In this document: one piece after another, positions 1-31,911 of the stretch
Numbering within the stretch: position 1 is the stretch's first letter
Layout of the letters: the number at the start of each line of letters is the position of its first letter
DNA from: a virus
DNA: 31,911 bases
IMG/VR virus record: IMGVR_UViG_3300037961_001434
Span: 5,071-36,981 of that record
Direction: 5' to 3' (one strand)
Made by a program: the position numbers and the translations under genes
Notes under the pieces: generated by a model
Seen by the model: the letters and a program-made list of their open reading frames with translations, nothing else
Databases searched by the model: none
Told to the model about the DNA's origin: nothing

Positions 1-1
1 T

Positions 2-1531
2 AACACTTGTGATATTGCTGCTAATGGTATTGAGCGTCGTCTCTATATCGCTAAGGACAAAGGTAGCATCGACTTTAGTGCTGATGCTGCTGGTGCAGTT
101 CAAGATACTAACTCTAACGCTTCCACACCTTCTTCTGTAAGACCTGAGTATCCTGAGCGTGAGTATCTGCCTGGTTCTAAGTGGATCAACGTAGCACCTC
201 GTCCTGGTACTTCACTCTATGCAAGCAATGCAGGTGGTCACCGTGACGAACTTCACATTCTTGTTATTGACATTGACGGTAAGGTCACAGGTACTACTGG
301 CGCAGTTCTTGAGCGTTTCATTGGTGTATCTAAAGCATCTGATGCTAAGACTTCTGTTGGTGAAGTAAACTACTACAAGGAAGTAGTTAAGCAACGCTCT
401 GAATATATTTTCTGGGGTAAGCATGAAACTGGTGCAATGGCAGCGACTGCTTCTGCTGCTGATGGTAACTTCGGTCTAACCGCTGCTTCACGTCAGTTCA
501 ACGTTCTTCGTTCTTCTGCTGGATCTACAGGTTATCCTGATGGTCGCACAACCTTTGGTTCTAAGAACAACGCTACTCATTACTATCGCCTTACTGGTGG
601 TGTTGACTATTCTGTATCTGGTGGTAACTACAGTGTTACTAATACCGACATTGCAAGTGCATACGAATTAGTCGAAGATCCTGAGTCTCAAACTATTGAC
701 TACATCCTTACTGGACCTTCTGGTGCAGATGATGCTTCTGCAATCGCTAAGGTTACTTCTTTGGTCAATATTGCTGATGAGAGAAGGGACTGTGTGGTAT
801 TCGTTTCTCCTCGTAGAGGAAACGTAATTGGAATTTCCAATAGCACAACCATCACAGACAACATGGTTGCATTCTTTGATCAACTTCCTAGTTCTTCTTA
901 CTTGGTATTTGACTCTGGTTACAAGTACATTTACGATAAGTACAATGATGTATACCGTTATGTACCTTGCAACGGTGATGTCGCTGGTCTCTGTCTTCAA
1001 ACAACCGAAGTGGCAGAGCCTTGGTTCTCTCCCGCAGGTTTCGCTCGTGGTGTCTTGAGAAATGCAATCAAACTTGCATACACTCCTACTAAGACACAAC
1101 GCGACAAACTCTATAATGCAAGAGTCAACCCAATCGTAGCTTTCCCTGGTCAGGGCGTAGTCCTGTTCGGTGATAAGACTGCTCTTGGATTTGCTTCCGC
1201 ATTCGACAGAATCAACGTTCGTCGTCTGTTCCTCACTATCGAGCGTGTTATCGGTGGTGCTGCTAAGTCTCAACTCTTTGAACAGAATGATGAGTCACAA
1301 CGTTCACTCTTCCTCAACATCGTGGAACCTTATCTCCGTGATGTACAAGGTCGTCGTGGTGTAACTGACTTCCTCGTCAAGTGCGATAGCGACAACAACC
1401 CACCTGAGGCAGTTGATCGTGGTGAGTTCTATGCGGAGATCTTCGTGAAACCCACAAGAACAATCAACTTCATCACACTGACATTCGTAGCAACCAGAAC
1501 TGGTGTTGCATTCACTGAAGTAGCAAGCTGA
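2..1531 (+). CDS. gp18: Tail sheath protein gp18, 3' part
   Basis: The frame is open from the first bases of the window to a TGA at 1529-1531, about 509 codons, so the gene starts upstream. The product is the contractile tail sheath subunit, which stacks as hexamers around the gp19 tube and shortens at DNA injection. The C-terminal region carries the conserved sheath domain: an RRLFLTIER segment, a FLVKCDSDNNPPE segment and a final beta-rich stretch ending in VAFTEVAS. Family assignment rests on these motifs and on the next genes, gp19 and gp20, as in T4. A strong hairpin terminator follows directly. An internal ATG at 437 gives an apparent shorter ORF but the reading frame is clearly continuous upstream of it. 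Confidence 0.95.
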   Translation, partial: NTCDIAANGIERRLYIAKDKGSIDFSADAAGAVQDTNSNASTPSSVRPEYPEREYLPGSKWINVAPRPGTSLYASNAGGHRDELHILVIDIDGKVTGTTGAVLERFIGVSKASDAKTSVGEVNYYKEVVKQRSEYIFWGKHETGAMAATASAADGNFGLTAASRQFNVLRSSAGSTGYPDGRTTFGSKNNATHYYRLTGGVDYSVSGGNYSVTNTDIASAYELVEDPESQTIDYILTGPSGADDASAIAKVTSLVNIADERRDCVVFVSPRRGNVIGISNSTTITDNMVAFFDQLPSSSYLVFDSGYKYIYDKYNDVYRYVPCNGDVAGLCLQTTEVAEPWFSPAGFARGVLRNAIKLAYTPTKTQRDKLYNARVNPIVAFPGQGVVLFGDKTALGFASAFDRINVRRLFLTIERVIGGAAKSQLFEQNDESQRSLFLNIVEPYLRDVQGRRGVTDFLVKCDSDNNPPEAVDRGEFYAEIFVKPTRTINFITLTFVATRTGVAFTEVAS

Positions 1532-1553
1532 TAAAAACCTAACAATCTAAAAG

Positions 1554-1586
1554 TTTCAGGGGTCCTCGCGGACCTCTGAAATTTTT
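1554..1586 (+). terminator. Intrinsic terminator after gp18
   Basis: A 12-bp inverted repeat (1554-1565 with 1570-1581, one G-T wobble) around a TCGC loop is followed by TTTTT at 1582-1586. It separates gp18 from gp19, so gp19 probably needs its own promoter; the motif at 1593 fits that. Confidence 0.9.
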
Positions 1587-1592
1587 CATTTA

Positions 1593-1600
1593 TCTAAATA
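1593..1600 (+). promoter_or_regulatory. Late promoter motif TCTAAATA before gp19
   Basis: TCTAAATA lies about 30 bp upstream of the gp19 ATG and just after the gp18 terminator. It resembles the T4 late -10 element TATAAATA recognised by gp55. This is a motif match only. Confidence 0.55.
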
Positions 1601-1630
1601 TAACTGAAGAGACGGAGCAAATTAAAAACA

Positions 1631-2218
1631 ATGGCAAAAAGAGGAACTCTTGACGATTTTAAGGCAAATGTCGCATCTGACTTTGCACGTCCTAATCTAT
1701 TCCAAGTTGATCTGGCATTTCCCGCAGGTATTATCAATAACGCAGGTTTAGTAGAACTCGGTAAGTTTACTGTTCGCGCAGCAAACCTCCCTGCTTCTCA
1801 GATTGGTGTTATCGAAGTTCCTTTTAGAGGTCGTGTTCTCAAGATCGCTGGAGATAGAACGTTTGAACCTTGGACAATCACAGTTCAGAACGATAGTAAG
1901 TTCGTTCTTAGATCCGCATTTGAATTGTGGGCATCTTCTGTTCAAGCATATAACGAAAACTTTACATCCGCTGCAGGTCTTGGTGATGCAGATGATAGCA
2001 CTGGTTACTTCGCTGACATGACTGTTCATCAGTTAGCACGCGACGTTAAAGACGGTGATAAGCCTAAGATCCTTAAGTCTTACAGGTTCTATAACGTATT
2101 CCCAAGTGCAATTGCTGCTATCGATCTTGACTTCGGTAACAATGACGCTATTGAAGAATTCACAGTTGAACTCCAGACACAATACTGGACCCCAATTGAT
2201 GCCACTGTGGATGCTTGA
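1631..2218 (+). CDS. gp19: Tail tube protein gp19
   Basis: The 195-aa product is the inner tail tube subunit (T4 gp19 is 163 aa). It forms the channel for DNA and the core on which gp18 assembles. The beta-rich tube fold is indicated by the FTVRAANLPASQIGVIEVPF segment (residues about 45-65), the following TITVQND strand, and the position between gp18 and gp20. GGAG at about 1615 is a rather distant Shine-Dalgarno; the ATG at 1631 is the first in frame. A second gene at 9538 shares this pattern, so the phage carries two tube-fold proteins. Confidence 0.93.
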   Translation: MAKRGTLDDFKANVASDFARPNLFQVDLAFPAGIINNAGLVELGKFTVRAANLPASQIGVIEVPFRGRVLKIAGDRTFEPWTITVQNDSKFVLRSAFELWASSVQAYNENFTSAAGLGDADDSTGYFADMTVHQLARDVKDGDKPKILKSYRFYNVFPSAIAAIDLDFGNNDAIEEFTVELQTQYWTPIDATVDA

Positions 2219-2224
2219 TAAATA
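2217..2224 (+). promoter_or_regulatory. Late promoter motif GATAAATA before gp20
   Basis: GATAAATA overlaps the gp19 stop codon and sits 27 bp upstream of the gp20 ATG. Seven of eight bases match the T4 late consensus TATAAATA. Its placement suggests separate late expression of the portal gene. Confidence 0.6.
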
Positions 2225-2251
2225 GTATCGGACCAATAAATTTTAAATATA

Positions 2252-3850
2252 ATGTCTCAGCAGCTCTTTGGATTTTCACTAGAGAGAGCGAAGAAGGTCC
2301 CTAAGGGGCCTTCTTTTGTTCAAAAAGATAGTATGGATGGTTCGCAACCTATTGTAGGTGGCGGATACTATGGGTATTCTGTTGACTTTGATGGTACTGT
2401 TCGTAATGATTATGAATTAATTACCCGATATCGGGAAATGGTTCTACAACCTGAATGTGATAGTGCGGTTGATGATATCGTAAATGAAACAATTTGCGGT
2501 AATTTTGATGATGTGCCTGTAGAAGTAGAACTATCTAATCTCAAGCAATCAGAAAAAATCAAAAAATTAATCAGGGAGGAGTTTCAACACATTCTTCGCC
2601 TGCTTGATTTTGAAAATAGATCTTATGAAATCTTCCGTAGATGGTATGTTGACGGTAGACTGTTCTATCATAAGATTATTGATCCCAAAAATCCTTCAGC
2701 AGGTCTTACCGAGTTGCGTTATATTGACCCTCGTAAGATTCGCAAGGTTACTGAGTATGAGCAAAAGCGTCCAGAGCAACTGCGCGGCGTAGATCTCAAT
2801 ACTCAATTGACACAGAAAGCAGCAGAATACTTTCTGTATAACCCAAAAGGTTTGAAGAACTCAACCAATCAAGGCATGAAAATTGCTTCTGATTCAGTTA
2901 CTTATTGCCATTCTGGTATTCAGGATCTCAATAAGAATATGACTCTTTCACACCTTCATAAAGCAATCAAAGCAGTAAATCAACTGCGAATGATTGAAGA
3001 CTCTCTGGTCATCTATCGTTTGAGTAGAGCACCAGAACGTAGAATTTTCTACATTGATGTGGGTAATCTTCCTAAGAACAAAGCGGAACAGTATCTCCGC
3101 GAAGTTATGGGTAGATATCGTAATAAGTTGGTTTATGATGCCAACACTGGAGAAATCAAAGATGACAAAAAATTCATGTCAATGCTTGAGGACTTCTGGT
3201 TACCAAGAAGGGAAGGCGGTAGAGGAACTGAGATCTCTACGTTGCCAGGTGGACAAAATCTTGGAGAACTTGAGGATGTCAAATACTTCCAAAAGAAGCT
3301 ATATAAAGCATTGAACGTTCCGTCTTCTAGATTAGAAACGGAAACTACATTCAATATCGGTCGCGCTGCAGAAATTACTAGGGACGAAGTAAAGTTCCAG
3401 AAGTTTATTGCACGTCTCCGTAAGAGATTCTCTGAATTGTTCATGGATCTCCTTAAAACTCAACTCATTCTGAAAGGCGTTATGTCTATTGAAGAGTGGG
3501 ATGATATGAAGGAGCATATTCAATTCGACTTCATTGCTGACAACTACTTCACTGAACTGAAGGAAATTGAAATCCGCAATGAGCGTATGAATCAAGTTAA
3601 CACTATGGATCCTTATGTCGGCAAGTATTTCTCTATTGATTACATGCGCCGTCAAGTCCTGAAACAAACCGAACAGGAGATCAAGGAAATTGACAAACAA
3701 ATCAACTCTGAACGCGAAGCAGGTCTTATTCTTGATCCAGAAGCAGAGATGGATCCCGCTATGGATCCTGGCGCTGGAGGATCTGAAGGGGCAATGCCTG
3801 CTGAACAACCGCAAGTAGACGCGGGAGATCTCCGAAGAGGAGAATTCTAA
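2252..3850 (+). CDS. gp20: Portal vertex protein gp20
   Basis: The 532-aa product matches T4 gp20 (524 aa) in length and order. It forms the dodecameric ring at one capsid vertex that starts head assembly, docks the terminase and joins the neck. Characteristic segments include the RNDYELITRYREM region (residues about 50-65), the EIKDDKKFMSMLEDFWLPRR region (around residues 300-320) and the LETETTFNIGRAAEI region. The C-terminus is acidic and Gly/Pro-rich. The first 20 codons contain a terminator-like hairpin (2291-2318), described separately. The gene is followed by tandem late-type motifs and the core gene. Confidence 0.96.
   Translation: MSQQLFGFSLERAKKVPKGPSFVQKDSMDGSQPIVGGGYYGYSVDFDGTVRNDYELITRYREMVLQPECDSAVDDIVNETICGNFDDVPVEVELSNLKQSEKIKKLIREEFQHILRLLDFENRSYEIFRRWYVDGRLFYHKIIDPKNPSAGLTELRYIDPRKIRKVTEYEQKRPEQLRGVDLNTQLTQKAAEYFLYNPKGLKNSTNQGMKIASDSVTYCHSGIQDLNKNMTLSHLHKAIKAVNQLRMIEDSLVIYRLSRAPERRIFYIDVGNLPKNKAEQYLREVMGRYRNKLVYDANTGEIKDDKKFMSMLEDFWLPRREGGRGTEISTLPGGQNLGELEDVKYFQKKLYKALNVPSSRLETETTFNIGRAAEITRDEVKFQKFIARLRKRFSELFMDLLKTQLILKGVMSIEEWDDMKEHIQFDFIADNYFTELKEIEIRNERMNQVNTMDPYVGKYFSIDYMRRQVLKQTEQEIKEIDKQINSEREAGLILDPEAEMDPAMDPGAGGSEGAMPAEQPQVDAGDLRRGEF
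2291..2318 (+). other. Terminator-like hairpin inside the start of gp20
   Basis: Bases 2291-2301 pair with 2305-2315 (11 bp, one T-G wobble) around a 3-nt loop, and the 3' arm runs into TTTT. It lies 40 bp inside the portal gene and encodes part of KKVPKGPSF. It looks like an intrinsic terminator or attenuator, but it may simply follow from the codons. Confidence 0.5.
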
Positions 3851-3860
3851 ATAATAAATA
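3847..3860 (+). promoter_or_regulatory. Tandem late promoter motifs before the core gene
   Basis: CTAAATA (3847-3853) is followed at once by AATAAATA (3853-3860), ending 20 bp before the ATG at 3880. Two overlapping late-type boxes could give alternative start sites. Motif evidence only. Confidence 0.5.
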
Positions 3861-3879
3861 ACAATGTGAGAGGATTATT

Positions 3880-4209
3880 ATGCCTAGCGAAATTGCACAA
3901 CAAATCGTACAACAAATTTTCGGAGACGATAAAGCGAAAGCGATCGATTCCGTAAATGATGCGTTAGCGGCTGCAGCATTCGATGCAGTTCAACAACGTA
4001 AAATCGAATTTGCTCAAAGTATGGGATTTGAATTGGACGATACCGCACAAGATGCTGCAGATGAAATTGCAGATAATCTGCCCGATGAGTCCGAGCAACC
4101 AGAAACTGTTGAAGTTGATGGTCGCAAACCAGAAGATCCTCCCGCAGAAGTAGAGCAACCTACCGCTGAACAACAACCTGAGGAACAAACAGATGAGACT
4201 GATAGCTGA
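3880..4209 (+). CDS. Prohead core protein, gp67-like
   Basis: The 109-aa protein has an Ala/Gln-rich helical N-terminal half and, from about residue 65, a very acidic Pro/Glu/Gln tail. In T4 the gene directly after the portal gene is 67, a small acidic component of the prohead core later degraded by gp21. Position (gp20 - this - gp21), size and acidity support the same role, but sequence similarity to T4 gp67 could not be confirmed by eye. A purine-rich GAGAGG lies about 10 bases before the ATG. The last 17 nt overlap gp21. Confidence 0.65.
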   Translation: MPSEIAQQIVQQIFGDDKAKAIDSVNDALAAAAFDAVQQRKIEFAQSMGFELDDTAQDAADEIADNLPDESEQPETVEVDGRKPEDPPAEVEQPTAEQQPEEQTDETDS

Positions 4210-4837
4210 AGAAATCGAAAGCGTTGACTTTCTCTGTGAAGAGAAGGAAGGCAAAAAGAATTACTTCATTGAAGGTATCTTTCTGCAGTCGGAAATTAAA
4301 AACCGCAACAACAGAATGTATCCTCAGAAAACTTTGGCACGGGAAGTTGCTAAATACGATGAGAACTACATTCAAAAAGGGCGTGCCCTTGGCGAATTAG
4401 GTCATCCCGATGGTCCTTCCATCAATCTTGACCGCGTTTCACATAAGATTCTTTCCCTTAAGGAAGACGGAAATAACTTTATCGGTAAGGCAAAGTTACT
4501 CGAAACTCCTATGGGTAAGATCGCAAAAGACCTCTTAAGTGAGGGAGTGCGTTTGGGTGTTTCATCCAGAGGCATGGGTTCTATCCGTAAGGAAGAGAAC
4601 TGTAATGTGGTAATGGACGACTTCATGCTTGCAACTGCTGCTGATATCGTCGCTGACCCCTCAGCACCTGATGCTTTCGTTGATGGAATCATGGAAGGTA
4701 AAGAGTGGGTTTGGGATAATGGTATCCTAAAAGAGTCTGCAGTAGCAGAAATTAAACAAGAAATTGATCAAGCAACACTGATTAACATCCAAGAGCGCAA
4801 AATTTCCGCGTTTGAGGCGTTTTTAAAGAGTTTGTGA
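4193..4837 (+). CDS. gp21: Prohead core protease gp21
   Basis: The 214-aa product (T4 gp21 212 aa) is the serine protease that degrades the scaffold and trims capsid proteins during head maturation. The herpesvirus-like protease triad can be placed at H71 in GELGHPDG, S124 or S125 in GVSSRG, and an Asp in DIVADPSAPD (residues 151-160). The ATG at 4193 overlaps the upstream core gene, suggesting translational coupling. It is followed by gp22, its main substrate. Confidence 0.95.
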   Translation: MRLIAEEIESVDFLCEEKEGKKNYFIEGIFLQSEIKNRNNRMYPQKTLAREVAKYDENYIQKGRALGELGHPDGPSINLDRVSHKILSLKEDGNNFIGKAKLLETPMGKIAKDLLSEGVRLGVSSRGMGSIRKEENCNVVMDDFMLATAADIVADPSAPDAFVDGIMEGKEWVWDNGILKESAVAEIKQEIDQATLINIQERKISAFEAFLKSL

Positions 4838-4839
4838 TT

Positions 4840-4847
4840 TATAAATA
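4840..4847 (+). promoter_or_regulatory. Consensus T4 late promoter TATAAATA before gp22
   Basis: TATAAATA matches all eight bases of the T4 late consensus, begins three bases after the gp21 stop and lies 38 bp upstream of the gp22 ATG. It is the best late-type motif in an intergenic position here and could drive gp22 and gp23, since no similar box is seen between those two. Confidence 0.75.
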
Positions 4848-4884
4848 AATAAAGACAACGCAAAGTATAAACGGAGTTTTACAA

Positions 4885-5910
4885 ATGTCTGAGACCCTCG
4901 ACAAAGAGTTAGATAACATGGAGCAAGTGGACGAAGGCTCTAATCCTGTCACCAAAAACGCAAAACCTGGTGATCCTATCGACACCTCTAAAGGTGGCGC
5001 AACTAAAGTTATCGACGTTAACACCGATTCGGAAGAAGGTGCTAAAGGTACGAAGAACGCAGGTGCTTCTGCAGCAGGTGCTGTGAAGCATGAAGGTTCT
5101 AAGTCCCTTTCGACAAAACCGTCTGATGCTTCCGCAAAAATGGAGGAAACTGAAGATGGCGAAGAAGCAATCACCGAAACCAAGTACGACTTTACTCAAG
5201 ATGTTGACGCTCTTGTATCTGGTGAGGAACTCTCAGAAGAATTCAGAGAACGTGCAGTAACGATCTTTGAAGCTGCTGTAACATCTCGCGTTAACGATGA
5301 AGTTAAAGCGTTGCAAGAAGCATTTGAATCTACTTTGACTGAAGAAGTCGCAAAGATTCAAACAGAATTGGCCGAGAAGGTAGACGATTATCTCTCTTAT
5401 GCCGCCGATACATGGATGAAGGAAAATTCCCTTCAGATCGAGCACGGCATTAAGACTGAGATGGCAGAATCGTTCTTCAAAGGTCTAAAAGGTCTCTTCT
5501 TAGAGCACAACTTTACAGTGCCTGAGGAGAAGTTTAACCTGCTCGATGGAATGGCAGGTGAACTTGATGATATGGAGAATAAGCTCAACGAACAAATCGA
5601 CGCTAATGTTGCATTGAACAAGCGCATTGGCGAATTTGTAAAAATGGAAATTGTGAACGAATGCGCTACTGGTCTCGCAGAGACACAGAAGGAGAAGCTC
5701 GCTTCTCTTGCAGAGGGTGTTGAGTTTGAAACTGAAGAAGACTATCGCAAGAAAGTCGAAACGATTAAGGAATCCTACTTCACTAGAAAGGCCGAACTTA
5801 CAGAATCTGTAAGTGACCCCACTGAAGAAGCATCGGAACCCCTTGTCGAAAGCACAACGAGTGGATCAATGTCGAAGTACGTTGATGCTATCGCTCGCTG
5901 GTCCAAATAA
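4885..5910 (+). CDS. gp22: Prohead scaffold (core) protein gp22
   Basis: The 341-aa, Glu/Lys-rich product is the major internal scaffold around which the capsid shell assembles; gp21 later degrades it. The first 90 or so residues are low-complexity and acidic. The rest is predicted helical, with charged heptad-like stretches typical of coiled-coil scaffolds (for example around residues 110-180 and 230-310). It is longer than T4 gp22 (269 aa), the difference lying mainly in the N-terminal disordered region. Position between gp21 and gp23 supports the call. The start ATG at 4885 follows CGGAG. Confidence 0.88.
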   Translation: MSETLDKELDNMEQVDEGSNPVTKNAKPGDPIDTSKGGATKVIDVNTDSEEGAKGTKNAGASAAGAVKHEGSKSLSTKPSDASAKMEETEDGEEAITETKYDFTQDVDALVSGEELSEEFRERAVTIFEAAVTSRVNDEVKALQEAFESTLTEEVAKIQTELAEKVDDYLSYAADTWMKENSLQIEHGIKTEMAESFFKGLKGLFLEHNFTVPEEKFNLLDGMAGELDDMENKLNEQIDANVALNKRIGEFVKMEIVNECATGLAETQKEKLASLAEGVEFETEEDYRKKVETIKESYFTRKAELTESVSDPTEEASEPLVESTTSGSMSKYVDAIARWSK

Positions 5911-5944
5911 TTTAAAACTACTTTAACTCGGAGACAAAAACCTA

Positions 5945-7330
5945 ATGGCTAACATTAAGCAACTCCAGGAAAAGTGGGCACCCGTTCTGAATCACGATTC
6001 TCTGCCCGAGATTGAGGATTCTCATAAGAAAGGCGTAGTCGCACAACTTCTGGAAAACCAAGAAAAAGCATTAACTGAAGAAGCTGGTATCCTTAACGAG
6101 ACTCTTCAAACAACAGGTTATACTGGTGGCGATACTGCAACTGGTCCTGTTGCTGGTTTCGATCCTGTACTGATCTCTTTGATCAGACGTTCGATGCCTC
6201 AATTGATCGCCTATGATATTGCAGGCGTTCAACCGATGACTGGTCCTACTGGACTGATCTTCGCAATGCGTACTAACTACGGTAGCGAAAGAGATCCTAA
6301 CGCTGGCGGTTACGATGAAGCATTCTTCAACGAGCCTAACGCTGGTTTCTCTGGTGGTGCTGGTAACGCATACGATCCTGGCGCTTCCTCTTCTGCTAAC
6401 AACGATGCTGAGGGTAACAACCCTGCACTGTTGAACGACTCCCCTGCTGGTACATACGAGCAGACTGGTGACGCAACAGGCATGAGCACTTCTACTGCAG
6501 AAGGACTTGACGACAGCAACGCAACTAACACTGCCTTCCGTGAGATGGGTTTCTCCATCGAGAAGGTAACCGTTACTGCGAAGTCTAGAGCACTCAAAGC
6601 TGAGTACAGCATTGAACTTGCTCAAGACCTTAAGGCAATTCACGGTTTGGATGCCGAGCAAGAGCTCGCTAACATCCTCAGCACTGAAATCCTTGCTGAA
6701 ATCAACCGTGAAGTTGTTCGTACCATCTACACAAACGCTGTTGCTGGTGCTCAGAACAACACTGCTAATGGCGGTATCTTTGACCTCGACGTTGACTCCA
6801 ACGGTAGATGGTCTGTAGAGAAGTTCAAAGGTCTTCTGTTCCAAATCGAAAGAGATGCTAACGCTATCGGTCAGCAAACTCGTCGCGGGAAGGGCAACAT
6901 CCTCATCTGCTCTGCTGATGTGGCTTCTGCTCTCGGTATGGCAGGCGTACTTGACTACTCTCCTGCTCTTAACGGCAACAACGCTCTTACAGGTGTAGAC
7001 GATACTTCCTCTACTCTCGTAGGTACACTCAACGGTAAGATCAAGGTCTACGTTGATCCTTATTCTGCTAACGTTGCAGATAAGCACTTCTATGTTGCTG
7101 GTTACAAGGGTACTTCCCCTTATGACGCAGGTCTGTTCTATTGCCCTTACGTTCCTCTTCAGCAGGTTCGTGCGATTAATCCTAACACCTTCCAGCCCAA
7201 GATTGGCTTCAAGACTCGTTACGGAATGGTTTCTAACCCCTTCGCACAGGGTCTTACACAAGGTAGCGGTGCCCTTACTGCTAATACTAACAAGTATTAC
7301 AGAAGAGTTCAGGTTGCTAACCTTATGTGA
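5945..7330 (+). CDS. gp23: Major capsid protein gp23
   Basis: The 461-aa product (T4 gp23 521 aa precursor) forms the capsid hexamers. Recognisable T4-family segments are DPVLISLIRRSMPQLIAYDI (residues about 75-95), GPTGLIFAMRTNYG, and the C-terminal KIGFKTRYGMVSNPFA. Candidate gp21 cleavage sites of the L/I-x-E type occur at residues 43-45 (LTE) and 50-52 (LNE), which would remove a short propeptide. CGGAG lies about 11 bases before the ATG. A terminator follows the stop codon. Confidence 0.97.
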   Translation: MANIKQLQEKWAPVLNHDSLPEIEDSHKKGVVAQLLENQEKALTEEAGILNETLQTTGYTGGDTATGPVAGFDPVLISLIRRSMPQLIAYDIAGVQPMTGPTGLIFAMRTNYGSERDPNAGGYDEAFFNEPNAGFSGGAGNAYDPGASSSANNDAEGNNPALLNDSPAGTYEQTGDATGMSTSTAEGLDDSNATNTAFREMGFSIEKVTVTAKSRALKAEYSIELAQDLKAIHGLDAEQELANILSTEILAEINREVVRTIYTNAVAGAQNNTANGGIFDLDVDSNGRWSVEKFKGLLFQIERDANAIGQQTRRGKGNILICSADVASALGMAGVLDYSPALNGNNALTGVDDTSSTLVGTLNGKIKVYVDPYSANVADKHFYVAGYKGTSPYDAGLFYCPYVPLQQVRAINPNTFQPKIGFKTRYGMVSNPFAQGLTQGSGALTANTNKYYRRVQVANLM

Positions 7331-7350
7331 TCTAATCACAACTAATTTTA

Positions 7351-7377
7351 AGAGGGTGCTTGACACCCTCTTTTTTT
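7351..7377 (+). terminator. Intrinsic terminator after gp23
   Basis: AGAGGGTG (7351-7358) pairs perfectly with CACCCTCT (7364-7371) around a 5-nt loop, followed by a run of seven T. The loop and 3' arm also hold the -35 box of the next promoter, so the structural operon ends where the next transcript's promoter begins. Confidence 0.93.
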
Positions 7378-7387
7378 ATGCTATAAT
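7360..7387 (+). promoter_or_regulatory. Consensus sigma-70 promoter for the RNA after gp23
   Basis: TTGACA (7360-7365) and TATAAT (7382-7387) are both perfect matches to the sigma-70 consensus with a 16-bp spacer. The -35 box lies inside the gp23 terminator hairpin. Expected start of transcription is near 7394. No protein gene follows for 390 bp. Confidence 0.82.
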
Positions 7388-7601
7388 TTATTTGTAAGGA
7401 AGGGACGCCTGACTTACAGGGAGTGACTGAATAAACTTACTGGCATTTTGCTAGTTAAGGTGATAAGACAGGGGTGGTGCCCGCTGCTGGGAACAGTAGA
7501 ACTACATACCAAGTAGGTCTTAGGCATAGAAGTATTTCTAAACTGTAGAAATGCCCTTCTATTGTTGGTATACAGGAATCCAACCTCCCACACACACCAC
7601 A

Positions 7602-7609
7602 CATAAATA
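7602..7609 (+). promoter_or_regulatory. Late-type motif CATAAATA inside the ncRNA
   Basis: CATAAATA matches seven of eight bases of the late consensus. A transcript from it would begin near 7620, cross the terminator at 7631-7669 and, on read-through, reach the small ORFs at 7783 and 7833. Weak evidence. Confidence 0.3.
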
Positions 7610-7630
7610 GTGACGAATATCGTCGCCACC

Positions 7631-7669
7631 GAGGGAAGTCTGGTCAGAATCAGACACTCCCTCTTTTTT
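7631..7669 (+). terminator. Intrinsic terminator of the ncRNA
   Basis: GAGGGA (7631-7636) pairs with TCCCTC (7658-7663) and, inside, GTCTG (7638-7642) pairs with CAGAC (7651-7655). Six T follow at 7664-7669. It would end the transcript from the 7360 promoter at about 275 nt. Confidence 0.88.
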
Positions 7670-7782
7670 ATTGTAATGTATCTTCGTATACAAAAAATAA
7701 GAGTTATGTCAAGGGACAAAGTACCTATGGGTTTTGTCAGAGTTTGTATATAAGTAGTAGTAGAATTAAGCGAGGTGGAAAA

Positions 7783-7863
7783 ATGATCCCTACCCTTTAC
7801 CATATTATGAAGACCAGTTACGGAGTGAGATCATGCACAACATCACATCGAGCAATCAGTTAA
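7783..7863 (+). CDS. Possible 26-aa leader peptide
   Basis: An ATG at 7783 follows GAGG (7772-7775) with 7-base spacing and opens a 26-codon frame ending at TAA 7861-7863. It overlaps the start of the 58-aa gene at 7833 by 31 nt in another frame. The good ribosome site and overlap suggest a coupled leader peptide, but the product has no recognisable features and may not be made. The 113 bp before it (7670-7782) hold no gene; a late-like box TATAAGTA occurs at 7749-7756. Confidence 0.3.
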   Translation: MIPTLYHIMKTSYGVRSCTTSHRAIS

Positions 7864-8009
7864 ACGAGTGGCGTCATTTCGAGGATACAGTCGATACTAT
7901 TTCTGTCGAGAACCAGAAACTAAATGACTACTACGAATGTCTGATTGAATGCGAGATCACACATCAAAATTCATGTAAACGAATTTGCAAGGAGGTCCTT
8001 ATGACCTAA
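7833..8009 (+). CDS. Small hypothetical protein, 58 aa
   Basis: The ATG at 7833 is preceded by GGAG (7822-7825) with ideal 7-base spacing; the frame ends at TAA 8007-8009. The product is acidic and polar, likely helical, and carries three cysteines (two in YECLIECE, one near residue 48, plus C52). A terminator follows at 8036, so this is probably a single small transcription unit with the upstream leader. No family is recognised. Ribosome site, codon use and flanking terminators make it a likely real gene. Confidence 0.68.
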   Translation: MHNITSSNQLNEWRHFEDTVDTISVENQKLNDYYECLIECEITHQNSCKRICKEVLMT

Positions 8010-8035
8010 ATAAATTACCGTGTGAAGGAAGTGTT

Positions 8036-8062
8036 GAGGGGCGTAAATGCCCCTCTTTTTTT
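8036..8062 (+). terminator. Intrinsic terminator after the 58-aa gene
   Basis: GAGGGGC (8036-8042) pairs perfectly with GCCCCTC (8049-8055) around a 6-nt loop, followed by seven T. Confidence 0.93.
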
Positions 8063-8066
8063 AATG

Positions 8067-8073
8067 CTAAATA
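8067..8073 (+). promoter_or_regulatory. Late-type motif CTAAATA
   Basis: CTAAATA sits immediately after a terminator and 23 bp before the ATG at 8097. The same box recurs at 8287-8293 and 8875-8881 before the next small genes, suggesting a series of individually started late transcripts. Confidence 0.5.
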
Positions 8074-8096
8074 TTTTTATACCTGATATTTACATC

Positions 8097-8294
8097 ATGG
8101 ATTATAAACCCTATTCCCCTGAGTGGCATCGTAAAAGATACTTGAAAGAAGCATTAGACAAGTATCTTGACGAGTACGTCCCAAACAAAGTCATTTGTGA
8201 TGACATCTTGAGTATTCTCTCTGAAAGATCTGAGTCAGCATATGCTGAATGGAATAAAACAGAGGAACTCTCTGAGATGATTCATTCTAAATAA
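8097..8294 (+). CDS. Small hypothetical protein, 65 aa
   Basis: The frame is open from 8022, but that upstream part crosses the terminator at 8036-8062, so the ATG at 8097 (MDYKPYSPEWHRK) is the likely start. The product is hydrophilic, mostly helical, with no recognised domain. It follows a terminator and a late-type CTAAATA box, and another such box overlaps its 3' end. Function unknown. Confidence 0.7.
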   Translation: MDYKPYSPEWHRKRYLKEALDKYLDEYVPNKVICDDILSILSERSESAYAEWNKTEELSEMIHSK

Positions 8295-8314
8295 CACTGT
8301 ATCTGGTGTATTTT

Positions 8315-8626
8315 ATGCTCTCGACTGCGTATCGACTCCGCTTGGAGTCCATTTGTAGGTGTATCGCTAACAACGAAGAAGTCCCCCTAGAGGACATGAT
8401 CTGGGCAGAGAAACTTGCCAAAAGACACACACTTGCCCGCGACTGGTTAAAGCAGGCACGTCGTCAGTCTGCTGGTATTGAAGAAGGAACTACAGATGAT
8501 TTTCTGAATAGGATGGGACTAGGAGACCCCGACCCATCCAATCATAAAACGGGGTTCAAAGGTGCTGATGATATTGTAGATTGGTTCAATAGAGACAAAC
8601 CCGACGATTGGAGGCAACGCGACTAA
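8315..8626 (+). CDS. Hypothetical protein, about 103 aa
   Basis: The ATG at 8315 is preferred over an in-frame GTG at 8306; neither has a clear ribosome site. The product has a helical, basic N-terminal half (LEDMIWAEKLAKRHTLARDW) and a C-terminal half rich in Asp, Gly and Trp. A CTAAATA box at 8287-8293 lies upstream. Its stop overlaps the next ATG (TAATG at 8624-8628), indicating translational coupling with the glutaredoxin-like gene. No family recognised. Confidence 0.75.
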   Translation: MLSTAYRLRLESICRCIANNEEVPLEDMIWAEKLAKRHTLARDWLKQARRQSAGIEEGTTDDFLNRMGLGDPDPSNHKTGFKGADDIVDWFNRDKPDDWRQRD

Positions 8627-8871
8627 TGGTTCCACTAACAGCAGTAATTTATTCAAACGGCAGTCAAGAATGTGAGAGGGTTGCATCCCTACTTAAATCA
8701 TTAGGAGGAGAATTTCTAGAATACAAACTAGATCAACACTTTACACAAAGAGCATTTGAACAAGAATTTGGAAAAAATGCAGTGTATCCTCAAGTTGCTC
8801 TTGGTGCTAAACATATCGGAGACTTGAAAGATACGCTACACTATTGTAAGGATCATGGCATGTTTGTCTGA
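8626..8871 (+). CDS. Glutaredoxin-fold protein lacking one active-site Cys
   Basis: The ATG at 8626 overlaps the preceding stop. The 81-aa product has the small thioredoxin/glutaredoxin pattern: a first strand AVIYSNG, a helix starting at ECERVASLLKSLG, a cis-Pro-like segment VYPQVALG, and a short IGDLKDTL segment matching the glutaredoxin GG-x-x-D helix. In place of CPYC the sequence reads SQEC, so only the second cysteine position is kept. Classical dithiol reductase activity is therefore doubtful. Monothiol chemistry, or a binding role, would be alternatives. Confidence 0.7.
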   Translation: MVPLTAVIYSNGSQECERVASLLKSLGGEFLEYKLDQHFTQRAFEQEFGKNAVYPQVALGAKHIGDLKDTLHYCKDHGMFV

Positions 8872-8874
8872 TGA

Positions 8875-8881
8875 CTAAATA
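8875..8881 (+). promoter_or_regulatory. Late-type motif CTAAATA
   Basis: CTAAATA lies four bases after the stop of the glutaredoxin-like gene and 19 bp before the ATG at 8901. Confidence 0.45.
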
Positions 8882-8900
8882 ACTCTACCAACTCTTAATT

Positions 8901-9533
8901 ATGATTACTGACATTCACTTTGAGGATTTTATTGGTATCTTTGATACTGAATTTGATCCAACTGATTTTATTGAATACTTTGCACATTGCAAAGAAACTG
9001 GTGTAGCATTTGATAGAAGAGGATTTACTTCTAACAATCAAAAACTTGCTGATACCAGAAGAGATGCATGTTTACCCATTGATTATTTCATGGATGAAGG
9101 CAACGCTCCACCAGAAGTGTCGTCTTTCATGATTGATAAAGACTTAAACTCAACGTACTTGAAACGGTACAATCAAGTTTTGAACATGTGTATGAATGAA
9201 TATGCTGGTAAGTATGAACGTCTCACGATGTATAAATTACAATCTGCATATCTCAATATTCAAAGAACTCGTAAATCTGAAGGATATCATGCTTGGCACT
9301 CTGAAAATAGTGCGCCTGGTTGCACCAAAAGAGTTCTTGCTCACATGATGTATCTCAATGATGTTGAGGAAGGTGGAGAAACAGAATTTCTGTATCTTGG
9401 TAAAAGATTTACACCAATCAAAGGAAGATTATTAATTTGGCCTGCTGGGTTTACACACACTCACAGAGGTAATCCTCCTCTCAGCGGAGACAAATATATC
9501 GCAACTGGTTGGGTAGAAAACGCTAACCTCTAA
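8901..9533 (+). CDS. 2OG-Fe(II) oxygenase (prolyl-hydroxylase-like) 1
   Basis: The 210-aa product has the double-stranded beta-helix signature: metal ligands H133 and E135 in WHSE (an HxE rather than HxD version), the segment MMYLNDVEEGGETEF (residues 149-163), distal His 186 or 188 in GFTHTHRG, and a basic 2OG-anchoring residue near K198. This family uses Fe(II), O2 and 2-oxoglutarate to hydroxylate proteins or other substrates. Cyanophages often carry several, with unknown targets. Only four bases separate it from the next gene, a tail-tube-fold protein, so the two are probably cotranscribed. Confidence 0.87.
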   Translation: MITDIHFEDFIGIFDTEFDPTDFIEYFAHCKETGVAFDRRGFTSNNQKLADTRRDACLPIDYFMDEGNAPPEVSSFMIDKDLNSTYLKRYNQVLNMCMNEYAGKYERLTMYKLQSAYLNIQRTRKSEGYHAWHSENSAPGCTKRVLAHMMYLNDVEEGGETEFLYLGKRFTPIKGRLLIWPAGFTHTHRGNPPLSGDKYIATGWVENANL

Positions 9534-9537
9534 ACAA

Positions 9538-10086
9538 ATGGCAAACTGGTATAACGATCAACTCACAAACAAGAACTATCTTTCACCTATCGGGTTTATC
9601 TTTCTTCTCGATAAAGCAAAGAAAGCATCATTCTTGTGCCAGAGAGCAGAGATCCCAACAATGACTTTAGGTGAGGTTAACATTCCAACCAGAGGTCTTG
9701 TCCCCATTCCCGTAGAAGGTAACATGCGGTATGGAGATCTTACCATCACATTTATTGTGGATGAAGATCTTAGAAACTATATGGAACTCCATAACTGGAT
9801 GAGAGCATTAGGTACTCCTCAGGAGTTATCAGAGAGAGGTAGATGGAGATCAATCCATAGAGATGATCCATCACAAGATCCTAGATTTTCTGATGCAACC
9901 CTCCAAGTTTTAAACAATAACAACCGAGTAAACTTTGACGTTGTGTTCAAAGATTTATTCCCAGTAGAATTATCAACGCTATCATTTGATGTGACTGGCG
10001 GTGATAATGAATACTTCTCAGCAACCTGTACTTTCAAGTATACTATCTTTGAAGTCAGGGATAAGAATTCACAAAAACGCAGATGA
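9538..10086 (+). CDS. gp19-like tail-tube-fold protein, possibly gp3
   Basis: The 182-aa product aligns with gp19 across a shared pattern: in gp19 FTVRAANLPASQIGVIEVPF, here FLCQRAEIPTMTLGEVNIPT (residues about 30-50), then a DLTITFIVDED strand where gp19 has TITVQNDSK. It is thus a second tube-fold protein. In T4-like cyanophages the place between gp23 and uvsY is often occupied by the tail completion / sheath stabiliser gp3, so that role is plausible; a baseplate tube initiator would be the alternative. Its TGA overlaps the ATG of a 26-aa microprotein. Confidence 0.65.
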   Translation: MANWYNDQLTNKNYLSPIGFIFLLDKAKKASFLCQRAEIPTMTLGEVNIPTRGLVPIPVEGNMRYGDLTITFIVDEDLRNYMELHNWMRALGTPQELSERGRWRSIHRDDPSQDPRFSDATLQVLNNNNRVNFDVVFKDLFPVELSTLSFDVTGGDNEYFSATCTFKYTIFEVRDKNSQKRR

Positions 10087-10163
10087 CCAATTACGCACTT
10101 GAAATTATTTTTTGGACTGCCCTTACATTATATGTCCTTAAAAAATTTAACATTTTAAAATGA
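10083..10163 (+). CDS. Membrane microprotein, 26 aa
   Basis: The ATG overlaps the stop of the gp19-like gene as ATGA. The product has one hydrophobic segment (residues 5-18) and a basic end (KKFNILK), a typical single-span microprotein. Overlap coupling and sealed context support translation. No family recognised. Confidence 0.5.
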   Translation: MTNYALEIIFWTALTLYVLKKFNILK

Positions 10164-10181
10164 AACTGAATTATTTTCGTA

Positions 10182-10610
10182 ATGAACTTAGAACAACTAC
10201 AGGAGATGTGGAAGAAAGATAGTAAGATCGATGGTGATCTATACTGTGAAGAATCCACTAAAATCCCACAACTTCATATGAGATATATGGAGTTTTTCAA
10301 TACCTTCTCACTGATGAAGAAAGAACGTGAGTTGGAGATGCGTCGAATGACGAAAGAGAAATGGTTATATTACAAGGGTAAGGCACCTGCCCAGAAGTAT
10401 AAAGAGATGCCGTTTGATCTCAAACTTACTACTAAAGAAGAGATCTCTATGTTTATTGATGCTGATGAGGATGTAGTTAAACTACAATACAAGATTGACT
10501 ACATAGAGACAGTTCTAAATTTTCTTGAAGGTGTTTTGCGGATGATCAACAACCGCAACTTCCAAATCAAGAATGCGATTGAATGGGAAAAATTTAAGAA
10601 TGGATTCTAA
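10182..10610 (+). CDS. uvsY: Recombination mediator UvsY
   Basis: The 142-aa product (T4 UvsY 137 aa) helps UvsX displace gp32 from single-stranded DNA in recombination-dependent replication. Characteristic stretches are the N-terminal LEQLQEMWKKDSKID, the helical YMEFFNTFSLMKKERELEM and the C-terminal helix ending in NAIEWEKFKNGF. Its position just upstream of uvsW fits other cyanophages. The stop overlaps the next ATG (TAATG). Confidence 0.93.
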   Translation: MNLEQLQEMWKKDSKIDGDLYCEESTKIPQLHMRYMEFFNTFSLMKKERELEMRRMTKEKWLYYKGKAPAQKYKEMPFDLKLTTKEEISMFIDADEDVVKLQYKIDYIETVLNFLEGVLRMINNRNFQIKNAIEWEKFKNGF

Positions 10611-11155
10611 TGAACTACGGTCTCTACTACAAAGAAGTTGTATTCAACAGAGCGGCAATGCAAATTGTCAACAGAGTAGTTTCAGAGAATCATAATTGGT
10701 CTAGAGGACACGTTCATAACGGAATACAAGACAATAGAAGTTCAGAGATAGCATGGGTGGGAGACAGAGAACTTCTATCCATGCTTTTGCGTATGGTGAA
10801 ATCAGTTAATAAACAAGCACGTTGGAACTTGAATATTACTGGTATGGAAGCAGTACAGTATGGCAAGTACGGTGTAGGGGATTTTTATGACTGGCATGTA
10901 GATCAGCATCCTCATCCAGTAAAAGGATTAGTAAGAAAAATAAGTATGACTCTCTTCCTAAATGACGACTACGAAGGAGGCGAGTTTGATTTGGAGATAT
11001 ATAAACCAGAGACAGATCCAAGATTCCGAACATTCAAGTTGAAATCTGGGTCTGCTATTTTTTTCCAAGGTGATCAATGGCACAGGGTTCGCCCTATCAC
11101 TTCAGGACAACGTGAATCTTTTGTAGCATGGTTTTATGGACCTCCTTATTCGTAA
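10610..11155 (+). CDS. 2OG-Fe(II) oxygenase (prolyl 4-hydroxylase-like) 2
   Basis: The 181-aa protein has a complete facial triad: H96 and D98 in DWHVDQH, H158 in QWHRV, plus R168 in GQRESFVAW to anchor 2-oxoglutarate. The FLNDDYEGGEFDLE segment (residues 117-130) is typical of PiuC/prolyl-hydroxylase families. It is wedged between uvsY (TAATG overlap) and uvsW (20-nt overlap), so it is translated with the recombination genes. Substrate unknown. Confidence 0.9.
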   Translation: MNYGLYYKEVVFNRAAMQIVNRVVSENHNWSRGHVHNGIQDNRSSEIAWVGDRELLSMLLRMVKSVNKQARWNLNITGMEAVQYGKYGVGDFYDWHVDQHPHPVKGLVRKISMTLFLNDDYEGGEFDLEIYKPETDPRFRTFKLKSGSAIFFQGDQWHRVRPITSGQRESFVAWFYGPPYS

Positions 11156-12608
11156 GAAGAATGAAGTATATCTCAAAGTTGAGGCGGAGTCTCATCTTCA
11201 TTATGAGTTAGCAGACTTTTTTACTTTTGAAGTAGAGTCTGCTAAGTATATGCAGAAGACTAGAAGGTACAGAGGATGGGATGGAAAGATTCGTTTATAT
11301 TCACCAGCAACAGGTGAGATCTATTGTGGTCTCATTGAATATCTTTTAGATTGGGCAGAGAAGAAAGGATACCGATACACAGTAGAAGATGACAAATATT
11401 TTGGTCATCCGTTAGCGGACAACCCTATGATTACTCCCAAGTCGGTTGTAGGTTTTGTAAAATCACTGCGCCTACCCCCGAGTCTGAAGGTACGGGACTA
11501 TCAATATAAAGCGATCTACGAAGCACTGAAGCATAATAGAAGGTTGCTCCTGTCGCCCACAGCATCAGGCAAATCGTTAATGATTTATGCATTGGTTCGA
11601 TTCCATACTAATGTCGGGAGAAATGTATTAATCGTGGTGCCGACTACTTCTCTCGTCGAGCAGATGTACAAAGACTTTGAAGAATACGGATGGATGGCTA
11701 CCAAAGACTGCCACAAAATATATGCGGGGCAAGACAAATACACGGAACATAGCGTGATAATTACCACTTGGCAGTCTATTTACAAGGAACCTAGAAAGTG
11801 GTTTGACAGGTTTGATGTTGTGATCGGTGACGAGGCGCACCAATTCAAAGCTAAATCTTTGACTTCCTTGATGAGTAAGTTGCATGAGTGTAAATATCGT
11901 ATTGGATTTACGGGTACGCTAGATGGTGCAAATGTAAATCAATTGGTCCTTGAAGGAGTGTTCGGTAGATGCTCACAGGTTACCAGAACAAAGAAACTTA
12001 TGGAAGCGGGTCATATCGCTAAACTCAAAGTTAAGATTGTTCTCTTAAAACATGAAGAACAACTCTTTGAAGGATACCAAGATGAGATCGGTTACCTTGT
12101 AGAACACGAAGGTAGGAACAAGTTTATCCGTAATCTTGCGCGAGATCTAAAGGGTAACACGCTTGTTCTCTTCAACTATGTAGAACGACATGGACTACCT
12201 CTTTACAACTTGATAAATAGTGGTACAGACAGACCTGTATTTTTTGTACATGGTGGTGTCGATGTTGATGATAGAGAAGAGGTAAGGCGTTTAACTGAAT
12301 CCTCTGATAATGCAATCATCGTTGCATCTTACGGGACATTCTCAACAGGTATTAACATCAAAAGATTACACAACGTTATTTTTGCCTCTCCTTCTAAGTC
12401 CAGAGTTCGTAACCTACAATCAATTGGTCGAGTTCTAAGGAAAGGACAAAATAAGTCACAAGCAACACTTTATGATATTGCTGATGATATTTCCACTGAT
12501 AGGGGTAATAACTATACTCTCAATCATCTAATGGAAAGAGTCAAAGTATATAATGAAGAAAATTTTAATTATGAAATCATAGACGTAAAAGTAAAAGCTT
12601 ATGATTAG
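11136..12608 (+). CDS. uvsW: Recombination helicase UvsW
   Basis: The 490-aa product (T4 UvsW 503 aa) is a superfamily 2 helicase that branch-migrates and unwinds R-loops and recombination intermediates, and helps shut off origin-dependent replication. Motif I is SPTASGKS (140-147), motif II DEAH (232-235), motif III FTGTLDG, and motif VI QSIGRVLRKGQ near residue 430. The N-terminal 100 residues form the small DNA-binding domain found in UvsW. The start overlaps the preceding oxygenase; the end overlaps the Sm-like gene by 8 nt. Confidence 0.96.
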   Translation: MDLLIRKKNEVYLKVEAESHLHYELADFFTFEVESAKYMQKTRRYRGWDGKIRLYSPATGEIYCGLIEYLLDWAEKKGYRYTVEDDKYFGHPLADNPMITPKSVVGFVKSLRLPPSLKVRDYQYKAIYEALKHNRRLLLSPTASGKSLMIYALVRFHTNVGRNVLIVVPTTSLVEQMYKDFEEYGWMATKDCHKIYAGQDKYTEHSVIITTWQSIYKEPRKWFDRFDVVIGDEAHQFKAKSLTSLMSKLHECKYRIGFTGTLDGANVNQLVLEGVFGRCSQVTRTKKLMEAGHIAKLKVKIVLLKHEEQLFEGYQDEIGYLVEHEGRNKFIRNLARDLKGNTLVLFNYVERHGLPLYNLINSGTDRPVFFVHGGVDVDDREEVRRLTESSDNAIIVASYGTFSTGINIKRLHNVIFASPSKSRVRNLQSIGRVLRKGQNKSQATLYDIADDISTDRGNNYTLNHLMERVKVYNEENFNYEIIDVKVKAYD

Positions 12609-13026
12609 TTACGCAAAACACGATGAAGAATTTCATGGTATCTTCAAACTTGTTAGTGGAGAAGAGATTCTCGGCAAAGCAGTTTTGACTGAAGACCATG
12701 GAGAGTCGCTTGTATTTTTACAGGATCCTGTAGCAGTACATGCAGTAACAAAAGAAGTAGGTGAGCATAAAGTCGTTCGCGGCATGGGTTTCACCCGATG
12801 GATGCAAATGTCAGATGAAGATTTCTTTATCTTAAGAGAGAAAGATATTCTGACCGTCGCGTCTATGAGTAGAGATGTTACCTTGATGTATGAAGCATAC
12901 ATCTTAGGAGAAGATATCGCCAACAGAAAAATGACCCAGAACCAGGCAGACATCAAAAAGACTGCTGGGTATCTAGGTAAAATTAATGAAGCTCGTGCTT
13001 TATTTGAGAAGCTATATGACTCTTGA
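12601..13026 (+). CDS. Sm-like domain protein 1 (141 aa)
   Basis: The start overlaps uvsW by 8 nt. Residues about 12-60 show an Sm-like pattern: a first strand FKLVSGEEILGKAV, an acidic turn, and LVFLQDPVAVHAV, followed by an ILTVASMSRDVTLMYEAYI segment that ends in a helix. The same layout (strand with SGE/NGE, then ..P.., then a C-terminal Y-rich helix) occurs in the proteins at 22892, 30916 and, more loosely, 31232. A small Sm-like protein of putative cyanophage origin has been crystallised from marine metagenome data, so RNA binding or oligomer formation is plausible. Inferred by eye. Confidence 0.55.
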   Translation: MISYAKHDEEFHGIFKLVSGEEILGKAVLTEDHGESLVFLQDPVAVHAVTKEVGEHKVVRGMGFTRWMQMSDEDFFILREKDILTVASMSRDVTLMYEAYILGEDIANRKMTQNQADIKKTAGYLGKINEARALFEKLYDS

Positions 13027-13030
13027 ACCC

Positions 13031-13076
13031 TTACATGGTTATTGTACATGTAATTGACATACCTGTCAAGTATGTT
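13031..13076 (+). repeat. Nested inverted repeats around the gp55 promoter
   Basis: Three dyads lie in 46 bp: TTACATG (13031-13037) with CATGTAA (13047-13053); TTGACA (13054-13059, the -35 box) with TGTCAA (13064-13069); and ACATAC (13057-13062) with GTATGT (13070-13075). They could form an operator for a repressor or activator, or an alternative RNA/DNA fold. Confidence 0.55.
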
Positions 13077-13081
13077 ATAAT
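13054..13081 (+). promoter_or_regulatory. Consensus sigma-70 promoter before gp55
   Basis: TTGACA (13054-13059) and TATAAT (13076-13081) are perfect consensus boxes with a 16-bp spacer, the same geometry as the promoter at 7360. The start would be near 13088, 14 bases before the gp55 ATG. Use of host sigma-70 to make the late sigma factor fits the usual early/middle logic. Confidence 0.8.
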
Positions 13082-13101
13082 ATAAACAAAGCAAATACGA
13101 T

Positions 13102-13578
13102 ATGAAATCGAAATCGGCACCTAAGAAAAAACAACATTATGTTGACAACCAAGAGTTTCTTGCTGCTATTGTAAAGTACAAGGAAAAAGTTGATCTTGCC
13201 AAGGCAAAAGGTCTGCCGAAACCTCGCGTCAATAATTATATTGGTGGTTGTTTCCTGAAGATTGCAACCCACCTATCATATAGACCAAACTTTATCAACT
13301 ACATGTATAAGGATGATATGGTTTGCGATGGTATCGAGAACTGTATTCAATATATTGATAACTTCGATCCTGCTAAGAGTAGAAACCCCTTTGCATATTT
13401 TACTCAGATTGTATACTATGCATTTTTGAGGAGGATCGCAAAAGAAAAAAGACAGATGGATATTAAAGATAAGATTCTAGAGAAGTCTGGTTACGATCAT
13501 GTCTTCACGGTTGACGGAGATACAAATACAGATTATAATCATATTAAGTCCCGTGTTGAAATGAATTCTAAACGATGA
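13102..13578 (+). CDS. gp55: Late transcription sigma factor gp55
   Basis: The 158-aa product (T4 gp55 185 aa) is the divergent sigma factor that directs host RNA polymerase to late promoters together with gp33 and the clamp gp45. The sigma region-2-like part runs from about residue 40 to 125 and includes YIDNFDPAKSRNPFAYFTQI, YYAFLRRIAKEKRQ. The N-terminus is lysine-rich. It has its own sigma-70 promoter and overlaps gp47 by 4 nt (ATGA). Confidence 0.94.
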   Translation: MKSKSAPKKKQHYVDNQEFLAAIVKYKEKVDLAKAKGLPKPRVNNYIGGCFLKIATHLSYRPNFINYMYKDDMVCDGIENCIQYIDNFDPAKSRNPFAYFTQIVYYAFLRRIAKEKRQMDIKDKILEKSGYDHVFTVDGDTNTDYNHIKSRVEMNSKR

Positions 13579-14609
13579 AAGTTCTGCTGATTACAGACCA
13601 GCATTTTGGTGTCAGGAACGACAACATACATTTTATAGAACATTACAAGAAATTTTACGGCAAGATCGTAGTTCCTTTTATCAAAGCGTCTGGTATTGAT
13701 ACTGTGTTGTGTCTAGGCGATACGTTTGATAAACGTAGGTCAATTAACTTCATGTCTCTAGAAGCAGCAAAGGACATGTGGTTTACCCCTCTAGAAGAGA
13801 TGGGTGTGAAGATGCATATGCTTGTAGGAAACCATGATATCTACTACAAAAACACTCTACGAGTTAATGCCCCAAGTGAATTACTTGAGGGGTATGGAAA
13901 CATTACAGTCTACACCGATCCCACTACCATTACTATTGGTGGTCTTTCTATACTTCTTTTACCTTGGATTTGTGACGATAACCGAGAGAAATCTCTTCGT
14001 GCTGTTGCAGAAAGTTCTGCTAGTGTCGCTATGGGTCACCTTGAGCTTAATGGGTTTGAAGCACATCCAGGTCATATGATGTTTAATGGCATGGACCCAT
14101 CTACATTCAATAAGTTTAAGAAAGTGTTCAGTGGACACTATCACATGAAATCTAATAATGATAATATACATTACCTAGGTAACCCTTATCAACTTTATTG
14201 GAATGACTACGGAAGTAAAAGAGGATTCCATGTCTTTGACACAGAAACTCTTAAAACTACTTTTTACAGAAATCCCTTTGACACTTTTCATAAGTTGTAT
14301 TATAATGGTGGAGTTAGCATACCGAGTGCGGACGAAATTAAAGGATCATTCGTCAAACTAATTGTCGAAGACAAAGGTGATTATGCTAAGTTCGATTATG
14401 CAGTAAGACAACTCCAAGATATAGGTCTCGCTGATCTCAAAATTATTGAAGATTTGAGTGTGGAACTAGAGAATGGTGATGCGGTACTGGAAACCGAAGA
14501 CACTCTGACATTGTTGGATAACTACATAGATGAGATCGACGTAAAGGTTAATAAGTCTAATATTAAATCTGTCATGCGTTCACTCTATATGGAAGCATCC
14601 GAACTCTAA
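13575..14609 (+). CDS. gp47: Recombination nuclease subunit gp47 (Mre11-like)
   Basis: The 344-aa product (T4 gp47 339 aa) is the metallophosphoesterase nuclease that pairs with gp46 to resect DNA ends and degrade host DNA. Metal-binding motifs are intact: D8 and H10 (ITDQHFG), D49 (CLGDTFDKR), N86-H87 (VGNHD), a MGHLELNG segment, and H188/H190 (SGHYH). It starts by ATGA overlap with gp55 and ends by a one-base overlap (TAATG) with the small gene before gp46. Confidence 0.96.
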   Translation: MKVLLITDQHFGVRNDNIHFIEHYKKFYGKIVVPFIKASGIDTVLCLGDTFDKRRSINFMSLEAAKDMWFTPLEEMGVKMHMLVGNHDIYYKNTLRVNAPSELLEGYGNITVYTDPTTITIGGLSILLLPWICDDNREKSLRAVAESSASVAMGHLELNGFEAHPGHMMFNGMDPSTFNKFKKVFSGHYHMKSNNDNIHYLGNPYQLYWNDYGSKRGFHVFDTETLKTTFYRNPFDTFHKLYYNGGVSIPSADEIKGSFVKLIVEDKGDYAKFDYAVRQLQDIGLADLKIIEDLSVELENGDAVLETEDTLTLLDNYIDEIDVKVNKSNIKSVMRSLYMEASEL

Positions 14610-14860
14610 TGTTTATCTTAACGGACACGAACACAGGCGGCATCTATGCCACCACTCTAAATTCAACTAAAGTAGTTCATATCTTTGAGCAGCGAGATGA
14701 TGCTGAGAGATATATCAATCAATTGGAAGCAATTGAATACGAAGACACTTTAGATATTATGGAAGTTGAGCGTGATATCGTAGCAATTAATTGCGACAAA
14801 TATGGATACAAATATTCAATTGTATCTAAAGATGACCTTGTAATCCCACCACTTGATTAA
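14609..14860 (+). CDS. DUF3110-like small protein between gp47 and gp46
   Basis: The 83-aa product has the pattern seen in cyanobacterial DUF3110 proteins: a first strand MFILTDTNTGGIYA, then VVHIFEQRDDAERYINQLEA (residues 23-42), followed by a conserved acidic stretch and a hydrophobic AINCDKYGYKYSIV strand-helix. Function unknown. It is inserted between the two partner genes of the nuclease complex with one-base overlaps on both sides, so it is made with them and may act on that complex. Assignment is by remembered family pattern. Confidence 0.55.
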   Translation: MFILTDTNTGGIYATTLNSTKVVHIFEQRDDAERYINQLEAIEYEDTLDIMEVERDIVAINCDKYGYKYSIVSKDDLVIPPLD

Positions 14861-16581
14861 TGATCACATTTGAGACTATTCGCTGGAAGAATTTTTTATC
14901 TACAGGTGACCAGTGGACAGAAATTGAACTTAGTGAAACACAATCTACCTTAATTGTCGGTGCTAATGGTGCAGGCAAGTCAACTCTTCTTGATGCTTTG
15001 TGTTTTGGTTTGTTCAACAAACCTTTTCGTAAGATTACAAAGGGACAATTAGTAAACAGTATTAACGAGAAAGGAACCAAAGTAGAGGTATGTTTCTCTA
15101 TCGGTACAGATGAGTATCGGGTATTCAGAGGAATTAAACCTAATGTATTTGAACTTTATAAAAACAATAAACTCGTTGACCAAGACGCTGCGGTTAAGGA
15201 CACGCAAAAATACCTCGAACAGCAAGTTCTCAAACTCAACTTCAAGTCATTTACACAAGTCGTCATCTTGGGTTCATCCACATTTGTCCCCTTCATGCAA
15301 CTATCCGCACCTCACCGACGAGAAGTTATTGAAGATTTACTTGATATCAACATCTTCTCGAACATGAATCAGTTGCTGAAAGATCGTGTTCGCACGACTT
15401 TGGCACAGAGTAAAGATTGTGAGCATCTGGTTAGTGTTGCAGAAGAAAGAGTTGCGTCACAACGCAAACTAATTAGTTCTCTTAAGGATGTAAATGATAC
15501 TCGTCAAAAAGAGAAACAGAAAAGAATTACTGATAACGAAAAACGAATCAAAGAAGAGAAAAAGAATAAAGTAAAGTTTGATAAGGAACTTACAGCAGTT
15601 GAAAGTTCTCTCAAAGGAGTTGATGATCAAAAAAATCTTTTGAATGAACTTAGACAATCTCAATCTGATATCAACTCTGAACTTAAGAGTGCTGCAAAAG
15701 AATTAAAGTTTTTCAAGACACATGATGAGTGTCCTACTTGTTCTCAAGAGATTGAAAAGGCATTTAAAACTGCAGTGATTGGTGGTCTAGAGGGGAAGGG
15801 TAAGAAACTCACAAAAGAATTTAAAGGTTTGACTGAACAAATTGCTGATGCAGTTAGTGTTGTTGAGGAGATGGAAACTATCTCTAGAAAGTGTTATGAA
15901 CTTCGTAGTAAAATTACTGCAAGTGATAAAGAAGTTGTTCGTCTAGAGTTTGACAATCTTGAAATTCAAAAACAATTGTTGAATCTTCAAACTGATACAC
16001 CCAGTATTGATGCTGAAGTTGAATCTCTTACTGCACTTGAAAAACAATTAGATGAAACAGAAAAGCAATGCAGTGAAGTTAGTAAGACCCTTGCTGAGTT
16101 TAATGTTGTTGGTAATTTGCTGAAAGATTCTGGTATCAAAAGTCAAATCATTAAGAAATACGTTCCTGTTTTCAATAATCTAATTAATAAATACCTGCAA
16201 AACATGGACTTCTTTGTCAACTTTACCCTTGATGAAGAATTCAATGAAGTTATCAAGAGTCGATTTAGAGATCGCTTTGCATATTCTTCTTTCTCCGAAG
16301 GTGAAAAACAGAAAATTGATTTGGCGCTGTTGTTTACTTGGCGAGAAGTTGCTAGAATGAAGAATAGCGTCTCTACCAACCTTTTGATTTTGGATGAAGT
16401 ATTTGATAGTTCTCTTGACGCAGGTGCTACAGCAGAATTACTTGCTATCTTACGCAGTTTAGGAAAGGGAACCAACCTATTCGTCATCAGTCACAAAGGT
16501 GAAATCTTGGTAGATAAATTCTTACGGACTATCAAATTTGAAAAAATCAACGATTTCTCAAAGATGTCGGACGATTCTTAG
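14860..16581 (+). CDS. gp46: Recombination ATPase subunit gp46 (Rad50-like)
   Basis: The 573-aa product (T4 gp46 560 aa) is the SMC-type ATPase partner of gp47. Walker A is GANGAGKS (34-41), the zinc-hook CPTC is at residues 291-294 in the middle of a long coiled coil (about 170-420), the ABC signature FSEGEKQK is at 478-485, and Walker B LLILDEV has D512 and E513, followed by VISHKGE. All ATPase elements are intact. Confidence 0.96.
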   Translation: MITFETIRWKNFLSTGDQWTEIELSETQSTLIVGANGAGKSTLLDALCFGLFNKPFRKITKGQLVNSINEKGTKVEVCFSIGTDEYRVFRGIKPNVFELYKNNKLVDQDAAVKDTQKYLEQQVLKLNFKSFTQVVILGSSTFVPFMQLSAPHRREVIEDLLDINIFSNMNQLLKDRVRTTLAQSKDCEHLVSVAEERVASQRKLISSLKDVNDTRQKEKQKRITDNEKRIKEEKKNKVKFDKELTAVESSLKGVDDQKNLLNELRQSQSDINSELKSAAKELKFFKTHDECPTCSQEIEKAFKTAVIGGLEGKGKKLTKEFKGLTEQIADAVSVVEEMETISRKCYELRSKITASDKEVVRLEFDNLEIQKQLLNLQTDTPSIDAEVESLTALEKQLDETEKQCSEVSKTLAEFNVVGNLLKDSGIKSQIIKKYVPVFNNLINKYLQNMDFFVNFTLDEEFNEVIKSRFRDRFAYSSFSEGEKQKIDLALLFTWREVARMKNSVSTNLLILDEVFDSSLDAGATAELLAILRSLGKGTNLFVISHKGEILVDKFLRTIKFEKINDFSKMSDDS

Positions 16582-16610
16582 AATATGGAAGTATTCCCTA
16601 GGAAGTTTTA

Positions 16611-16712
16611 GTGACGACAAAACATCTCCTTATGATAATTCAGTTGCTATCATACGCACCTGTATTTTTGTTAGTTACATGGTTACTAACGTTTTTATCA
16701 TATCTGGAGTAA
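16611..16712 (+). CDS. Possible 33-aa membrane microprotein (GTG start)
   Basis: AGGAAG (about 16600-16605) stands five bases before a GTG at 16611. The frame runs 33 codons to TAA at 16710-16712 and is almost wholly hydrophobic after residue 6, with Trp and Pro inside the span. It competes with the longer frame in which the next gene could start earlier. Its good ribosome site favours it over the alternatives, but T-rich DNA reads as hydrophobic in several frames. Confidence 0.35.
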   Translation: MTTKHLLMIIQLLSYAPVFLLVTWLLTFLSYLE

Positions 16713-16729
16713 TCCGCCATTGGAATCCA

Positions 16730-16957
16730 ATGCCTAAACGAGAACTATCTGCTGGTATGCTTTTACTATTCGACATCCAAGAAAAAATGGATTACCTTGA
16801 ATGGGATCTAAATGAATATAGTTATGAGGTTGTGACTCATCACGATATTCCTAATAAAGATGATGGATATATTGTAATCAGGAAGGTGCCACGACCAGTG
16901 GACGGTTGGGAAACTGTCCGTAAGCTTGACTCATATTTGGATGACGTGCTAGAATAA
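16730..16957 (+). CDS. Hypothetical protein, 75 aa or longer
   Basis: The frame ends at 16957 and stays open upstream into gp46. The ATG at 16730 (MPKRELSAGMLLLF) gives 75 aa. ATG 16679 would add a hydrophobic segment and give 92 aa; a TTG at 16538 would overlap gp46 by 44 nt. The C-terminal part is soluble with YEVVTHHDIPNKDDGYIVIR and a final DSYLDDVLE helix. No family is named with confidence. It stands 18 bp before the HExxH/VWA gene, which has its own AGGAGG ribosome site. Confidence 0.6.
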   Translation: MPKRELSAGMLLLFDIQEKMDYLEWDLNEYSYEVVTHHDIPNKDDGYIVIRKVPRPVDGWETVRKLDSYLDDVLE

Positions 16958-16975
16958 AGACATCTAAGGAGGACA

Positions 16976-19159
16976 ATGATTAATCAGGAAGTCAAAGGCA
17001 CACTCGCTAAACTCTTGGCAACTGAGAATCTGACCGTTGAGCACCGTAAAGTGAGCACTGCTTGCTTCGATGTTGAAAAGCGTCTATTGATTCTACCCAT
17101 TTGGAAAACCGCAACCGAAACCGTATACGACCTTCTAGTGGGTCACGAAGTCGGTCACGCACTCTATACCCCTCAAGGCAATTGGGGAAACGCTCCTAAG
17201 GCGTTTGTGAACGTCATAGAGGATGCTCGTATCGAGCGTATGATGAAGGTAACATATCCTGGTCTTCGTAAGTCATTCTTTGAAGGTTACAAACAACTCT
17301 GGGATGATGATTTCTTTGGTGTAAAACATGACGATCCTAAGACTCTATCTTTGATCGATCGTATCAACCTTTACTTCAAAGGTAATCCTTCTATGCCATT
17401 CACTGCTGATGAAGCAGTATGGGTAAAGCGTACCGCTGAAACTAAAACATTTGAAGATGTTATCAAGTTGGCGGAAGATCTATATGAGTATGCTTGTAAG
17501 AAGCAAGAAAAGATTGACGAGATCTCTGCACCTGAATCTGATGATAGTGAATTTCAAGCAGATAAGCAGGAAGAAGTGACTCCTACAACTTCTGATGGAG
17601 AGAAAGGTGATGCAGAAGAAGATTGGTTCACTGATGATGATCCTACAAAACGTCCTCAAGAACGTGAAGTAGATCCTGATCTTGAGACTCCTTCATACTC
17701 ATCTGATGCTCCTAAGATTGGCGGCACTATGGGTGGAGAACAGTTTCCTATGGATGAAACTGAATCAGTTACTGATGCTGCTCTGCAAGAATCACTTGAG
17801 ACTTTGATTGATGATAATGCAAAGGAATGGATCTATCTCAATCTTCCTAAGATTGATCTAAAAGAAATCATTCAACCTCACGATCAAGTTCAAAAAGATC
17901 TTCAAGAGTGGTACTATGAAAGAGAATATCCTTCAGAAGATCATGCTGAATATATCAAAAGCAATATTGAATATGCTCTTGGAAAATACAAAGAGTTCAA
18001 AAAGAATGCTCAGAAAAGTGTAAACTATCTGGTCAAGCAGTTTGAAATGAAAAAGTCTGCAGCAGAGTATCGTCGTTCTGCTACATCCAAGACTGGAGTT
18101 ATTGATACAAATAAACTATTCAAATACAAACTTACTGAAGATATCTTCAAGAAAGTTACTATTGTTCCTGAAGGAAAGAATCATGGTCTTGTCATGTATC
18201 TTGACTGGTCTGGATCTATGCAGTATCAAATGTTGGATACACTCAAGCAACTCTACAACCTCATGTGGTTCTGTAAGAAAGCAGGTATTCCTTTCCGTGT
18301 ATATGCATTCCAGAATGGTTTGAGTTATGACTTTGAGCACGATCAAGAGGGACATCCTGGTTTTGAAAGGGAAAAAAATCTTCTCGCTCCTACAAGAGAT
18401 TTCCGATTGGTTGAGTTTTTCTCCTCACGTCAAAACTCTAAGTCTTTGGAGAAATCAATGGAATTGACTTTCCTACAAGTCTTTGCTATGGGTGGTCATC
18501 GTATATCTGCAGATCCTAAATACAATCTCGGTGGTACACCACTTGCAGAAGCAATTATGTGTTCTCGTGAAATTGTTGATCTTCTCAGAAAGGTAGAGAA
18601 TATCACTAAAGTAACTATGATTTGCTTGACTGATGGTGAATCAAATCCTATTTCTTTCCTCACTCCTACTCCTGAAGAGGTGACATGGACAACTGACAAA
18701 TTCAAGAGTCAATATCTTTGTCATCATAGGAACTGTGTTTTCTTCCTCAGAGATCCTAAGACTGGATACTCTCGCAAGATCAACAGTGATCCTTACAATA
18801 CTACCAAAGAGATCGTAAGTTACTTCAAAGAAATTACTGATTTCAATTGGGTTGGTATCAGGATTTGTAGCAAAGCAGAATTGAGTCGTCTGGTTCGTTT
18901 CACTGCTCCTGAAATTTTTGGTCGAGTTGAGGAACAGTGGAGAAAGCATAGATTTGCATCCATCAAAACAGAAATGGGTTATCATGAATCCTTCTATATG
19001 CCAGACAAAAACAATGGCGAAGGAACTATGGAACTAGAAGTAAAGCAAAAAGGTGAAGTTGCAACTAGAGCAGAACTCGGTCGCGCATTCAAAAAACATA
19101 TGGGTTCTAAAATGACAAACAAAACAGTCCTCAATGCATTCATTGAGCAAATAGCATGA
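16976..19159 (+). CDS. HExxH metallopeptidase-like / VWA protein (CobT-like)
   Basis: The 727-aa product starts at ATG 16976 after a strong AGGAGG. Near the N-terminus it has HEVGH (residues 57-61) followed about 20 residues later by VIEDARIER, the HExxH...E arrangement of zinc metallopeptidases. Residues about 175-280 are acidic and probably disordered. The C-terminal half is a von Willebrand A domain with a complete MIDAS: DWSGS (D410, S412, S414), T521 in GGTPL, and D553 in LTDGES. VWA proteins of this type work with MoxR/CobS-type AAA+ ATPases, and a cobS gene follows 285 bp downstream. In cyanophages this gene is often called CobT or peptidase. Actual cobalt chelation is doubtful given the HExxH domain. 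Confidence 0.82.
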   Translation: MINQEVKGTLAKLLATENLTVEHRKVSTACFDVEKRLLILPIWKTATETVYDLLVGHEVGHALYTPQGNWGNAPKAFVNVIEDARIERMMKVTYPGLRKSFFEGYKQLWDDDFFGVKHDDPKTLSLIDRINLYFKGNPSMPFTADEAVWVKRTAETKTFEDVIKLAEDLYEYACKKQEKIDEISAPESDDSEFQADKQEEVTPTTSDGEKGDAEEDWFTDDDPTKRPQEREVDPDLETPSYSSDAPKIGGTMGGEQFPMDETESVTDAALQESLETLIDDNAKEWIYLNLPKIDLKEIIQPHDQVQKDLQEWYYEREYPSEDHAEYIKSNIEYALGKYKEFKKNAQKSVNYLVKQFEMKKSAAEYRRSATSKTGVIDTNKLFKYKLTEDIFKKVTIVPEGKNHGLVMYLDWSGSMQYQMLDTLKQLYNLMWFCKKAGIPFRVYAFQNGLSYDFEHDQEGHPGFEREKNLLAPTRDFRLVEFFSSRQNSKSLEKSMELTFLQVFAMGGHRISADPKYNLGGTPLAEAIMCSREIVDLLRKVENITKVTMICLTDGESNPISFLTPTPEEVTWTTDKFKSQYLCHHRNCVFFLRDPKTGYSRKINSDPYNTTKEIVSYFKEITDFNWVGIRICSKAELSRLVRFTAPEIFGRVEEQWRKHRFASIKTEMGYHESFYMPDKNNGEGTMELEVKQKGEVATRAELGRAFKKHMGSKMTNKTVLNAFIEQIA

Positions 19160-19365
19160 GTGGAGATTATAATACACATAACGATCAACAACCAAACTTA
19201 ACCTATTTCAAACAAGATCTCATGAAGTGTAAAGTACAATTGTTCATCGCTGGCACCATCTTTGATGAAATCGTAGTTGCGAGAGACTATGACCATGCCA
19301 AGAAGATCGCTCTCGCTCGCAATCCTGAAGCAACAGTGATGGGTGTGACAGCAGTGTTCGATTAA
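19156..19365 (+). CDS. Small hypothetical protein, 69 aa
   Basis: It overlaps the VWA gene by 4 nt (ATGA), indicating coupled translation. The N-terminal 20 residues are polar; the rest reads as strand-helix-strand (VQLFIAGTIFDEIVVA, then DYDHAKKIALARN, then ATVMGVTAVF). The pattern resembles small conserved cyanophage proteins of unknown role. It sits between the VWA gene and cobS. Confidence 0.75.
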   Translation: MSGDYNTHNDQQPNLTYFKQDLMKCKVQLFIAGTIFDEIVVARDYDHAKKIALARNPEATVMGVTAVFD

Positions 19366-19383
19366 TTAACTGTCCACTACCCC

Positions 19384-19411
19384 TTCACACAGCAGTTTCA
19401 TCTGCTATAAT
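19384..19411 (+). promoter_or_regulatory. Sigma-70-type promoter before cobS
   Basis: TTCACA (19384-19389, one mismatch from TTGACA) and TATAAT (19406-19411) are 16 bp apart, the same spacing as the promoters at 7360 and 13054. The spacer holds an inverted repeat AGCAG (19391-19395) with CTGCT (19402-19406). It would start the cobS-gp45-speD-gp44 operon. Confidence 0.65.
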
Positions 19412-19444
19412 AAACACATACGAACAAAACAATCCGAAAATCCC

Positions 19445-20524
19445 ATGCCTTTTGAACCAAATCCAGTGACAACCGAAGACCTCGTTCAGTATTTGACTGA
19501 GCATGTAGGTGAGGAAGTGGGATGCAAAAACATTCGTGAAGCGTCAAATCAGTTGAAAGTATCTTACGCTACTGCTTGTAAACGCCTCAAGTCTTATAAA
19601 TCTGGTAAAGGCAAGTGGAATCTAACTGCACAAGAAATTGAACGTGCTTACGATGCTCCTTCTGCCTCTCCTGTTCTTGAAGTAACCTACATCCCATCAA
19701 AAGATGATTCCTACGTCCCTTTTGGTAACTTCAGCAATGTTCGCAAAGTTATCCAATCTAATCAATTCTATCCTGTATTCATTACAGGTCTTTCTGGAAA
19801 CGGCAAAACTCTATCCGTTGAGCAAGCGTGTGCAACGACTAATCGAGAGTTGATCCGTGTCAACATCACCATCGAAACTGACGAAGACGATCTTATTGGT
19901 GGGTTTCGTCTTGTTAATGGCGACACTGTTTGGCACAACGGACCTGTGGTTGAAGCTTTGGAAAGGGGAGCTGTACTTCTTCTAGACGAGATCGACCTTG
20001 CTAGTAATAAGATTCTTTGCCTTCAGTCAGTTTTGGAAGGAAAGGGTGTATTCTTGAAGAAAATCGGAAAATACATCAATCCAAAGGCAGGTTTTAATGT
20101 TATTGCAACTGCAAATACTAAAGGTAAAGGCAGCGATGACGGTCGCTTTGTTGGAACTAATATTCTTAATGAAGCTTTCCTTGAGCGATTCCCAATTACC
20201 TTTGAACAGGAATACCCTACCGCTTCCATTGAAACTAAGATTCTATTGAACGCAGGTTGCGATCAAGAGTTTGCTGATAATCTTATCAAGTGGGCAGGCG
20301 TTATTCGTAAAACTTTCTTCGACGGTGGTGTTGATGAAGTTGTTACTACTCGTCGTCTTGTTCATATTGTAAAAGCACAAAAGATTTTTGGTGATCGTTT
20401 GACTGCAATCAAGTCTTGTGTAAATCGTTTTGATGAAGATACTAAACAATCTTTCCTCGATCTCTATACTAAGGTTGACGCAGGAGAAGATTCAGAGTAC
20501 AATGATGGGGATGTACCCTGCTGA
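19445..20524 (+). CDS. cobS: CobS / MoxR-type AAA+ ATPase
   Basis: The 359-aa product has an N-terminal helix-turn-helix-like region (residues 10-60), then a AAA+ core with Walker A GLSGNGKT (115-122), Walker B VLLLDEID (177-184), and a sensor segment FNVIATANTKG. CobS is the ATPase subunit of aerobic cobaltochelatase (cobalamin synthesis) and a common cyanophage auxiliary gene. No CobN is seen, and the neighbouring VWA/HExxH protein suggests that the pair may act as a MoxR-VWA remodelling machine instead. Driven by the promoter at 19384. Confidence 0.9.
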   Translation: MPFEPNPVTTEDLVQYLTEHVGEEVGCKNIREASNQLKVSYATACKRLKSYKSGKGKWNLTAQEIERAYDAPSASPVLEVTYIPSKDDSYVPFGNFSNVRKVIQSNQFYPVFITGLSGNGKTLSVEQACATTNRELIRVNITIETDEDDLIGGFRLVNGDTVWHNGPVVEALERGAVLLLDEIDLASNKILCLQSVLEGKGVFLKKIGKYINPKAGFNVIATANTKGKGSDDGRFVGTNILNEAFLERFPITFEQEYPTASIETKILLNAGCDQEFADNLIKWAGVIRKTFFDGGVDEVVTTRRLVHIVKAQKIFGDRLTAIKSCVNRFDEDTKQSFLDLYTKVDAGEDSEYNDGDVPC

Positions 20525-20526
20525 TC

Positions 20527-20805
20527 ATGAAATACAATGAAGAAGAACTCCTAAGGGAGTTGAAAGATTACATTGCAGGCACATACAATCAGCATTATGC
20601 AACTGACAAGATTCAGACGCTAGATCTGATTGATGCCTGTGGTGATGCTGAAGCATTCTGTAGGAGTAACATCCTAAAGTATGCTTCTCGTTATGACAAG
20701 AAGGGCACTGCCCGTCGTGACATTATTAAAATCCTACATTATGGATTGTTGCTGCTTTACTTCAGCGACCAAAGTTCAAACCGTGAAGAGTATCCCAACC
20801 GATGA
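20527..20805 (+). CDS. DUF3310-like protein (92 aa)
   Basis: The product contains the pattern of the SaV-like/DUF3310 family: LDLIDACGDAEAFCRSNIL (residues 32-50), KYASRYDKKG, then a helix RRDIIKILHYGLLLLYF. Members are found in many phages, sometimes labelled nucleotide kinase without proof. It lies two bases after cobS and overlaps gp45 by ATGA. Function unknown. Confidence 0.65.
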   Translation: MKYNEEELLRELKDYIAGTYNQHYATDKIQTLDLIDACGDAEAFCRSNILKYASRYDKKGTARRDIIKILHYGLLLLYFSDQSSNREEYPNR

Positions 20806-21467
20806 CCGTAATTTCCCGCCCAACTATTGAAGTCCTTAAGAACTTTTGTTCGATTAATAAATCAATCGTTATCAAACCTGGCAATACAATTGCTACTCTT
20901 AGCATCAACAAAAACATTCTTGCTATCGCTAAAGTCGAAGAGCAGTTTGATTCGCAGATTTCTATTTACGATCTGGGTGTATTCCTTGGCGGTCTGTCTC
21001 TCTTTGATTCGCCAAAGATCGATACTACCGAGTCCAATTACGTCACTGTAAGTGATACTGCAGGAAGGTCGAAGACACGTTTCTTCTATGCTGATCCTGA
21101 TATCATCACTCAACCTCCTGAGAAAGAAATCAATCTCCCTAGTTGTGATGTAGATTTTATTCTCCCTGCTAACGCACTACAACAATTGCAGAGGGCAGCA
21201 AGTATCTATCAACTGCCTGATTTGTGTCTCCATGCTGATGGTGATCAGATGCTGTTGTCTGTGACTGATCGTAAGAATGAAACTTCTAACAGTTATTCCG
21301 TTCAGGTAGATGGTATGCCTATGGAAAACACTGATAAGTTCTGTTATTGTTTCAAGGTTGAGAACCTGAAACTCTTGCCTGGTGCTTATCATGTTTACAT
21401 TAGTAATCAAAACGTCGCTCGTTTCGAGGGCGAAGACATTAAATACTTTATTGCACTAGAACCGTGA
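20802..21467 (+). CDS. gp45: Sliding clamp gp45
   Basis: The 221-aa product (T4 gp45 228 aa) is the trimeric DNA clamp that tethers gp43 polymerase and also activates gp55-dependent late transcription. Supporting features are the length, the two-domain beta-rich layout, the segment DVDFILPANALQQLQRAA (around residues 110-128) and the location beside gp44. ATGA overlap with the upstream gene. Confidence 0.9.
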   Translation: MTVISRPTIEVLKNFCSINKSIVIKPGNTIATLSINKNILAIAKVEEQFDSQISIYDLGVFLGGLSLFDSPKIDTTESNYVTVSDTAGRSKTRFFYADPDIITQPPEKEINLPSCDVDFILPANALQQLQRAASIYQLPDLCLHADGDQMLLSVTDRKNETSNSYSVQVDGMPMENTDKFCYCFKVENLKLLPGAYHVYISNQNVARFEGEDIKYFIALEP

Positions 21468-21473
21468 CCTATT

Positions 21474-21821
21474 ATGCGACACATCCTATTCACGCTGAAA
21501 GGTTGCCCCTTTCCTCTTTGTGATGATGAAGCGCACATTCGTAACATGCTTGTAAATGCTGCTGTAATGTCTGGCAGCAAATTGCTTGATGTGTCGTCGC
21601 ATAAGTTCACACCTTATGGTGTAACCGCTGTAGCACTTCTTGCTGAATCCCATATCAGTATTCACACTTGGCCAGAGAAGTGCCTTGCTGTCTGTGATGT
21701 ATTCACCTGTGGTAATACTACACAACCTCAACGTGCAGCACAATACATGTACGAACGTATGGAGGCATCCGACTGGCACGGAACCGAACTACAAAGAAGT
21801 TTTATTGAAGAAGATGAATGA
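21474..21821 (+). CDS. speD: S-adenosylmethionine decarboxylase proenzyme SpeD
   Basis: The 115-aa product has the class 1B proenzyme signature: ESHISIHTWPE (residues 58-68) with the self-cleavage site between E58 and S59, which creates the pyruvoyl group; H64 and C79 (in FTCGN) are the expected helpers. It makes decarboxylated SAM for polyamine synthesis and is a known cyanophage auxiliary gene. It lies between gp45 and gp44, and its 3' end overlaps the gp44 start by 8 nt. Confidence 0.94.
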   Translation: MRHILFTLKGCPFPLCDDEAHIRNMLVNAAVMSGSKLLDVSSHKFTPYGVTAVALLAESHISIHTWPEKCLAVCDVFTCGNTTQPQRAAQYMYERMEASDWHGTELQRSFIEEDE

Positions 21822-22755
21822 TTTTTTATGGGTGGAGAAGTATCGTCCTCAGACTATTGAGGAATGTATTCTTCCCGCCAATGTGAAAGACACCTTTAAA
21901 AGTTTTGTTGAACAGGGCGAGATTCCTAATCTCCTTCTGTCTGGAACTGCTGGTGTTGGTAAAACTACAATTGCCAAAGCACTTTGTAATGAGTTGGGAG
22001 CAGACTATTATGTCATTAACGGATCTGATGAAGGTCGATTCTTGGACACTGTACGCAATCAGGCAAAGAACTTTGCTTCTACTGTGTCTCTCACTTCTAC
22101 TGCTCGTCACAAAGTTCTTATCATCGATGAGGCAGACAATACAACGCCTGATGTCCAACTTCTACTCAGGGCATCGATTGAGGAGTTCCAGAAAAATTGT
22201 CGTTTTATCTTTACCTGTAACTTCAAGAACAAGATAATTGAACCTCTACATAGTAGGACGACTGTCATTGAGTTTAATGTTCGTGGAAAGGTTAAGCAAG
22301 AGTTGGCAGGTTCTTTCTTCAACCGTTGCCGAGATATCCTCCAACGCGAAGAGGTCACCTTCCAACCTAGAGTTGTTGCTGAGGTCGTACAGAAATACTT
22401 CCCCGACTTCCGAAGAACCCTCAATGAACTCCAGCGATACTCAAGCGCAGGGTCTATTGATACTGGCATTCTGGCGGCGCTAGGTGATGCTAATATCGAT
22501 TCTCTGGTTGACAGTCTGAAGCACAAAAAGTTCAATGATGTAAAGAAGTGGGTTACACAGAATCTTGATTCTGATCCTACTGCCATCATGCGTAAACTTT
22601 ATGATAATCTATCTGCAGTAATGACAGGACCATCTGTTGCTGCTGCTGTTCTGATTATCGCAGAGTATCAATACAAATCTGCTTTTGCGGTTGATCAAGA
22701 GATCAATCTACTTGCATGTATGACTCAGTTGATGTTAGAATGTGAATTCAAATGA
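21814..22755 (+). CDS. gp44: Clamp loader large subunit gp44
   Basis: The start is ATG 21814 (MNDFLWVEKYRP), not the longer open frame, which would run through speD. The 313-aa product (T4 gp44 319 aa) is the AAA+ subunit of the clamp loader: Walker A GTAGVGKT (44-51), DEAD box (105-108), and an arginine-finger-type segment LHSRT. It works with gp62, which is encoded 2.6 kb downstream rather than next to it. Ends by ATGA overlap. Confidence 0.95.
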   Translation: MNDFLWVEKYRPQTIEECILPANVKDTFKSFVEQGEIPNLLLSGTAGVGKTTIAKALCNELGADYYVINGSDEGRFLDTVRNQAKNFASTVSLTSTARHKVLIIDEADNTTPDVQLLLRASIEEFQKNCRFIFTCNFKNKIIEPLHSRTTVIEFNVRGKVKQELAGSFFNRCRDILQREEVTFQPRVVAEVVQKYFPDFRRTLNELQRYSSAGSIDTGILAALGDANIDSLVDSLKHKKFNDVKKWVTQNLDSDPTAIMRKLYDNLSAVMTGPSVAAAVLIIAEYQYKSAFAVDQEINLLACMTQLMLECEFK

Positions 22756-22895
22756 TTAAGCAAATCAAGTCTCAATGGTATTATGTCTTTTGGGGTCTTG
22801 CAACTGTCGCTGTAGTTGCAGGACAAGTTTATGTGGGCAATGGTTATCGCCAAATGTCTGAATCTGTTAAATCTGTTATGGAGAAAATGAAATGA
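22752..22895 (+). CDS. Membrane microprotein, 47 aa
   Basis: The ATG overlaps the gp44 stop (ATGA) and its own stop overlaps the next gene (ATGA). One transmembrane segment spans residues about 10-28 (YYVFWGLATVAVVAGQVYV), followed by a short amphipathic helix with Ser/Val/Lys. Sealed between overlapping genes on both sides, it is very likely translated. Function unknown. Confidence 0.75.
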   Translation: MIKQIKSQWYYVFWGLATVAVVAGQVYVGNGYRQMSESVKSVMEKMK

Positions 22896-23194
22896 GCGTA
22901 CAGTACATTCGTCTTATGAGTGGAGAAAACGTCGTTGCTGACGTGATCGAAGATACTGCAGAAGGTCTTACCATCTGTGATGCTATCACCGCTGTTCCTG
23001 CAAATGCTGATGGCACCCAACTTGGGTTTGTTCCATTTGCACCTTTGCAAGATCCTGAAGAAAAGGAACTTACTATTCCTAAGAACTTTGTAATCTTTGT
23101 TGCAAAACTTGCACCAAACTTGGAAGAACAGTATAATAAAATGTTCAACCGCAAGAGCGTTATCACAACGCCAACCAAAAAACTTATCGTATGA
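22892..23194 (+). CDS. Sm-like domain protein 2 (100 aa)
   Basis: The 100-aa product begins VQYIRLMSGENVVADVIED, an Sm1-like strand-turn-strand, then ICDAITAVPAN, LGFVPFAPL and a final NFVIFVAKLAPNLEEQYNKM strand-helix. It matches my memory of the small Sm-like protein of putative cyanophage origin solved from marine metagenome. Such rings may bind RNA or act as scaffolds. It is clearly related to the protein at 30916 (shared start MSV-IR and FAPL). ATGA overlaps on both sides. Confidence 0.65.
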   Translation: MSVQYIRLMSGENVVADVIEDTAEGLTICDAITAVPANADGTQLGFVPFAPLQDPEEKELTIPKNFVIFVAKLAPNLEEQYNKMFNRKSVITTPTKKLIV

Positions 23195-23265
23195 CCGCAC
23201 TAATAATTATTGTTGTGCTCATCGCTGCGGCAGGAGCACTTATTCGTTACTATGATCCTCACTGA
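23191..23265 (+). CDS. Membrane microprotein, 24 aa
   Basis: The ATG overlaps the Sm-like stop (ATGA) and the TGA overlaps the dam ATG (TGATG). The product is a single hydrophobic helix (TALIIIVVLIAAAGALI) ending in RYYDPH. The double overlap supports translation by coupling. Confidence 0.6.
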   Translation: MTALIIIVVLIAAAGALIRYYDPH

Positions 23266-24098
23266 TGACATCTCTGAAAACTCCTCTTCGTTATCCTGGT
23301 GGTAAGTCCCGTGCTGTCAAAAAGATGGCACAGTTCTTTCCACTTTTTTCTGATTATAAAGAGTTTCGTGAACCTTTCCTTGGTGGAGGATCTGTAGCGT
23401 TGTACATCACACAGACGCACCCGCACCTTGATGTGTGGGTTAATGATCTGTATGAACCGCTATACACTTTCTGGACACAACTTCAGTCGAATGGGAAAGA
23501 AATTAGGAATGAACTTATTCAACTTAAACAAAGGCACCCTGATCCAACTTCGGCAAAGTATCTCTTCTTGGAGGCAAAAGAATATCTCTCTAAACCAGAG
23601 CGATTTACTACTCCTAAGAATCGTGCTGTCAGTTTCTATATTGTTAACAAGTGCTCTTTTTCTGGTCTCACTGAGTCCTCCTCGTTCAGCAAGCAGGCGT
23701 CAGACTCAAACTTTAGTATGCGAGGAATCGAGAAACTTCCTTACTACCAAGAACTCATCAGTAAATGGAAAATCACTAATCTGTCATACGAAGAATTGAT
23801 GACAGATGATCGTGATGTTTTTGTGTATCTAGATCCACCTTATGAGATTAAGTCTAATCTCTATGGAAAACGTGGAAACATGCACAAAGGGTTTGATCAT
23901 GACAAATTTTACTTTGATTGTGATAAATATGGTTGCGACCAAATGGTCTCATATAATTCATCTAATCTAATTAAATCCAGATTTATCGACTGGAAACCGT
24001 ATGAGTATGATCACACATACACCATGCGATCAGTCGGAGAATACATGAAAGAACAACAACAAAGAAAAGAATTATTACTACTAAACTATACAGTATAA
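23265..24098 (+). CDS. dam: DNA adenine methyltransferase Dam
   Basis: The 277-aa product has the N6-adenine MTase features of the D12/Dam group: LRYPGGKSR near the start, the SAM-binding FREPFLGGGS (34-43), and catalytic DPPY (190-193). T4 Dam is 259 aa and methylates GATC; the target here cannot be read from sequence. It is followed within 5 bp by a PD-(D/E)xK nuclease-like gene, which may be a functional partner. Confidence 0.94.
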   Translation: MTSLKTPLRYPGGKSRAVKKMAQFFPLFSDYKEFREPFLGGGSVALYITQTHPHLDVWVNDLYEPLYTFWTQLQSNGKEIRNELIQLKQRHPDPTSAKYLFLEAKEYLSKPERFTTPKNRAVSFYIVNKCSFSGLTESSSFSKQASDSNFSMRGIEKLPYYQELISKWKITNLSYEELMTDDRDVFVYLDPPYEIKSNLYGKRGNMHKGFDHDKFYFDCDKYGCDQMVSYNSSNLIKSRFIDWKPYEYDHTYTMRSVGEYMKEQQQRKELLLLNYTV

Positions 24099-24102
24099 TA
24101 CA

Positions 24103-24762
24103 ATGACTAGATCTCCTAACGCACAACGTATAATCCCATGTATGCCACCTCTCTTAGAAGAGGAAACTATACCCCTCTCTAGAGAAGACGGATTCACCAA
24201 GTTTGGTGGGACCGCATGTGAACTATTAGTCAAAGCATATTTTCTCCAACAAAATATTAATGTAGCAGAACCCAACGTAGATGACGGCGTTGATATTTTG
24301 ATCGAGAAAAAAGAAGAAGGTTGGGTGCGAGGACAAGTCAAGAAAGTTGTATATCAATACGAGATGGATAGAGGAATGTACAACCGATCTGGTGGTACAA
24401 ACAAAGTATTTCGTTCTCGATTTAACTTTAACTTTCAGAGTGGTGGAAGAACTGCACCACACTTAAAGAATGGTAGGAGGCAAAGGGGACCTGATGATTA
24501 TGATTATTTCTATCATGTTCTTCTAACACCTTACCGTCAACTTATCTGGGAAACACCAGTAAGTTTAATTCCATTAAGAGACGATGGAACATTTGTTGCA
24601 ACTAAGAATCCTTGTCTAGATAGAGACAACTGGAAAAGAAAACCATCGGACATTAAGTGGTCGGATCATTTGATTTATCGTAGGTTTGATCCTATTGTAT
24701 TCAAAGAGTATCCTGAATTCTTTCTTAAACCAGAACAACAAACACTAGAAAAATTCTTTTAA
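24103..24762 (+). CDS. PD-(D/E)xK nuclease-like protein
   Basis: The 219-aa product has the nuclease core in its first third: a helix with E40 (GGTACELLVKAYFLQ), D64 in DDGVDILIEK, and QVK (78-80) in VRGQVKKV, i.e. E...D...QxK. The rest carries WSDHLIYRRF-type segments without a recognised DNA-binding domain. Directly after dam, it could be a restriction-like or repair nuclease; it could also be an inactive remnant, but the active residues appear intact. TATAAT occurs at 24094 with no usable -35. Confidence 0.62.
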   Translation: MTRSPNAQRIIPCMPPLLEEETIPLSREDGFTKFGGTACELLVKAYFLQQNINVAEPNVDDGVDILIEKKEEGWVRGQVKKVVYQYEMDRGMYNRSGGTNKVFRSRFNFNFQSGGRTAPHLKNGRRQRGPDDYDYFYHVLLTPYRQLIWETPVSLIPLRDDGTFVATKNPCLDRDNWKRKPSDIKWSDHLIYRRFDPIVFKEYPEFFLKPEQQTLEKFF

Positions 24763-24764
24763 TT

Positions 24765-25358
24765 ATGAGGGAACAATTTGTAAAGGACAAGTACCTTTAC
24801 CTCCCTAACTTTATATCCTATAACAGAGCAGGTCTTCTTGCTGAAGAACTTATATCAGATGCAAACAAATATGATTGGGAATCTGATTGGGATGTAGCAC
24901 CTAATTGTGCAGCACAATATAATCCCATAGGTGCAGCAGAACTACTCTGTGAACAAATAGGAAAAGTCGGTGAACTAGTCGGAGAACCTGTATTCCCTAC
25001 CTACTCATTTGGTAGGGTTTACAGAAGAGGTGACACATTACCTAAGCATACAGATAGAGCAGCATGTGAGATATCAATGACTGTTCATTTGTATGGGGAC
25101 GAAGAATGGTATTTTGGATGTTATGACAAAAAGTTTTCTTTGAATCCAGGTGATGCTATACTATACCTAGGGACAATAGTTCCACACTATAGAGTTGGAG
25201 CATACGAAGGTGATGAGTATGCACAATTCTTTTTACATTATGTACGAACCCGTGGATGTCATAACAATTGCATTTTTGACTCTGCAGATTCAGGATTAAA
25301 CAATCAACAATTGATCAAGGAACTAAACACATGGCATATGATGAACGATATCCTCTAA
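24765..25358 (+). CDS. 2OG-Fe(II) oxygenase 3
   Basis: The 197-aa product has H95-T-D97 (PKHTDRA), distal H141 in VPHYRVG, and an SMTVHLYGDEEWYF strand (104-117), all as in 2OG-Fe(II) dioxygenases. Third member of this family in the window; low overall similarity to the other two suggests different substrates. It is two bases after the nuclease-like gene and overlaps gp62 by 28 nt. Confidence 0.87.
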   Translation: MREQFVKDKYLYLPNFISYNRAGLLAEELISDANKYDWESDWDVAPNCAAQYNPIGAAELLCEQIGKVGELVGEPVFPTYSFGRVYRRGDTLPKHTDRAACEISMTVHLYGDEEWYFGCYDKKFSLNPGDAILYLGTIVPHYRVGAYEGDEYAQFFLHYVRTRGCHNNCIFDSADSGLNNQQLIKELNTWHMMNDIL

Positions 25359-25732
25359 AGGATTATTTGAACTCCATCAACTACAGTAAAGATTACTTGA
25401 TGGAAGAAGATCCCCTTTGGGAGAAGAACTATCCAGAATACATAGTCAATAGGTGCATGTCACAACACCTAGATACTATTATGTTCGCCAATGAAATGAA
25501 TGTATGTTCTCACCTAGACAAGAAATTACAATATGATTTCTTTATAAATACGGTGAGACCCCGCAAGAGATTTTCTCCTTGGGGTAAGAAACAAAAGGTT
25601 GATAATCTTGAACTTGTCAAGCAATACTATGGTTATTCCAATGAAAAGGCAATACAAGCACTTAGGATTCTCACTCCAGATCAAATCGATTTCATTAGAA
25701 CTAAACTGAATAAAGGGGGTAAGAAACGATGA
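25331..25732 (+). CDS. gp62: Clamp loader small subunit gp62
   Basis: The 133-aa product resembles cyanophage gp62: YPLKDYLNSINYSKDYLMEE near the N-terminus and VRPRKRFSPWGK (residues about 76-87). T4 gp62 is 187 aa, so this is a shorter form. It completes the gp44 clamp loader. Location directly before regA matches T4. The gene contains an in-frame TATAAATA (25543-25550), which could be a late promoter or chance. Confidence 0.83.
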   Translation: MAYDERYPLKDYLNSINYSKDYLMEEDPLWEKNYPEYIVNRCMSQHLDTIMFANEMNVCSHLDKKLQYDFFINTVRPRKRFSPWGKKQKVDNLELVKQYYGYSNEKAIQALRILTPDQIDFIRTKLNKGGKKR

Positions 25733-26157
25733 ATGATGTGAAAGAAGTCCAGTGGACCAAAGAGGATATGATTGAAGTGAATTTGAAGGAACCTGATGAC
25801 TTCCTGAAAGTTCGTGAAACTCTTACTCGTATTGGTGTTGCTTCACGCAAAGAAAGAAAGTTATATCAATCATGCCACATTCTGCATAAGAAGGGGCAAT
25901 ATTACATTGTGCATTTCAAAGAACTGTTCGCTCTAGATGGAAAGAAAGCGAATCTTTCTGAGAATGATGTGCAACGTAGAAACAGAATTATTAAGTTACT
26001 TTCTGATTGGGGTCTTATTGAAATTGTTAAAGAAGATTTAATAAAGGACGCTGCTCCCCTCAGTCAGATTAAAGTCATTGCATTTAAAGAGAAAGGGGAT
26101 TGGACGCTTGAGTCCAAGTATAATATTGGCAAAAAAAGACAAGTTGTAGAATCCTAA
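25729..26157 (+). CDS. regA: Translational repressor RegA
   Basis: The 142-aa product (T4 RegA 122 aa) matches T4 RegA closely in LKEPDDFLKVRETLTRIG, LYQSCHILHKKGQYYIVHFK, and the DWGLIEIV segment. RegA binds start regions of early mRNAs and blocks translation. The start overlaps gp62 by 4 nt (ATGA). There is a short extra N-terminus of about 14 residues relative to T4. Confidence 0.96.
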   Translation: MNDVKEVQWTKEDMIEVNLKEPDDFLKVRETLTRIGVASRKERKLYQSCHILHKKGQYYIVHFKELFALDGKKANLSENDVQRRNRIIKLLSDWGLIEIVKEDLIKDAAPLSQIKVIAFKEKGDWTLESKYNIGKKRQVVES

Positions 26158-26160
26158 ATA
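26154..26160 (+). promoter_or_regulatory. Late-type motif CTAAATA after regA
   Basis: CTAAATA overlaps the regA stop and lies 22 bp before the ATG at 26183. It would mark the change from replication genes to a late membrane/virion group. Confidence 0.5.
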
Positions 26161-26182
26161 GAGCTGCCACGAATCTATATAA

Positions 26183-26632
26183 ATGCCAGAAGAAGAAGTA
26201 AAACAAGAAGAACCTAAAAAGAAGGGTATCTTCAGTAAACTCAAAGAGGCATCTGAAGACAAGGAAGAGCAACTAGCGATTCTGTCTACGTTCGTAAGGT
26301 TAGGAATTTTGGTATGGTCTGGTGGCATTCTAACTTTAGCGTATGTAGATCTGCCTAAGGCACTTCAGTTTCCTGAACAAGATCTCGATCCGACATTCAT
26401 AGCCTCGGTCTTTACTGGGGTTTTAGCTACGTTCGGGGTTCAGACGGCAAAAAAATCTAATGATGGCACCATGAAGATGCAACAGCAACAAGCTGCTGCC
26501 GCTGCTGGTGGAATCACTAAAGCAGATTTAGAAAGATTGATTGCTGCTGCGAAAGAATCTACACCTACTCAAACAATTAGAATTGAGCAGGCACCGATCA
26601 AGATCACTACAGATGACACTTATAAAATGTAA
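26183..26632 (+). CDS. Two-TM membrane protein, holin-like candidate
   Basis: The 149-aa protein has a charged N-terminus (residues 1-30), two hydrophobic segments at about 34-55 (FVRLGILVWSGGILTLAYV) and 70-86 (IASVFTGVLATFGV), then a Gln/Ala-rich linker and a soluble tail. Two spans with charged ends are compatible with a holin, but also with a virion or envelope protein. No family motif was found. It starts a run of four membrane-linked genes. Confidence 0.6.
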   Translation: MPEEEVKQEEPKKKGIFSKLKEASEDKEEQLAILSTFVRLGILVWSGGILTLAYVDLPKALQFPEQDLDPTFIASVFTGVLATFGVQTAKKSNDGTMKMQQQQAAAAAGGITKADLERLIAAAKESTPTQTIRIEQAPIKITTDDTYKM

Positions 26633-26634
26633 TC

Positions 26635-26874
26635 ATGCAAAAAATTATTAACGTCTTAGCAATTCTATCGTTTGCTGGTGTCGCAGGCATCGTCGGCGGT
26701 GGAACATATCTCTATTTTCAAAAGGATGCACTGATCAAGGACCTTACTGGTACTCTTGTCGATGGTGCTATTGGTGGTATTACAGATAAACTTCCTGACA
26801 TCTTAGATGCTGGATTACCTGATGTTACTGGTCCTGCTGTCCCACTACAGGGTGGACTTCCCACAATGCCATGA
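26635..26874 (+). CDS. Signal-anchor small protein, 79 aa
   Basis: The N-terminus is a signal or anchor sequence (IINVLAILSFAGVAGIVGG, residues 4-22), followed by a short helix and a Gly/Pro/Asp-rich tail (residues 35-79). It fits small cyanophage membrane proteins of unknown role. Two bases follow the previous stop; its own stop overlaps the next ATG. Confidence 0.7.
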   Translation: MQKIINVLAILSFAGVAGIVGGGTYLYFQKDALIKDLTGTLVDGAIGGITDKLPDILDAGLPDVTGPAVPLQGGLPTMP

Positions 26875-27443
26875 AACCTACTAATCTCCTAGTTGCTATT
26901 TTGGGTGGTGCTTTTGGCATTGCTCATCTTGGTATGATTGGAATGATCTGGAATTCTAAAAAATTACCAGTGATCAATCCTCCTGTAGGTGATTACTCTG
27001 CCTACGAAGCAAACGTGGGTCCAAATGGTTATAGTATTAAGTACCGTTCTAATGATCCTAAGGTCATGGGTGTCAACAAATATGTTGATAAGACTAATGG
27101 ATTCTTTGGCATCGGTGGTAAATCAAATGTCACTTTTGAAGAACAATATACTATGGATGGCGCTCGTCATCTAGGAGCGGATGACGCGGGAAAGTTGACC
27201 GCTGCCAACGTCGCATGTATAAAAGCGGTGGGCGGTGGCGAACAGACTGGTCGTGTCGTAGGCGCTAGTATGGGTGCTGCAGCAGCAGGTACTGTCACAG
27301 GTATTCCTTTCGTAGGACCTGTCCTAGGCGGTCTGGTTGCTATCTTCGGTGGCGATAAAGGTGCCGAGGTTGGTGGTGAAATTGCTAGTGATTTAAGTGA
27401 GGACTGTGAAGATGGAGATACCAAAGATAGCGATACCCCATAA
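26871..27443 (+). CDS. Membrane protein with glycine-zipper C-terminus
   Basis: The 190-aa product has an N-terminal anchor (LLVAILGGAFGIAHLGMIGM, residues 6-25), a soluble middle and a C-terminal Gly/Ala-rich stretch (about residues 125-175) with repeated G-x3-G spacing that resembles glycine-zipper membrane helices. Possible virion membrane-penetrating or envelope protein. The ATG overlaps the previous stop (ATGA), and the 3' end overlaps the next gene by about 32 nt. Confidence 0.7.
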   Translation: MKPTNLLVAILGGAFGIAHLGMIGMIWNSKKLPVINPPVGDYSAYEANVGPNGYSIKYRSNDPKVMGVNKYVDKTNGFFGIGGKSNVTFEEQYTMDGARHLGADDAGKLTAANVACIKAVGGGEQTGRVVGASMGAAAAGTVTGIPFVGPVLGGLVAIFGGDKGAEVGGEIASDLSEDCEDGDTKDSDTP

Positions 27444-28173
27444 CAGGGTAGGCATACAACCAATTCCTAGAGTATATACGCCTGAGTGGTTGAAGGAAGC
27501 ACCTACGGTCATTCCTCCAGCACCACCAGTGACTAGTCAAATTGGTGTGCCAATCGTTAATATACCTGGTTGTGTTGAAGCACATGAAAGTAATAAAGAG
27601 TCGCTAAAGATTGATGACCCTAGAGGTGTGAAGGTCTATTGTGATTCTGGTGTGCCGTCATTCAATCCTATTGACTATAACAAAGACAAACTTAAGTGGG
27701 AACAAGAAAAGGTGGAACCTCCTAAGATTCCACCTCCCGAACCTATTGTTCCTGAGACACCTAAAATACCAAATGAATTACCGCAGTGTCCTACAGAAGT
27801 GCAGAAGATAGAAGCACCTGTAGGTACGTTGACTGATGCTGGTAAGAAAAAGATTGTAGAGTATAAATTTATTGAAAACCAGTGTGTCGCAATCAAAGAA
27901 GACTTAAATGTAACAGATCAGATTATTAAAGCAGTTCCGTCAACAGGACAAGTTACAACTACAGTAGGTATCACTATTGTTGCAACTGCTGCAGCAACAG
28001 CAACACCATTCTTATTGAAAGTTGTTAAACCAATTGTTAAACAGATAATTAAAAAGATCAAGAAGGCACTAGGAAAAGAACCTCCTAAGTTATCTGCTAA
28101 TGAGATTCGTGCCAATAAGTATAGAGAAAAGAAAGGGTTGCCTGAACTCAAGCAACCCAAAAAGAAAAAGTAA
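27412..28173 (+). CDS. Pro-rich membrane-associated protein, 253 aa
   Basis: An in-frame GTG at 27397 would add 5 codons; ATG 27412 is preferred. The N-terminal two-thirds are Pro- and Ile-rich with VEPPKIPPPEPIVPETPKIP-like repeats and four Cys, followed by a hydrophobic segment (about residues 182-202, VGITIVATAAATATPFLL) and a very basic lysine-rich tail. It looks like a virion or envelope structural protein. It ends back-to-back with the minus-strand gene: their stops are adjacent (28173/28174) with no terminator. Confidence 0.7.
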   Translation: MEIPKIAIPHNRVGIQPIPRVYTPEWLKEAPTVIPPAPPVTSQIGVPIVNIPGCVEAHESNKESLKIDDPRGVKVYCDSGVPSFNPIDYNKDKLKWEQEKVEPPKIPPPEPIVPETPKIPNELPQCPTEVQKIEAPVGTLTDAGKKKIVEYKFIENQCVAIKEDLNVTDQIIKAVPSTGQVTTTVGITIVATAAATATPFLLKVVKPIVKQIIKKIKKALGKEPPKLSANEIRANKYREKKGLPELKQPKKKK

Positions 28174-28923
28174 TTATTTTTTAGTGTCACCAATAGACAT
28201 TGGTAGACCTAAGTCATTTGCATTGGTAGAAACTTTCTGAGGAATAACGTGACTATGTTGAGGCACACCTGTTACATTTTTGACTTCTATGTCTTGACAT
28301 AGACGATAGTAAGGACTCCATGAAGCGAAGGTAATACCTTTCTTTGCCATCTCTCCACATTTGGTTAATCTTGTAAGCTCAAACTCTAATCTACGGTTGG
28401 CAAGCATTTGACCACGCAAATCATTATGATGTTGTGCTGCTTCTTTACAAAGTGTTTGTTGTTTCTTATCTAATGGCCACGAGATTGTTGCTGAGAATCC
28501 TGCGTTCCAGTTGTAGTTATCTTTTTGTCCCGTTCTGATATCTCGATAGTAGAGGATGTCACCTGGATTGTCAGGTATCCCGTCTGGTATAGGGTTATTA
28601 TCGTCATCAAAATCCCCAGTAAGGTCGAGCATGTTATATACAGGGTCAGCATAGTGACTCTCAAAGGGGAACTGCCAAGAAGTGCTTCGTGTAACATATG
28701 GAGTGAAATTTAGTGTGGGTCCTTGGCAACTAATGCCATCTCCATATTGGTTAGTTATGTACGGACCTTGTAAAACCTGAATTGCCTGGTTGGTGACTGA
28801 GCCCGAACTATTCGCGACTGGAGCTGCAGTAGCAGATACACCACCAACTGTCTCTGCATTCACAGGTGATGCACATAGAAGTGCGATTACTGCGTAAAGA
28901 TACTTGTAGTGTCTGTTACGCTT
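28174..28923 (-). CDS. Exported protein with unresolved start (about 249 aa)
   Basis: A clear signal-peptide core (YLYAVIALLCASPVNA) precedes a mature part with four cysteines (ISCQG, TLCKE, TKCGE, RLCQD). Yet no ATG, GTG, TTG or CTG precedes that core closely. In-frame ATG 29058 and GTG 29025 lie deep inside the upstream gene, and GTG 28863 falls after the core. The codon where a start would fit, before RNRHYKYLY, is AAG at 28921-28923. The coordinates use that point. Either a non-standard start, a mutation, or an error explains it. No named family. Confidence 0.6.
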   Translation of the reverse strand, partial: KRNRHYKYLYAVIALLCASPVNAETVGGVSATAAPVANSSGSVTNQAIQVLQGPYITNQYGDGISCQGPTLNFTPYVTRSTSWQFPFESHYADPVYNMLDLTGDFDDDNNPIPDGIPDNPGDILYYRDIRTGQKDNYNWNAGFSATISWPLDKKQQTLCKEAAQHHNDLRGQMLANRRLEFELTRLTKCGEMAKKGITFASWSPYYRLCQDIEVKNVTGVPQHSHVIPQKVSTNANDLGLPMSIGDTKK

Positions 28924-29372
28924 TGAATTGTTGTTGTTCTTTCGATAATCGTATGATTTGAAAGACCTGGTGCCATGTAAGACTCTACGAAGGAAAACTG
29001 ACCGCCAGGTGTGCTTTGCTTCCACGCTGGTCGTGTTCCCATGTTCAATCCTGTCCATGTCGAAGAGATTCCATTACTATTAGTTGATGATGAAGGTGCC
29101 TGTACACTGATTGATTCAGTTCCAGACGGTGTTATATTGGTGCCGCTTTGAGGTTCAACTCCATGTCCACTTACACTATATGTATATCCAGTGTTATAGT
29201 CCATCGAGTTTATGACCTCAACCACTTCAGATGTTGTCTCTGTGTGAGTCGTCATTTGGCCCTGCTGAAAATTTGGGACAACGGGGACTGCTTGGGCGGT
29301 GGCACCTGTACTCAGGATTGCCACCACACTCATCGCAGTAAATAACGAGGTCTTTCCAGAAAGGATGGTCAC
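28887..29372 (-). CDS. Exported Ser/Thr-rich protein, 161 aa
   Basis: The N-terminal signal peptide (LFTAMSVVAILSTGATAQA) is followed by a Ser/Thr/Gly-rich, probably beta-structured mature part with few charged residues. YSVSGHGV here resembles YSISGNNV in the protein at 29384, so the two may be distant paralogues. It is the middle of three minus-strand exported genes and overlaps the start region of the next by 37 nt. Confidence 0.75.
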   Translation of the reverse strand: MTILSGKTSLFTAMSVVAILSTGATAQAVPVVPNFQQGQMTTHTETTSEVVEVINSMDYNTGYTYSVSGHGVEPQSGTNITPSGTESISVQAPSSSTNSNGISSTWTGLNMGTRPAWKQSTPGGQFSFVESYMAPGLSNHTIIERTTTIQSVTDTTSIFTQ

Positions 29373-29383
29373 GAGGATTCTCC

Positions 29384-29869
29384 TTACTTGATAAGGATTT
29401 CACTAGAGAACTGTCCGATTGCAGATGTGCCCGCACCGCCAGCAGTTAGCGCCATTGATCCATTGGAACTGATTGTACCAGCTAAGTCGCCAGCAGATCC
29501 AGCTGCATTACTTGTCATGCTGCCGAAGTTTGCAACCTCACCAGTTGTAACTGCACTAGTAGGAATTACGTCAGCTTGAGTGAATGTGGTACTGAAACTG
29601 AACGATTCCCCTGCAGTTTTCTGGGTTGCTGAAATAGTACCAGGACCATAGATACCACTAGCAATCGTACCACCAGTAATTGTTCCAGCAGTCGTACCGT
29701 CAGTAGTATTCACGTTATTACCTGAAATACTGTAGGAATTTCCTAGGCGAGTTGCTTGTGTTGCTGCTGAATTCACTTGCAGTTGAACACTAGAAGAGAG
29801 TCGATGGGTAAGATCAGCGTGTGCTGGTGCTGCCATCATTAACATAACGAATGGTAAAAATTTCTTCAT
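29384..29869 (-). CDS. Exported Ser/Thr/Gly-rich protein, 161 aa
   Basis: The start chosen is ATG 29869 (MKKFLPFVMLMMAAPAHA), which gives a perfect signal peptide; the frame extends 69 bases further upstream but that part is unlike coding sequence. The mature part is Thr/Gly/Ser-rich and repetitive, with TTAGTITGGTIASGIYGPGT. It may form a beta-solenoid-like or fibre-like structure. It is first of the minus-strand operon, with a candidate promoter at 29891-29919. Confidence 0.75.
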   Translation of the reverse strand: MKKFLPFVMLMMAAPAHADLTHRLSSSVQLQVNSAATQATRLGNSYSISGNNVNTTDGTTAGTITGGTIASGIYGPGTISATQKTAGESFSFSTTFTQADVIPTSAVTTGEVANFGSMTSNAAGSAGDLAGTISSNGSMALTAGGAGTSAIGQFSSEILIK

Positions 29870-29890
29870 TTTTCCATCGAGAGGGATCCT

Positions 29891-29919
29891 ACTATATGTA
29901 TATGGGGAAAACGTTACAA
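29891..29919 (-). promoter_or_regulatory. Candidate sigma-70-type promoter for the minus-strand genes
   Basis: On the minus strand TTGTAA (29914-29919) and TATAGT (29891-29896) are 17 bp apart: four and five of six bases match consensus. It ends 22 bp before the ATG at 29869. Moderate evidence. Confidence 0.4.
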
Positions 29920-29961
29920 ATATGTTCGGTAGGTACACCTATATGTTAATAGGTATGACTA

Positions 29962-29968
29962 CTAAATA
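29962..29968 (+). promoter_or_regulatory. Late-type motif CTAAATA before hsp20
   Basis: CTAAATA stands 58 bp upstream of the hsp20 ATG. It may serve hsp20, but its distance is larger than for the other late-type boxes. TTATAAAAGGAGC at about 30007 contains the ribosome site. Confidence 0.4.
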
Positions 29969-30026
29969 TTTGCGGTTGCCTTCGGGGACCACACATACAA
30001 ACTCGCTTATAAAAGGAGCATAACAA

Positions 30027-30518
30027 ATGACTGGACTTAGAAAGTTCACCAGTAAAGATCTTGGTGCCATCGTAGATGCTACACAACGCTACAGTGTAGG
30101 CATGGACGATTTATTTTACAGACTGCATTCCTATGGGACGGGATCAGTCAACGAATCATATCCCCCATATAACATTGTCAAAGAATCAGAAATCAAGTGG
30201 AGAATTGAATTAGCACTTGCTGGTTGGTCAAAAGAAGATATCGAAGTTACTACTGAAAGTAATGTTCTTGTAGTAAAATCAAGAAAAGATAAGAAGGTCG
30301 AGGAAGAGTATCTACATAAGGGTGTGTCATCTCGCTCATTCGCAAGAGGGTTTAACCTATCAGATGATGTCGAAATCGGCACAGTCACTTTCAACAATGG
30401 ATTGCTAGTGATAGAATTACAGAGGATTATCCCTGATCACCAGAAACACAAAGTTTATGAGATCCAAAATTCTTCATTACCTGAAGGTGATGATGTTGCA
30501 TCCAGCGACACACTTTAA
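30027..30518 (+). CDS. hsp20: Small heat shock protein Hsp20
   Basis: The 163-aa product has an alpha-crystallin domain from about residue 50 to 145: IKWRIELALAGWSKEDIEV, a VKSRKDKK turn, YLHKGVSSRSFAR, and the conserved VTFNNGLLVIEL (the A-x-x-x-n-G-v-L motif). Small heat shock proteins hold unfolding proteins in solution; hsp20 is a common cyanophage gene. AGGAG is seven bases before the ATG. Confidence 0.93.
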   Translation: MTGLRKFTSKDLGAIVDATQRYSVGMDDLFYRLHSYGTGSVNESYPPYNIVKESEIKWRIELALAGWSKEDIEVTTESNVLVVKSRKDKKVEEEYLHKGVSSRSFARGFNLSDDVEIGTVTFNNGLLVIELQRIIPDHQKHKVYEIQNSSLPEGDDVASSDTL

Positions 30519-30663
30519 TATCTTGTCGGTAGGAATGTTAATCCTAATTGGATTGTTCCACAACCATGCACATTACACCATGGAAGTTGACGCTGATTCA
30601 TATGTCAGAAACTGGTGCAGGAAAAATCCTGACACCTGCCAAAGTTATATTGATGAGTGGTGA
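30493..30663 (+). CDS. Small membrane protein, 56 aa
   Basis: ATG 30493 is preferred: GAAGG (30483-30487) precedes it by five bases, whereas in-frame ATGs at 30457 and 30490 lack a good site. One transmembrane segment (FNILSVGMLILIGLFHNH) is followed by a polar tail with two Cys. It overlaps hsp20 by 26 nt in another frame. Terminator follows. Confidence 0.6.
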   Translation: MLHPATHFNILSVGMLILIGLFHNHAHYTMEVDADSYVRNWCRKNPDTCQSYIDEW

Positions 30664-30681
30664 TATATAATGTACAACAGA

Positions 30682-30706
30682 AGAGACCCGCTGAGGGTCT
30701 CTTTTT
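30682..30706 (+). terminator. Intrinsic terminator after hsp20 unit
   Basis: AGAGACCC (30682-30689) pairs perfectly with GGGTCTCT (30695-30702) around a 5-nt loop, followed by TTTTT. Confidence 0.92.
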
Positions 30707-30719
30707 ATTTGAGGTTAGT

Positions 30720-30950
30720 ATGAACATCTATCTAAACCTAAAACCGAATAACTATGAGGGAGAATCGGATCTCCTAACATTGGACTTGCCATCACACTGT
30801 ATCGATGATATAATGAGACTAGTCCGTCCTATTGCGGAACAAAAGGAAACATCTGATTACAAAGTTCTCAAGGACGTAATCAAAGAAGCAGCATTTACTA
30901 TTTCACAAAGAACAAATGAGCGTAAGAATCGTAAGAACAAGAAACGGTGA
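30720..30950 (+). CDS. Small hypothetical protein, 76 aa
   Basis: ATG 30720 follows GAGG (30711-30714) with five-base spacing; the earlier in-frame start at 30657 would run through the terminator. The protein is soluble with a strand-rich first half (IYLNLKPNNYEGESD), a helical second half and a very basic end (ERKNRKNKKR). It overlaps the next Sm-like gene by 35 nt. No family recognised. Confidence 0.7.
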   Translation: MNIYLNLKPNNYEGESDLLTLDLPSHCIDDIMRLVRPIAEQKETSDYKVLKDVIKEAAFTISQRTNERKNRKNKKR

Positions 30951-31281
30951 GGATGTTATCTGTGACATTCGAGAGATCTCTCAAGAGGGAGAATCTAAAG
31001 TCCTCGGGTATCAAATGATTCATCCATATACTATTTGGATCTCTGATGGTATCAATGCCGAGGATGATGAAGGGCAGATTCACAAGATCAGCAACCCTGA
31101 AATCACCATGGAACCTTTTGCACCATTAGCGAAGGAACATAAGATCATCGTTCGATACGATGAAATCATTAGTGCATACGAAACACATGACGATGTACTC
31201 AACAAATATAAAGAATTGGTGGAGGCAACACATGGAATCGAACCTGAAAGTGATCCTGTTGAAAAACGGGAATCTGAATGA
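30916..31281 (+). CDS. Sm-like domain protein 3 (121 aa)
   Basis: It begins SVRIVRTRNGEDVICDIREI, matching the start of the protein at 22892 in the NGE/SGE turn. IHPYTIWI, a MEPFAPLAKEHKIIV segment and a terminal helix with Tyr follow in the same order. It is thus a paralogue with an insertion between strands 2 and 4. It precedes the DNA polymerase gene by one more small gene, suggesting a role in replication-gene expression. Confidence 0.6.
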   Translation: MSVRIVRTRNGEDVICDIREISQEGESKVLGYQMIHPYTIWISDGINAEDDEGQIHKISNPEITMEPFAPLAKEHKIIVRYDEIISAYETHDDVLNKYKELVEATHGIEPESDPVEKRESE

Positions 31282-31486
31282 GTATTTGATTGGTAAAGTT
31301 ACAGAGTTGGATGAAGAACCTGCTCTGTTGGTAGAGGGATGCTATCGCATCCTAGAGGGTGGTGCTCTAGAGCAGTATCCTTTGTATTCGTCACAAAGAG
31401 ATTTGTTCTTGACAAGTGAGTCACTTTTCACTATAGTGGATCCGTCAGACAAAATTCGCGACGAGTACAAAAAAGTAAATGGGTAG
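31232..31486 (+). CDS. Possible Sm-like protein 4 (84 aa)
   Basis: ATG 31232 has a GGAGG site seven bases upstream and overlaps the preceding gene by 50 nt. The product starts KVILLKNGNLNEYLIGKVTE, a strand-NG-strand pattern like Sm1, then ALLVEGCYRI and a LFTIVDPSDKIRDEYKKV end with a helix. The relation to the other three is weaker. It overlaps gp43 by 8 nt, so gp43 translation may be coupled to it. Confidence 0.5.
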   Translation: MESNLKVILLKNGNLNEYLIGKVTELDEEPALLVEGCYRILEGGALEQYPLYSSQRDLFLTSESLFTIVDPSDKIRDEYKKVNG

Positions 31487-31911
31487 ATTCTACACCAACG
31501 TCCAACTAGCAGGCAACACAATTCTTTATCGTGGGTATGAAGATGGGCAACCAGTCCAATCTCGTGCCCACTTTTCACCTACTTTATTTGTACCCTCCAA
31601 CAAAAAAGAGAAGCATCAAACCCTGAGTGGTGAATACGTCAAACCAGTTAGGTTTGAATCTGCTAGAGAGGCAAGAGATTTTATCCAACAGTATGAAGGT
31701 GTCGATGGATTCCGAGTCCATGGATACGAAAGATTTGTTTATCAGTTTATCTCTAAGGAGTTCCCTAAAGAGGTTGACTATGATATCAGTCAGATGAAGA
31801 TCTTTGCACTTGATATTGAGGTGCAATGTGAGAACGGATTCCCCAACGTAGAAGAAGCAGCAGAAGAAATGCTGTCTATCACCGTCAAAGATATGGTGAC
31901 CAAGGAGTATT
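31479..31911 (+). CDS. gp43: DNA polymerase gp43, N-terminal part
   Basis: The gene starts at ATG 31479 (MGRFYTNVQLAGN) and runs off the window after 144 codons. It is the family B replicative polymerase. The first exonuclease motif is present with D112 and E114 in FALDIEV, the same residue numbers as in T4 gp43. The polymerase domain lies outside the window. It uses gp45, gp44 and gp62 encoded upstream. Confidence 0.95.
   Translation, partial: MGRFYTNVQLAGNTILYRGYEDGQPVQSRAHFSPTLFVPSNKKEKHQTLSGEYVKPVRFESAREARDFIQQYEGVDGFRVHGYERFVYQFISKEFPKEVDYDISQMKIFALDIEVQCENGFPNVEEAAEEMLSITVKDMVTKEY

Follow-up and report, generated by a model that had tools for sequence, protein, structure and literature searches.

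A manA RNA with a predicted promoter and terminator of its own behind the major capsid gene of a T4-like phage

Behind the major capsid gene gp23, the window (a 31,911-nt stretch of the 36,981-nt viral record IMGVR_UViG_3300037961_001434) carries a full-length manA RNA that is flanked by its own predicted promoter and terminator. This copy adds a new member to an RNA family that is already known. On the evidence of sequence comparison, we propose with a probability of about 0.55 that manA is a self-contained early transcription unit, whose product is a discrete RNA that acts away from its neighbours.

The stretch behind gp23 carries a manA RNA

An earlier note on this DNA had described a strongly structured RNA gene of a family that it did not recognise, and had proposed a covariance search against Rfam. 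This search (cmscan) assigns positions 7393-7594 to manA RNA (RF01745) with a score of 168 bits (E 3.4e-45) against a family gathering score of 55.2 bits, and the match spans the entire model (positions 1-192 of 192); the reading as an unknown family was therefore dropped. In line with this assignment, the window copy shares with the manA motif the consensus helices, including the long-range closing helix, which are kept by covariation, and an origin in marine T4-like cyanophages, its gp23 region being nearest to those of Kyanoviridae phages. The wcaG, PhotoRC-II and glutamine (glnA) RNAs are likewise structured RNAs of T4-like cyanophages, but they constitute other Rfam families, none of which matches this stretch.

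Weinberg et al. 2010 describe manA as a marine motif of cyanophages and gammaproteobacteria, note that sugar and nucleotide genes are common beside it, and grade it as a likely cis-regulator and possible riboswitch (PMC2864571). In cyanophage S-CREM1, manA is listed as a cis-regulatory RNA (PMC9964418), and the Rfam type of RF01745 is Cis-reg. No experimental work on manA was found in the literature searched, and no mention of it was found in the available portion of the P-HM2 expression paper. In the description of the motif (PMC2864571), manA forms the 5' leader ahead of metabolic genes, whereas the window copy has its own terminator and no gene of its own.

Covariation supports the manA fold

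Positions 7394-7670 fold with an energy of -92.7 kcal/mol versus a mean of -71.0 kcal/mol for shuffled sequences (z -4.3), and none of 200 shuffles folds as well. The Rfam fold was then evaluated in 61 distinct relatives, which were chosen by the seed GGG(A/T)GTGACTGAA(T/C)AAACTT, so that constancy is partly by construction within the seed segment and not elsewhere. In these relatives 93.1% of the cells are paired, and 28 of the 54 pairs show changes on both sides. Specifically, both-side changes occupy 292 cells on the Rfam structure, compared with 64 in shuffles and 13 to 38 when the partners are slid by 1-3 columns. Because the covariation far exceeds both controls, the manA fold, which is complex and pseudoknotted with constant loops, is real (Table 1). 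The GGAA-capped hairpin that the earlier note had seen is real and is part of the Rfam fold.

Two helices that had been proposed together with this hairpin, and for which compensatory changes in relatives were the suggested check, are possible in this one sequence and find no support among the relatives. The pairing of 7474-7479 with 7595-7600 is formed in 50% of the cells, has no compensatory change and performs no better than the slid controls; its 5' strand, GUGGUG, forms the loop of a hairpin and does not vary among the 61 relatives, whereas the suggested downstream partner CACCAC is not conserved. For the pairing of 7506-7512 with 7565-7571, the middle letters are conserved, the covariation does not rise above shuffles, and the helix clashes with the supported helix 7564-7568/7580-7584.

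Stops are present in all three forward frames of 7394-7670, as had been stated, and a protein-coding reading of the manA stretch was rejected as spurious in view of the covarying RNA pairs and of these stops in the window copy. ORFs are annotated inside manA in S-SSM5, P-SSM4, P-HM2, P-HM1 and S-TIM4 (minus strand) (L122 3093-3420; L138 2041-2214; L136 2059-2233; L129 2532-2708; L143 1678-1869, in our locus numbering), and the corresponding hypothetical proteins are probably spurious ORFs.

Table 1. Features of the window from gp23 to the terminator of manA
Feature	Position	Strand	Evidence
gp23, major capsid gene	5945-7330		
gp23 intrinsic terminator	7350..7372	+	9-bp stem, T run
Sigma-70-type promoter: TTGACA 7360-7365, 16-nt spacer, TATAAT 7382-7387	7360..7387	+	12/12 match
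manA RNA (RF01745)	7393..7594	+	168 bits; covariation, 61 relatives
First manA hairpin, 7393-7398/7413-7418, at predicted 5' end	7393..7418	+	Rfam alignment; 5/6 pairs changed on both sides
Long-range closing helix, GGGAG 7419-7423/CUCCC 7585-7589	7419..7589	+	100% paired (61 sequences), constancy partly by construction as the 5' strand falls in the search seed; one compensatory pair
Multibranch domain, outer helix 7464-7469/7517-7522	7464..7522	+	Rfam alignment, covariation
Hairpin with GUGGUG loop, inside multibranch domain	7471-7482	+	
GGAA-capped hairpin, inside multibranch domain	7484-7499	+	
Third hairpin inside multibranch domain	7502-7516	+	
Hairpin 7526-7532/7556-7562	7526..7562	+	Outer stem 98.6% paired, 6/7 pairs changed on both sides
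Inner stem of the 7526..7562 hairpin	7535-7538/7548-7551	+	Poorly paired in this alignment (54%)
Hairpin 7564-7568/7580-7584	7564..7584	+	100% paired; 2/5 pairs changed on both sides
Late-promoter-like site CATAAATA, between manA and its terminator	7602..7609	+	Fits NATAAATA of S-PM2 (PMC2984593)
3' module: hairpin 7610-7626 and terminator 7631-7669	7610..7669	+	Folds at -26.6 kcal/mol over 67 nt, z -5.7

The window copy has its own start and stop signals

The sigma-70-type promoter upstream of manA matches TTGACA/TATAAT perfectly and its -35 box sits inside the gp23 terminator stem, just as the earlier note had read it; the predicted transcription start at about 7393-7395 coincides with the start of manA. 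At the other end, the terminator that was said to close the RNA is found as GAGGGA..TCCCTC followed by six T. The description of an RNA gene with signals of its own therefore holds in its promoter, its terminator and its covarying fold. No gene lies between manA and the terminator, and the next substantial CDS beyond it is at 7833-8009. A cis-regulatory leader would form a 5' UTR without an intervening terminator, and at the window copy a predicted terminator intervenes; the predicted promoter and terminator expected of a trans-acting RNA gene are both present. These signals suggest that the RNA stands alone rather than switching the gene behind it.

A late-promoter-like site separates manA from the hairpins at its 3' side, the late promoter of S-PM2 being NATAAATA (PMC2984593). 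The 3' module (window 7602-7669; L123 ~2500-2566; L139 2001-2054) combines this type of site with AUAUCGUCGCC and a terminator apex GUCUGGUCA..UCAGAC. Similar modules with differing stem letters stand in other phages where manA is lacking: one follows hsp20 in Sf-FS3 and another precedes a 2OG oxygenase in Sf-CH11. The module may be a small late RNA of ~50 nt. Additionally, window positions 8006-8062 hold a recurrent unit consisting of a late-promoter-like CTAAATA/TATAAATA, a constant TACCGTGTGAAGGAAGT and a variable-stem terminator. This unit was found in 103 IMG/VR stretches; among 64 distinct sites, the promoter-like box is present in 45 and a T run in 61. It has no Rfam match and is possibly a small late phage RNA.

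manA is present or absent at the gp23 site and sits at different sites in close relatives

The arrangement of promoter, manA and terminator behind gp23 recurs in S-SSM5, P-HM1 and MED4-213. The S-SSM5 copy (GU071097, 116393-116586) resembles that of the window in its place behind gp23, its promoter within the terminator and its 3' module, with 90% identity over 371 nt, but it is annotated as two hypothetical proteins (SSSM5_127, SSSM5_128). Read by eye, the manA of metaG-MbCM1 precedes a less stable-looking hairpin with a T run (GGACT..AGTCC-ATTTTT), weaker than a terminator that the scan would call, and P-RSM4 and S-TIM4 have manA behind gp23 without a nearby terminator. In Syn30, Syn19 and S-CAM22, one plain gp23 terminator is followed by the same downstream block as in the window; whole-record scans, one of which gave no positive-control signal, found no manA in these three phages. 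The downstream block (7680-8070) matches 176 phage records, versus approximately 40 for the manA stretch. As the block is kept in phages that lack manA and is far commoner, the genes after the window copy are independent of manA. The earlier suggestion of ligand sensing on behalf of the small genes behind the RNA is therefore unlikely here, given also the terminator between them.

Whole-record scans with stricter Rfam filters covered 20 records. A single manA was detected in 14 of them, comprising 13 complete phage records and one IMG/VR record, and the remaining 6 gave no hit. In two additional blastn searches, 37 places were returned from 37 records each time, one per record. P-HM1 and P-HM2, which are filed under one species, each carry a single manA at different sites, with the reciprocal site empty. 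In P-HM1, manA lies behind gp23, flanked by a promoter and a terminator of its own, and the gp32 leader is without manA; in P-HM2, manA lies between a TATAAT and the gp32 leader, and a single plain gp23 terminator stands in place of promoter, manA and terminator.

manA begins at promoters and is followed by unrelated sequences

An exact core search of IMG/VR returned at least 120 stretches; after phage records and the window had been added, the collection comprised 111 distinct loci whose flanks are complete. These loci were chosen by an exact 20-nt seed and are mutually related, so that the counts below are not independent; terminators and genes were called by simple scripts. In 104 of the 111 loci, the sequence immediately upstream of manA contains a promoter that matches at 11 or 12 of 12 positions, compared with none of 111 shuffled flanks. 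In nearly all loci the -10 box ends 20 to 32 nt upstream of the GGGAG strand, and this spacing makes the predicted transcription start coincide with the first manA helix. The -35 box lies within an apparent upstream terminator in 45 loci, as in the window.

The 3' sides, by contrast, are varied. A simple terminator occurs within 110 nt in 18 loci, a conserved hairpin (a T run may or may not follow) in 24 and a tRNA gene in 12, three of the latter via the conserved hairpin, while 60 copies have none of these in the first 110 nt and run straight towards a gene. manA thus has unrelated 3' sides and no shared expression platform. The first genes after manA fall into approximately 30 unrelated groups, led by gp32 (21), talC (14), a DUF6561 protein (8) and ThyX (7), and including a phosphomannomutase/HAD-like protein (6) and Hsp20 (4). 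Late-promoter-like sites occur within 60 nt 3' of manA in 20 loci versus 4.2 expected from shuffles (maximum 10), which means that late transcription could resume downstream without manA.

The tRNA gene directly 3' of manA is an Asn, an Asp or a Gly-like one (L003, L014, L022, L034, L035, L065, L095, L105, L110 and L114 are among these loci), and the manA RNA could be freed by processing of the adjoining tRNA. The conserved hairpin, GACCUAAGAUGCAACU..GGGCAGAUGGUC, follows manA by 8-17 nt in many loci (L010 522-560, L012 3492-3530, L017, L020, L031, L056, L074, L115 and others). The gene beyond it may be gp32, talC, a tRNA or another one; the hairpin rarely occurs apart from manA and matches no Rfam family. 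In L017 its outer stem has AACC..GGUU. A GNR(A/G) loop is found in 79 of 81 copies with this 3' hairpin domain versus 74 of 89 without it (p 0.002, a value that ignores relatedness, in a set partly selected by the domain). At most, this association hints that the GNRA hairpin and the 3' hairpin domain make a tetraloop-receptor contact.

Cellular host copies were also considered. Two of the three matches in bacterial assemblies were judged from their ORFs to be phage contigs, one T4-like in a Prochlorococcus single cell and one in a gammaproteobacterial bin. The former (L125), 189 kb long and filed under a Prochlorococcus single-cell genome, looks T4-like from its gp46/gp47-like and UvsW-like proteins.

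Discussion

The early genes of T4-like cyanophages (cyanomyoviruses) are believed to be transcribed by the host's sigma-70 polymerase in unmodified form (PMC2984593). Since the promoter of manA is of this sigma-70 type, manA is probably transcribed early in infection. In the working that we propose, host RNA polymerase would start at the promoter embedded in the gp23 terminator, transcribe manA from its first helix and stop at the terminator ending at 7669, yielding an RNA of ~277 nt without coding sequence. This product would work early as a discrete RNA by means of its pseudoknotted core and its constant loops, GUGGUG among them, and late transcription could restart downstream from the 7602-7609 site, leaving out manA. 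We infer the discrete product and its action in trans; single copy, varied neighbours, relocation in close relatives, unrelated 3' ends and tRNA-linked copies favour such an action, and manA is probably not the leader of the genes after it. The family assignment, the fold and the promoter at the matching place in 104 of 111 loci speak for a self-contained unit. Against it, 60 of 111 copies run straight to a gene, as a leader would, gp32 and talC recur as next genes, and sugar and nucleotide genes are common.

These last points are what keeps alive the published interpretation (PMC2864571), which we consider less probable though well worth retaining: manA would be a riboswitch or other cis-regulator of the next gene, in which metabolite sensing sets read-through or translation, and the terminator at 7631-7669 would be the expression platform in this phage. 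Its Cis-reg type in Rfam and a complex pseudoknotted fold with constant loops agree with this interpretation, as do the copies that lead directly into genes, often of sugar or nucleotide metabolism. However, a metabolite switch is difficult to reconcile with one copy per genome ahead of some 30 groups of gene, with 3' sides that share no expression platform, with P-HM1, which has gp32 without manA and manA without gp32, and with the persistence of the window's following genes in phages without manA; moreover, no manA ligand was found in the literature searched.

HK022 put RNAs are antitermination elements. A leader of early transcripts that acts in cis on polymerase or mRNA regardless of the gene, by antitermination of this kind or as a stabilising 5' end, would account for the varied contexts and for manA nearly always beginning at a promoter, often with hairpins or terminators and then same-strand genes beyond, but it is improbable because many early transcripts would need manA, of which each genome has a single copy, and because gp32 does without the manA in P-HM1 that precedes it in P-HM2.

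Returning to the self-contained early RNA, a more tentative extension, to which we give slightly less than even odds, is that marine T4-like phages carry manA as a mobile early RNA gene and not as a cis-regulator. It would be present once per genome, act in trans on host or phage machinery, and insert either at the start site of a promoter already in place or as a cassette of promoter, manA and terminator, often with the 3' hairpin domain (GACCUAAGAUGCAACU..GGGCAGAUGGUC) that is absent from Rfam. No discussion of promoter anchoring, single copy, relocation or this hairpin domain was found in the available parts of PMC2864571 and PMC9964418.

Since 2010, manA has stood as an orphan candidate riboswitch. 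Should it instead be a free-standing early RNA, its partner would have to be sought in host or phage machinery and no longer among metabolites and neighbouring genes, and the P-HM1/P-HM2 pair together with the gp23-site cassette would make this reading directly testable in culture.
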